Shown: piece by piece, positions 1-42,371 of the stretch | How positions within the stretch are numbered: the stretch's first letter is position 1 | Layout of the letters: each line of letters begins with the position of its first letter | From: Candidatus Nomurabacteria bacterium | Lineage (GTDB): Bacteria > Patescibacteriota > Minisyncoccia > Phycocordibacterales > UBA9973 | NCBI GenBank assembly: GCA_016186435.1 | Contig: JACPLQ010000012.1 | Span: forward strand, 1 to 42,371 | Reading direction: 5' to 3' | Length of the DNA: 42,371 bases | Position numbers and translations under genes: made by a program | Notes under the pieces: generated by a model | What the model saw: only the letters and a program-made list of their open reading frames with translations | Told to the model about the DNA's origin: nothing | The model's database searches: none

Positions 1-93
1 TCGGCACCTCGATGTCGGCTCACCTTAGCGCGGCGGTGGAGAAGCTGCCAAGCGTTTGGCTGTTCGCCAATTAAAAAGGTACGCGAGCTGGGT
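1..93 (+). rRNA. 23S ribosomal RNA, exon 1 (partial; 5' end outside window)
   Basis: This is the peptidyl-transferase part of domain V of the large-subunit rRNA. It contains the conserved stretches GATGTCGGCTC, GGCTGTTCGCC and ACGCGAGCTGGGT, which align with E. coli 23S up to about U2584. The gene starts upstream of the window. The exon stops at the T at 93, where the conserved sequence is broken by an intron and resumes more than 1.2 kb later. Confidence 0.95.
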
Positions 94-1308
94 AAGGATT
101 CATGAGCCCAGCTGAAGACGATCTGCGAGAATAAATAAAAGATAAAAAATAAACTGACTCATAACGGTGAAGTCCGGTTGTATGTGGTAAAATATATACA
201 ATGGATAATATCGTGGGAAGATTACAATCTGCATTTCCAGCACATCAGCTTGATGTGATTATAGGGTCATTGTTAGGTGATGCTCGGCTTGAATGCCGGT
301 CTAAAGGAATACGAGCAAAATATACAGCTCGCTTTAGAGTGCATCACGGGTATAAACAGAAAGAGTATGTCTGGTGGAAGTATGAGGTACTTAAGAATTT
401 AGTTTCAAAAGAGCCAAAAGAAATATCTTGGACAAACAAGAAACGAAATCTTCACGAAGTATCGTGGTACTTTCATACAAAAAGCTTGAAAGACTTCGGA
501 ATCATTCACAACATTTTTTACAAAAATGGAGTGAAAAAGTTTCCTACAGAAATACTCCCGATTTTTTCTGACAGAATGTTGGCTGTGTGGTATATGGATG
601 ATGGTTCCAATAATCACGGAAACGTGACTTTGAGCACCCACTCATTTTCTTTAGAAGATCAAAAAATAGTTGTCGACTTTCTAAAAGAAAAATATCAGAT
701 ATCACCAACAGTTGTTAAGGATAGAAGTCAATGGAAAATTTCAATTGGCAGTCACGATTATGATCGTTTCCTCTCAATTGTTTCTCCATTTGTTCCAAAA
801 GCAATGAACTATAAGATTGATAATCCCCGTATCGACTTGTCTGTGAAAATGGACAGAGTGGGCTAGGAGGCTTGCTAACACGTCAGTTCCAGAATAGGAG
901 AATTTTGGAAAAGGTATAGTCAGTACCGTTAGTAATAATGGAAGGAACGTCAGACCGTAGAGAAGTTTTTAATAGACTTTTCTACAATCTGAATCCTCAG
1001 GGGAAAATAAAACTGTTATAAAACTGAAACCAACCATGTGCATTAAATTGCACCCACGGCGGCTATGTATAGAAATATATATATAGGCAAGCTAACTTAT
1101 ATCGGCGAAATCCTAATTCACAAAAAATGAATGGACAACGCCGAGGGAAGGATTAGTGACTAGTAACTAGTTGCCAGTGCCTAGTAGTAAATTACTAGAA
1201 CCTAGAACCTATAAACTAGAACCTAATTCGCCCGTAGAGACTGAATGTTAGCGTTCTCCAAAAGAAATTTTGAAGAATATGTCACAGTCCAATCCTCACA
1301 GTAATGTG
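94..1308 (+). ncRNA. Group I-type intron in 23S rRNA (E. coli position about 2584), carries a homing endonuclease
   Basis: The 5' splice site fits a group I P1 helix: exon bases 87-93 (GCTGGGT) pair with intron bases 106-112 (GCCCAGC), with the expected U-G wobble at the splice site. A P7-like pairing is visible between TGACT (155-159) and AGTCA (918-922); the latter lies in an S-like element AAGGTATAGTC (911-921). The endonuclease ORF lies between these two elements, as expected for an ORF in the P8 region. The 3' splice site is less certain: placement after G1308 is my best guess (range about 1306-1311) from where E. coli-like 23S sequence resumes. About 390 nt follow the S element, unusually long, and hold stems (for example TCGGCG with CGCCGA near 1100-1145) and TAGAACCTA repeats. 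The subgroup was not assigned. Confidence 0.82.
201..866 (+). CDS. LAGLIDADG homing endonuclease, intron-encoded
   Basis: The 221-residue protein has two LAGLIDADG-type motifs: LDVIIGSLLGDARL near residue 20 and RMLAVWYMDDGS near residue 127, the layout of a monomeric two-repeat enzyme of the LAGLIDADG_2/LADA class. Such enzymes cut intronless alleles of the host gene and drive intron spread, and some also act as splicing maturases. The acidic residues of both motifs (D in LLGD, DD in MDDG) are present, so it is probably active. The ATG at 201 lies 7 nt after a TGG-TAAAAT box (188-193), so it may have its own promoter and a leaderless transcript rather than depending on rRNA transcription. 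It fits wholly inside the 23S intron. Confidence 0.92.
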   Translation: MDNIVGRLQSAFPAHQLDVIIGSLLGDARLECRSKGIRAKYTARFRVHHGYKQKEYVWWKYEVLKNLVSKEPKEISWTNKKRNLHEVSWYFHTKSLKDFGIIHNIFYKNGVKKFPTEILPIFSDRMLAVWYMDDGSNNHGNVTLSTHSFSLEDQKIVVDFLKEKYQISPTVVKDRSQWKISIGSHDYDRFLSIVSPFVPKAMNYKIDNPRIDLSVKMDRVG

Positions 1309-1610
1309 AAACGCAGATGCGTGAGACAGGTTGGTCTCCTATCTACTGCACTCGTTGATTCTTGAGAAGATTTGCGCTCAGTACGAGAGGACCGGCGTGA
1401 ACTGACCTCTGGTGTACCTGCTGTTCTGCCAAGAGCATTTGCAGGGTAGCTATGTCGGGAATGGATAACCTCTGAAAGCATCTAAGAGGGAAGCCAGCTT
1501 CAAGATTAGGAATCGTTAAGAACCGTAGGAGATGACTACGTTGATAGGCTTTAGGTGTAAGTCCCGTAAGGGATTGAGCCGAGAAGTACTAATGTTTCGA
1601 TTCCTGTTAA
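1309..1610 (+). rRNA. 23S ribosomal RNA, exon 2 (3' end of the gene)
   Basis: E. coli-like 23S sequence resumes at GTGAGACAG (about 1321) and continues through the sarcin-ricin loop AGTACGAGAGGACC (about 1380) to the 3' terminal region GAGAAGTACTAATG (1581-1594). The 3' end at about 1610 is estimated from the distance after GTACTAATG in E. coli. The first bases after the intron differ from the E. coli helix 93 strand, so the exon start may be off by a few bases. Confidence 0.93.
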
Positions 1611-1627
1611 GAAATTTGGAAATCACA

Positions 1628-1656
1628 CCCCGTAAAGTCGCAAAGCGACCACGGGG
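1628..1656 (+). other. Hairpin just after 23S (processing stem)
   Basis: CCCCGT (1628-1633) pairs with ACGGGG (1651-1656), and inside it GTCGC (1637-1641) pairs with GCGAC (1645-1649). There is no T-run after it, so it looks like an rRNA processing structure rather than a terminator. Confidence 0.6.
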
Positions 1657-1707
1657 ACCAAGAAAGAAAAGACAAAATTCATAAACTTTGTAGAGGAAGT
1701 TCTTTTT

Positions 1708-1808
1708 GGGGCACGTTTGCGCGATCCGGGTAACTGACGATGTTTGTCGCGAAACGAATCCTGCGCGTAGCAGGATTGTGAGGGATATGACACCTCGTTG
1801 CCCCACCA
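1708..1808 (+). ncRNA. tRNA-like structured RNA A in the 23S-5S spacer, ends in CCA
   Basis: GGGGCA (1708-1713) pairs with TGCCCC (1799-1804), followed by A and CCA (1805-1808), which is the end of a tRNA. An 8-bp hairpin, AATCCTGC/GCAGGATT (1757-1777, 5-nt loop), resembles a long variable arm. A partly paired GAGG/CCTC stem (1780-1796) sits where a T-arm would be, but its loop is not a canonical TTCRA loop, and I cannot place a convincing D-arm or anticodon. It may be a decayed tRNA, a tRNA-like processing signal or an unknown RNA. Confidence 0.4.
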
Positions 1809-1813
1809 AATTT

Positions 1814-1976
1814 GGTAGCGTAGCTTAAAAAAGAATTGCGTCTCAGTGTGCGGGGGTACTTACCGACTCCTACGGCTGCTCTCCCCGCCCGAGCTTGGGA
1901 TCTTACCAGAGGTCCGCAACTCTAAAGCTTCTCTGTCGCAATCAGAGAAATGTAGGTCCAAGTCCTGCCGCTACCA
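1814..1976 (+). ncRNA. tRNA-like structured RNA B: candidate tRNA-Cys(GCA) with a 98-nt insertion in the D-loop
   Basis: A full tRNA frame is visible: acceptor GGTAGCG (1814-1820) with CGCTACC (1969-1975), D-stem GCTT (1823-1826) with AAGC (1925-1928), anticodon stem CTCTG/CAGAG (1931-1935, 1943-1947) with loop TCGCAAT, and T-arm GTAGG/CCTGC around TCCAAGT. Anticodon GCA would read Cys. The D-loop (1827-1924) is about 98 nt instead of about 8 and folds on its own (GCGGGG with CCCCGC). The anticodon loop has C at position 33 and the T-loop has C at 55, both normally U. It could be a tRNA with an intron-like insertion, a pseudogene or a tRNA mimic. No CCA is encoded. Confidence 0.4.
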
Positions 1977-2053
1977 AACTATCTGCCGAAACAATTGTTT
2001 CGGCTCCTCTACAAAGTTTATGAATTAGAAAAGACACAAAAATATTTGAACGT

Positions 2054-2170
<117 letters not shown>

Positions 2171-2296
2171 GTGTTTAAAAAATTTTACTAAGGCAAAAGC
2201 GAAGTCCCGTACCAAGCTCTGCTTTAGTTCGGGATAGCTAGGCGCCAGAACAATATATTTGAGTTATCCATACTCTTTCCAGCGTGCTTGATTTTA

Positions 2297-2323
2297 AAAA
2301 TAGCAATGAACTTGCTATTTTTT
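2297..2323 (+). terminator. Rho-independent terminator after the rRNA operon
   Basis: AAAATAGCAA (2297-2306) pairs with TTGCTATTTT (2312-2321) around a TGAAC loop and runs into a T-tract. Between 5S and here there is a weaker hairpin (TCCCG at 2205 with CGGGA at about 2233), but no gene. Confidence 0.8.
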
Positions 2324-2334
2324 GCGTTATGTGA

Positions 2335-2340
2335 TATAAT
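2335..2340 (+). promoter_or_regulatory. Extended -10 promoter of the 60-residue ORF
   Basis: TGATATAAT at 2332-2340 is a perfect extended -10 box. The start codon is 20 nt downstream and is preceded by GGGAGGGG (2350-2357), so unlike many genes in this window this mRNA should have a real leader with a strong Shine-Dalgarno site. Confidence 0.6.
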
Positions 2341-2359
2341 GCAAGCGAAGGGAGGGGTC

Positions 2360-2542
2360 ATGTACTCTGTGATCGCTGTGGTATTCTTCATTGCTGTTTT
2401 TTTGGGGGTGTTGGAGATCGCCTCTGCGCGAGGCGATCTTGATAGATTGCGAAGGGAATTCCGGACCCTCGTCGCCAGGTTTCATCGGCGTCGGGAATTC
2501 CGTCGGGATCATCCCGACTGGAAGCCGACGCGGCATCACTAG
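2360..2542 (+). CDS. Small membrane-anchored protein, unknown function
   Basis: The 60-residue product has an N-terminal hydrophobic segment (residues 2-20) followed by an Arg/His/Asp-rich tail. I chose the ATG at 2360 because GGGAGGGG precedes it and a TGATATAAT box lies upstream; a longer TTG start at 2288 would run through the terminator. The second half of the gene is GC-rich and built from palindromes: GATCGCCT/AGGCGATC (about 2426-2448), a GAATTCC/GGGAATTC pair, and GTCGGGAT/ATCCCGAC (about 2503-2520). It may therefore be a genuine small gene, an RNA element, or a gene whose tail derives from inserted repeats. I do not recognise the family. Confidence 0.45.
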   Translation: MYSVIAVVFFIAVFLGVLEIASARGDLDRLRREFRTLVARFHRRREFRRDHPDWKPTRHH

Positions 2543-2555
2543 TTTCATCGCGGCA

Positions 2556-2600
2556 GAGCTCGGTAGGTTCGTTGTTTTATAAACGAATACCTCCGAGCTC
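2556..2600 (+). terminator. Long hairpin, probable terminator of the small ORF
   Basis: GAGCTCGG (2556-2563) pairs with CCGAGCTC (2593-2600), continuing inward through GGTTCGTT and AACGAATACC. The T-run afterwards is weak (TTAGTATTTT), so termination efficiency is uncertain. Confidence 0.5.
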
Positions 2601-2651
2601 TTAGTATTTTAGGGCGTTTATTTTCGGACATTTTTATGATACGATAACCTT

Positions 2652-3434
2652 ATGACTTGGGCGCTTAAACGGCAATTTTTGTATATAGTTATTTTTATTT
2701 TATTTATTTCGGTATTTGGAATTTTAATCCTTTATCCTTCTTTTACAAAGGCTCCTACATGTTCAGACTATAAGCAAAACGGCGATGAAAAAGGCGTAGA
2801 CTGCGGAGGTTCTTGTCTACGCGCTTGCATTGCGCAGACGGATGATATTTCTGTTATCTGGGCTCGGGCTTTTAGAGTAGTACCGGGCAGGTATAATGCC
2901 GTAGCATACATCACTAACCATAATAAAAGTTCAGCGATTCAAAAAATAAATTATAAATTTCGTTTTGGCGATACGAACAATGTTTACATTGGGAAAAGAG
3001 AGGGGAGCACGTATGTTCCTCCGGGCGGAAATTTTGCGGTATTTGAGCCGGGGATAGACGTCGGCAACTCAATTCCGGTATATGTAACTTTTGAATTTAC
3101 AGAGCCCGAAGTATGGCTGCAGGTGCCCGAGGAGAAAATAAATCAGTTAAAAGTTTTAATTTCAAATATTGAGCTAAAGGATGAAACCACTAGCCCCCGC
3201 TTATCTGCCACAATAAAAAATGATTCTCTTTTTACCATTCCGAATGTAAGCGTCATAGCAATACTGCACGAAAAGGGCGGAAATGCGATAGCGACGAGCC
3301 GGACGTTTTTATCATCTTTAGCTCCGTTCCAGAATGCAAATATTAATTTTACTTGGCCGGAACCGCTTACAGGTACTGTGGTGGAAAAAGAGCTTATTCC
3401 TATGTATGATGTGTTCTCGGCACAACTGAAATAA
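2652..3434 (+). CDS. Membrane-anchored extracytoplasmic protein with a cysteine motif, unknown function
   Basis: The 260-residue protein has a single N-terminal transmembrane helix (residues 9-29) and then a cysteine cluster, CSDYKQNGDEKGVDCGG followed by CLRAC (about residues 37-59), of the kind seen in many uncharacterised CPR surface proteins. The rest is rich in beta-strand-like segments, suggesting one or two Ig-like or immunoglobulin-fold domains outside the membrane. The cysteines could form disulfides, and a DsbB-like system is encoded later in the window. The gene lies directly upstream of rodA, separated by a 74-nt inverted-repeat element, which hints at a cell-envelope role. I have no specific function to propose. 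Confidence 0.7.
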   Translation: MTWALKRQFLYIVIFILFISVFGILILYPSFTKAPTCSDYKQNGDEKGVDCGGSCLRACIAQTDDISVIWARAFRVVPGRYNAVAYITNHNKSSAIQKINYKFRFGDTNNVYIGKREGSTYVPPGGNFAVFEPGIDVGNSIPVYVTFEFTEPEVWLQVPEEKINQLKVLISNIELKDETTSPRLSATIKNDSLFTIPNVSVIAILHEKGGNAIATSRTFLSSLAPFQNANINFTWPEPLTGTVVEKELIPMYDVFSAQLK

Positions 3435-3513
3435 TACCTGTCCCGTACTAAATTTTTGAGCAATAAACATGACCACTATAATTAACATTTTAAAATTTTA
3501 GTACTGGGATGGC
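3433..3513 (+). repeat. Inverted-repeat element upstream of rodA, copy 1
   Basis: The left half reads TCCCGTACTAAATTTTT and the right half AAAATTTTAGTACTGGGA, an inverted pair with about 40 nt between. The right half runs into the rodA start codon (GGGATGGCA). A second copy with the same outer sequences but a different centre sits in front of the HIT-family gene at 30919-30998. It may be an operator, a leader element or a miniature mobile element. Confidence 0.75.
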
Positions 3514-4639
3514 AGAAAAAGTTATCAAAAGAATAGACTGGATGCTCGTTTTTTTTATTCTTCCTATAGTTTTTGCCGGACTTGTGACCATGAAGTCTTT
3601 CGCTCCGCTTGAGGCTGCGGGGGATTTTTTCGGTAAGCAGGTTCTATGGGTAGTTATTTCTCTTACCGTATTTTTTATTTTTTCTTTTATTGATTTTCGT
3701 TTTTTGAAGCGCACAGATGTGCTGGTTTTTTTGTTTCTATCCCTAACTTCTGTACTTTTTCTGCTTTTTCTTTTAGGCAAGATTTCCAACGGCGCAAAAA
3801 GCTGGTTTGATTTCGGATTCTTTTCTTTCCAGCCTGTAGACGTTATGAAACTCGTTTTAGTGCTGGTTTTAGCAAAATATTTTTCCCGCCGGCACGTGGA
3901 AATAAGAGACGTAAAGCATATATTTATCTCCGGATTCTACGCATTTTTGCCCCTTATTTTGGTTCTTCTTCAGCCGGATTTCGGTTCGGCGATGGTTATA
4001 CTTTTTATCTGGCTCGGCATGGTATTAGTATCCGGAATTTCCAAGCTTCACTTGTTTCTGGTATTTATGGCCGGAGCTGTCGTATTTACGTCGCTTTGGT
4101 TTTTTGCCTTTGCTCCCTATCAAAAAGCTCGTATTTATAATTTTATAAATCCTGCGGCAGATATTCAAAAAACCGGCTACAATGTATTTCAGTCTACGAT
4201 AGCTGTGGGTTCGGGACAGCTCTTCGGCAAAGGATTGGGTTTTGGCACACAGTCGCGCTTAAAATTTCTGCCGGTGCCTCAGTCAGATTTCATTTTTGCC
4301 GCTTTTGCAGAAGAATGGGGATTTGTGGGCTCATTTACCATTCTTATTCTTTATGCCTTGGTGATATGGAGAATTCTGTATACAGCTTCTCTGGGCTCAA
4401 CAAACTTTGAGATACTTTTCGGCGTGGGAATTGCAATTTTCTTTATGGGGCACATACTCGTAAACGTGGGCATGAATCTCGGGCTCGTGCCTGTCACTGG
4501 AATTCCGCTTCCGTTTATGAGTTATGGCGGTTCGCATCTTTTAACAGAATTCGCCGGCTTAGGAATACTGATGAGTCAGCGTCGCTACGGCCGGCCGGCG
4601 CACAGGGATGACATGAAGAATGAATTTTTAGGAGTGTAA
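3509..4639 (+). CDS. rodA: Rod-shape-determining protein RodA, SEDS-family peptidoglycan glycosyltransferase
   Basis: The 376-residue polytopic membrane protein matches the FtsW/RodA/SpoVE (SEDS) family, which polymerises lipid II into glycan strands with a partner class B penicillin-binding protein. Visible family features include about ten hydrophobic helices, the LQPDFGSA segment (about residue 149), a KGLGFGTQSRLKFLPVPQSD region (about 243-260), AEEWGFVG, and the C-terminal GIPLPFMSYGGSHLL signature. The start overlaps the right end of the inverted-repeat element. RodA rather than FtsW is preferred from the length and the adjacent elongation-type context, but the two are hard to separate without alignment. 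Confidence 0.9.
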   Translation: MAEKVIKRIDWMLVFFILPIVFAGLVTMKSFAPLEAAGDFFGKQVLWVVISLTVFFIFSFIDFRFLKRTDVLVFLFLSLTSVLFLLFLLGKISNGAKSWFDFGFFSFQPVDVMKLVLVLVLAKYFSRRHVEIRDVKHIFISGFYAFLPLILVLLQPDFGSAMVILFIWLGMVLVSGISKLHLFLVFMAGAVVFTSLWFFAFAPYQKARIYNFINPAADIQKTGYNVFQSTIAVGSGQLFGKGLGFGTQSRLKFLPVPQSDFIFAAFAEEWGFVGSFTILILYALVIWRILYTASLGSTNFEILFGVGIAIFFMGHILVNVGMNLGLVPVTGIPLPFMSYGGSHLLTEFAGLGILMSQRRYGRPAHRDDMKNEFLGV

Positions 4640-4643
4640 TCTT

Positions 4644-4680
4644 TCGGGTGTTGGACACCTGACAGGTGTCCAACACCCGA
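4644..4680. repeat. Perfect 37-nt palindrome (GGGTGTTGGACACC family)
   Basis: An 18-nt arm starting TCGGGTGTTGGACACCTG is exactly mirrored around one central base between rodA and folD. The core GGGTGTTGGACACC recurs inside gatA (10934-10950) and inside guaA (34070-34088). Here it can act as a bidirectional hairpin. Confidence 0.85.
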
Positions 4681-4686
4681 ACAAAC

Positions 4687-5550
4687 ATGGAAACAAAAAT
4701 TATTGACGGAAAAAAGTTAAGAGAAGAAATATTGGCTAAAGTAAAAAGCGAAGTAGAAGAACTTTCTTTCAAGCCAGTTTTCTGCGATGTGCTAGTGGGG
4801 GACGATCCGGCTTCAATTCAATACGTGCAAATGAAAGGGCGAATGGCCGAAGAAGTCGGCATTGCTTTTCATAAGGCAAATTTTCCTGCCAAAATCACTA
4901 CCAATGAACTGATAAAAGAAATAAAAGTTTTAAATAAAATAGAAAACATGTGCGGTATCATTACTCAGCTTCCATTGCCAGAACACATAGACAGGCAGGC
5001 GGTGCTGGATGCTATAGACCCCAAGCTTGACGTAGATTGCTTGGGTAAAGATGCGAGCGAAAAGTTCTACAGCGGTTTAACCGCTGGGGAAGGCGGATTT
5101 CCTACGGCGCTTGCCTGTATGGCTATTTTGGATTCTTTAAATCTTGATCTGGAAAATAAGAAAATTGTAGTTCAGGGGCAGGGGCTGCTCGTTGGCAAAC
5201 CCGTGGCGGCCCTGCTTAAATTTCGCGGCCTACACCCCGAAATAATTACGAGCAAGACCGAGAATAAAGACAGAATAATTAAAGAAGCGGATATAATAAT
5301 TTCCGGTATCGGGAAGGGTAAATACGTAACTGGCGATATGATAAAAAATGGGGCAATAATAATTGACGCCGGAACTTCTGAGACTGGAAACGGCCCCGCC
5401 GACAGCGGGGTAAAAATAGTAGGCGATGTGGATCTAGAATCAGTAAAAGGCGTGGCAGAATTTGTTTCGCCAGTTCCCGGCGGCGTCGGCCCTGTCACAG
5501 TCGCCATGCTTCTCCAGAATGTATTAACAGTAGCCAAAAATTTAGTTTAA
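4687..5550 (+). CDS. folD: Bifunctional methylenetetrahydrofolate dehydrogenase/cyclohydrolase
   Basis: The 287-residue enzyme interconverts 5,10-methylene-THF, methenyl-THF and 10-formyl-THF, supplying one-carbon units for purine and fMet-tRNA synthesis. Family signatures are present: Y-x-x-x-K region YVQMKGRMAEEVGI (about residues 45-59), ITQLPLPEHI (about 97-106), the GQGLLVGKPVAALL NADP-binding loop (about 166-180) and the C-terminal PVPGGVGPVTVAMLL motif (about 262-277). I chose the ATG at 4687; a GTG seven codons earlier lies inside the palindrome. The FolD catalytic Lys appears conserved. The length is typical. Confidence 0.95.
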   Translation: METKIIDGKKLREEILAKVKSEVEELSFKPVFCDVLVGDDPASIQYVQMKGRMAEEVGIAFHKANFPAKITTNELIKEIKVLNKIENMCGIITQLPLPEHIDRQAVLDAIDPKLDVDCLGKDASEKFYSGLTAGEGGFPTALACMAILDSLNLDLENKKIVVQGQGLLVGKPVAALLKFRGLHPEIITSKTENKDRIIKEADIIISGIGKGKYVTGDMIKNGAIIIDAGTSETGNGPADSGVKIVGDVDLESVKGVAEFVSPVPGGVGPVTVAMLLQNVLTVAKNLV

Positions 5551-5571
5551 CAACATGGTATATTTATAAAT

Positions 5572-6108
5572 ATGAATGAGACAGTATTTTTCTTTTTTTA
5601 TAACCTAGCGCACCAGTCAGTTTTTTTGGACAAGGCTATTATTTTTTTTGCAAATATTTTTCCATTTGCGGTGGTTATACTTGCGGGACTTTTCTTGCTT
5701 TTTCATCACGAGATAATCAGGGCGGAAAATCCCTTCAGGGTTTTTTGGCAGAAAAAGAAAGAAATTATTAAAGTATTTGGAACGAGCTTTCTTGCTTATT
5801 TTGTTTCAGAAATTTTTAAATTCTCACTTCGTACTCTGCGTCCTTCTCTAGCTCTGCCTGATGTTTATGCGCTGTTTGCTCAGGGAGGTTATGCTTTTCC
5901 GTCCGGCCACGCCACATTTTTCTCAGCGCTCGCTTTTTCTATTTTCTTTCTGCACAAAAAAGCGGGGTATATTTTTATGGTCTTTGCGCTTTTAATCGGT
6001 CTGGCCCGAATCGTAGCTGGCGTGCATTTTCCCATAGACATCTTGGGAGGATTTATCCTCGGAGGCTTAGTGGCTTACATAGTTGCGTATTTCATAAAAA
6101 AAGCATAG
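5572..6108 (+). CDS. PAP2-family membrane phosphatase (candidate undecaprenyl-diphosphatase)
   Basis: The 178-residue membrane protein has the three phosphatase motifs of the PAP2/acid phosphatase superfamily: K-x6-RP (KFSLRTLRP, about residue 82), PSGH (about 110) and a variant of SRx5Hx3D (ARIVAGVHFPID, about 144-155), within 5-6 membrane helices. Enzymes of this type dephosphorylate undecaprenyl diphosphate or related lipid phosphates on the outer face of the membrane. Next to rodA this suits recycling of the peptidoglycan carrier lipid; a DgkA/undecaprenol kinase homologue lies at 32431. The exact substrate is inferred. Confidence 0.85.
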   Translation: MNETVFFFFYNLAHQSVFLDKAIIFFANIFPFAVVILAGLFLLFHHEIIRAENPFRVFWQKKKEIIKVFGTSFLAYFVSEIFKFSLRTLRPSLALPDVYALFAQGGYAFPSGHATFFSALAFSIFFLHKKAGYIFMVFALLIGLARIVAGVHFPIDILGGFILGGLVAYIVAYFIKKA

Positions 6109-6123
6109 AATGCTGATATATTT

Positions 6124-6145
6124 ACCTGCCTGCCGGCAGGCAGGT
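6124..6145. repeat. 22-nt perfect palindrome (CCTGCC/GGCAGG family)
   Basis: ACCTGCCTGCC is mirrored exactly, between the PAP2 gene and secD. Relatives occur in the 3' end of pyrG (26276-26297), in the genes at 31211, 33855 and 35553, and inside the cobalamin riboswitch (42245-42274). Confidence 0.85.
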
Positions 6146-6155
6146 GTCAAAAATC

Positions 6156-7538
6156 ATGATTAAGAAATTAATTCTAGCAATTTTTATACTTCTACTCGGC
6201 GCGGGAGTTGCATTTTTTGTATTTAAATCCGAACCAAGATTAAATAAAAATTTTGAGACACAGAGTTTATTTTTCAAAAATCATCCTTTTCGATTAGGTC
6301 TTGATCTGTCGGGAGGCAGTCATTTAGTATACAATGCTGATACTTCAGTTGTTTCTGCTGGAGAAGTTGATGACTCTATGGAAGCGCTTCGCGATATCGT
6401 TGAACGCCGAGTCAATCTTTTTGGAGTTTCGGAGCCGGTAGTACAGGTTCAGCACGGAAGTTTGGTTTCCGGCAGAGGGGAACAGCTGATAGTGGATCTT
6501 CCTGGTATTACCGATGTAAAGCAGGCGATAGAAATGATCGGCCAAACCCCGCTTCTTGAATTTAAAATAGAAGCTTCAGAAAACGCAAAGCAGAAACCGC
6601 AAAAAGTTACTGTAGGAAAAGACGGGAAAATAGATTTAGGCGCAATAGACCTGGGTCAAAAATTTGTTCCTACGGAACTTACGGGGCGATATCTGCAAAA
6701 AGCCACTTTGGAGTTTGATATAAACACTCGCGAACCAAGGGTAAGCCTGCAGTTCAACGAAGAAGGCACAGCGCTTTTTGCTAAAATCACGAAAGAAAAC
6801 ATCGGCAAAATGGTAGCGATTTATTTAGACGGCGCTCCGATATCTACGCCAGTCGTCAGAGAAGAAATTCCAAACGGCCAAGCTGTAATTTCGGGAAGTT
6901 TTACTCCTGCCGAAGCTAAGCAGCTCGTAGGCAGATTAAATTCCGGAGCTCTGCCAGTGCCGATAACACTGCTTTCCACACAGACAATCGGGGCAACACT
7001 GGGAGACAGCGCGGTAAATGCCGGAGTAAAAGCCGCTATCATAGGATTTATATTAGTAGCTCTTTTTCTGATTCTTTGGTATAGACTGCCGGGTCTTGTA
7101 GCCGCTGTTTCGCTTTGTATTTTTATATCAATAATTCTTGCGCTCTTCAAGCTAATGCCCGTGACTTTGACTGCGGCAGGTATCGCCGGATTCATAATTT
7201 CTATTGGCATAGCTGTGGACGCAAATGTACTTATTTTTGAGCGTATAAAAGAAGAATTGCGTTCTGGGCGAACCATAAAAGATGCAACCTCTTTTGGATT
7301 TTCCAGAGCCTGGATGTCTATCCGCGATTCAAATATTTCAAATTTCATTACCGCTATCATATTATTTTGGTTTGGAACGTCTTTAATAAAAGGCTTTGCG
7401 CTTACGCTCGGCATGGGAGTCATAGTATCCTTGTTTAGCGCGATTACCGTCACCCGTATTTTTCTTTCCACTCTTGGCTTTATGGGAGAAGGGAAGATGG
7501 CCAGATTTTTATTTAGCTCAGGAATTACTAGAACCTAG
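6156..7538 (+). CDS. secD: Protein translocase subunit SecD
   Basis: The 460-residue SecD works with SecF to use the proton-motive force in pulling preproteins through SecYEG. It has an N-terminal transmembrane helix (residues 3-23), the diagnostic GLDLSGGSHLVY motif (about 48-59), the large periplasmic P1 region, and five C-terminal membrane helices including VTAAGIAGFIISIGIAVDAN (about 340-360) and NVLIFERIKEEL. The ATG at 6156 is preferred over a GTG at 6144 that overlaps the palindrome. It sits 29 nt upstream of secF in the same orientation. The spacer contains a TAGAACCTA-type repeat also seen inside the 23S intron. Confidence 0.95.
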   Translation: MIKKLILAIFILLLGAGVAFFVFKSEPRLNKNFETQSLFFKNHPFRLGLDLSGGSHLVYNADTSVVSAGEVDDSMEALRDIVERRVNLFGVSEPVVQVQHGSLVSGRGEQLIVDLPGITDVKQAIEMIGQTPLLEFKIEASENAKQKPQKVTVGKDGKIDLGAIDLGQKFVPTELTGRYLQKATLEFDINTREPRVSLQFNEEGTALFAKITKENIGKMVAIYLDGAPISTPVVREEIPNGQAVISGSFTPAEAKQLVGRLNSGALPVPITLLSTQTIGATLGDSAVNAGVKAAIIGFILVALFLILWYRLPGLVAAVSLCIFISIILALFKLMPVTLTAAGIAGFIISIGIAVDANVLIFERIKEELRSGRTIKDATSFGFSRAWMSIRDSNISNFITAIILFWFGTSLIKGFALTLGMGVIVSLFSAITVTRIFLSTLGFMGEGKMARFLFSSGITRT

Positions 7539-7567
7539 ACATTTAAAAAACCTATAACCTAATTTAT

Positions 7568-8470
7568 ATGTTTATCATAAAACACAAAAAAATATTTATC
7601 GGTCTATCAATAGCTTTGGTAGCGCTGTCTCTTGTTTCGCTTTTTGTATTCGGACTGGATGTAGGAATAGATTTTAAAGGCGGAGCGTTAACGGAAGTGG
7701 CTTACAAAAACGCTCGGCCGTCTCAAGAAGTCTTGAATCCTTCTTTGGAAGCCCTGAATTTGGGTAATGTTAGCCTACAGCCTACGGGGGGGCTTGGCTA
7801 CATAGTAAAAACCAGGGATTTAAGCGATTCCGAGCACACTCTTCTCTTAAATGCTCTTTCAGGGGGACAAAAAGATGTTCTTACCGAGACCAGTTTCAAT
7901 TCTATCGGCCCTTCTGTGGGGCGCGAACTTACCAGAAAAGCGATATTGGCGATTATTTTAATCTCATTTGCGATAATATGCTTCATAGCTTTTGCTTTCA
8001 GAAAAGTTTCCAAACCGGTGTCTTCGTGGAAGTACGGAATTATAGCTATAATTTCTCTTTTGCATGATGTGATAATTCCTGTGGGAATTTTTACAGTTTT
8101 GTCCCATTATTACGGCGCCGAACTGAACACTCTTTTTGTAGTAGCAGTCCTTACCATTCTCGGACTCTCAGTTTCCGATACTATAGTTATTTTTGACAGA
8201 ATCAGAGAAAATATCAGAGGCTATACCGCAAATTCTCAAATGAATTTTAGCCAAATAGTAGGCTTGAGCCTAGAGCAGTCATTTGTGCGTTCCATATCTA
8301 CCTCGCTTACAGTCATTTTGGTGCTTCTGGCCCTATTTTTCTTTGGACCTTTATCCACTAAGTATTTTGCTCTTATGCTTACAGCCGGAATGTTCTTTGG
8401 AACCTACTCCTCCATTTTCTTGGCTTCGCCTCTCCTTGTTTTGGTGGAGGAATGGCAGAGAAAAAAGTAA
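7568..8470 (+). CDS. secF: Protein translocase subunit SecF
   Basis: The 300-residue SecF has an N-terminal helix, the GIDFKGGALTEV motif (about residues 33-44), a short periplasmic P4 domain and a C-terminal bundle of five helices with LGLSVSDTIVIFDRIRENI (about 199-217), the family's membrane-embedded proton-path signature. It pairs with SecD immediately upstream. The spacer after it (8471-8512) is AT-rich with AAAGTT repeats and a TATAAT box serving lemA. Confidence 0.95.
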   Translation: MFIIKHKKIFIGLSIALVALSLVSLFVFGLDVGIDFKGGALTEVAYKNARPSQEVLNPSLEALNLGNVSLQPTGGLGYIVKTRDLSDSEHTLLLNALSGGQKDVLTETSFNSIGPSVGRELTRKAILAIILISFAIICFIAFAFRKVSKPVSSWKYGIIAIISLLHDVIIPVGIFTVLSHYYGAELNTLFVVAVLTILGLSVSDTIVIFDRIRENIRGYTANSQMNFSQIVGLSLEQSFVRSISTSLTVILVLLALFFFGPLSTKYFALMLTAGMFFGTYSSIFLASPLLVLVEEWQRKK

Positions 8471-8497
8471 AAAGTTGAAAGTTTTAAAGTTATAAAG

Positions 8498-8503
8498 TAT
8501 AAT
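8498..8503 (+). promoter_or_regulatory. -10 box TATAAT close to lemA start
   Basis: TATAAT at 8498-8503 ends 9 nt before the lemA ATG. This spacing places the transcription start at or almost at the start codon, as at several other genes here. Confidence 0.5.
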
Positions 8504-8512
8504 TAACTGTAT

Positions 8513-9064
8513 ATGAAATACTTTTTAATTATTTTAGGAGTTGTAGTTTTGTGGGCAGTTTATGTTTTTAATCGTTTTGTTTCTTTACGAAATCGCGCTG
8601 AAGAAGCGTGGGCGGATATTGAGGTTCAGCTAAAACGCCGGTATGACCTTATTCCCAATTTGGTAAACACGGTGAAAGGCTACGCCACTCACGAGTCTTC
8701 CGCTTTTGAGAATGTTACTCGCGCCCGCTCGGCGGCCATGGGCGCATCCGGCCCCACTCCTGCTCACGCAGAGGCGGAGAACATGCTGTCCGGCGCTCTT
8801 AAATCAATTTTTGCCTTAGCAGAAGCTTATCCTGATCTTAAAGCCAATCAAAATTTCTTGGCGCTTCAAAATGAGCTTTCGGATACGGAAAACAAGATCC
8901 AGGCTGCTCGCAGATTCTACAATGCAAACGTACGCGACTTAAATACAGGCATAGAAAGTTTTCCTGGAAATCTCGTTGCCGGGATGTTCAGATTTTCTAA
9001 AAAAGAATTTTTTGATTTGGCGGACAATGATGTGGCTCAGAGTCCGGTAGAAGTTAAGTTTTGA
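8513..9064 (+). CDS. lemA: LemA family protein
   Basis: The 183-residue LemA-family protein has an N-terminal membrane helix (residues 2-19) and a four-helix-bundle domain with the family sequence RRYDLIPNLVNTVKGYATHE (about 47-66). The molecular function of LemA proteins is not settled; they often sit beside HtpX-type proteases or phospholipid/envelope stress genes. Here the TGA stop overlaps the next ATG (TGATG at 9062-9066), so translation with the htpX-like gene is coupled. Confidence 0.92.
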   Translation: MKYFLIILGVVVLWAVYVFNRFVSLRNRAEEAWADIEVQLKRRYDLIPNLVNTVKGYATHESSAFENVTRARSAAMGASGPTPAHAEAENMLSGALKSIFALAEAYPDLKANQNFLALQNELSDTENKIQAARRFYNANVRDLNTGIESFPGNLVAGMFRFSKKEFFDLADNDVAQSPVEVKF

Positions 9065-9954
9065 TGTCTACTTTGTATACCGAACAATCTAAAAATATTA
9101 CCAAGACTTGGATTTTAATGTCTATATTTTTAATAGTGGTCATCGGACTCGGCTGGTTTTTCAGCTACTATTACGGCAATCCAAATATTCTTTATTTTTT
9201 TGTGATTTTCAGTATATTGATGAATATTTTTTCTTATTGGTTTTCGGACAAAATAGTGCTAAAGCTTGCAGGGGCTAAAGAGGCAAACCGAGAAGCAAAT
9301 TTTGATCTGTATACTATAGTGGAGAATCTTTCCATAACGGCAGGTCTGCCGATGCCCCGAGTTTATATCATAAACGACCCGGCGCCGAACGCTTTTGCGA
9401 CCGGACGGGACAAAGAGCATGCCGTGGTGGCAGCCACTACCGGCCTGCTTCAAGTTTTGGACAAAACCGAGCTGGAGGGCGTGATCGGCCACGAGCTTTC
9501 ACATATCGGCAACCGCGATATGTTGCTCTCCACCGTGGTGGTAGTTTTGGTCGGTTTTGTCACAATACTCGCGGATGTTTTTCGACGCAACTTATTTTGG
9601 GGCGGATTGGGCAAAAGAGACAACGATAACAAAGCGGCAGGCATACTTGTGATTGTGGGAATTCTCCTCTCCATTCTCGCGCCTGTTTTCGCAATGCTCA
9701 TCCAGCTGGCCATTTCCCGCAAGCGAGAATTTCTTGCCGATGCCTCCGGCGCGCTCCTGACCCGCTATCCGGAAGGCCTAGCCGGCGCGCTTAAAAAAAT
9801 ATCGCAATACAGCCAGCCGATGCGGCGCCAATCCAGCGCCATCGCGCACCTCTACATCGCAGACCCGAAGGCCGCTTTCGGCAAAAGAATTTCCGGACTG
9901 TTCGCAACACACCCGCCGGTGGCAGAGCGTATCCAAGCTCTCGTTGGGAAATAA
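9064..9954 (+). CDS. htpX: HtpX-like M48 membrane metalloprotease
   Basis: The 296-residue integral-membrane zinc protease is of the M48B type, which degrades damaged membrane proteins. The zinc motif is VIGHELSHIGNRD (HExxH at about residues 140-144), with the third ligand probably in the REFLADASG segment (about 222-230). Hydrophobic helices lie at about 14-33, 37-55, 157-177 and 194-216. The ATG at 9064 overlaps the lemA stop. The 3' third of the gene is more GC-rich than its start. The gene is followed by a GC-rich palindrome that can serve as terminator. Confidence 0.93.
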   Translation: MSTLYTEQSKNITKTWILMSIFLIVVIGLGWFFSYYYGNPNILYFFVIFSILMNIFSYWFSDKIVLKLAGAKEANREANFDLYTIVENLSITAGLPMPRVYIINDPAPNAFATGRDKEHAVVAATTGLLQVLDKTELEGVIGHELSHIGNRDMLLSTVVVVLVGFVTILADVFRRNLFWGGLGKRDNDNKAAGILVIVGILLSILAPVFAMLIQLAISRKREFLADASGALLTRYPEGLAGALKKISQYSQPMRRQSSAIAHLYIADPKAAFGKRISGLFATHPPVAERIQALVGK

Positions 9955-9958
9955 CTTC

Positions 9959-10022
9959 CTCACCCCGCCTTTGGCACCCCTCTCCATTTTTTATATAAAT
10001 GGAGAGGGGACGGGGGCGAGGT
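9959..10022. repeat. CACCCCGCCTTYGGCACCCC palindromic repeat
   Basis: ACCCCGCCTTTGGCACCCCT begins a long imperfect palindrome whose inner arms CCTCTCCATTT/AAATGGAGAGG pair around an AT-rich loop. The same left arm with a different centre is found in frame inside the gene at 31211 (31451-31527). Here it lies between htpX and gatC and probably terminates transcription. Confidence 0.75.
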
Positions 10023-10029
10023 TTTGTGT

Positions 10030-10035
10030 TATACT
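10030..10035 (+). promoter_or_regulatory. -10 box TATACT, leaderless arrangement, for gatC-gatA
   Basis: TATACT at 10030-10035 ends 6 nt before the gatC ATG at 10042, so the mRNA should begin at or beside the start codon; there is no room for a Shine-Dalgarno site. Confidence 0.5.
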
Positions 10036-10041
10036 TTTTTT

Positions 10042-10209
10042 ATGAATATCAAAGATGTGGAAAATTTGGCGGAGTTGGCGAGAATTGAACTTTCGGAGGA
10101 AGAAAAAGAAGCCCTGCTTAAAGATTTCGGCGGTATTTTGGCTTATGTAAAAACAATTGAAGAGGTGAAGCTGAACGAGACTGCGCCGGACACAAGTTAT
10201 TATGATTGA
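10042..10209 (+). CDS. gatC: Asp-tRNA(Asn)/Glu-tRNA(Gln) amidotransferase subunit C, short form
   Basis: The 55-residue protein matches the N-terminal half of GatC (VENLAELARIELSEEEKEALLKDF, ending ILAYVKTIEEV), the small subunit that wraps around and stabilises GatA in the tRNA-dependent amidotransferase GatCAB. Known GatC proteins are about 90-100 residues; the C-terminal segment that normally contains the RxDE-type motif is missing. The stop overlaps the gatA start by 8 nt, so the two are translationally coupled and the ORF looks intact rather than frameshifted. gatB is not in this window. The ATG at 10042 is preferred over an upstream TTG. Confidence 0.85.
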   Translation: MNIKDVENLAELARIELSEEEKEALLKDFGGILAYVKTIEEVKLNETAPDTSYYD

Positions 10210-11641
10210 CCTAAAAAATTTAACAATAGAAAAAGCGCATGAGAGTTTTAAGAAAGGGGAGTATGCTTCGCGCGATCTAGTAGAAGAGTATTTAAAAGTT
10301 ATTAAAGAAAAAAACAAAGAACTGAATGCGTATCTGGAAGTATACGAAGATGTTCTAAAGCAGGCGGATGAAGCGGATAAGAAATTCAAAAATGGCACGG
10401 CAAGCGAGCTTACAGGAATACCTTTTGCCATAAAAGATAACATTTTATTTGAAGGGCATATCGCTTCCGCCGGCTCTAAAATTTTGGAAAATTATACTGC
10501 TTCTTATGATTCTTTTGTGATGAGAGAACTTCGTAAGGCGGGGGCGGTGATAATCGGCCGGACCAATATGGATGAATTTGCCATGGGCTCTTCCACTCAG
10601 ACGAGCGCTTATGGAGTATCTCGAAATCCGCACGACACTTCTCGCCTACCCGGAGGCTCATCCGGCGGCTCGGCGGCAGCCGTGGCCGCTGATATGGCGC
10701 TCGTAGCGCTCGGCACGGAGACCTGTGGCTCAGTACGGGAGCCGGCAGCCTTTTGTGGGCTGGTAGGCCTAAAGCCCACTTACGGCGCAGTGTCCAGAAA
10801 CGGCATCATTGCTATGGGGAACTCTTTGGACCAAGTCGCGCCCTTTGGGAAAAATGTGCGCGACGCCGAAATTATTTTTAATTTTTTATCCAAATATGAC
10901 AAAGAAGACAGCACATCAATACCGGATAAATCGCGGGTGTTGGACACCCGACAAAAGGAGGGGGCAGGGGGTGGTTGTATCGGCGTACCTTGGCATCTGT
11001 TTGAAAAGGGCGTGGATCCCGCAGTTATGGAAAACTTCAAGCAGTCTATGGAAAAATTCAAAAAGGCCGGGTATGAGATAGTGGATATAGAGCTGCCTTT
11101 TTCAAAATATTCTCTGGAGGCTTACTACATTATCATGCCGGCGGAAGTTTCCACCAACCTTGCGCGCTTTGACGGCATCCGATATGGTTTTAGCGTACAG
11201 AACGACAAAGAAATAAACAATTTAAAAGACATATATATGAAGTCGCGCGGGCGCGGATTCGGCAAAGAAGCCCGCAGGCGCATATTGCTCGGCACATACG
11301 TGCTTTCTCACGGCTATTATGACGCGTATTACAACAAGGCTGTGAAAGTTCGCGAGAAAGTGAAAAGAGAAATAATAGAAGCTTTCAAAAAAGTGGATCT
11401 GATAGCTACGCCGACAGCTCCTATGCCAGCCTTTAAAATCGGGGAGAAACTTGACGACCCTGTGGCTATGTATTTGTGCGATATTTTTTCGGCGCCGGCA
11501 AACTTGGCCGGTGTGCCTTCTATCGCGCTCCCTTCAGGAATGACAAAAGAAAATTTACCCCTTTCTATCCAGTTTATGGCGCCGCATTTCGGCGAAGAGG
11601 CTTTGTTGAAGGCAGGAAAAGAATTTGAAAAAATAAGATAA
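10202..11641 (+). CDS. gatA: Asp-tRNA(Asn)/Glu-tRNA(Gln) amidotransferase subunit A
   Basis: The 479-residue amidase-signature enzyme liberates ammonia from glutamine for the transamidation of mischarged tRNAs. The Ser-cisSer-Lys triad is visible: Lys in PFAIKDNI (about residue 77), cis-Ser in GGSSGGSAAA (about 150-158) and the nucleophile in the TETCGSVREPAAFCGLVGLKP stretch (about 174-193, split here by reading in two parts: TETCGSVREPAAF and CGLVGLKP). The usual T-G-G-S is T-C-G-S here. Around residues 245-260 an insertion coded partly by the GGGTGTTGGACACC palindrome gives SRVLDTRQKEGAGGG, which is not part of the family core and should lie in a surface loop. Confidence 0.94.
   Translation: MIDLKNLTIEKAHESFKKGEYASRDLVEEYLKVIKEKNKELNAYLEVYEDVLKQADEADKKFKNGTASELTGIPFAIKDNILFEGHIASAGSKILENYTASYDSFVMRELRKAGAVIIGRTNMDEFAMGSSTQTSAYGVSRNPHDTSRLPGGSSGGSAAAVAADMALVALGTETCGSVREPAAFCGLVGLKPTYGAVSRNGIIAMGNSLDQVAPFGKNVRDAEIIFNFLSKYDKEDSTSIPDKSRVLDTRQKEGAGGGCIGVPWHLFEKGVDPAVMENFKQSMEKFKKAGYEIVDIELPFSKYSLEAYYIIMPAEVSTNLARFDGIRYGFSVQNDKEINNLKDIYMKSRGRGFGKEARRRILLGTYVLSHGYYDAYYNKAVKVREKVKREIIEAFKKVDLIATPTAPMPAFKIGEKLDDPVAMYLCDIFSAPANLAGVPSIALPSGMTKENLPLSIQFMAPHFGEEALLKAGKEFEKIR
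10934..10950. repeat. GGGTGTTGGACACC palindrome inside gatA
   Basis: CGGGTGT/ACACCCG with a TGG loop lies in frame inside gatA and is read as RVLDTR. It is followed by a GGAGGGGGCAGGGGGTGG stretch, which is also part of another repeat family of this window. The same core is read in a different frame in guaA. Confidence 0.75.
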
Positions 11642-11659
11642 TATAATTATTTATTATAT

Positions 11660-12271
11660 ATGCAAAACGACTCTATAATCACTTCAAGATATTTTGACCC
11701 TGATTATCTATTCTTTAAAGGGGTTTTTTATGCTAAGAAAATATTCGCTTTTGTGACGAGCGAGCAGGGGATATCTTCGGGGAAAACGATTCTATTTTTT
11801 ATCGGCATGTTCGCGCTGATAGTTATCTGCTATTCGGCTGTCCGTCTGCTTGAAATCAGGAGGAAAGAGCATGCGCACCTGCATCATGAAATTGAAGAAT
11901 ACGCCCACAATAAAGCGGAATATGAAAAGCATTTACGCGAGGAAATCGGCGGATCAAAAAATGAGCGCTGGAGCAAGACCCTGAACTATATTTTTTCTCA
12001 GGAAAGCAGCGACTGGAAGCTCGCGATTATTGAAGCGGACGCGATACTTGAAAATTTGATGGAAGATATGGGATTCCTCGGAGAGACTTTGGGAGATAGA
12101 TTAAAATCCGCCAACCAGCAAAATTTTCCCCAGCTTACCAAGGCATGGGAAGCGCATACTATTAGAAATAAAATAGCCCACGAGGGCCTCGCTTTTGAGC
12201 TGTCTCACTTTGAAGCTAAAAGAATCATCGCTTTATACGAGGAAATTTTCCACGCTTACGGATTTATATAA
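11660..12271 (+). CDS. Conserved CPR-type membrane protein, unknown function
   Basis: The 203-residue protein has one clear membrane helix (about residues 45-64) followed by a charged, probably coiled-coil stretch (70-105) and a helical C-terminal domain containing WKLAIIEADAILENLMEDMG (about 120-139) and a HTIRNKIAHEG segment (about 170-180). The pattern suggests a cytoplasmic helical domain tethered to the membrane. The N-H-x-x-E-G ending resembles motifs of HEPN/abortive-infection-like helical domains (RNKIAHEG), but I cannot assign catalysis. It follows gatA by 18 nt and may be cotranscribed with it. Confidence 0.65.
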   Translation: MQNDSIITSRYFDPDYLFFKGVFYAKKIFAFVTSEQGISSGKTILFFIGMFALIVICYSAVRLLEIRRKEHAHLHHEIEEYAHNKAEYEKHLREEIGGSKNERWSKTLNYIFSQESSDWKLAIIEADAILENLMEDMGFLGETLGDRLKSANQQNFPQLTKAWEAHTIRNKIAHEGLAFELSHFEAKRIIALYEEIFHAYGFI

Positions 12272-12280
12272 ATTACCTCA

Positions 12281-12390
12281 CTCACCCCTCCCCAAATCCT
12301 CCCAACCCCTCCTGACCTCCCCTTATCAAGGGAGGCAAATGGTTTCCCCCTGACAGGGGGGAATATACAAGGGGGTTTGCAGGGGAGGAG
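12281..12390. repeat. About 110-bp C-rich composite palindromic repeat, intergenic copy
   Basis: It is built from nested hairpins: CCTCCCCTTATCAAGGGAGG (12317-12336) and TTCCCCCTGACAGGGGGGAA (about 12343-12362), flanked by CCCTCC and GGGGAGG arms. A second copy with about 90 percent visual identity is embedded in frame in the - strand gene at 18312-20402 (positions 18930-19043). Confidence 0.85.
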
Positions 12391-12399
12391 GTTCTCTTG

Positions 12400-12707
12400 T
12401 TGCGGGGCCACGAATCGAACGTGGGTCTTAAGGTTATGCTTACCACTTCAGTTTTCACTGCTTCAAATTGAATTTGTGGTCTGGACTATACCATCTCCTT
12501 TCTTAAGAATAATTCTCAAAATTAAGGAGCTCGTCATCTAGTCTCTACACATTTATTTCCAACTATGTTGGAAAATTTAGCTCGGAATTGTCTTTCTGCT
12601 AAAAGCAGAGAGGATTTCTCCGAATTTGACGAGTGCGCACCAATAGGTTTCCCTAAAGGGGGCCCATATTGTTTGAGCCTTACGAGATGCCTCTTCTCTA
12701 CCCCGCT
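12400..12707 (-). tRNA. Initiator tRNA-fMet(CAU), split by a group I intron
   Basis: On the - strand the 5' half (12707-12676) reads acceptor AGCGGGG, D-arm GAGA-AGAGGCA-TCTC and anticodon stem TAAGG ending in CU. The 3' half (12438-12400) gives CATAACCTTA, T-arm CCACG-TTCGATT-CGTGG and acceptor CCCCGCA plus discriminator A. Joined, the anticodon loop is CUCAUAA with CAU at 34-36. Position 1 (A) and 72 (A) do not pair, the hallmark of a bacterial initiator tRNA. The 237-nt intron follows U33. CCA is not encoded. An elongator-type CAU tRNA lies at 13037. Confidence 0.88.
12439..12675 (-). ncRNA. Group I intron in the initiator tRNA gene
   Basis: The intron lies between U33 and C34 and ends with the conserved G (12439). 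A P1 pairing is possible between exon GGCU and intron GGCC (in the TATGGGCCCCC segment), with U-G at the splice site. R-like GTAGAGACTAGATG and S-like GATGGTATAGTCCAG elements are present, giving the P7 pairing GACT/AGTC. It is small and carries no ORF. Group I introns in initiator tRNA are known from cyanobacteria; here the insertion point is 5' of the anticodon. Confidence 0.85.
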
Positions 12708-12745
12708 ATTAAGGCATAATATATTAGATCTTTAAAATATGCAAG

Positions 12746-12775
12746 TTGTTTGCTATAGTAAACCTATGATATAAT
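12746..12775 (+). promoter_or_regulatory. Candidate promoter before the tRNA-Met/tRNA-Asp cluster
   Basis: TTGTTT (12746-12751) and an extended -10 TGATATAAT (12767-12775) are separated by 18 nt. No start codon lies just downstream, so it may serve the two tRNAs on the + strand (13037 onward) or the doubtful 67-codon ORF between. I see no other feature in 12708-12842. Confidence 0.45.
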
Positions 12776-12842
12776 ACATACTAAAGATATTGTTTGCTCA
12801 ATTCAGATAAATAGGATTCACAAAAAAAGAATTAATACAGTC

Positions 12843-13046
12843 TTGAATTTTTGGAAAAAACTGCTACACTTACGAAAGAGTCAATTTCGAAAGCCTTATT
12901 ATGTAAATACGCACACGAGTAAAGTTTACGATAACTATGAAAAATATTATGGTGTATGTAGATTAATAGTAAGAAGAGGAAAGGACTTAAAGTATCGGAT
13001 GCTTGGTCTGATTGATGGGGTAAAAAGTAGTATTTTGTCGGGGTAG
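12843..13046 (+). CDS. Doubtful small ORF, 67 codons, no recognised family
   Basis: It starts with TTG, is rich in Lys, Arg and Tyr, and runs into the first bases of the tRNA at 13037, where its stop codon lies inside GGGTAG. It has no Shine-Dalgarno site. It could be a decayed remnant or chance reading frame in the 330-nt gap between the initiator tRNA and tRNA-Met. I recognise no family. Confidence 0.25.
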   Translation: MNFWKKLLHLRKSQFRKPYYVNTHTSKVYDNYEKYYGVCRLIVRRGKDLKYRMLGLIDGVKSSILSG

Positions 13047-13109
13047 CTCAGTTGGTAGAGCAGAGGGATCATAATCCTCAGGTCGTGGGTTCAAGCCCCA
13101 CCCCCGACA
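13037..13109 (+). tRNA. tRNA with CAU anticodon (elongator Met or Ile2)
   Basis: The cloverleaf is clean: acceptor GTCGGGG/CCCCGAC (the latter at 13102-13108), D-arm GCTC-AGTTGGTA-GAGC, anticodon loop ATCATAA, T-arm GTGGG-TTCAAGC-CCCAC and discriminator A. Unlike the split initiator at 12400, the 1-72 pair is intact (G-C), so it is an elongator-type tRNA-Met, or tRNA-Ile(CAU) if C34 is modified by TilS. CCA is not encoded. Confidence 0.93.
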
Positions 13110-13157
13110 CATCACAAACTAGAATATATTTTATTTTGTGATAAGTTTGAATGGTTT

Positions 13158-13234
13158 GCGGTCGTAGCTCAACTGGTTAGAGCGCTTCCCTGTCACGGAA
13201 GAGGTTGCCGGTTCAAGTCCGGTCGATCGCGCCA
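13158..13234 (+). tRNA. tRNA-Asp(GTC)
   Basis: Acceptor GCGGTCG pairs with CGATCGC (13224-13230), the anticodon loop is CTGTCAC with GTC, the T-arm is GCCGG-TTCAAGT-CCGGT, the discriminator is G73 and CCA is encoded (13232-13234). The CCA runs straight into a tandem palindromic repeat array. Confidence 0.95.
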
Positions 13235-13372
13235 TGTACCATGCGGTACATGGCCGTGGCCATGAATCCTTAAATGGTACATGGCCGTGGCCATGAATCC
13301 TTAAATGGTACATGGCCGTGGCCATGAATCCTTAAATGGTACATGGCTGCCATGAACCGTCTGGTTCATGTG
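13235..13372. repeat. Tandem 31-bp repeat array made of hairpins, at the 3' end of tRNA-Asp
   Basis: A 31-bp unit starting ATGGTACATGGCCGTGGCC and ending AATCCTTAA is repeated about three times (about 13243-13335) with a partial fourth. Each unit contains the palindrome CATGGCC-GT-GGCCATG. The ends carry different hairpins, ATGTACC/GGTACAT at the left (about 13234-13251) and CATGAACC/GGTTCATG at the right (about 13350-13370). There are no unique spacers, so this is not CRISPR. Confidence 0.85.
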
Positions 13373-13395
13373 CGCCAGAATCCGCATTTAGAGTT

Positions 13396-13647
13396 ATGTT
13401 CTACGTATATATTTTAAAATCACTAAAGGATGAGAAATTATACATAGGCTATTCTAGTGATTTAAGAAAAAGATTTAAAGCTCATCAAGGTGGCGAAGTA
13501 AAGTCTACAAAACCAAGACGACCTTTTGAGTTGATTTTTTACGAAGCATATAAATCCATGAAAGATGCGAAACGAAGGGAGATGTATTTTAAAACAACGA
13601 AAGGCAAAACTTCTTTAAAAACAATGCTCGAGTTTTCGATTATATAG
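13396..13647 (+). CDS. GIY-YIG nuclease domain protein, small stand-alone type
   Basis: The 83-residue protein is a single GIY-YIG domain: FYVYILKS (the GIY-like strand, residues 2-9), KLYIGYSSDLRKRFKAHQ (the YIG strand and catalytic Arg/His region, about 14-31), and the later RRPFELIFYEAYKSMKDAKRRE segment (about 40-61) with the conserved Glu. Small proteins of this type (YhbQ/UPF0213-like) are common in CPR genomes and are thought to act on DNA. The start ATG at 13396 is inside the sequence following the hairpin array; an earlier start would read through the repeats. A broken homologue is at 22789. Confidence 0.85.
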   Translation: MFYVYILKSLKDEKLYIGYSSDLRKRFKAHQGGEVKSTKPRRPFELIFYEAYKSMKDAKRREMYFKTTKGKTSLKTMLEFSII

Positions 13648-13703
13648 TTTATGGCAAAGCTATACATCGTATGGTGTAGAGGTGTAGTGGATTTGAACTG
13701 TGG

Positions 13704-13784
13704 TATGATTTATATATGGAAAATTTAAAACAGCCGAATAAAAAACCGTCCGTGTTAGAGATGAAGAAAAACACTGCAGAATAA
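13704..13784 (+). CDS. Possible leaderless micro-ORF, 22 codons
   Basis: A TGG-TATGAT extended -10 box (13701-13709) ends 6 nt before an ATG at 13716 that opens a 22-codon lysine-rich frame starting MENLKQPNKK and ending at 13784. The promoter arrangement matches other genes here, so this may be a real micro-protein or the surviving 5' end of a gene whose body has been lost at the junction with the fragment that follows. No homology is recognised. Confidence 0.3.
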   Translation, partial: YDLYMENLKQPNKKPSVLEMKKNTAE

Positions 13785-13793
13785 ATTTATATT

Positions 13794-14012
13794 TTATGGA
13801 GAAGGTTCGGGTGCGGGTTCGGCTACTGGCTCCGTGGCGGGCTCAGAATTACCACCCCCTTCTCCTCCTTGCCCGTCCTCTGGCGTGGCTTGATCAAGGA
13901 GGGGTGGCTCTTCAGGAGACGGGGTGGTGCTCGCATTGGAAAGCAATGTATCCAGTTCGGACTTGATGATGCAGGTCTTTTCGCCGCTCTCGTCTGAGAC
14001 ACACAAGATTTC
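13794..14012 (-). pseudogene. C-terminal fragment of an S74-type surface protein (paralogue of the 14331 gene)
   Basis: The reading frame gives LCVSDESGEKTC, IIKSELDTLLSNA and a Pro/Glu tail (EPVAEPAPEPSP). The neighbouring intact gene has LCVADNSGEKTC, ITKSELDTLLSNA and an EPAPEP tail at its C-terminus. Only about 72 residues remain; the rest of the gene is gone. Its upstream end abuts the truncated VapC-like gene. The copy also holds a CACCCC/GGGGTGG-type palindrome (about 13850-13907) read in frame as SPEEPPLLDQATPEDGQGG. Confidence 0.75.
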
Positions 14013-14022
14013 TGCACTTATT

Positions 14023-14145
14023 TCAACAGAGAGATGATTTGCTTAGTTCAGACATAACTCGCACCGCCTCGGAGTGATTGGCATCATCTTGGTAGTAAAA
14101 TGATACAAACACACTACTATCTACAATAAATCTATCAGATTCCAT
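14023..14145 (-). pseudogene. Truncated PIN-domain toxin (VapC-like), N-terminal 40 residues only
   Basis: The frame opens with MESDRFIVDSSVFVSFYYQD and continues DANHSEAVRVMSEL before hitting TGA. VapC toxins are RNases whose first catalytic Asp lies in exactly such an FIVDSSV strand; a whole domain is about 130 residues with three further acidic residues. Here everything after the second helix is missing, so it cannot be active. The start overlaps the antitoxin gene by 11 nt, the normal vapBC arrangement. The break point adjoins the S74 fragment. Confidence 0.65.
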
Positions 14146-14290
14146 ACACTATTTTATCAATATCACGAGAAAGGTTTTTATTTTTCTTTACGCTTTTAAA
14201 GATGTGTTTTTGTGCACGCTCAAAAAAAGTGGTTGTCTTAACACGTTGTATTTTCGGGAAAACAATGAATTTTTTAGTCTCAGTAGCCAT
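14135..14290 (-). CDS. Probable VapB-like antitoxin, 51 residues
   Basis: The product starts MATETKKFIVFPKIQRVKTT and has basic and helical segments ending SRDIDKIVYGI. Position (immediately upstream and overlapping a PIN-domain start) is the main reason for the antitoxin call; I do not recognise a specific DNA-binding fold. A TGA-TACAAT box on the - strand ends 6 nt before the ATG, so the transcript should be leaderless. With the toxin gene truncated this is an orphan. Confidence 0.55.
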   Translation of the reverse strand: MATETKKFIVFPKIQRVKTTTFFERAQKHIFKSVKKNKNLSRDIDKIVYGI

Positions 14291-14308
14291 GTCTGAATTG
14301 TATCACAT

Positions 14309-14332
14309 ATTGCCGAAAAAAGGCAATTTTTT
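14309..14332 (+). terminator. Hairpin with T-run between the antitoxin and the surface-protein gene
   Basis: ATTGCC (14309-14314) pairs with GGCAAT (14322-14327) and is followed by TTTTTT on the + strand. On the - strand it lies directly after the stop codon of the S74 gene, with a U-rich loop but a weaker tail, so its direction of action is uncertain. Confidence 0.5.
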
Positions 14333-17300
14333 ACGGAGTGACTTCCGGTGCAGGCTCAGGGGCTGGTTCAGGCGCAGGTTCGGGAGTAGGAGTTGCTTCT
14401 GGTACAGGTTCTGGTACGGGCTCGGTGGTCGTGGTATCAGTTGCGGTTGTATCGGTAGTTCCAGTATCGGTGGTCGTGGTGTCAGTGGCAGTCGTTTCTG
14501 TCGTGGTGTCAGCCGGGGTGGAAGTATCAGTGGTCGTCTCGCCCTCTCCTTCGGGGGAGGCCTGCCCGTCCTCCGGCGGGGTTGGGGAGGGGTCTGATTC
14601 TGGAGATGTCCCACCACTGGATGAAGAGCTTCCGGAACTGCCCGCGTTGGAAAGCAAAGTGTCCAGCTCGGACTTGGTGATGCAGGTTTTCTCGCCCGAG
14701 TTGTCCGCGACGCACAGGGTCTTGGTCTCCACTTCTTCGCTCCATATTTTGGCGATGCCGTTGCCTGCATCCGCGAGCCACGCGGTTATTTTCGCAAAGA
14801 ATCGTTCGGCAAAAGATTTTTCATTTTCAAAATCAAGCGGCTCGGCGATGGACTCCAGATTTAGATTCAATTCCTGAATAGCTTTAGCCAGCACAGAGGT
14901 AAGTTTCATATACTCCACTCCTTCCACTTGTCCATTTTCGTAAAAAACAAAGAGCGGACTAATTTCTGCCATTTCTTCGGCGATGAATCCGATCTGGCGG
15001 GGCGCATTGGGATTTATTATATATTCCTGCTTCCAGTCAAAAGATACGGGGCGCATTTGAAGCACTGCATCAAGTCCAAGCTCTAGGTCTTCAATGTTTT
15101 TCTTGTAGCGCAAGGAAGAACTGCCGGTGCAGGCGCTTGCTTTTGCAGAAATTGCGCCCGTAGTGGTTGCGATACATAGATAGTCCTCTGCGTTGGCTCC
15201 GGCTTCGCCGGGAAAAGTTATCCCGCCTGCGCTATCTATTCTCATCATCTCAACTGCCGCTGATGTTGTAGCTGTACCGAATACCAAAGCTGTGCTGTTT
15301 ACTGTTGTGCTAAAAGTGTCCTCCGCTTCAGCCCAGATTGCAGCCCCCGCAAGAATAGAATCAGAGCCATCAGACTCAAGCGGCGCATTGAAATTTATTC
15401 TTCCCAGTTGGTCGTTATCAACGATAGTAAGCTCCTTGGTAGCAAGGGTAAGAATACCCGCGGATGTTGCACCTGTGCCCACTGGTCCTTGAACGTCTAA
15501 AAGAGATTGAGGCGCCGCCGTCCCGATGCCGACCTTGCCCGCATTATCAATCCTCACTCGTTCCGCATACGTACCGGCGTTCCTAGTGAAGAATCCGAAA
15601 ACTGAATTTTCGCTTCCCGCCGTGACCCCAGTGAATTGCATAGCTATTCCACCCATATTTGTTCCCGCAGGTGTTGAATTTTTTGTGGAAAATATTATGC
15701 CGGAATATGTGTTAACCGCACCATTATCGTTATGGATAGTTAAGCCATGACTTGCCCCGCTAAGACCAAATGATGTGAGTGCGCTACTGATAACACTTGT
15801 GGTACCAGCATTTGTCTGAAGAGTAGGAGACGCTACGCTACTCACTGTTAATGTTCCAACGGGCGCTGTCGTCCCGATGCCTATTTTACCCGCATTTGTT
15901 ATTGTCATTCTCTCCGTCAAAACTGACGGAGTCGCATCAGTACCAGTCCAGAAAGAAAGCGAGGCTGGGATTCTGGTATCCGCAATGGTGCCGGAAGAAA
16001 TGGCTTTAATCGCTGCGCCAGTCACATATCCTGAAGCTCCGCCATAACCAGAAAAGTTAATCACTCCAAGTTCATCCGCCGTCGTGATGACAGTCGGGCT
16101 GGCAACGGTGCCGCGGGCCTTGCGTAATTTGAGGTCGAAGGAATCGGCATCGGCGGAAGCTTGCTCGAATGTTGCTATGCCTTGAGCAGTAGTAGATGTG
16201 GCAACGTGGAGAAGAGAACCAGGCGCCGTTGTCCCGATGCCGACATTGCCGCTTCCTAAAACCGTAATCGCCGCCGCATCGTCATTATTTGCAACCTGAA
16301 ACACTGTCTCGAGCGCGCCTAAATCAACTACCCCTGTTCCGCTCGCTTTTGCGCCAATTATAGAAACCGCTGGAGTGGTATCCGTAGGATCAGCAGACTG
16401 GATACCTTTCAAAAGAAGCGCGGTGCCTGTCGCATCAGCCAGACCGGTGAGTTGCGCTCCGCCTACAGTTGTAGAAATTGAAGAGAGATGCGCGAAGACA
16501 TCCGTTTCCGCGAGAGTTGTTACCCCATGCGCGATGTCATCATCCGAAAGCGCGAAGGCGGGGGTGTTGGTGGCATCGTAGAGTTCGAGGAGATAGTCGG
16601 GTGAAGTGTCGCCGATGCCCACGTTGCCGCCAGACTGAAAAGTCATGCGGTCATTTCCACCGCCGACATCAAATGTCGATGTGTATTCAAACAGTCTCAA
16701 ATCACTACCGGACGGGTAAAGTGTCCACTGTTTTGATGTCGTGCCAGTCACAAGCCCTGCCGCACCAGAGTTAACTACGCTCCGCGTAGTCCCGCTGACG
16801 TCGAATTTTGCTACCGGCGCCGTCGTCCCGATGCCGACTTTGCCGTTATCTACAATCAAGGCATAGTTGGCAGTGGTGGCGTCAGCAGAATTCAGGTAAA
16901 GAGCCACATTGGTGCCAGAGGTGGCATTAGTATGAGTATTGGAGATTTGGGCGCCATAAGTTGTGATGCCAGCGGTGGCATTGGCTCCGGCGGTCAGGAT
17001 GTTTAAGGCGGTTTGAGATGCGGCCGCGGCTGTGCCAGAGACCTGCAGGTCAACGAGCTTGCCAGAAGTCAGGGTTGAAGAAGCAACATAAAGGCCGGTG
17101 CCAGTGGTTAAGGAATTGGCCGATAGGGACGTTGCGGCGCTAGTCGTGGTACCTGTGGCATTAGTTGAAAGAATAGTCAAAGTCCCTCCGGACAAAGTCG
17201 TGTAAGTCGCCGCGCCCAAGACCGGAGTAACCAAGGTGGGCGAAGTGGCCAGCACTTGCGCGCCGGTGCCGGTCAAAGCGATTTCGCAATCCGCGTCCGT

Positions 17301-17441
17301 GGGCGCGCATTCCGGATTAAGCGTTTCTCCAGAGTCGTAAGGCAAGCCGTCCCAGACTGCCAGCACAATTTTGGAGAAGAACAAAACAGAGACAACGGCT
17401 GTAAATAAGAAGAGCGTTTTTTTAGTATATATAAATTTCAT
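14331..17441 (-). CDS. Large secreted fibre-like surface protein with C-terminal S74 intramolecular chaperone domain
   Basis: The 1036-residue protein (start ATG at 17441, preceded 22 nt upstream by a TATAAT box) has an N-terminal signal/membrane segment (about residues 7-28). Next comes a Thr/Ser/Ala-rich beta-type repeat region with repeated GKVGIGTTAP-like units typical of trimeric tail-fibre or adhesin shafts. An S74-type domain follows, marked by SLRYKKNIEDLELGLDAVLQ, MRPVSFDWKQ and GFIAEEMAEISPLF, and then a helical segment, a Thr-rich linker and a Pro-Glu tail (EPAPEPAPEP). S74 domains trimerise fibres and cut themselves off; the Ser of the family is present in the SLRYKKNI motif. The C-terminal linker contains a GC-rich palindrome (about 14543-14600). 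It may mediate contact with a host cell. Confidence 0.8.
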   Translation of the reverse strand: MKFIYTKKTLFLFTAVVSVLFFSKIVLAVWDGLPYDSGETLNPECAPTDADCEIALTGTGAQVLATSPTLVTPVLGAATYTTLSGGTLTILSTNATGTTTSAATSLSANSLTTGTGLYVASSTLTSGKLVDLQVSGTAAAASQTALNILTAGANATAGITTYGAQISNTHTNATSGTNVALYLNSADATTANYALIVDNGKVGIGTTAPVAKFDVSGTTRSVVNSGAAGLVTGTTSKQWTLYPSGSDLRLFEYTSTFDVGGGNDRMTFQSGGNVGIGDTSPDYLLELYDATNTPAFALSDDDIAHGVTTLAETDVFAHLSSISTTVGGAQLTGLADATGTALLLKGIQSADPTDTTPAVSIIGAKASGTGVVDLGALETVFQVANNDDAAAITVLGSGNVGIGTTAPGSLLHVATSTTAQGIATFEQASADADSFDLKLRKARGTVASPTVITTADELGVINFSGYGGASGYVTGAAIKAISSGTIADTRIPASLSFWTGTDATPSVLTERMTITNAGKIGIGTTAPVGTLTVSSVASPTLQTNAGTTSVISSALTSFGLSGASHGLTIHNDNGAVNTYSGIIFSTKNSTPAGTNMGGIAMQFTGVTAGSENSVFGFFTRNAGTYAERVRIDNAGKVGIGTAAPQSLLDVQGPVGTGATSAGILTLATKELTIVDNDQLGRINFNAPLESDGSDSILAGAAIWAEAEDTFSTTVNSTALVFGTATTSAAVEMMRIDSAGGITFPGEAGANAEDYLCIATTTGAISAKASACTGSSSLRYKKNIEDLELGLDAVLQMRPVSFDWKQEYIINPNAPRQIGFIAEEMAEISPLFVFYENGQVEGVEYMKLTSVLAKAIQELNLNLESIAEPLDFENEKSFAERFFAKITAWLADAGNGIAKIWSEEVETKTLCVADNSGEKTCITKSELDTLLSNAGSSGSSSSSGGTSPESDPSPTPPEDGQASPEGEGETTTDTSTPADTTTETTATDTTTTDTGTTDTTATDTTTTEPVPEPVPEATPTPEPAPEPAPEPAPEVTP

Positions 17442-17524
17442 TCTGTTAGTTCCCGCACATATATTATACCGCACCCGAGCTGTAAAAGAAGAGAAAATGT
17501 GGAAAACTATTATGATAAACACCA

Positions 17525-17548
17525 AGCCCCAATGACCAATGACCAACA
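17525..17548 (-). repeat. Left inverted repeat of the four-helix-bundle gene
   Basis: Read on the - strand this is TTGGTCATTGG repeated in the form TTGGTCATTGGTCATTGG followed by GGCTTGG. It mirrors the outward-facing repeat at 17926-17949 on the + strand. Confidence 0.7.
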
Positions 17549-17559
17549 AGGACCAAATT

Positions 17560-17937
17560 TCAACTTTTATTTCTGGAATTTCTGACAATGGCCGCTAGAA
17601 TTAGGTTCAGTTCTTGAGCTTCACGCCACAAATTTCTCGCTTCATCCTCGTGTTGAGGCAAGGCATGAGAAATAATTCTCAACCAGTATTTTGTCTCTTT
17701 AGCTTCTTTGTTTGCTATGCAAATTTTATTAATAAAATCTTTTTTTGAGCTTGCTTCATCCGCCTCGCTGTAATTTGCCCCAATGCTCGTTCCCGATCTA
17801 ATAATTTGATTTATCAGTGGTTTGGTAATAGTATCGTGAGGCAATTTTTTTGAAAAATCTACAATCATCTCCGCGTATCTCGCTGTCCTTTCTTCTAAAT
17901 CATATTTTTTCTTTGAGCTTTCTTGGTCATTGGACAT
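17560..17937 (-). CDS. Four helix bundle protein (S23/23S intervening-sequence protein family)
   Basis: The 125-residue protein is almost entirely helical and has the family pattern: DLEERTARYAEMIVDFSKKL (about residues 13-32), PLINQIIRSGTSIGANYSEA (about 40-59), DFINKICIANKEAKETKYWL (about 67-86) and a C-terminal ELNLILAAIV helix. This family (TIGR02436-type) was first found as ORFs within 23S rRNA intervening sequences and is close to the Avd accessory protein of diversity-generating retroelements; the bundle forms a basic pentamer that binds nucleic acid. No reverse transcriptase is visible here. The gene is bracketed by matching outward-facing repeats, which suggests it moved as a unit. 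Confidence 0.88.
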   Translation of the reverse strand: MSNDQESSKKKYDLEERTARYAEMIVDFSKKLPHDTITKPLINQIIRSGTSIGANYSEADEASSKKDFINKICIANKEAKETKYWLRIISHALPQHEDEARNLWREAQELNLILAAIVRNSRNKS

Positions 17938-17949
17938 TGGGATTTGGGA
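17926..17949 (+). repeat. Right inverted repeat of the four-helix-bundle gene
   Basis: Reads TTGGTCATTGGACATTGGG followed by ATTTGG on the + strand. Its mirror image is at 17525-17548. Together they look like terminal inverted repeats of roughly 25 nt around the gene. Confidence 0.7.
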
Positions 17950-17950
17950 T

Positions 17951-18319
17951 TTACTTTTGTATTTTTTCTACCAATATTCCCAGCAGTCGTTTGACGCTGT
18001 CCTGCGCTTCTTTTTCCGTTTGCGAGGCGACAAACTTTTGCCACTCTGCCATTATTTCCGCGTCCTTCAAGTCGCGCACGGCATTCTCCAAGCGAAGCCG
18101 CGTTTCAAAATCAACTTCTCCTTCCGCCTGCAAAACTTCTTTGACAAACATAGCGGTGAAATCCAAAATCTTGCCGTTGACATCCGTACCGGCCGGCGAA
18201 TTTTTCACCGTCTGCAATTCCTGCAAGGTATTGTAATAGTTCAAGCCGAAAAATATATTGCCGGCAATCAGCACCCCGACCAGAATAAAATAAAAGCGTT
18301 TATTGTTTTCTTCAATCAT
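17951..18319 (-). CDS. Membrane-anchored helical protein, unknown function
   Basis: The 122-residue protein has an N-terminal membrane helix (residues 8-27) followed by a charged, mostly helical extracytoplasmic or cytoplasmic domain (DFETRLRLENAVRDLKDAEI at about 67-86). It overlaps the end of the upstream gene (18312-20402) by 8 nt on the same strand, so the two are translationally coupled and probably work in the same envelope structure. I do not recognise the family. Confidence 0.6.
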   Translation of the reverse strand: MIEENNKRFYFILVGVLIAGNIFFGLNYYNTLQELQTVKNSPAGTDVNGKILDFTAMFVKEVLQAEGEVDFETRLRLENAVRDLKDAEIMAEWQKFVASQTEKEAQDSVKRLLGILVEKIQK

Positions 18320-20402
18320 TTTTAATTGATAAATTAGATCCCGCGTTTTGGGCAGAGACCCGCTGCCGATTTCTAACGAGATTATACACTAATAATAACA
18401 CAACAATAAGAAGAAGTGTTTGCCAGTCCCGCTCCCAATCAAATCCAAACAGCCACTGGCCCGCCGGCTGCATTTCTATATTTTGGTGCACACTGTTACC
18501 CACCACCACAGTGAAGGCCTTGCCTTGGTAAGTTTTATAGCCGGGCGCCTCCACGTGGAAATAATAAGTGCCCTGCGGCACCAGGAAGGAATAAGTGCCC
18601 CGCACGTCGGTCACCTGCGGATTTTCCTGCTGGTAATCGGAGGCGTTCCAGAGCCGATAATCCTTGGCGGCATTATCCAAAGAATAGAGCGAGACGATGG
18701 CGGACGGAATGCGGGTTTCTTTGCCTTTATTTTTTTCAAACACATAGCCCTCCGGGTCAACGACAGTAATCATGCTCATTTTGCGGGAGCCGAGTTCCGG
18801 GTCCACATAGTCAATGACGGTGATAAACTCGTATTCGCCCGGCACGGTCGGAGTGACTACGTCCGCGGTGTATATGCCGTCTCCGTCCGGGTCTTCATAT
18901 TCAAAAGAAGAGAGCACTAGCTTTTGCTCTACCCCTCCCACACCCTCCAACCCCTCCTGTCCTCCCCTTATCAGGGGAGGCAAATTGTTTCCCCCTGACA
19001 AGGGGGAATAAGGGGGTTTAAGGAGAGGGGCTCCGGGTGAGGTTTGTTCGACTAACCCCTCCATAGAGAAAATCGCGGAAGCGGTAAGCGACGCGCGCGA
19101 GATTGTATTCTGGATTTTATTTTGGGTGATGCGGGGCGTCGCCTGCTTAAATACGATGTAGCCGGTAACGCTTTTGGCCGCGCTTAGGGGTTTAATCACC
19201 AGTTTGAGGGACTGCCCCGGCAGAGCGGACATCGTTTGCGCCACTTCGCCTTTATCTCCGAGCGACAAAATGACATTTAGGTCAACCAGTTCGCCGGCGC
19301 CCCGGGCAAAAACAAACTCCTCCGGCAAATTTCTCTTGGCCGCAGGAGAAAACTTGGCGATGGGCAGGCCCGGAATGAGGGTGATTTTTCCGATGCCGGT
19401 ATCCTCCGATGTTCCGCCTTCGCCAGTTAGGCCCGGCATATTCAAAGTTACTCCGCTTATTTTTTCAATCTCGGCTATTTCCGCCGGACTCATATTTTTG
19501 ACCGCGGTGGAAAGAACATCCGCGAGGTCCGGAATGTTTAGATTCACTCCCACCAATTTGCTCACGTCGCTGAATCTTTCCACGCCGACTTCCCGGAAAG
19601 TACGCTCCAGTTCCGGAAATTTGGCGGCCAAAGTGCGGAGCTGGTAAGGCAGGGGCGCGAAGACGAAATTATTAATTGCCTCTGTCGACAGAAGATTCCA
19701 TCTGGCACTGAAAGCAAAAGGCGCAATTTTTGGAACCTCTTCCGGCTCCGGCGGAGTTTTCCCGCCGAATAAATATGAGATAAAATCCGAAGCGTAATTA
19801 AATACGTTTGCGGTTAAATTTGATGCAGGCGAAACAGCAGGCGCAGTGGTTGGAGCAAGAGGAGAGACAGAGGGCGATGTTGACACGGGAGGTTGTTTTG
19901 GACTGCTGCCGCTGCTTCCCGGCCGGACGCTTGCAGGTCTCCAGTCGGTTTTAACTTTAAAATCAGAGCCGGAACATGAGCCCCCCGTAGAACAATTAAA
20001 ATTAATTTGGCTACTATTAGAATCCACGGTCGCATAGCCCACAAATTCTCCGGTCGCGCCTATCGTCACTCCGGTAAAATTTATCCAGCCGAGGCTTGAA
20101 CTCCAAGCAAATCCGGAAAGAGTTCCTTCGGCGGTGTTTAATACTCCAGAAGTCGTCGGATTTAAATTTATCCAGCCGAATTGGCTGCTCCAGGCGTAGC
20201 CGGTGACAGCAGTGTCGGTAATCGCTACCCCGCAATTATCGCAGCCGAAATTTATCCAGCCGGTATTTTCTCCCCATGCGTATTTATATACGCTGTCAAT
20301 TCTGCCGTTTGTATCCGAAGCATCTGCAAGAGACGCATAAAAAAGTACGGAGGCTAGTATTCCAAAAAGAAATATCTTTCTCTTAATTAAATTATGCGGC
20401 AT
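18312..20402 (-). CDS. Secreted, membrane-anchored surface protein with GYAWS/GWINF repeats
   Basis: The 696-residue protein has a signal peptide (residues 8-28) and then repeated units of the form YAWGENTGWINF, GYAWSSQFGWINL and GFAWSSSLGWINF (about 40-125). These short WINF repeats are typical of exported CPR proteins. After a Ser/Pro linker come helical and Ig-like regions, a carboxypeptidase-regulatory-like beta domain (GTYSFLVPQGTYYFHVEAPG, about residues 600-619) and a C-terminal membrane helix with a basic tail. In the middle (18930-19043) a C-rich composite repeat is read in frame as SPLSGGNNLPPLIRGG and neighbours. The function is probably structural or adhesive. Confidence 0.75.
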   Translation of the reverse strand: MPHNLIKRKIFLFGILASVLFYASLADASDTNGRIDSVYKYAWGENTGWINFGCDNCGVAITDTAVTGYAWSSQFGWINLNPTTSGVLNTAEGTLSGFAWSSSLGWINFTGVTIGATGEFVGYATVDSNSSQINFNCSTGGSCSGSDFKVKTDWRPASVRPGSSGSSPKQPPVSTSPSVSPLAPTTAPAVSPASNLTANVFNYASDFISYLFGGKTPPEPEEVPKIAPFAFSARWNLLSTEAINNFVFAPLPYQLRTLAAKFPELERTFREVGVERFSDVSKLVGVNLNIPDLADVLSTAVKNMSPAEIAEIEKISGVTLNMPGLTGEGGTSEDTGIGKITLIPGLPIAKFSPAAKRNLPEEFVFARGAGELVDLNVILSLGDKGEVAQTMSALPGQSLKLVIKPLSAAKSVTGYIVFKQATPRITQNKIQNTISRASLTASAIFSMEGLVEQTSPGAPLLKPPYSPLSGGNNLPPLIRGGQEGLEGVGGVEQKLVLSSFEYEDPDGDGIYTADVVTPTVPGEYEFITVIDYVDPELGSRKMSMITVVDPEGYVFEKNKGKETRIPSAIVSLYSLDNAAKDYRLWNASDYQQENPQVTDVRGTYSFLVPQGTYYFHVEAPGYKTYQGKAFTVVVGNSVHQNIEMQPAGQWLFGFDWERDWQTLLLIVVLLLVYNLVRNRQRVSAQNAGSNLSIKND
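18930..19043. repeat. About 110-bp C-rich composite palindromic repeat, copy inside a coding gene
   Basis: It shares the nested hairpins of the intergenic copy at 12281-12390: CCTCCCCTTATCAGGGGAGG (18960-18979) and TTCCCCCTGACAAGGGGGAA (about 18989-19008). The reading frame of the host gene stays open across it. Confidence 0.85.
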
Positions 20403-20479
20403 AAATTAGCTAAAACTCTTATATTATAACAATAATATTATTGCAATAAAAGGAATTATGTGGATAATTGAAAGCATGC

Positions 20480-20555
20480 GCCGTTATAGCTCAGGTAGTA
20501 GAGCATCGTCTTGGTAAGACGAAGGTCATCAGTGCAAATCTGATTAACGGCTCCA
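20480..20555 (+). tRNA. tRNA-Thr(GGT)
   Basis: Acceptor GCCGTTA/TAACGGC, D-arm GCTC-AGGTAGTA-GAGC, anticodon stem TCGTC/GACGA with loop TTGGTAA (GGT), T-arm ATCAG-TGCAAAT-CTGAT, discriminator T and encoded CCA (20553-20555). The T-loop starts TG instead of TT, an unusual substitution at the pseudouridine-55 position. Confidence 0.92.
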
Positions 20556-20566
20556 AGATTGATGTT

Positions 20567-20639
20567 GCCGAAGTAGCTCAGTTGGCAGAGCACAGCTTTC
20601 GTAAAGCTGGGGTCGTGAGTTCAATCCTCACCTTCGGCT
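20567..20639 (+). tRNA. tRNA-Thr(CGT)
   Basis: Acceptor GCCGAAG/CTTCGGC, anticodon stem CAGCT/AGCTG with loop TTCGTAA (CGT), canonical T-arm GTGAG-TTCAATC-CTCAC and discriminator T. It follows the other tRNA-Thr by 11 nt. CCA is not encoded, unlike its neighbour. Confidence 0.94.
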
Positions 20640-20643
20640 CAAA

Positions 20644-21360
20644 TTATTGCCGGACCAAGAGGCCGGCCACGAGTCCAGCGATAAGCGCCAAACCGCCCAT
20701 GATGAGAACCCGCAGGCCCGACTTTAAGAGTGGCTGGCGAGTAAACTTAGTCGTGCTCATTCCGAGCGCGAAGAGCCCCAACAAAGTTATGCCGACGGAA
20801 ACCGGGATCGCCGTATTTATAGGCAAGAATATATACGCGGAGAGAGGAATCAAACCGCCCAAAATATAAGAGCAGAACATATAGATGCCGCCCTTGAGCG
20901 AAGTGGATTCTTGCTCTGGGTTGATTTTAAGTTCCCGCACCATCATTTCTCTTAACATCAGTTCCTTATTGCTGGAAGCCGCTTCGGTCATCTCTTTTGC
21001 CAAACTCTCCGGCCAGCCTTCCTCAATATACATGTCATACAGCTCGCCCTTCTCTTCCTCTGGTACTTTTTCAATCTCAATTTTTTCTTCCTCAATCTTG
21101 CGCCGATCCATTTCTTCGGCGGACAGATTGGAAAGATAAGAACCGATGCCCATGGAAATGGATTCTACGGAAATTATGACCGTACCCGCGAGAATTACAA
21201 TGAAATGATTTTGGCTTCCGATAGCGATGCCGACGATTGAGCCCAATGTGGAAACCATGCCGTCTTCCACGCCGAAAACGACCTCGGCGAGTACGTTCAT
21301 AAAAACCGATTTTTGGTGATGCACGAAATCTGTGTTTGCTCGCGGGGATGGCTCGTCCAT
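20644..21360 (-). CDS. VIT1/CCC1-family metal ion transporter
   Basis: The 238-residue membrane protein matches the CCC1/VIT family of iron/manganese transporters. Signatures are EVVFGVEDGMVSTLGSIVGI (helix 1 with the conserved acidic residues, about residues 26-45 of this form), SVESISMGIGSYLSNLSAEE (about 66-85), an amphipathic acidic cytoplasmic metal-binding segment rich in Glu, and three C-terminal helices. A GTG start at 21381 would add seven residues; I chose the ATG at 21360. It converges on tRNA-Thr with only 4 nt between. Likely role: efflux or storage of Fe/Mn. Confidence 0.86.
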   Translation of the reverse strand: MDEPSPRANTDFVHHQKSVFMNVLAEVVFGVEDGMVSTLGSIVGIAIGSQNHFIVILAGTVIISVESISMGIGSYLSNLSAEEMDRRKIEEEKIEIEKVPEEEKGELYDMYIEEGWPESLAKEMTEAASSNKELMLREMMVRELKINPEQESTSLKGGIYMFCSYILGGLIPLSAYIFLPINTAIPVSVGITLLGLFALGMSTTKFTRQPLLKSGLRVLIMGGLALIAGLVAGLLVRQ

Positions 21361-21447
21361 TCCCAAAGTATACTTTAACACTTATTTTTATTCAACAATA
21401 AGTGTTGGGGTCTGGCAAATATTTTGTATTTTTGATAAAGTAATTTA

Positions 21448-22374
21448 GTGCAAAAAGATGCTAAAGATGTAGAAAAAAAAATAGAAGAATTAGAAGCGCA
21501 AATGCAAAGCGTGGATTTTTGGAACGATAAAAACAAAGCGCAGGAAACTTTGCGCGAACTAGCGAAGCTGAAAGAAAAAAAAGAAGGCGCAGGCAAGTAT
21601 GATAAAGGCAATGCGATAGTTACGATTATTTCCGGCGCCGGCGGAGACGACGCTGAAGATTTTTCGCGGATGCTTTTTCAGATGTATTTGAAATATGCGG
21701 ACAAGCGGGGCTGGGGAATAAATTTCATTCATGAAAATAAAAACGAGCATGGGGGATACAGAAATATTTCGGTGGAGATATACACGAACCCCAGTAGCAG
21801 AGCAAAGCTCGCTACGGGGCAAGGTCCCTACGGGACCTTGAAAAACGAAGCTGGGGTGCATCGCTTGGTGCGCATCTCGCCCTTTAACGCAAAAAAACTT
21901 CGACACACTTCTTTTTCTCTGGTAGAAGTATTGCCGAAGTTTTCTAAACTTGAAGAAAAAGATATTATTATCCCTCCTGCTGATTTGAAAATAGAATTTG
22001 CGCGCTCAAGCGGACCCGGAGGCCAAAACGTGAATAAGCGGGAGACATCAGTACGCATTGTCCACCTGCCCACAAATATTTCTGTGCATGTTTCCACCGA
22101 ACGCTCGCAGGAGCAGAACAGGGAACTTGCTATGAATATCCTGCGGGCCAAAATTTTCAAAAAAGCCGAAGAAGAAAAAAGGGGGATAGAAGAAAGTATG
22201 CAATTTACCAAAAACACAGAGATAGAGTGGGGAAATCAGATCCGTTCCTACGTGCTACATCCTTACAAGATGGTCAAAGATCACAGAACAAATGCTGAAA
22301 CCTCAAATGTTGATGCAGTTTTGGACGGAGATATTGAGCTTTTCATTGATCCCGAACGAAGCCGCCCTCGCTAG
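21448..22374 (+). CDS. prfB: Peptide chain release factor 2
   Basis: The 308-residue class I release factor has the GGQ peptidyl-hydrolase motif (SSGPGGQNVNK, about residues 189-199) and the RF2-type stop-codon recognition tripeptide SPF in VRISPFNAKKLRHTSF (about 143-158), so it should read UAA and UGA. It starts at GTG (21448). It is shorter than E. coli RF2 (365) because the N-terminal helical domain is reduced, and there is no programmed +1 frameshift within the visible ORF. About 11 extra residues, NPSSRAKLATGQ (about 117-128), sit just before the conserved GPYGTLKNEAGVHRL; they are encoded by a hairpin repeat also seen at 36193. The stop codon lies in a second repeat. Confidence 0.93.
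   Translation: MQKDAKDVEKKIEELEAQMQSVDFWNDKNKAQETLRELAKLKEKKEGAGKYDKGNAIVTIISGAGGDDAEDFSRMLFQMYLKYADKRGWGINFIHENKNEHGGYRNISVEIYTNPSSRAKLATGQGPYGTLKNEAGVHRLVRISPFNAKKLRHTSFSLVEVLPKFSKLEEKDIIIPPADLKIEFARSSGPGGQNVNKRETSVRIVHLPTNISVHVSTERSQEQNRELAMNILRAKIFKKAEEEKRGIEESMQFTKNTEIEWGNQIRSYVLHPYKMVKDHRTNAETSNVDAVLDGDIELFIDPERSRPR
21794..21823. repeat. GTAGCAGAGC hairpin repeat inserted in prfB
   Basis: GTAGC-A-GAGC pairs with GCTC-GCTAC and is followed by GGGGCAAG. The same 30-nt unit with four substitutions is at 36193-36222 at the end of the gene at 35553. Directly after it in prfB comes another palindrome, AGGTCCCTACGGGACCT. Confidence 0.8.
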
Positions 22375-22440
22375 TAGGCGAGTGCTACGGTCACCTTGGG
22401 ACGACCTGCTTCGCACTAGCTAGGACAGTCCTTGCTAGTG
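22375..22440. repeat. Palindromic repeat between prfB and mazE (GGACAGTCC family)
   Basis: CACTAGCTAGGAC-A-GTCCTTGCTAGTG (22410-22438, read as two arms of 13) forms a strong hairpin with one mismatch pair. The core AGGACAGTCCTAGCTAG recurs at 31148-31164. It probably terminates prfB transcription; the prfB stop codon is at its edge. Confidence 0.75.
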
Positions 22441-22443
22441 TGC

Positions 22444-22471
22444 TTGACAATGTATATACATTGTATATACT
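22444..22471 (+). promoter_or_regulatory. mazE promoter with overlapping operator, leaderless
   Basis: A perfect -35 TTGACA (22444-22449) and -10 TATACT (22466-22471) are 16 nt apart. The spacer holds the palindrome TGTATATACA followed by a repeat GTATATAC, a likely site for autorepression by the AbrB-type antitoxin. The expected start of transcription is at the ATG at 22475 or 22478, so the mRNA is leaderless. Confidence 0.75.
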
Positions 22472-22474
22472 TAA

Positions 22475-22720
22475 ATGATGACTACAAAAATTCAAAAGTG
22501 GGGAAATAGCTTAGCGGTACGGATACCGAAAGTATTTACCCAAAATCTTAATTGGAAAGAGGGGACTAGTATTCATTTTGAACAAATTGGGAATGCTCTT
22601 GTTATTAGCTCTAGTCATTCCAAGTACACTTTAGAAAAACTAATAAAAGGCATTACAAAAAGAAATAGGCATAAATCATTGTGGCCTAATGATAAACCTA
22701 GAGGCAAAGAAATATGGTAA
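22475..22720 (+). CDS. mazE: MazE-like antitoxin (SpoVT/AbrB swapped-hairpin domain), orphan
   Basis: The 81-residue protein begins MTTKIQKWGNSLAVRIPKVF, the unmistakable MazE/AbrB DNA-binding N-terminus, followed by a loop and LEKLIKGITKRNRHKSLWPN, where antitoxins bind their toxin. Antitoxins of this type repress their own promoter and neutralise an mRNA-cutting MazF. The stop overlaps the ATG of a mazF remnant (ATGGTAA), but that frame is dead after eight codons. Because of the leaderless promoter, the second ATG (22478) is the more likely true start. Confidence 0.9.
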   Translation: MMTTKIQKWGNSLAVRIPKVFTQNLNWKEGTSIHFEQIGNALVISSSHSKYTLEKLIKGITKRNRHKSLWPNDKPRGKEIW

Positions 22721-22740
22721 AAAGCAGTAGTTTTGTTTGA
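22714..22740 (+). pseudogene. mazF remnant, 8 codons
   Basis: ATG overlapping the mazE stop opens MVKSSSFV and then TGA. This resembles the normal N-terminus of MazF (MVKKS-x-x-V) and has the usual 4-nt overlap, but nothing toxin-like follows. The toxin appears to have been deleted and replaced by the GIY-YIG fragment. Confidence 0.5.
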
Positions 22741-22788
22741 ATGAAAAATTATGTTAAAATAGGAAGGTGCTCCCGAACAGAACTTATC

Positions 22789-22944
22789 ATGTTTTATACT
22801 TACGTATTAAAAAGTAAGAAAAGCGGTAAGTTTTACACGGGTTACACAACGGCTGAAGTGCTTCCTGTTCTGTACGGGATAATCCCGTACGAAATCGCGG
22901 ACGCATATAATACACATGACTTTATCAATAAATTTTATGAATAA
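22789..22944 (+). pseudogene. Broken GIY-YIG gene
   Basis: The first 20 residues, MFYTYVLKSKKSGKFYTGYT, are a good GIY-YIG N-terminus, close to the intact protein at 13396. After YTGYT the frame enters a palindromic element (from about 22851) and has no further similarity, ending at 22944. The active-site Arg and Glu are lost, so this is a disrupted gene. Confidence 0.7.
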
Positions 22945-22996
22945 TAATGAAAGTAGATGCGCCACTTCAGTGTCCGCGTTTATTTCGTAACGGGAT
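22851..22996. repeat. Inverted-repeat element that disrupts the GIY-YIG gene and abuts ftsE
   Basis: It has nested pairs: CTGAAGTG (22853-22860) with CACTTCAG (22963-22970), GTACGGGAT (22872-22880) with ATCCCGTAC (22882-22890), and a longer imperfect pair in which ATCCCGTACGAAATCGCGGAC (22882-22902) mirrors the stretch ending CGTAACGGGAT at 22996. A TATAAT box (22906-22911) lies between the arms. The right end overlaps the ftsE start codon. Confidence 0.7.
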
Positions 22997-23663
22997 GATT
23001 TATTTTAACAATGTTTCAAAAGTTTATAGGGATGCTGCGGCGCTTCTGGATGTCACATTTACCGTAGAAGCGGGGGAGTTTGTATCTGTAGTGGGGCATT
23101 CCGGCGCCGGCAAGACCACTCTCACAAAAATGATTCTAGCGGACGAAAATCCTACGAACGGCACAGTTTTTTTTGAGTCTATCAATGTGCACAAGCTAAA
23201 AAGCAAGGACCTGACTGACCTTCGCCGACGTATAGGCATGGTTTTTCAGGATTTTAGGCTTCTGCCAAACAAGACTGCGTACGAAAATATAGCCTTTGCC
23301 ATGGAAGCTGTAGGCAAGACCGATGAAGAAATCAGAAGCGATGTTCCGCATGTGCTAGAGCTCGTGGATTTAGGCCACAGACATTCTCATTTTCCAAGCC
23401 AGCTATCCGGAGGCGAGAAACAGCGCTTAGCCATAGCCAGAGCCATTATAAACCAGCCGGAACTTATCATTGCCGACGAGCCCACCGGAAACTTGGATCC
23501 GGTAAACACTCACGAAATAGTCCAGATATTGAAAAAAATAAACGACTTGGGCACAACCATTATTTTAACCACGCACAATAGAGGGGTGATAGACTCTGTA
23601 GGCAAGAGAGTCATAACTATGGAGAATGGAAAGATAATAAGAGACACGAAGCATGAAAAATAG
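22995..23663 (+). CDS. ftsE: Cell division ATP-binding protein FtsE
   Basis: The 222-residue ABC ATPase partners with FtsX to control septal peptidoglycan hydrolases. It shows Walker [11 protein letters not shown] (about residues 34-43), Q-loop VFQDFRLL (about 87-94), signature [15 protein letters not shown] (about 139-153), Walker [13 protein letters not shown] (about 159-170) and the switch His in TTHNRG. The ATG at 22995 gives the normal N-terminus [11 protein letters not shown]; upstream codons belong to the repeat element. ftsX follows after 17 nt. Confidence 0.93.
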
Positions 23664-23680
23664 TATATAATAAAATTATT

Positions 23681-24604
23681 ATGACATTGACCGTGCTGAA
23701 AAGAATTATAAGATCCGGACTGCTTTCTTTTAAAAGGAGCGGGCTCGTGTCTTGGGCGGCAGTTCTCGTGGTTACTATCACTCTTTCGGTCATTACTCTA
23801 ATTATTTTTCTGCAGGCAATCCTGAATTTTTCTTTGAGCCAGATTAAGGACAAAGTGGACGTAACTATTTATTTTACTGTCGGCGCTCCTGAAGAAAAAA
23901 TAGAAGCGCTCCAGTCTTCTCTTGAAAAATTGCCGGAAGTCGCAAGCGTATCTTATACCAGCGCAGATGAAGCCTTAGCGCTTTTCCGCGAAAGGCATAA
24001 AAGCGATTATCCTACTATTCAGGCGCTGGATGAAATAGGAGAAAATCCTCTCGGCGCATACCTGAACATAAAAGCCAAAGAAGTTTCTCAGTATGAAAGC
24101 ATCGCCAATTTCCTGAAGTCCGACAACGCGCTTGTACTCGGCTCGGCTTCTATCATTGATAAAGTAAATTATTATCAGAACAAGCTGGTAATAGACAGAT
24201 TAAATACAATAATATCCGGCGCGCAAAAACTCGGCTTTCTTATTACTCTCATATTGGTGATTATTTCTATTATTATCACTTTCAATACGATCAGGCTTAC
24301 TATTTTTATTTCCAAAGAAGAAATTTCGGTCATGCGCTTGGTCGGCGCGTCCAAGGCTCAGGTGCGCGGACCATTTATGATAGAAGGCGTCATCTACGGA
24401 ATCATCGCCACCCTCATCACTGTGTTTCTCTTCTGGCCCGCTGCGGCATGGGTAGGAAGCAATATGACCAACTTCCTCGGCATAGATATGTACAGCTACT
24501 ATCTGTCAAACTTTTTCCAAATTTTTGCAATACTTTTATTATCAGGTATAATTTTGGGGATAATTTCCAGCATTTTGGCGGCTAGAAGATATTTGAATAA
24601 ATAG
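23681..24604 (+). CDS. ftsX: Cell division permease FtsX
   Basis: The 307-residue protein has the FtsX layout: one N-terminal helix (about residues 24-46), an extracytoplasmic domain (about 50-175, with EKLPEVASVSYTSADEAL typical of the family), and three C-terminal helices (about 185-210, 230-255, 278-303) including EEISVMRLVGASKAQVRGPF, the conserved coupling segment. It works with FtsE. A TATAAT at 23666-23671 in the ftsE-ftsX spacer may give extra transcription. Confidence 0.93.
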   Translation: MTLTVLKRIIRSGLLSFKRSGLVSWAAVLVVTITLSVITLIIFLQAILNFSLSQIKDKVDVTIYFTVGAPEEKIEALQSSLEKLPEVASVSYTSADEALALFRERHKSDYPTIQALDEIGENPLGAYLNIKAKEVSQYESIANFLKSDNALVLGSASIIDKVNYYQNKLVIDRLNTIISGAQKLGFLITLILVIISIIITFNTIRLTIFISKEEISVMRLVGASKAQVRGPFMIEGVIYGIIATLITVFLFWPAAAWVGSNMTNFLGIDMYSYYLSNFFQIFAILLLSGIILGIISSILAARRYLNK

Positions 24605-24622
24605 AAAATAAAAATAAAAAAT

Positions 24623-26305
24623 ATGGCAATAAAAAAAGAAACACCTGCCCGCAATGCTACGCATAGCGTTGCAGGCGGGAAATATATTTTCGTAGTGGGC
24701 GGCGTTATGTCATCGGTAGGAAAAGGCATCGCCGCCTCTTCTATTGGCAAGATTCTGCAGTCTCGCGGATACAAAGTCACCAACTTGAAAGCCGACATGT
24801 ATGTAAATCTTGATGCCGGCACCATTCGCCCCGCCGAGCACGGGGAAGTTTTTGTGGGGGAAGACGGCATTGAAGCGGATCAGGATCTTGGAAATTACGA
24901 GCGCTTTACCGGACAGACAAGCACTCGGGATAACTATATCACTACCGGCCAGATATATGCTGAAGTTATCAGGCGAGAGCGCAATCTGGAGTACGGCGGA
25001 GAAGATGTTGAAGTTTATCCGGACATACCAAAAGAAATTATCAGGCGCATAGAAGCCTGTCAGAAAAAAAATAATTCCGAAATTATGATTACTGAATACG
25101 GCGGTACGGTAGGAGAATATCAGCTTCTGCCTTTTTTGGAAGCAGCGCGAATGATGAAATCAAAAAATCCGGCAGATGTTTTTATTGTTCTTATAAGCTA
25201 CCTGCCGACACCCTCGCTTCTAGGGGAGCAAAAGTCCAAGCCTACCCAGCATGCGATCACAGACCTGTATTCAGTCGGTCTTAATCCGGATTTTGTTATC
25301 TGCCGGGCAGACGAGCCCGCAACTGCTGATATAAAGCGAACCATTTCCAATGTCTGCAGTCTGCCGATAGAAAGAATAATTTCCGCTCCGGATGTTTATT
25401 CTATTTATGATGTACCGGTTAACTTTGAAAAAGAAAACCTCGGATCTACGCTTTTAGAAGCCATGGGCCTGCAGACAAAAGAAAAAGATCTTTCAGACTG
25501 GACTGCATTTGCCGAAAAAATAAAGAAAATAAATAAGACAGTAAAGATCGGCATAGTCGGCAAATATTTTAATTTTAAATCCTGCAAAGACACTTATATT
25601 TCGGTCATAGAATCCATAAATCATGCGGCTTGGGGACTTAATTATAAACCCGAGATTGCCTGGCTGGATTCAGAGAAGTATGAAAATAATAAAAAATTAT
25701 TAAGCGAACTTGATAATCTGGACGGCATTATAGTGCCGGGAGGGTTCGGCAAGCGCGGAACGGAGGGAATGATCTTGGCGGCGGACTACGCGCGCAGAAA
25801 TAAAATTCCGTATTTTGGATTATGCCTCGGCATGCAGATCATGACGATTTCTTATGCTCGAAATGTTTTAGGACTAAAAGACGCGAACTCTACGGAAATG
25901 AATCCTGATACTAAATATCCGGTTATCTCCACTATGCAGGATCAGATTGAAAAAATAAAAAGTAAAAATTATGGCGCTAGTATGCGCTTGGGGACTTACC
26001 CCTGCGCATTGAAAGCAGGCACGGTAGCTCGGGGAGCCTACGGGCAAAACAGTATAGACGAGAGGCATCGTCATAGATACGAAGTAAATAATGCTTATGT
26101 GAAGCCTTTGGAAGAGGCAGGGCTTGTTTTTTCCGGAACTTCTCCGGACGGAAATCTTATGGAGATAGCTGAATTGCCTAAAAAAGAGCATCCATTTTTT
26201 CTGGGTACGCAATTTCATCCGGAATTTTTGGGAAGACCTTTGTCTCCGCATCCGCTTTTTACAGCTTTTGTAAAAGCCTGCCTGACGGCAGGCAGGCCTG
26301 CATAG
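24623..26305 (+). CDS. pyrG: CTP synthase
   Basis: The 560-residue enzyme aminates UTP to CTP using glutamine. The N-terminal synthase domain has KYIFVVGGVMSSVGKG (about residues 20-35), the catalytic LDAGTIRPAEHGEVFV region and TGQTSTRDNY-type regulatory segments; the C-terminal glutaminase has the nucleophile elbow YFGLCLGMQ (about 398) and FHPEFLGRP (about 532). The protein has 19 residues before KYIFV where most CTP synthases have 1-3; this extra N-terminus (PARNATHSVAGG) is encoded by a palindromic repeat. The C-terminal ACLTAGRPA is likewise encoded by a CCTGCC/GGCAGG palindrome. Confidence 0.95.
   Translation: MAIKKETPARNATHSVAGGKYIFVVGGVMSSVGKGIAASSIGKILQSRGYKVTNLKADMYVNLDAGTIRPAEHGEVFVGEDGIEADQDLGNYERFTGQTSTRDNYITTGQIYAEVIRRERNLEYGGEDVEVYPDIPKEIIRRIEACQKKNNSEIMITEYGGTVGEYQLLPFLEAARMMKSKNPADVFIVLISYLPTPSLLGEQKSKPTQHAITDLYSVGLNPDFVICRADEPATADIKRTISNVCSLPIERIISAPDVYSIYDVPVNFEKENLGSTLLEAMGLQTKEKDLSDWTAFAEKIKKINKTVKIGIVGKYFNFKSCKDTYISVIESINHAAWGLNYKPEIAWLDSEKYENNKKLLSELDNLDGIIVPGGFGKRGTEGMILAADYARRNKIPYFGLCLGMQIMTISYARNVLGLKDANSTEMNPDTKYPVISTMQDQIEKIKSKNYGASMRLGTYPCALKAGTVARGAYGQNSIDERHRHRYEVNNAYVKPLEEAGLVFSGTSPDGNLMEIAELPKKEHPFFLGTQFHPEFLGRPLSPHPLFTAFVKACLTAGRPA
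24644..24680. repeat. CCTGCCCG...CGGGA palindrome coding PARNATHSVAGG in pyrG
   Basis: CAATGCTA pairs with TAGCGTTG around CGCA, and CCTG pairs with CAGG outside it. The same 37-nt element with four substitutions is at 31862-31898 and is read in the same frame as PARNAAHNAAGG. Confidence 0.88.
26276..26297. repeat. GCCTGCCTGACGGCAGGCAGGC palindrome forming the 3' end of pyrG
   Basis: A 22-nt near-perfect palindrome (arms of 10, two-base centre) supplies the codons for the last residues of CTP synthase. A related hairpin CCCGCC-GT-GGCGGG (26318-26331) follows, then another at 26334-26361. Confidence 0.8.
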
Positions 26306-26333
26306 CAAAAAACCCTGCCCGCCGTGGCGGGAA

Positions 26334-26361
26334 ACATTAAAATTTTAGACAATTTTAATGT
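26334..26361. terminator. Perfect AT-rich hairpin between pyrG and the response regulator
   Basis: ACATTAAAATT (26334-26344) pairs with AATTTTAATGT (26351-26361). It may end pyrG transcription or bind a regulator; it lies 8 nt before the -10 box (TATAGT, 26369-26374) of the next gene, so an operator role is also possible. Confidence 0.5.
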
Positions 26362-26382
26362 TTGGTGGTATAGTAGCCCAAT

Positions 26383-27051
26383 ATGGCTATTTTAGTTGTT
26401 GAAGATGAAAGAAAATTAGTGGATATTTTAAAAAGAGCGCTCAAGGGGGAGCGTTATTCTGTGGACGTCGCTTATGATGGAGAAGAAGGCCTGGAAAAAG
26501 CTATGAAGAATAATTATGCTCTCATAATTCTGGACATAATGCTTCCAAAAAAAGACGGCTTTACGGTCTGCAAGGAATTGAGGCAGCGTCAGATCCATAC
26601 GCCGATAATTATGCTTACCGCGAGGGGAAGCGTAGAAGACAGGGTGGTCGGCCTAGACGTCGGCGCAGATGACTACCTCATAAAGCCTTTTGGATTAAAC
26701 GAATTATTCGCCCGAGTTCGGGCAGTTTTGCGCCGACCGAAAACCACAGAATCCAATGTTACTAAAGTCGCCGATTTAATAATAGACAGAAAGAAACACG
26801 AAGTCACTCGCGCTGGAAAAGTCATTCCGCTTACACCGAAGGAATACAAACTTTTAGACACGCTCATTTCAAATCCCGGAGAAGCCATAAACAGGAGACA
26901 GCTTATTGACCATGCCTGGGGACCGACATTCAAAGAAACAAATAACGAACTCAACGTCCATATAAGGTATCTTCGTTCAAAAATAGACAGCGGAAAAAAT
27001 AAACCCCTCATCCATACTGTCCGCGGAGTGGGTTTTGTTTTGAAAGAATAA
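26383..27051 (+). CDS. OmpR/PhoB-family response regulator
   Basis: The 222-residue DNA-binding regulator has a receiver domain with the phospho-acceptor Asp in LIILDIMLPKKDG (about residue 51), the conserved Thr (MLTARG) and Lys (DYLIKPF), and a winged-helix output domain with TPKEYKLLDTLISNPGEAI (about 148-166) and LRSKIDSGKNKPLIHTVRGV (about 195-214). Its start codon follows a TGG-TATAGT box by 8 nt, so the mRNA looks leaderless. The probable partner kinase at 28654 is separated from it by a GC-rich kinase gene, a ribozyme and a Nudix gene. Confidence 0.92.
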   Translation: MAILVVEDERKLVDILKRALKGERYSVDVAYDGEEGLEKAMKNNYALIILDIMLPKKDGFTVCKELRQRQIHTPIIMLTARGSVEDRVVGLDVGADDYLIKPFGLNELFARVRAVLRRPKTTESNVTKVADLIIDRKKHEVTRAGKVIPLTPKEYKLLDTLISNPGEAINRRQLIDHAWGPTFKETNNELNVHIRYLRSKIDSGKNKPLIHTVRGVGFVLKE

Positions 27052-27227
27052 AATTTAACTTATTTTTAATATTTTGATACACTCTAGGCGTTTGCTTGTA
27101 GTTAATAAATAGGTATTGCTAAAAGTCTTTTTGAGTTGTACTGTAATAGAAGGCAGTAGAAGAGTTGTACATTAATAACGGCATATCCCATCTGGGATTG
27201 GGCCTTACGTCCCTAAAGGAGGGGAAA

Positions 27228-28019
27228 ATGATCAATTCAACACAACTTCCTTTCATCAACCTCTTGGGGGCAAAGGGGGCGGGAAAGGATACGATTCACG
27301 AAGCAATAATTCGGCTCTTCTTGCCTCGTCATTTGCGCCATCTCAGTAAGGAGGAACTAATAGAAAGATATCATCATCACCCGCCTCGGATGAAGCTGGT
27401 AAAGCGCGCAACAGAGCGGAAGAGACGCCGTGGAGAGGAAGGAAACTGGAAGTCTCCAGGAAGCTGGGTGCTTCAATTTTTTGAGTCCGAAGAATTCGAG
27501 CGTCGCCTGACCAATGGTCGCTATGGACCCGATGTAATCTTTGACGATCGGGGAGAGGAGCCGATTTTCTCTAATAAGTCAGGCATATACGGAGACTATG
27601 CGCCTGACATACTACCCCTGTCTCTCAGGTGGGTTTCCGACAACGGGGTTCCAGCCCGGTCGGGGGTCTTGCATCCTCGACATTATCCAGAGCCCGACGA
27701 AGACACGCTGTTTTATCTGGGAATTCTCGCGGACTCGACGCAGTTGGTAACACTATTGATGATGGAATACTTCCCGAACATGAAGAGTTTCTTTTTGAGC
27801 GTCGAGGAGGAGGAGATAAAACAGCGGTTATGCGTCCGCAATAAGGCTCTCGGTCTGACGGTCAAGGATCATTTGGAAATCAACAAGAGGTATCTTGCCT
27901 CTCATCCCGAGGATGGATGCATCGTTGTTTCAAACGATGGTGGCATCACACCCGAGCAATGCGCCATCAAAATCGCGAAAATCGCAGGGCTTCCCCTGCC
28001 GGCCAGGGTCCTCCGTTAA
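27228..28019 (+). CDS. P-loop nucleotide/nucleoside-phosphate kinase-like protein, GC-rich
   Basis: The 263-residue protein starts with FINLLGAKGAGKDT, a Walker A loop near residue 11 of the kind found in nucleoside monophosphate and phage dNMP kinases (GxxGxGKDT). A basic helix follows (KLVKRATERKRRRGEE, about 58-73), and later YFPNMKSFFLSVEEEEIKQRL could hold the lid arginines. The substrate is not known. It differs from its surroundings: high GC content, codon use to match, and a textbook Shine-Dalgarno AAAGGAGGGG before the ATG (27228), whereas neighbours are leaderless. This points to recent acquisition. I could not place it in a named family. Confidence 0.6.
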   Translation: MINSTQLPFINLLGAKGAGKDTIHEAIIRLFLPRHLRHLSKEELIERYHHHPPRMKLVKRATERKRRRGEEGNWKSPGSWVLQFFESEEFERRLTNGRYGPDVIFDDRGEEPIFSNKSGIYGDYAPDILPLSLRWVSDNGVPARSGVLHPRHYPEPDEDTLFYLGILADSTQLVTLLMMEYFPNMKSFFLSVEEEEIKQRLCVRNKALGLTVKDHLEINKRYLASHPEDGCIVVSNDGGITPEQCAIKIAKIAGLPLPARVLR

Positions 28020-28027
28020 TGGACCAG

Positions 28028-28076
28028 TAGTTCGGGGATGTGTGTCCTCGCTGATGAGCTCAAAAGAGCGAAACTA
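28028..28076 (+). ncRNA. Hammerhead ribozyme, type III topology
   Basis: All core elements are in place. CTGATGA (28051-28057) and GAA (28070-28072) flank stem II, GCTC-AAAA-GAGC (28058-28069). Stem I is CGGGGA-TGTGTG-TCCTCG (28033-28050), six pairs including one G-U, directly before CTGATGA. Stem III is TAGT (28028-28031) with ACTA (28073-28076). The cleavage triplet is GUU with H17 at 28032, so self-cleavage is predicted between 28032 and 28033. It starts 9 nt after the stop of the kinase gene and ends 15 nt before the Nudix start, so cutting would separate the two cistrons. Stem III is short (4 pairs). Confidence 0.8.
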
Positions 28077-28091
28077 AAAACAAAACAAATT

Positions 28092-28673
28092 ATGTCAATA
28101 TTGGATTATGAAAGTCAAAGAATGCTTGACGTCGTGGATGAAAACGATCAGGTTATTGATGTTGTATCTCGCATCAAGGTTCATCAGGCGGGCTTATTGC
28201 ATCGTGAAGTTCATGTGTGGATGTTTGAAAATGACGGCAACTTAATTTTTCAAAAAAGAGGCCTAAACCGAGCTCTGGCCGGCCTGCTTGATGCCACGGT
28301 CGGCGGACATATGGACAGCGGTGAAAGTTATGCGGACGCGGTGTTACGAGAAACGCGGGAGGAAACTAATCTCGAAATACCTATTGCGGATCTTGAGCTT
28401 TTAAAAATTATACGGTATTCGGATGTATCAGAAAATCCTTGGGATGTAAAGAATAATTTCTTCAGAGCCATATACATTTACAAAAAAACTATGGATTGCG
28501 ATAAAATTCGCAAGGAGCCGAGCGTGCCCGGCATGGGTTTTCAAAAAATCTCACTCGAATCCCTGGATAATATTGGAGATAATGAAAAGCCCATGTTCAT
28601 CCCTCATGTCTTAAAACTTGAGGTGCCCTTCGTTCTAACATATTTAAAAACTCATGACGTGGTCAATAATTGA
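28092..28673 (+). CDS. Nudix hydrolase
   Basis: The 193-residue protein has the Nudix box GHMDSGESYADAVLRETREE with TNLEI after it (about residues 70-94), matching G-x5-E-x7-R-E-x2-E-E. The N-terminus DVVDENDQVIDVVSR and LHREVHVWMF resembles the YfcD/isopentenyl-diphosphate isomerase-like branch of the superfamily, whose members hydrolyse nucleotide-type diphosphates or act on prenyl diphosphates; the exact substrate is unknown. I chose the ATG at 28092, just downstream of the ribozyme; the longer frame starting at 28038 would translate through the ribozyme. The 3' end overlaps the kinase ORF at 28654 by 20 nt. Confidence 0.88.
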   Translation: MSILDYESQRMLDVVDENDQVIDVVSRIKVHQAGLLHREVHVWMFENDGNLIFQKRGLNRALAGLLDATVGGHMDSGESYADAVLRETREETNLEIPIADLELLKIIRYSDVSENPWDVKNNFFRAIYIYKKTMDCDKIRKEPSVPGMGFQKISLESLDNIGDNEKPMFIPHVLKLEVPFVLTYLKTHDVVNN

Positions 28674-29814
28674 AAAGTTAAAAATGATCAATCAGATCGC
28701 CCTCAAGATTATGGCAGAGGGCGACAACATATCCATAATAAAAATAGCTACAGAAGAAGTAGTAAAATTTTTTGAAGCTGATTTTGGTTTTGGATGGGGA
28801 AAATTCAAAGTAAATGACGAATACAAGATAGTGTATAAAAGCTTGAATATGAACTTCCACCCAAATTTTCCTCTTCAAAAAAATCAGTCATCCATATACA
28901 AGGACATTAAAAGTTATATAACTATACCAATTCATTATTTTGATCATTCATATGGAAGTATTGTGCTGTGTTACAAAAAAAAGCGAGATTTCAGTGAAGA
29001 AATACTTGCCTTGGTTGAAACTGCGGGAAATATAGTGGCTCAGTCTATTACCATAAATTGGCTGCTGGAAAACGAGCAAAAAGCCTTGACTTTAGCAGAA
29101 AAACAAAAAGCCACCGAAATATTGCTTTATCAGGAAAAATTAAAAAATGAATTTATTGCAAATGCCACTCATGAGCTCCGAACTCCGCTCGCTATTATGA
29201 AAGGGAACATAGGTCTGGCTAAGCAGGGCAAAGCTAAAAGCCTGCAATCTATAAATAATATTATAGATGATATAGATGAAGAAACAGATCATCTTTCAGC
29301 TATCATTTCAGACTTAGCTCTCCTGACATCGAACTCAAAACAGCCGGACGGGATTCCAAAAGAAAAAATAAATCTGAAATCCCTTGTCCGAGACGTTATC
29401 GAAAGATGCAAGTCTCTTGCCCATAAGAAAAATATATCAATAATTGCGAAAAATATACCAAATATTAATGTTTTTGGGAATAAATCGTATTTGGAAAAAA
29501 TGCTTCTCAACCTTGTAAAAAATTCAGTTATGTATGGAAATAAAAATGGCCTCACAGAAATAAGTATTAATAAGTCGAAAAAGTTCATTACTATAACCGT
29601 TGCAGATAATGGGGTAGGCATATCAAAAGATGATTTAGCGCATGTGTTTGACAGGTTCTATAGGGGAGACAAATCTCATAGCACGAGCGGCACGGGCCTG
29701 GGGCTAGCTATTGTAAAGTGGATAGCGGAAGCTCACGGAGGAAGCGTAAATGTAAAAAGTGCTCTACATAAAGGCGCTACTTTCAGTGTTTATTTGCCAA
29801 TAAAAGCAAAATAA
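28654..29814 (+). CDS. Sensor histidine kinase with a GAF-like input domain
   Basis: The 386-residue soluble kinase has an N-terminal GAF-like domain (about residues 8-145; no membrane helix is seen), a short coiled coil, a HisKA domain with the phospho-acceptor His in NATHELRTPLAIMKG (about 169-183), and a HATPase domain with N-box LVKNSVMYGNKNG (about 287), G1 DNGVGI (about 319) and G2 GTGLGLAI (about 347). It probably phosphorylates the regulator at 26383. The start overlaps the Nudix gene by 20 nt; an internal ATG at 28684 is an alternative. A cytoplasmic signal is implied. Confidence 0.9.
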   Translation: MTWSIIEKLKMINQIALKIMAEGDNISIIKIATEEVVKFFEADFGFGWGKFKVNDEYKIVYKSLNMNFHPNFPLQKNQSSIYKDIKSYITIPIHYFDHSYGSIVLCYKKKRDFSEEILALVETAGNIVAQSITINWLLENEQKALTLAEKQKATEILLYQEKLKNEFIANATHELRTPLAIMKGNIGLAKQGKAKSLQSINNIIDDIDEETDHLSAIISDLALLTSNSKQPDGIPKEKINLKSLVRDVIERCKSLAHKKNISIIAKNIPNINVFGNKSYLEKMLLNLVKNSVMYGNKNGLTEISINKSKKFITITVADNGVGISKDDLAHVFDRFYRGDKSHSTSGTGLGLAIVKWIAEAHGGSVNVKSALHKGATFSVYLPIKAK

Positions 29815-29897
29815 CCTTTATTTAGTAGTATTAAAATTACATTAAAGTTGTAAACAAGTTATAAACAGGTTTTCCCATATTTTGCCGTTATATACGG

Positions 29898-29925
29898 TTG
29901 CCCCGTATTTTTTTACCTGTATAAT
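29898..29925 (+). promoter_or_regulatory. Promoter of the sigma factor gene
   Basis: TTGCCC (29898-29903) and TATAAT (29920-29925) are separated by 16 nt, with a small hairpin CCGT-TATAT-ACGG just upstream (about 29885-29897). The ATG at 29968 is 42 nt downstream, so this gene has a leader of about 35 nt. Confidence 0.6.
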
Positions 29926-29967
29926 ATTAAAATTAGATTAATATCTGAATATTAAGTAAAAAACAAA

Positions 29968-30534
29968 ATGACAATTCAGCAGGAAATAAAACTAAAAATG
30001 TTACTGACGACAGCTCATAATGATTACGCAAAAGAGCTCAAAGCCCGCGCGTTTTATAAAGTCAACGACCGCTCGCTTTCTGAAGACCTGGTCCAGAAAA
30101 CTTTTATGAAAACATGGAACTATCTTGCAAGAGGCGGAAGAATAGAAACGATGAAAGCATTTCTTTATCATATCTTAAATAATGTAATCATAGACGAATA
30201 TAGAAAACATAAAGCGGCGTCGCTTGACGCGATATTGGAAAAAGGGTACGAACCCAGTGTTGATTATTTGTCGTCCATAACTAATCTGATGGATGGGAAA
30301 ATAGCCGTGCTTTTGGTTGAACGTCTTCCGGAAAAGTATAAAAAAGTAATGAAAATGCGCTATATAGAGGACTTAACCCTGGAAGAAATTTCAAAACTTA
30401 CCGGCCAATCTAAAAATACGATTGCTGTGCAGATACACCGCGGACTTGAAACGCTTAAAACTCTATATAAATTTAACGAAGAAAACCGAGAAGCCAGAGA
30501 AGAAAATAGGGGAGTGAGTTTTGGTATGGCTTAA
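29968..30534 (+). CDS. ECF-type RNA polymerase sigma factor
   Basis: The 188-residue protein has sigma region 2 (about residues 14-75, with DRSLSEDLVQKTFMKTWNYL) and region 4 (about 112-165, with LPEKYKKVMKMRYIEDLTLE and EISKLTGQSKNTIAVQIHRG, a helix-turn-helix). Regions 1 and 3 are missing, as in group 4 (ECF) factors. It lies 153 nt after the histidine kinase on the same strand. No anti-sigma gene is adjacent. A basic/acidic tail follows region 4. Confidence 0.88.
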   Translation: MTIQQEIKLKMLLTTAHNDYAKELKARAFYKVNDRSLSEDLVQKTFMKTWNYLARGGRIETMKAFLYHILNNVIIDEYRKHKAASLDAILEKGYEPSVDYLSSITNLMDGKIAVLLVERLPEKYKKVMKMRYIEDLTLEEISKLTGQSKNTIAVQIHRGLETLKTLYKFNEENREAREENRGVSFGMA

Positions 30535-30570
30535 AAAAAATAAAAATATAGAGCTAAATTTATCCCGAAG

Positions 30571-30924
30571 TTAATCTTTCATCACTATTAAATGCATATG
30601 AAAATGCGAGGGAATAGTTTTCATTTTATTTGTAGCTTCGGCCATAATATCGTACTCTCGCTCTATATATCCGACTTTTATTTCGTCGTATTCTTTTTTT
30701 TCTTCATCGCTTAATTCTTCATAAACCACATGTCTTTTTGGCACAGCCATATGCTGTATTTTAGCTATATAATCCCAAGGAAATATATTATCAACTATTT
30801 TCCAATACGTAAATTCTTTTACAAGAGGCGCTTTTTCACAAATGTCGCAAATGCGATCCATATGCCCGTCTTTCCTGTATTCTTTATATTTTTGTTCCAT
30901 TTCTGGAGTTCTAAGTCTTGCCAT
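30571..30924 (-). CDS. HIT-family (histidine triad) protein
   Basis: The 117-residue protein ends with SHFHMHLIVMKD, the histidine-triad strand (H-x-H-x-H) that forms the active site of nucleotide hydrolases and AMP-transferases. CDICEKAPLV (about residues 26-35) may bind zinc, and HMAVPKRHV (about 59-67) fits the family's PKRH strand. The protein probably hydrolyses adenylated or dinucleoside substrates. Its start codon lies at the end of an inverted-repeat element that is also found in front of rodA. Confidence 0.85.
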   Translation of the reverse strand: MARLRTPEMEQKYKEYRKDGHMDRICDICEKAPLVKEFTYWKIVDNIFPWDYIAKIQHMAVPKRHVVYEELSDEEKKEYDEIKVGYIEREYDIMAEATNKMKTIPSHFHMHLIVMKD

Positions 30925-30998
30925 CCCAGTACTAAAATTTTATTAATAATCTTTATCGTTATATCCCGCAGTCAAAAATTTAGTACGGGACAGGTATT
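30919..30998 (-). repeat. Inverted-repeat element upstream of the HIT gene, copy 2
   Basis: On the - strand it reads ACCTGTCCCGTACTAAATTT, then a centre that differs from copy 1, then AAAATTTTAGTACTGGGATG with the ATG being the HIT start codon (at 30924). The outer 25 or so bases at each end are the same as at 3433-3513 before rodA. Confidence 0.75.
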
Positions 30999-31017
30999 TT
31001 TATTATAGCAAACTTTG

Positions 31018-31091
31018 TGGCTGCGGGTCAGGGACTCGAACCCCAATACCATCCTCCAGAGGGATGTGTCCTACCATTAGACGAACCCGCA
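31018..31091 (-). tRNA. tRNA-Gln(CTG)
   Basis: On the - strand: acceptor TGCGGGT/ACCCGCA with the weak U1-A72 pair typical of tRNA-Gln, D-arm TCTAATGGTAGGA, anticodon stem CATCC/GGATG with loop CTCTGGA (CTG), T-arm TTGGGG/TCCCTG-type with loop TTCGAGT, discriminator G and encoded CCA (31020-31018). Gln-tRNA in such organisms may be made through Glu and GatCAB, whose C and A subunits are encoded at 10042-11641. Confidence 0.94.
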
Positions 31092-31144
31092 ATTGGCTTT
31101 GTTTACAATAGTACAAAAGGCGTTTTTAATCAAATTTAGTTACT

Positions 31145-31167
31145 GGCGAGGACAGTCCTAGCTAGCG
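31145..31167. repeat. GGACAGTCC palindrome, second copy
   Basis: GGCGAGGACAGTCCTAGCTAG shares the core of the prfB-mazE palindrome. It lies just before the promoter of the gene at 31211. Confidence 0.65.
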
Positions 31168-31195
31168 CATGGTAATCTGCCCCAAAGTTTTGTGC

Positions 31196-31201
31196 TATAA
31201 T
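31196..31201 (+). promoter_or_regulatory. -10 box TATAAT, near-leaderless, for the secreted-protein gene
   Basis: TGC-TATAAT (31193-31201) ends 9 nt before the ATG at 31211. There is no Shine-Dalgarno sequence between. Confidence 0.5.
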
Positions 31202-31210
31202 GCCATAATA

Positions 31211-32407
31211 ATGAAGAAGGCCCTAAAGGTTTTTGCCGGAGTTTTTGCGGGAATATTATTTCTCGCGGTTTTTTTGTTATTTTTCTTTCCGAGTTTATTT
31301 GGCGGGGTGGTGAGTTATTCAAAAAGCGGCGAAATATTAAATAAAATGATTCCAGAAGAAAAAATCCCCAAAAAAGCATTAGTAGTTGAGCCATTAAACA
31401 AAGAGGCTTACGATAAGAAATTAGAAGAACTTGCCAACAATCCAGTGTCAACCACCCCGCCTTCGGCACCCCTCCTTAATGAAGCCCGCCTGCCGGACGG
31501 GCAGGGAGGGGAAGGGGGTGGTGATTCTCCTACTCCAAAGCCTAAACCTACACTCTGGCCGGTAAAAACGGTTTATCCGAACGCTGGAGCGATTCTGCCG
31601 TTTAACCGTATCGTCGCTTATTATGGAAATTTATATTCTACGAAAATGGGAGTGCTCGGGCAATATCCTGAAACGGAAATGATTTCAAGACTAAAAGCAG
31701 AAGTGAAAAAATGGGAGCTTGCCGATCCGTCTACACCCGTCATTCCAGCTTTGCATTATATTGCAGTCGTTGCGCAGGGAAATGCCGGGGACGATGGCAA
31801 GTACAGAGCGCGTATGCCAGGGTCCGAAATTGAAAAAGTTCTGGCGATGGCAGACAAGATACCTGCCCGAAATGCTGCGCATAACGCTGCAGGCGGGAAC
31901 GCAATAGTGTTTTTGGATATACAAGTAGGCTTTTCTACGGTGCAGACTGAAATTCCGCTCTTGGAAAAATATCTAAAACTCCCCAATGTGCATCTCGCCA
32001 TTGATCCGGAATTTTCCATGAAGTCTGGAATACGGCCGGGGAAAATTGTGGGTACCTATGATGCCAGCGATATAAACTTTGTCGCCGAATATCTTGCCAA
32101 ACTGGTGAAAGAAAATAATCTTACGCCCAAAATACTCATCGTTCACAGATACACGCAAAAAATGGTTACTAATTATAAGCAAATAAAACCGCTGCCCGAA
32201 GTGCAGATTGTAATGCACATGGACGGCTGGGGCGGACAGGCGAAAAAAATCGGCACTTATCGGAACTTTATATATCCAGAGCCAGTGCAGTTCACCGGTT
32301 TCAAGCTCTTTTATAAAAATGATGTTTTTGATGCCGGCACCTCTCTCATGACCCCGGAAACTCTTTTAAAATTAAACCCCAGACCGATATACATACAGTA
32401 TCAATAG
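31211..32407 (+). CDS. Membrane-anchored secreted protein of unknown function
   Basis: The 398-residue protein has an N-terminal membrane helix (residues 6-30), a Pro/Gly-rich linker (about 80-120) and a folded domain (about 130-398) with FNRIVAYYGNLYSTKMGVLG, HYIAVVAQG, VHLAIDPEFS and QIVMHMDGWGG segments. The order of beta strands ending in acidic residues looks like a TIM-barrel glycosidase-type fold, but I cannot name a family. Two repeats are read in frame: a CACCCC/GGGGTGGT palindrome in the linker (31451-31527, giving STTPPSAPLLNEARLPDGQ) and the PARNAAHNAAGG element (31862-31898) inside the folded domain. The upstream 14 codons of the longer frame are unlikely because the -10 box lies there. 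Confidence 0.6.
   Translation: MKKALKVFAGVFAGILFLAVFLLFFFPSLFGGVVSYSKSGEILNKMIPEEKIPKKALVVEPLNKEAYDKKLEELANNPVSTTPPSAPLLNEARLPDGQGGEGGGDSPTPKPKPTLWPVKTVYPNAGAILPFNRIVAYYGNLYSTKMGVLGQYPETEMISRLKAEVKKWELADPSTPVIPALHYIAVVAQGNAGDDGKYRARMPGSEIEKVLAMADKIPARNAAHNAAGGNAIVFLDIQVGFSTVQTEIPLLEKYLKLPNVHLAIDPEFSMKSGIRPGKIVGTYDASDINFVAEYLAKLVKENNLTPKILIVHRYTQKMVTNYKQIKPLPEVQIVMHMDGWGGQAKKIGTYRNFIYPEPVQFTGFKLFYKNDVFDAGTSLMTPETLLKLNPRPIYIQYQ
31451..31527. repeat. CACCCCGCCTTYGGCACCCC palindromic repeat, in-frame copy
   Basis: It starts ACCACCCCGCCTTCGGCACC, contains an inner CCCGCC-TGCC-GGACGGG hairpin (31484-31506) and ends GGGGAAGGGGGTGGT. The left arm matches 9959-9980 between htpX and gatC; the right arm matches the copy inside the S74 fragment at about 13850-13907. 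Confidence 0.75.
31862..31898. repeat. CCTGCCCG...CGGGA palindrome coding PARNAAHNAAGG
   Basis: Second copy of the 37-nt element in pyrG (24644-24680), with four substitutions and the same reading frame. Confidence 0.88.
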
Positions 32408-32416
32408 GAAATCTGA

Positions 32417-32422
32417 TATAAT
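32417..32422 (+). promoter_or_regulatory. -10 box TATAAT, leaderless, for dgkA
   Basis: TGA-TATAAT (32414-32422) ends 8 nt before the ATG at 32431. Confidence 0.5.
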
Positions 32423-32430
32423 ACAAGCAC

Positions 32431-32817
32431 ATGAAAGGGATAGAAAATAAGGAAAAACAGGCGTGGAGAGATGTTAAATACAGCCAGAAATTTTTAAATG
32501 CATTTCGGGGCATATACATTGTTTTTAAAACTACGCGGCATGTTTTTATTCATCTTTTTTCGGCGATGGCTGTCGCAGCTTTAGGATTTTATTTTCATGT
32601 TTCCAGTATTGAATGGATAGCGCTCGTTTTTGCCGTAGGTTTTGTATTTGTCTCTGAATCATTCAACACTGCGATAGAAATAGATATAGATCTCACGTCG
32701 CCGGAATATCATCCGTACGCCAGAGACACCAAGGATACAGCTGCCGCGGCAGTTTTGCTCTCTGTGTTTACTGCTGTGATTATAGGGCTCATTATTTTTC
32801 TTCCAAAAGTTTTTTAG
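32431..32817 (+). CDS. dgkA: Diacylglycerol kinase / undecaprenol kinase family (DgkA)
   Basis: The 128-residue protein has three membrane helices and the DgkA active-site motif SESFNTAIEIDIDL (about residues 75-88) followed by YARDTKDTAAAAVLL (about 96-110). In Gram-positive-type bacteria this family phosphorylates undecaprenol rather than diacylglycerol. With the PAP2 phosphatase at 5572 and RodA this fits recycling of the carrier lipid for peptidoglycan. The true substrate is inferred. Confidence 0.9.
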   Translation: MKGIENKEKQAWRDVKYSQKFLNAFRGIYIVFKTTRHVFIHLFSAMAVAALGFYFHVSSIEWIALVFAVGFVFVSESFNTAIEIDIDLTSPEYHPYARDTKDTAAAAVLLSVFTAVIIGLIIFLPKVF

Positions 32818-32843
32818 CCTTGCTTTAGATTTTATAAATTTGA

Positions 32844-32849
32844 TATAAT
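32844..32849 (+). promoter_or_regulatory. -10 box TATAAT, leaderless, for the thioredoxin-like gene
   Basis: TGA-TATAAT (32841-32849) ends 6 nt before the ATG at 32856; there is no ribosome-binding site. Confidence 0.55.
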
Positions 32850-32855
32850 TGGGCA

Positions 32856-33248
32856 ATGGATAAAAATGTAAAAATTTTTATTGGAGTGGTTGCAGTATTA
32901 GTAATAGCCATAGCTGTTGCTGCTGTTGCTCGAAAAGGAGGAGGAATTTCGGATGGTCCAGGCAAATACGACGAATTTGCTGCATGTCTCAAAGATAAAG
33001 GCGCCGTGTTTTACGGAGCTTTTTGGTGCCCTCATTGCCAGACCCAAAAGAAACTCTTCGGTTCTTCTCAAAAATTGCTTCCGTATGTAGAATGTTCTAC
33101 AGCTGATGGACGGGGACAGACGCAGGGGTGCATAGAAAAAGAAGTGAAAAGTTATCCGACTTGGGAATTTGCCGACGGTTCAAGACTTAGCGGAGAGATA
33201 CCGCTTGCGCAATTGGCAGAAAAGACTTCATGCGCGCTGCCGCAATAA
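32856..33248 (+). CDS. Membrane-anchored thioredoxin-like protein (CPHC active site)
   Basis: The 130-residue protein has an N-terminal membrane helix (about residues 6-25) and a thioredoxin-like domain with AVFYGAFWCPHCQTQKKLFG (about 50-69) carrying a C-P-H-C redox pair, as in DsbA. SYPTWEFADG (about 102-111) holds the cis-Pro loop. Two further Cys (VECS and QGCIEKE) and one near the C-terminus may form structural bonds; the domain resembles the soluble thioredoxin part of VKOR fusion proteins. It lies 6 nt upstream of the DsbB-like gene, which suggests that the two form a disulfide-introducing pair outside the cell membrane. Confidence 0.85.
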   Translation: MDKNVKIFIGVVAVLVIAIAVAAVARKGGGISDGPGKYDEFAACLKDKGAVFYGAFWCPHCQTQKKLFGSSQKLLPYVECSTADGRGQTQGCIEKEVKSYPTWEFADGSRLSGEIPLAQLAEKTSCALPQ

Positions 33249-33254
33249 AAATTT

Positions 33255-33809
33255 ATGAATCAGGAATCTATTCACTACTTGAACTTATTTCTCGGGGTGG
33301 GAACGATAGCGTTGCAGTTTTTTTCCGTCTTGGCGCTGCTAGTGCTTTTTTTTAGGCCAAAAGGAAACAATAAAAATTTCTATCTGGATTTCATAAATAA
33401 GCATTTTTTGGTATTGGGTTTCTTGATTACCCTATTTTCTTCAGTATTTCCGCTGGTCTATTCTGAAATAATCAATTTTCTTCCGTGCTATTTATGCTGG
33501 TGGCAGAGAGTTTTTATGTTCCCGTTATTTTTGATGTTTGGTGTCGCGTTGTGGGACAAGGACAGAAAAGTAATACGTTATGCGCTGCCGCTTCTCTGCG
33601 CGGGATTTCTGGTATCTGCATATCAGAATTTCTTTTACTACTTTGGCGAAACTTCCAATCTCCCCTGTGATGCCTCCGGCGTGTCCTGCTATCAGCGCTT
33701 AGTTTCAGAATTCGGCGGATATATATCTATACCGATGATGGCGCTCACAGCATTTTTCGGACTTTTAACTTTGCTCGCAGTGGCCCATTTTTATAAAAAA
33801 GAAAATTAG
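33255..33809 (+). CDS. Disulfide bond formation protein, DsbB/BdbC family
   Basis: The 184-residue membrane protein has at least four hydrophobic helices and the DsbB motif LPCYLCWWQR (about residues 75-84, the first Cys pair) with a second Cys pair in NLPCDASGVSCYQ (about 135-147). It should pass electrons from the thioredoxin-like partner (32856) to quinone. The 6-nt spacing implies an operon. Its likely clients include Cys-rich exported proteins such as that at 2652. Confidence 0.9.
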   Translation: MNQESIHYLNLFLGVGTIALQFFSVLALLVLFFRPKGNNKNFYLDFINKHFLVLGFLITLFSSVFPLVYSEIINFLPCYLCWWQRVFMFPLFLMFGVALWDKDRKVIRYALPLLCAGFLVSAYQNFFYYFGETSNLPCDASGVSCYQRLVSEFGGYISIPMMALTAFFGLLTLLAVAHFYKKEN

Positions 33810-33854
33810 TAAACATTATTAGTTAACAAAATTTACCGCCAAGGGCGGTCAGGT

Positions 33855-33944
33855 ATGGGAAAAGGAAATAATGCATATAGAAAAGACGTAAAGAAGCCAA
33901 AAAAGGCCCGCCTTGACTCGGCGAGGCAGGCAAATAAGAAATAA
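33855..33944 (+). CDS. Small basic protein, MGKGNN family
   Basis: The 29-residue product begins MGKGNNAYRKDVKKPKKA, closely resembling a family of very small basic bacterial proteins (MGKGNNxQxKExKKPK) of unknown function. Its last third (RLDSARQA) is encoded by a CCCGCC...GGCAGG palindrome (33906-33931), so the repeat has replaced or extended the natural end. It was too short for automatic ORF calling. A TGG-TAAAAT box for guaA follows at 33947-33955. Confidence 0.6.
   Translation: MGKGNNAYRKDVKKPKKARLDSARQANKK
33906..33931. repeat. GCCCGCCTTGACTCGG palindromic repeat (same family as the riboswitch insert)
   Basis: GCCCGCCTTGACTCG is followed by GCGAGGCAGGC; the arms GCCCGCCT and AGGCAGGC pair imperfectly. 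The reverse complement of this element, with a 4-nt addition, is inserted in the cobalamin riboswitch at 42245-42274. Confidence 0.8.
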
Positions 33945-33949
33945 TATGG

Positions 33950-33955
33950 TAAAAT
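33950..33955 (+). promoter_or_regulatory. -10 box TAAAAT, leaderless, for guaA
   Basis: TGG-TAAAAT (33947-33955) ends 6 nt before the guaA ATG at 33962. Confidence 0.5.
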
Positions 33956-33961
33956 CTGAAA

Positions 33962-35521
33962 ATGGCAGATAAGAATGTTCAGATTTTAATTATTGATCTT
34001 GGCTCTCAGTATATGGAAATAATCAGGCGCAGCCTGCGGTATTTGGGTTTTCACTCTATCATACTTCCGTCGGGTGTTGGACACCCGAATTCTTTATTGC
34101 AATGGATAAAAGCAAATAATCCGAAGGGAATTATTCTCTCTGGCGGCAATGCGAGCGTGTACGATGCAAATATGCCAAAAATTCCAAAAGAAGTTCTTGA
34201 TTTAGGTGTTCCAATTTTAGGTATATGTCTTGGCATGCAGTGGCTCGCATATGTCAATGATAAAGATTCTATTCAGGCAGTCAAAGAAGGCAAATCCTAC
34301 GGACCGGTAGAAATATCTTTAGACGACAGTATGCTCTTTAAAGATCTTCCTAAAAAAATTAACGCATGGTCTAGCCATGGAGATTCCGTAAAAAAAGCCC
34401 CTTCTGGATTCAAAGTTGTAGCAACTTCTAAAGAGGGAACGGTGATAGAAGCGATGGAATGTGCAGAAAAAAAACTTTGGGCGGTGCAATTTCATCCCGA
34501 AGTAGAAGAAACACAGGATGAAAATATTATTTTAAACAACTTCGTGGGAAATATTTGCGGTTGCAATCAGGATTATGACAAAAAAGATGTTATAAATGAA
34601 ATTCGTGAAAATACTAAAAAAATACTAGGCAACGGAACGACAATAATAGGTGTTTCTGGCGGGGTAGATTCTACAACACTCGCGGCGATACTTGCTCCAG
34701 CTTTGGGTGCTAAATTAAAAGCTTTTTTTATAGATACAGGCGGAATGCGCAAAGATGAAGTAAAAAGAGTAAAAGAAATTGCAAAAAAAGCAGGAATTAA
34801 TTTAGAAATAATAAGCAAATATAAAAATAAATTTATAGAAGATATAGGCAAGACAATAGATGCTGAAGAAAAAAGGAGAGCTTTTCGCAAAGTTTACGGC
34901 GAAGTTTTCAAAGAGATCGCAAAAAAATACGGCGCGACCCATATGTTGCAGGGGACGCTTGCTACAGATCTTATAGAATCCGGAAGCGCAGGTAATTCTG
35001 CCCTTATAAAAACTCATCACAATGTAGATCTTGGTTTAAGTCAATGGGGGCTCACAGAAATAATGCCGCTATCTGATTATTTTAAATTTGAAGTGCGGGA
35101 GCTTGCCCGCGAGTTCGGCCTTGATGAATTACTGACAAATAGGCAGCCATTTCCCGGCCCGGGATTGTATTTGCGGATAGTCGGCACGCCTGTTACCGAA
35201 GAACTTCTAGAAATTGTCCGCGAAGCCGACCATGAAGTGACTGAAATTCTAAAAAAACACAATGTATATAACAAAATTTCGCAGGCTATCGTCGCGCTTC
35301 TCGGCGTGAATACTGTCGGTGTAAAAGGGGACGGGCGAGTATATGGACATTCTCTGGTGGTGCGCACCGTAGAGACGACAGATTTTATGACCGTCAAAGG
35401 TTTTTATTTAAGTAAAGAAATTTGCGAGGAAATAGTTAGTGCTCTCATCAAGCACTCCAAGATCGTGCGCGTCTTTTTCGATTGGACATCCAAGCCTCCG
35501 GCAACGACAGAATTTGAATAA
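33962..35521 (+). CDS. guaA: GMP synthase (glutamine-hydrolysing)
   Basis: The 519-residue enzyme converts XMP to GMP. The N-terminal glutaminase has the nucleophile elbow LGICLGMQWLAY (Cys about residue 87) and VQFHPEVEET (about 175); the ATP pyrophosphatase domain has the PP-loop GVSGGVDSTTL (about 231-241); the C-terminal dimerisation domain includes NRQPFPGPGLYLRI (about 389-402) and a normal C-terminus TTEFE. Early in the protein (about residues 36-43) SGVGHPNS is encoded by a GGGTGTTGGACACC palindrome (34070-34088) and probably extends a surface loop of the glutaminase. Confidence 0.96.
   Translation: MADKNVQILIIDLGSQYMEIIRRSLRYLGFHSIILPSGVGHPNSLLQWIKANNPKGIILSGGNASVYDANMPKIPKEVLDLGVPILGICLGMQWLAYVNDKDSIQAVKEGKSYGPVEISLDDSMLFKDLPKKINAWSSHGDSVKKAPSGFKVVATSKEGTVIEAMECAEKKLWAVQFHPEVEETQDENIILNNFVGNICGCNQDYDKKDVINEIRENTKKILGNGTTIIGVSGGVDSTTLAAILAPALGAKLKAFFIDTGGMRKDEVKRVKEIAKKAGINLEIISKYKNKFIEDIGKTIDAEEKRRAFRKVYGEVFKEIAKKYGATHMLQGTLATDLIESGSAGNSALIKTHHNVDLGLSQWGLTEIMPLSDYFKFEVRELAREFGLDELLTNRQPFPGPGLYLRIVGTPVTEELLEIVREADHEVTEILKKHNVYNKISQAIVALLGVNTVGVKGDGRVYGHSLVVRTVETTDFMTVKGFYLSKEICEEIVSALIKHSKIVRVFFDWTSKPPATTEFE
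34070..34088. repeat. GGGTGTTGGACACC palindrome inside guaA
   Basis: TCGGGTGT and ACACCCGA pair around TGG. It is read as SGVGHP, a different frame from the gatA copy (RVLDTR). Confidence 0.8.
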
Positions 35522-35552
35522 TTCCTTAACCTATCATATATGATATATTAAT

Positions 35553-36206
35553 ATGCTGGAATTTTATAAAAAAGAAAAACTACTAATTAAAAAATTAAGC
35601 ACTCCGGCTAAAGTGCAGGATTATTTAAATGCAATTCCGTTTAATTTTGAGAAAAGTGGGGAGACCCTAAAAAGCCCTCTTTTTACGATGAGACAAAAGA
35701 ATGCGCATTGCTTTGAAGGAGCTCTACTTGGAGCCCATATTTTGTCTCAGCATGGTTTTACGCCGTATCTTTTGCATTTGAAGGCTACAAAAGGGGATTA
35801 CGATCATGTAATTGTCCCTTTTAAAATAGGCAAATTTTGGGGTGCTTTATCTAAAACCAATCATGCTGTCTTGCGATATCGCGAGCCGGTATATAAGAAT
35901 ATCCGCGAGCTTGCCATGTCCTACTTTCATGAATATTTTTTAAGCTATGGTTCTCATTCGGGACAAAAAACTTTACGGCAATATTCCGCATTGTTAAACT
36001 TAAATACTTTTGAAAAAGGCTGGGAAACTCTCGAAGGCGACCTGTGGGGCATAGATGAAGAACTTGATAAAATAAAACATTACAACATTTTGCCTGCCCG
36101 TCCGGCAGGCGGGCAAAATAACAAAATAAGAAAACTTCGCAAAGCGGATAAGATTGAAATTAAAGCGGGGAAGTTGACAGAGTGGAACCTCCGTAGTAGA
36201 GCATAG
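35553..36206 (+). CDS. Transglutaminase-like protein, uncharacterised
   Basis: The 217-residue protein has QKNAHCFEGALLGAHIL (about residues 48-64), GDYDHVIVPFKIG (about 80-92) and SKTNHAVLRYREP (about 100-112). A Cys at the head of a helix followed by His and Asp/Asn strands recalls the papain/transglutaminase catalytic triad, but the assignment is tentative. The C-terminal part is helical. Two repeats are read in frame: a GCCTGCCCG palindrome (36092-36114, giving LPARPAGGQ) and the GTAG-hairpin (36193-36222), which supplies the last residues SRA and the stop codon. Confidence 0.6.
   Translation: MLEFYKKEKLLIKKLSTPAKVQDYLNAIPFNFEKSGETLKSPLFTMRQKNAHCFEGALLGAHILSQHGFTPYLLHLKATKGDYDHVIVPFKIGKFWGALSKTNHAVLRYREPVYKNIRELAMSYFHEYFLSYGSHSGQKTLRQYSALLNLNTFEKGWETLEGDLWGIDEELDKIKHYNILPARPAGGQNNKIRKLRKADKIEIKAGKLTEWNLRSRA
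36092..36114. repeat. GCCTGCCCGTCCGGCAGGCG palindrome inside the 35553 gene
   Basis: GCCTGCC and GGCAGGC arms around CGTCC; it is followed by GGGC. Read in frame as LPARPAGGQ. Confidence 0.8.
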
Positions 36207-36222
36207 CTCACTACGGGGCAAG
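36193..36222. repeat. GTAGTAGAGC hairpin repeat, copy at the end of the 35553 gene
   Basis: Same 30-nt unit as in prfB (21794-21823), including the trailing GGGGCAAG. Here it contains the stop codon of the gene and lies just before a TGA-TATAAT box (36226-36234). Confidence 0.8.
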
Positions 36223-36263
36223 AAAGTGATATAATAGATATATTATAAGCTTAACAACTTTTT

Positions 36264-36518
36264 ATGAATCAATATAAAACAGGTTTGGCTTTAGGGTCGT
36301 TTGCAGCGCTAGTTCATGTTGTATGGGTTCTCTTGGTTGCTCTTGGCTGGGCGCAGCCGTGGATGAATTTTGTGTATGGCATGCATTTATTAAATAATCC
36401 ATTTGTGATTATGCCATTTGACTTAACACGAGCAGTAAGTGTTGTCATCATTGCATTTATCATGGGCAACATTGTCGGCAATGTGTTTGCCTGGATTTGG
36501 AATAAAGTTCATAATTAA
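36264..36518 (+). CDS. Small membrane protein, unknown function
   Basis: The 84-residue protein has two hydrophobic helices (about residues 7-29 and 55-76) joined by a short loop with the motif FVYGMHLLNNPFVIMPFD. Both ends face the same side. It sits 5 nt upstream of the DoxX-like gene and probably works with it. A TGA-TATAAT promoter lies about 30 nt upstream of its start. Confidence 0.7.
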   Translation: MNQYKTGLALGSFAALVHVVWVLLVALGWAQPWMNFVYGMHLLNNPFVIMPFDLTRAVSVVIIAFIMGNIVGNVFAWIWNKVHN

Positions 36519-36523
36519 ATTAT

Positions 36524-36925
36524 ATGGAATACTCATATTTATGGCTGCTGGGGAGAATTATATTGGGAGGTTATTTTATAATGAGCGGTTATGCGCATTT
36601 CAAGAATCTTGCAAGCTATACAGGCTACGCACAGAGCAAAGGCGTGCCTATGGCAAAAGCTTCGGTAATAATTACCGGACTTATGATGCTTTTAGGGGGC
36701 CTAGGCATACTCATTGGCGTGTATGTGCAATTTTCAATATTCTTGCTGGCGTTGTTTCTTCTGGGAACTTTGGTTAAAATGCACACTTATTGGAAAGAGA
36801 CAGACCCAATGGCTCGTATGGGCGAACGGGTTAACTTTTACAAAAATCTTGCCTTGATCGGAGCGTTGTTGATGATCACTCCATATGTCACTCCTCTTGG
36901 TGATATGATCATGTCTCTTTTTTAA
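36524..36925 (+). CDS. DoxX family membrane protein
   Basis: The 133-residue protein has four hydrophobic helices and the family pattern GRIILGGYFIMSGYAHFKNL (about residues 10-29), KASVIITGLMMLLGGLGILI and a late MARMGERVNFYKNLALIGAL. DoxX proteins are membrane proteins of mostly unknown biochemical role, linked to redox and thiosulfate-related complexes. It is cotranscribed with the small protein before it and converges on the - strand operon. Confidence 0.85.
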   Translation: MEYSYLWLLGRIILGGYFIMSGYAHFKNLASYTGYAQSKGVPMAKASVIITGLMMLLGGLGILIGVYVQFSIFLLALFLLGTLVKMHTYWKETDPMARMGERVNFYKNLALIGALLMITPYVTPLGDMIMSLF

Positions 36926-36927
36926 GC

Positions 36928-38208
36928 TTACGATAAGTTTTTGTTTATTATCTTCTCTACAAAGATTTTTGGGGATCCGTAATAGAGCCTGTTGAACGTT
37001 TCTATAGCCTCTTTGATTACAGGCGAGGATTTTGACTTTTCCGGAGGAATGCTCATGCCTGAAAATGCGTTGCTTGTCTTACCGTCTATCATTAGCTTTA
37101 TATAGAAATTAAATTTTGGTAAATTCATAAAATCCTCAACTTCCATCGGTATAAACTCCTTGGATAATATTTCTGCATCTTCGGCTCCTACTTCAAATGA
37201 AAGAATAGTGCCGACATTGCCCAATACGGCATCTTTTATATTTTCAGGCAGCTGGGCCAAATATTGGTTCGTGATATGCACCCCTAGTCCGTATTTGCGC
37301 GACTCGGACAGCATGCTTATGAATGTGTCTGTCGTGAAATTCTGGAACTCATCCACATACAGATAAAACGGTTTTCGGTCTCCGCTTTCCTTATTTGCTC
37401 TTTTTAATATTCCAGCCTGCAGTTTTGATAATATTATCAGCCCGAGCATATGCGCATTTATTTCTCCAATTTTGCCTTTTGACAGGTTAACCAGCAGTAT
37501 TTTTTTATTATCCATAAGACTTTCAAAATCAAAACTGCTCTTATGCTGTCCGATAATATTGCGCATCAGAGTGTTGTTCATAAATTGTCCGAATTTAGAC
37601 ATAAAATAGTTCAGCATTTCGCTCTTATGAAAGTCCGAAGTTTTAGACATTTGCTTTGTCCAGAATTCTATTACGACAGGATCTGTCAGATGCCGCCTTT
37701 TTTCCATTTCAAAATCACGGTCAATAAAAAGTTTTGGAATTTCTACCAGGCTTCCGCCTTCCGGTCCCGCCATGACAGTGAGCGCGGCATTTCTGAGCCA
37801 ATGCTCAAATTGCGGGCCGATAATACCGGACTTTTGAGGATCAAATAGCTTATAAAATATTTGTATGCATTCGTTAACCAAAAAATCTTTTTCTATTTCA
37901 GAACGGGCTTCAAGTATGTTAAGCCCGAAAGGAAAGTCTATATCGCTTGGATCAAATAATATTACATCTTCAAGCCTTTCTTTTGGAATATTCTTCAAGA
38001 GCCAGTCTATAGATTCTCCGTGCGGATCAATAAAACAAACTCCGTTTTTATTCTGTATGTCCTCTAGGCACATATTTTGAAAAATAGTAGATTTGCCCAC
38101 TCCCGTCTTGCCGACCATATACATATGGCGCAGCCGCTCTTTTTCACCATACTTGATAACAGTTGTCTTGCCCCGAAATTTATTTATCCCAATAGTTACA
38201 TTGTTCAT
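36928..38208 (-). CDS. VirD4/TraG-like ATPase (type IV secretion coupling-protein family)
   Basis: The 426-residue P-loop ATPase has MYMVGKTGVGKSTIFQNM (Walker A, about residues 29-46), VCFIDPHGESIDWLL (about 57-71), a Walker B strand FYLYVDEFQNF (about 286-296) and the ITNQYLAQLP sensor segment (about 316-325), typical of VirD4/TraG/HerA-type DNA or protein translocases. No N-terminal membrane helix is visible, unlike conjugative coupling proteins, so a soluble motor is more likely. It is the last gene of an operon with a ClpB-like protein, headed by a cobalamin riboswitch. The substrate is unknown. Confidence 0.82.
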   Translation of the reverse strand: MNNVTIGINKFRGKTTVIKYGEKERLRHMYMVGKTGVGKSTIFQNMCLEDIQNKNGVCFIDPHGESIDWLLKNIPKERLEDVILFDPSDIDFPFGLNILEARSEIEKDFLVNECIQIFYKLFDPQKSGIIGPQFEHWLRNAALTVMAGPEGGSLVEIPKLFIDRDFEMEKRRHLTDPVVIEFWTKQMSKTSDFHKSEMLNYFMSKFGQFMNNTLMRNIIGQHKSSFDFESLMDNKKILLVNLSKGKIGEINAHMLGLIILSKLQAGILKRANKESGDRKPFYLYVDEFQNFTTDTFISMLSESRKYGLGVHITNQYLAQLPENIKDAVLGNVGTILSFEVGAEDAEILSKEFIPMEVEDFMNLPKFNFYIKLMIDGKTSNAFSGMSIPPEKSKSSPVIKEAIETFNRLYYGSPKIFVEKIINKNLS

Positions 38209-38213
38209 AAGAT

Positions 38214-38450
38214 TTATATATTATTAATATTTAAAGGTTTTTTATCAAAGTAATTATCATCTATTACAGGTTTTGATTTGTTGTTAATTTTTTCTTGAAT
38301 TTGCAATTCATTATTAGCAACCCCAAGCAGGATTTCATTTTGCCTGCTGATTTTATCTATAATAATTTTTTTTGTTTCTGAACTTATATAGCTATCTATA
38401 GATAGAAGCATTTCGTTTTGCAATATAAGTATTTTTTCATTGTCGTTCAT
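38214..38450 (-). CDS. Small helical protein, unknown function
   Basis: The 78-residue protein has a long predicted helix (EKILILQNEMLLSIDSYISS, then KKIIIDKISRQNEILLGVAN, about residues 5-50) and a charged tail. It lies between the ClpB-like and VirD4-like genes with 10 and 5 nt spacing. Such a small coiled-coil protein could be an adaptor between the two ATPases; that is inference from position only. Confidence 0.6.
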   Translation of the reverse strand: MNDNEKILILQNEMLLSIDSYISSETKKIIIDKISRQNEILLGVANNELQIQEKINNKSKPVIDDNYFDKKPLNINNI

Positions 38451-38460
38451 AAAATTTTTA

Positions 38461-40122
38461 TTACTTATTTAATAACGTATTTACCAGTAACGACTCGCAA
38501 GTTTCTTCGATAAATCTCTTTACCGGACGGGCGCCAAATCTTTCATCTAATAAAGGTTTTATCCTTTCTTCAAGTTCTTTTTGATCTATATCAAACGATA
38601 CATTGTGCTTTGTCAGTCTTTTTTCAACTTTCTTTATTTCAAGCTTGGCTATTTCAATCAGATTTGGGAGAGAAAGCGGATTGAAAATAAGTATGCTGTC
38701 AAAACGATTTATAAACTCCAGCCTGAACATTTTTGCTAATTCGGGAATCATTTTTTCTTGTATAAATTTTTCGCTCATAACATCTTTTCCTTTATTAAAT
38801 TCTTCTAATATTACGTTAACCCCTATATTAGAAGTTGCCATTATTATGGAATTGCAGGCATCTACTGTTTCATTCTGTCCTGAAGTCAGCCGTCCGTCAT
38901 CCAGTACTTGTAAAAAAATATCAAAAATCTTTGGATGCGCCTTTTCTATTTCATCCAGTAATATTAGGCAATGCGGCTCTTTCTGCAGGGCATTGGTAAG
39001 GGCGCCGCCGCTTTCATAGCCGCTGTACCCCGCGGGAGCTCCTATTAATCTTTGTACGGTATGGTCCTGCCCGAATTCTGACATGTCGAAGCGTATGAAA
39101 CTTTCTTTTCTGCCAAACATAATTTCTGAAATTAATTTTGCTGTTTCAGTTTTTCCTACCCCCGATGGTCCTAATATCAGGAATGATCCTAAGGGTTTAC
39201 TCGGATTTCTTATCCCCAGTTTTGCTCTCTGCAGTGTTTGGATGATTTTATTGACTGACTTAGTTTGGTTGATAATTTTTGAATTTAGGGTTTGATTCAA
39301 ATTTTTTAGTATTTCTATTTCATTTCCGCTGAGCTGCATTTTTGGTATCCCAATTTTAGCAGAAATAATATTTGAAATTATTTCACTTGTCAGCATCTTC
39401 TGGTTCATAGATTTAGCGAGCACTATTCCTTCATCTAAAAGACTAATAGCTGCCTGAGGGAGATGCCCTAAAGAAGGGAATCGTTCTACGTGGGAAATAA
39501 TTTCTTCCATCTCTATAGAAGAAACGATAACTTTGTGGTTTTTATTCAGCTGCAGCATTTTACTTTGCAGTATTTGAACATATTCGAAATTATGCTGTTT
39601 TCTCAATTTAACGGTCTCAAACATTTTTGTAAATGCGGGATACTCGCGCTCTATCCAGTTGTATTCTTTGGGTTCCATCGTGAGCAATACCTTCACTTCC
39701 GGATTTTTAAGAATATCGTTATATAACCTCGCTGTATTTGAGAGCAAATTTGAATTGCCATACACCACTCTGCCAAAATTATCCATAAATAAAACACAAG
39801 AAGGCAGTTCGCTCATGGTCGTTTTAAAATACATCCCTTCTTCGCTGTTGTTATCCAGATTAAATAAATGTTCAGTACTTAATTGAACAAAACCCAAATG
39901 ATCATATTTTTCTTCTTTTGCTAGATTTTTAATCCAGCCATACACCAGACTTGTTTTACCTGCTCCGCTTTGGCTTACTATAATAATATTATTATTTAGG
40001 CTTCGGTTTATAATTCTGGTTAATCGATCCATCTCTTCTTTTCTCCCTACCACTCGCGGAAACTTACCTAAAGCAATTTCTTCCCGTAAGTCAGAATATT
40101 CGGTTTTTTTAAAATTCTTCAT
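38461..40122 (-). CDS. ClpB/ClpC-like double AAA+ ATPase without N-domain and middle domain
   Basis: The 553-residue protein has two AAA+ modules. D1 (about residues 20-240) has Walker A IVSQSGAGKTSLV (about 49-61) but its Walker B ends CVLFMDNFG, with Asn in place of the catalytic Glu found in ClpB (DEL/DEI). D2 (about 290-553) is canonical: GPSGVGKTETAKL, LILLDEIEKAHP, sensor-1 ATSNIG, arginine finger LEFINRFD and sensor-2 GARPVKRFIEE. The family's N-domain and coiled-coil middle domain are missing, and no ClpP-binding loop was sought. It may be a specialised unfoldase driven by D2 alone, working with the acidic protein and VirD4-like motor of the same operon. Confidence 0.85.
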   Translation of the reverse strand: MKNFKKTEYSDLREEIALGKFPRVVGRKEEMDRLTRIINRSLNNNIIIVSQSGAGKTSLVYGWIKNLAKEEKYDHLGFVQLSTEHLFNLDNNSEEGMYFKTTMSELPSCVLFMDNFGRVVYGNSNLLSNTARLYNDILKNPEVKVLLTMEPKEYNWIEREYPAFTKMFETVKLRKQHNFEYVQILQSKMLQLNKNHKVIVSSIEMEEIISHVERFPSLGHLPQAAISLLDEGIVLAKSMNQKMLTSEIISNIISAKIGIPKMQLSGNEIEILKNLNQTLNSKIINQTKSVNKIIQTLQRAKLGIRNPSKPLGSFLILGPSGVGKTETAKLISEIMFGRKESFIRFDMSEFGQDHTVQRLIGAPAGYSGYESGGALTNALQKEPHCLILLDEIEKAHPKIFDIFLQVLDDGRLTSGQNETVDACNSIIMATSNIGVNVILEEFNKGKDVMSEKFIQEKMIPELAKMFRLEFINRFDSILIFNPLSLPNLIEIAKLEIKKVEKRLTKHNVSFDIDQKELEERIKPLLDERFGARPVKRFIEETCESLLVNTLLNK

Positions 40123-40127
40123 CTATT

Positions 40128-42029
40128 TTAGGCAGCTCTTTTTAGTGTTATACCATTTAGTGTATTAATAATTTTAGATTTGCCACCAGTTGGTTTTGTG
40201 TTAGCGCTGTCAGCTTCTATCGCAGAATAAGGGATTGGTCTTATCTGTATTGATTCATTTAGATTCGGCTTGTTTCTTGTCTGTGGTATTCCCAAAATAC
40301 GCAAAAGCATCCCATGACCATCTATCGCAAGATTTTTCTCCATTTTTTCTGCTATTGGGAGAGTTTTTTCAGCAGCGACTGATTGTGTATCCATAAATTT
40401 CTCGCTTCGCGCTTCGTCATTTCTCTCTAGCATATTCTTTAATTTAGTTTTTGTTGCTTCTCGTTCTATTTCTTTTGGTTCTTTTGGAAGGTTTTGTATT
40501 ACTTCTGCTGTTTCTATTTTTATATTTTCTATGACCTTCGGAATCTCATTCTTAATTTCGATTTCTCTTGACGCTACGGGTGCTTCTATCGGAGTTTCAA
40601 TAGCTGCTTCTTTTATTTCTTTATCTATTGCAGTTGCAACTGTTTCCTCTGCTATTTCTTGATTTTCGCTTGTAGCTGAAACTAATTCTGTTGTGTGATC
40701 GTTCACAATTTCTTCTGTATTTTCAGGCTCAATGACTTGTATCTTTTCCTGCATTTCAATTCCGGGCGCTACTTCTTTTTCTGCAGGTTTTATTTCAGCT
40801 TTAAGTGTAGTCCTTATTTCGACATATGGGGAAACGACTCCTGTAACAACGGTCTTAATAGGCTCTTCTGTTTTCGTTTCAGGCTTTCGCATAATTATGG
40901 TCTCGGGTTTTGTCGCTTCGTTTTTTGGGTTATCTGTAGTTTTAATTTCTGGCGCGGAAACTTTAATATTTTCCGCAGCTTTATTATCTACCAGTGCTGG
41001 TTGTTCCTCCGCTACTGCGTGAATTTGTTCTACTGTTTCAGCCGCAGCGGGGATTTGCATTTCAGGTACTTCAATTTCTTTTCTGACTTCTTCTACTTCT
41101 TCTTTAATATCTGGTTTTTCGCTTACTGCCGGTTCGTCTTTTAGCAAGTCTAGAATTTTCTCGGTAACTTGCCTATCTATTTCTTGCTCTTGGATTTTCT
41201 CTGCAACTATTTCTGCAGCTGGTTGTTCAACGGTCTGTATGGGATCTTGTACACCTGACTTTTCGCTAGACATTACATCAGATACTTCATTAGGTTCAGC
41301 GTGTTCTGTATCTAGCGTAACCACAGGATCTACTTCCACTATGTGATCAACTTCAGGAGCACCTAAGCTAACTTCTCCCTGAACTGCCGCCTCGACCCGT
41401 TCAACAGTCTTTTCGGTGACTGTTTGTGCTTCTACAGACAAAGGTATGTCCACTAATATTTCTTTATCTCTGATTTCCTCCTTTTCTTTATCTAAGTTTA
41501 TTTCTAGATTCAAATCTTCTTCCGCAGTTTTCGTTCCTTCTATACTATCAATTGGTTTTTCTTCTGATTCTTCTTTATCTGTCACTGATCGAATTTCGTA
41601 CTCGATGATTCCTTCCGTATTCATTTTTACAGCAGTAAAATAAGTGGTTTTTCCGTCCCTATGGTCCGGCAACATGTGCGACTGTCCTGGATTAGTAGTC
41701 AGAGTTGCCAACAGGTCCGCTTGCGCTAACTTTTGATCTTCAGTAAGTTCGGAAAGTACCACCATTCCTTGATATTCAAGTTTCGAATTTTCTTCGCTGC
41801 AACCACTGTTGGCTACAAGAAATTGGGTTAAGGTTTCTTCCTCGCTGTCTTTATCTTCAATATCTTTTTCAATGGGTTCTTCATCTATACCGGGTTCCTT
41901 TTTGTCATTGTTTTCGTGTTCTGGGATTTGATCGTATAATTCCAAACCACCCTCAAAGTTTGATTCTCTGCTTTCTTCTATAGTTTCTTCACTTAATGGT
42001 TCTCCACTTGTAGAAAATTCATCACTCAT
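40128..42029 (-). CDS. Large acidic, low-complexity, probably disordered protein
   Basis: The 633-residue protein is very rich in Glu, Ile, Val, Pro and Thr, with long runs of EIKNEIPKVIE- and PETIIMRKPETKTEEPIK-like character and few hydrophobic core positions. A short N-terminal folded patch may exist around residues 80-150 (LSELTEDQKLAQADLLATLT and YFTAVKMNTEGIIEYEIRSV). The C-terminus is basic (IINTLNGITLKRAA). There is no signal peptide. It is the first gene of the riboswitch operon, 5 nt before the ClpB-like gene, so it could be a scaffold or a client of the ATPase. No family is recognised. Confidence 0.7.
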   Translation of the reverse strand: MSDEFSTSGEPLSEETIEESRESNFEGGLELYDQIPEHENNDKKEPGIDEEPIEKDIEDKDSEEETLTQFLVANSGCSEENSKLEYQGMVVLSELTEDQKLAQADLLATLTTNPGQSHMLPDHRDGKTTYFTAVKMNTEGIIEYEIRSVTDKEESEEKPIDSIEGTKTAEEDLNLEINLDKEKEEIRDKEILVDIPLSVEAQTVTEKTVERVEAAVQGEVSLGAPEVDHIVEVDPVVTLDTEHAEPNEVSDVMSSEKSGVQDPIQTVEQPAAEIVAEKIQEQEIDRQVTEKILDLLKDEPAVSEKPDIKEEVEEVRKEIEVPEMQIPAAAETVEQIHAVAEEQPALVDNKAAENIKVSAPEIKTTDNPKNEATKPETIIMRKPETKTEEPIKTVVTGVVSPYVEIRTTLKAEIKPAEKEVAPGIEMQEKIQVIEPENTEEIVNDHTTELVSATSENQEIAEETVATAIDKEIKEAAIETPIEAPVASREIEIKNEIPKVIENIKIETAEVIQNLPKEPKEIEREATKTKLKNMLERNDEARSEKFMDTQSVAAEKTLPIAEKMEKNLAIDGHGMLLRILGIPQTRNKPNLNESIQIRPIPYSAIEADSANTKPTGGKSKIINTLNGITLKRAA

Positions 42030-42051
42030 AAAATAATTCGCAATTAAAAAC

Positions 42052-42077
42052 AAAAAATCCTGCCTTAGAGCAGAATT
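42052..42077 (-). terminator. Intrinsic terminator between riboswitch and operon
   Basis: On the - strand AATTCTGC (42077-42070) pairs with GCAGGATT (42063-42056), followed by TTTTTT. It ends 22 nt before the start of the acidic protein's gene (42029). With the aptamer upstream this is the layout of a transcription-attenuating riboswitch. Confidence 0.8.
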
Positions 42078-42170
42078 TGTGGGCCTTCAATCCGTCTTCG
42101 CGTAAAGCTACGACGAGACGATGAAACATGAAGGATATCCTGCTCGGGACACTTAAAACATTTTGAAAAA

Positions 42171-42318
42171 TGATCGGTATTCGGACTTGTTCCCTCTCGC
42201 CAAATGGCGTATCAGGACTTACCGTAGCGGCACTGTACCGGAATCCCCGCCTTGACTCGTCAACGCGAGGCAGGTCACCGGTTTCCCCAATTCACTTCTT
42301 TAATTTTTCAAAGGGAAC
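42171..42318 (-). promoter_or_regulatory. Cobalamin (B12) riboswitch aptamer
   Basis: On the - strand the aptamer reads GTTCCC (42318-42313), AATTGGGGAAACCGGTG, then after an insert ATTCCGGTACAGTGCCGC and TACGGTAA, a CGCCATTTGGCG hairpin, and AAGTCCGAATACCGATCA at the 3' end. These match the conserved cobalamin elements GGGAA-GCCGGTG, AATCCGG, the CAGTGCCGCTAC-type B12 box, and the 3' AGCCAGGAGACC-type arm. The 5' GTTCCC can pair with GGGAAC near the 3' end. About 30 nt of a palindromic repeat (42245-42274) are inserted between GGTGA and ATTCC. A promoter precedes it (42325-42352) and a terminator follows (42052-42077). Confidence 0.82.
42245..42274 (-). repeat. Palindromic repeat inserted inside the riboswitch aptamer
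   Basis: On the - strand CCTGCCTCGCGTTGACGAGT is followed by CAAGGCGGGG. It is the same element as at 33906-33931 in the small MGKGNN gene with 4 extra bases in the middle. In the standard aptamer only a few bases connect GGTG to AATCC, so this loop has been expanded into a hairpin. Confidence 0.8.
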
Positions 42319-42324
42319 ATTTTT

Positions 42325-42352
42325 AGTGTATACTGGTTTTATCTGATGTCAA
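42325..42352 (-). promoter_or_regulatory. Promoter of the riboswitch operon
   Basis: On the - strand TTGACA (42352-42347) and TACACT (42330-42325) are 16 nt apart, with the aptamer starting a few bases later. Nothing else is visible between 42353 and the window end. Confidence 0.6.
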
Positions 42353-42371
42353 AAAAAACTGTGGAAATCAA

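Follow-up and report, generated by a model that had tools for sequence, protein, structure and literature searches.

What does a hammerhead ribozyme do between two genes on the chromosome of an ultra-small (CPR) bacterium, and which of its neighbors does it serve? Type III hammerheads are already known from bacteria and phages, as is their intergenic placement (PMC3088659, PMC6155905), and a review describes their function in bacteria as unsettled (PMC6155905). We take up the question for a contig of Candidatus Nomurabacteria (GenBank assembly GCA_016186435.1, contig JACPLQ010000012.1), of which positions 1 to 42,371, hereafter the window, were analyzed. An initial annotation, made from the letters alone, had placed a hammerhead between a GC-rich kinase gene and a Nudix gene. 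In a search of freely accessible, published papers, we met with no account of hammerheads from CPR or Patescibacteria, nor any description of a CPR-wide sub-family, of a kinase-hammerhead-Nudix locus, or of a GC step at such ribozymes.

Structure of the ribozyme

The gene order in this part of the window is ftsE, ftsX, pyrG, a response regulator, a guanylate-kinase-like gene, the hammerhead, a Nudix gene and a histidine kinase (Table 1). The ribozyme separates two cistrons as annotated, lying between the stop codon of the kinase gene (28017–28019) and the ATG of the Nudix gene, which follows 15 nt after its end. The claim of a full three-way junction with stems of 6, 4 and 4 pairs, a GUU triplet and type III topology proved correct to the base. 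Following the definition of type III membership in PMC3088659, the element has C3 U4 G5 A6 N7 G8 A9, G12 A13 A14, the A15.1-U16.1 pair (A28073-U28031) and H17 (U28032, i.e., U17 of the GUU cleavage site), while the pairs adjoining the core at 1.1-2.1, 10.1-11.1 and 15.1-16.1 are C28033-G28050, G28058-C28069 and U28031-A28073. Both the sequence and the RF00008 alignment leave stem III open and close stems I and II by loops, the topology of type III.

Table 1 Features of the kinase-hammerhead-Nudix locus (window coordinates)
Feature	Position	Strand	Details	Evidence
Response regulator	26383..27051	+	before the kinase gene	
Divergent P-loop guanylate-kinase-like protein	27228..28019	+	GC ~0.51; longer ORF from 27165	
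Type III hammerhead ribozyme	28028..28076	+	predicted cleavage between 28032 and 28033	sequence, RF00008, model R1, shuffles
Stem III, 5' strand UAGU	28028–28031	+	4 bp; pairs with ACUA at 28073–28076	
Stem I hairpin CGGGGA-UGUGUG-UCCUCG	28033..28050	+	strands 28033–28038 and 28045–28050, 6 bp including one G-U; loop UGUGUG 28039–28044	sequence and covariation
Catalytic core CUGAUGA / GAA around stem II GCUC-AAAA-GAGC	28051..28072	+	CUGAUGA 28051–28057; stem II strands 28058–28061 (GCUC) and 28066–28069 (GAGC), 4 bp; loop AAAA 28062–28065; GAA 28070–28072	
Nudix hydrolase family protein	28092..28673	+	47% identical to the Nudix protein of locus L037	PF00293, E 7e-14
GAF-type sensor histidine kinase	28654..29814	+	overlaps the Nudix gene; 43% identical to the L037 protein	HisKA and HATPase_c

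A search with Rfam models, which had been proposed as a check, was only partly favorable: RF00008 (Hammerhead_3) aligns end to end with positions 28025–28079, covering the core and all three helices (34.1 bits, E 7.5e-6), but stays under its gathering score of 48.5, so that a default Rfam scan does not return this hammerhead. The window element is thus a hammerhead by structure, and not an RF00008 match at the curated threshold. Our own covariance model (R1), built from the family described below, scores it at 67.6 bits (E 2.4e-18). A descriptor of the complete type III hammerhead (the core, at least 4 pairs in stem I, at least 3 in stem II and at least 4 in stem III) finds exactly one site in the window, this ribozyme, and none in any of 600 dinucleotide shuffles. 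In the minimum-energy fold of an isolated 57-mer, stems I and II form and the outer helix differs from stem III, and the length of the latter, only 4 bp, would count against activity. Judged by its sequence, the element is a genuine type III hammerhead and probably an active one.

From an ATG at 28038, the frame of the Nudix ORF runs through the ribozyme without a stop codon, and on this account the motif might be a chance resemblance within a longer N-terminal coding region. We hold this to be extremely improbable. Such an N-terminal extension was considered and rejected, as the Nudix genes of relatives start at the position equivalent to 28092, which makes the ribozyme intergenic; none of the shuffles produced the motif, and a chance origin is excluded by the conservation and covariation seen in relatives.

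Orthologous loci in related species

Five species of the genus carry the kinase-ribozyme locus, and the ribozyme stems covary among them. The upstream kinase has no match of its own in Pfam or PHROG searches, and it is homologous to guanylate-kinase-like proteins encoded at the corresponding position of four related species, with which it has P-loop and guanylate-kinase motifs in common at 28–31% identity. Three of these (G453, which carries locus L037, G447 and G478) keep the order kinase, hammerhead, Nudix and histidine kinase, and the fourth, G009, carries the Nudix gene in inverted orientation with the order of kinase and hammerhead unchanged, so that the same ribozyme does stand beside kinase homologues in related genomes, where the initial annotation had proposed to look for it. 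Stem I is CGGGGA/UCCUCG in the window, UCAGGA/UCCUGA in G453 and G447, CCAGGA/UCCUGG in G478 and UCAGAA/UUCUGA in G009. Homologous loci retaining the genes without the core bases and covarying stems had been named as grounds for rejecting the ribozyme; what we found is a conserved core and compensatory stem changes, with the single exception of G478, in which G12 is replaced by A and loop II carries a 32-nt insertion. These two changes make the G478 copy probably inactive, and the mutated core indicates that ribozyme activity is not indispensable in that species.

The G478 ortholog, together with the short stem III of the window, would be compatible with a phage- or cassette-derived relic that has lost its activity or is no longer under selection. 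As the window, G453, G447 and G009 all retain every core base and differ by compensatory changes in their stems, we regard such a relic as improbable. In four other relatives (G476, G060, G195 and G475; loci L213, L214, L216 and L217), the response regulator and the histidine kinase are immediate neighbors, and the N-terminus of the histidine kinase differs.

A sub-family shared by CPR and phages

Searching the window's own genome with CUGAUGA...CGAAA revealed a second hammerhead on contig 10, with the same loops and different yet complementary stems (RF00008, 33.7 bits). A GC-rich stretch lies immediately upstream of it, an intrinsic terminator follows it, and its orientation is convergent with that of a DNA polymerase III alpha-like gene. 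The GC-rich ~300 nt preceding it (L003 1550–1860, contig 10) contain no convincing ORF and have no Rfam match; they may represent a non-coding RNA of an unknown kind or the remains of a gene.

Genome and viral collections were scanned with the pattern AUGUGUGU-N(2-8)-CUGAUGA-N(8-24)-CGAAA, which yielded 57 genome and 79 viral stretches, with approximately 100 matches left when stem I pairing alone was demanded. In a fixed-length alignment of 47 distinct family members, 94.3% of the cells are paired (62.5% when shuffled), and covariation reaches 0.83 (0.19 when shuffled, ≤ 0.12 when slid), with 251 compensatory cells. By helix, 99.6% of the cells of stem I are paired, with covariation at 5 of its 6 pairs; stem II is paired in 100% of the cells, though it was never filtered for; and the inner three pairs of stem III occur in 47/47 members and the fourth in 45/47. 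Pairs changed on both sides number 5, 5 and 3 in the three helices. In loop II the AA(A) hardly varies, although the search pattern did not demand it, whereas the sequence of loop I was part of the pattern; the conservation of loop I is thus in part a product of the search and is no test of a contact between loops I and II. By these sequence features, we define a sub-family of predicted type III hammerheads of phages and CPR in which the loops are fixed as AUGUGUGU (stem I) and NAAA (stem II).

The stemless chance matches of the same scan served as a comparison set for CPR enrichment: named genome matches with an intact stem I belong to CPR in 24 of 26 cases, those lacking the stem in 0 of 28 (Fisher p 2e-13). 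Of the Patescibacteria genomes sampled across the phylum, 39 of 379 (~10%) contain the motif according to model R1, as do 11 of 80 genomes of the same genus; the view that such a ribozyme is unusual in CPR does not hold. In one CPR genome, the model gives four weak, tandemly arranged matches within ~2.7 kb (G193 contig 16, 13610–16273).

According to the pattern scan, the sub-family is also present in many viral contigs and phages, and the PaP3-group Pseudomonas phages and Clew-1 have the same loops as the CPR ribozymes. The PaP3 hammerhead is among the natural variants reported active in vitro (PMC3088659), and the activity of this relative would be the nearest support, by analogy, for catalysis by the window ribozyme. 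Two further arrangements were observed in viral contigs: in L109 (2690–3110), two hammerheads ~408 nt apart flank one ORF of 126 aa, and in a phage subgroup (e.g., L081, L082, L085, and L104), an additional nucleotide separates CUGAUGA from a stem II of 5 bp.

GC step and probable role in transcript processing

The foreign composition noted for the kinase gene was confirmed, its ORF having a GC content of 0.51 as compared with 0.41 in the Nudix gene and ~0.34 in the histidine kinase, and the same asymmetry recurs at other loci. We compared 300 nt on each side of the ribozyme at 64 distinct CPR loci, 58 of which had both flanks long enough: GC is 0.503 upstream vs. 0.431 downstream, and higher upstream in 51 of the 58 (p 6e-8). 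At 66 control 3' ends of genes from these contigs there is no step (0.426 vs. 0.428, p 0.93). The upstream ORF likewise exceeds the downstream ORF in GC in 29 of 35 pairs at CPR ribozyme loci, and viral contigs show a step as well (0.411 upstream vs. 0.368 downstream, 26 of 35). Since the step is found at the ribozyme and not at ordinary gene ends, the ribozyme tends to lie at the end of a stretch of foreign composition.

An intrinsic terminator was present within the 150 nt before the ribozyme at only 1 of 62 loci; terminators after it (6 of 62 loci) were not significantly different from those after control gene ends (13 of 73), and promoter-like sites near the window locus were at chance level. 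Gene orientation at CPR loci (sense vs. antisense 40:11 upstream and 34:11 downstream) does not separate a 3'-end from a 5'-leader role, and orphans are not clearly more common among the upstream ORFs than among the downstream ones (11 of 30 vs. 14 of 30 above Pfam cut-offs).

In the reading that we prefer, with a probability of roughly 70%, an active type III hammerhead would cut read-through RNA and so give the acquired upstream gene its own 3' end. The kinase and Nudix genes would be co-transcribed, and the RNA would fold and cleave itself at the predicted site, leaving a kinase message that ends 13 nt after the stop codon with a 2',3'-cyclic phosphate and a Nudix-histidine-kinase message that starts with a 5'-hydroxyl and two ribozyme hairpins. 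The most likely job of such a cut would be to provide a 3' end, or insulation, for an acquired upstream gene where no terminator separates it from its neighbors; cleavage would keep read-through from tying the stability and expression of the kinase gene to those of the genes around it.

The ribozyme could instead serve the downstream message, with the hairpin-capped 5'-hydroxyl leader changing the stability or translation of the Nudix-histidine-kinase mRNA. The Nudix start just 15 nt past the ribozyme is in keeping with this, as are phages PaP3 and Clew-1, in which a start codon adjoins or overlaps the ribozyme. However, G009 and several other CPR loci have the downstream gene in antisense orientation, so a downstream role is not general, and we consider it unlikely here. 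The GC step and the inverted Nudix gene of G009 tie the ribozyme to the upstream gene, and the mRNA-processing switch suggested initially loses ground as a device of the Nudix pair; nothing noticed at these loci pointed to ligand control or switching.

Insertions and possible gene cassettes

The annotation had also suggested a trace of a mobile element. One observation in its favor comes from G032, in which prfB and ftsE lie 736 nt (~0.7 kb) apart and enclose an orphan ORF with a terminal hammerhead, as compared with 9–50 nt between the two genes in most relatives; on the other hand, neither transposition machinery nor a target duplication was noticed, in an unsystematic inspection. In the window, the same junction holds 572 nt (22375–22946) with no hammerhead, and other relatives have other insertions there, so the prfB-ftsE junction looks like an insertion hot spot.

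The hammerhead might then be the 3' end of a mobile or acquired gene cassette (a ‘moron’), in which ORF and ribozyme travel together and cleavage aids spread or insulation after insertion. Apart from the ~0.7 kb unit in G032, this would agree with GC-rich DNA on the upstream side only, with upstream genes that differ from locus to locus, with the presence of the sub-family in viruses, and with related phage-linked ORFs (phrog_30542) that precede the hammerhead in two CPR genomes (L015, L170). Against it, the window unit looks resident, being kept in five species at 28–31% protein identity, and no recombinase, terminal repeats, target duplication or common left end was noticed, again unsystematically. 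An upstream non-coding RNA or cassette sequence common to the CPR ribozymes was sought by all-against-all blastn and rejected, as no upstream sequence is shared among loci. Moreover, some relatives carry prfB-ftsE insertions of similar size that have no hammerhead, so the ribozyme is no general requirement for insertion. Overall, a traveling cassette is a possible but rather doubtful explanation. We put forward still more tentatively that CPR might carry dispersed acquired gene cassettes ending in a small hammerhead in place of a terminator, self-cleavage being the standard 3' end of gained genes. If the cassette reading were true, new genes could be inserted between host genes without coupling their expression.

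Other features of the window

Several further elements were observed elsewhere in the window. The 3' region of the 23S rRNA is split within positions 1–1600 (matches at 1–151 and 1356–1600, ~1.2 kb between them), and a LAGLIDADG_2 homing-endonuclease ORF (201–866) lies inside the split. A group I intron (12462–12685, minus strand, 79.5 bits) has flanks resembling two tRNA halves with a CAT anticodon, which suggests that it probably interrupts an initiator-type tRNA-Met in the anticodon loop; a GIY-YIG ORF is found nearby (13336–13647). A cobalamin riboswitch match (42155–42336, minus strand, 38.6 bits) precedes a 641-aa ORF (40128–42053) that has no Pfam match.

Significance and comparison with known systems

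A sub-family carried by ~10% of the sampled Patescibacteria, its GC signature and a locus shared by five species together point to a concrete candidate role, 3'-end formation for acquired genes, for ribozymes that in these ultra-small bacteria tend to lie where acquired, GC-rich genes end.

Type III hammerheads are as frequent in bacteria as types I and II (PMC3088659), and the statement that bacterial hammerheads mostly have other topologies had to be dropped. As compared with RF00008, the window element has a shorter stem III and a 4-nt loop II. PaP3 and its relatives (Bruynoghevirus) resemble it in topology, in the stem I loop AUGUGUGU, in loop II (UAAA/AAAA), in the 6-bp stem I and in intergenic placement, but PaP3 has a U-U mismatch at 10.1/11.1 where the core of the CPR element is fully canonical, and its hammerhead abuts a phage start codon, whereas the CPR element is part of a chromosomal operon, and none of the neighboring genes examined is a phage gene. 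The theta (HDV-like) ribozymes of gut phages (PMC10879173) are likewise small self-cleaving RNAs that make a defined RNA 3' end, but they belong to another ribozyme class and act at tRNA 3' ends. Closest in arrangement are the bacterial and prophage hammerheads that flank single genes, also between the genes of a polycistronic transcript, which they have been proposed to cut into shorter mRNAs (PMC3088659, PMC6155905); what sets the present case apart from them is its occurrence on CPR chromosomes, the change in composition at the ribozyme, and the retention of one locus in five species.
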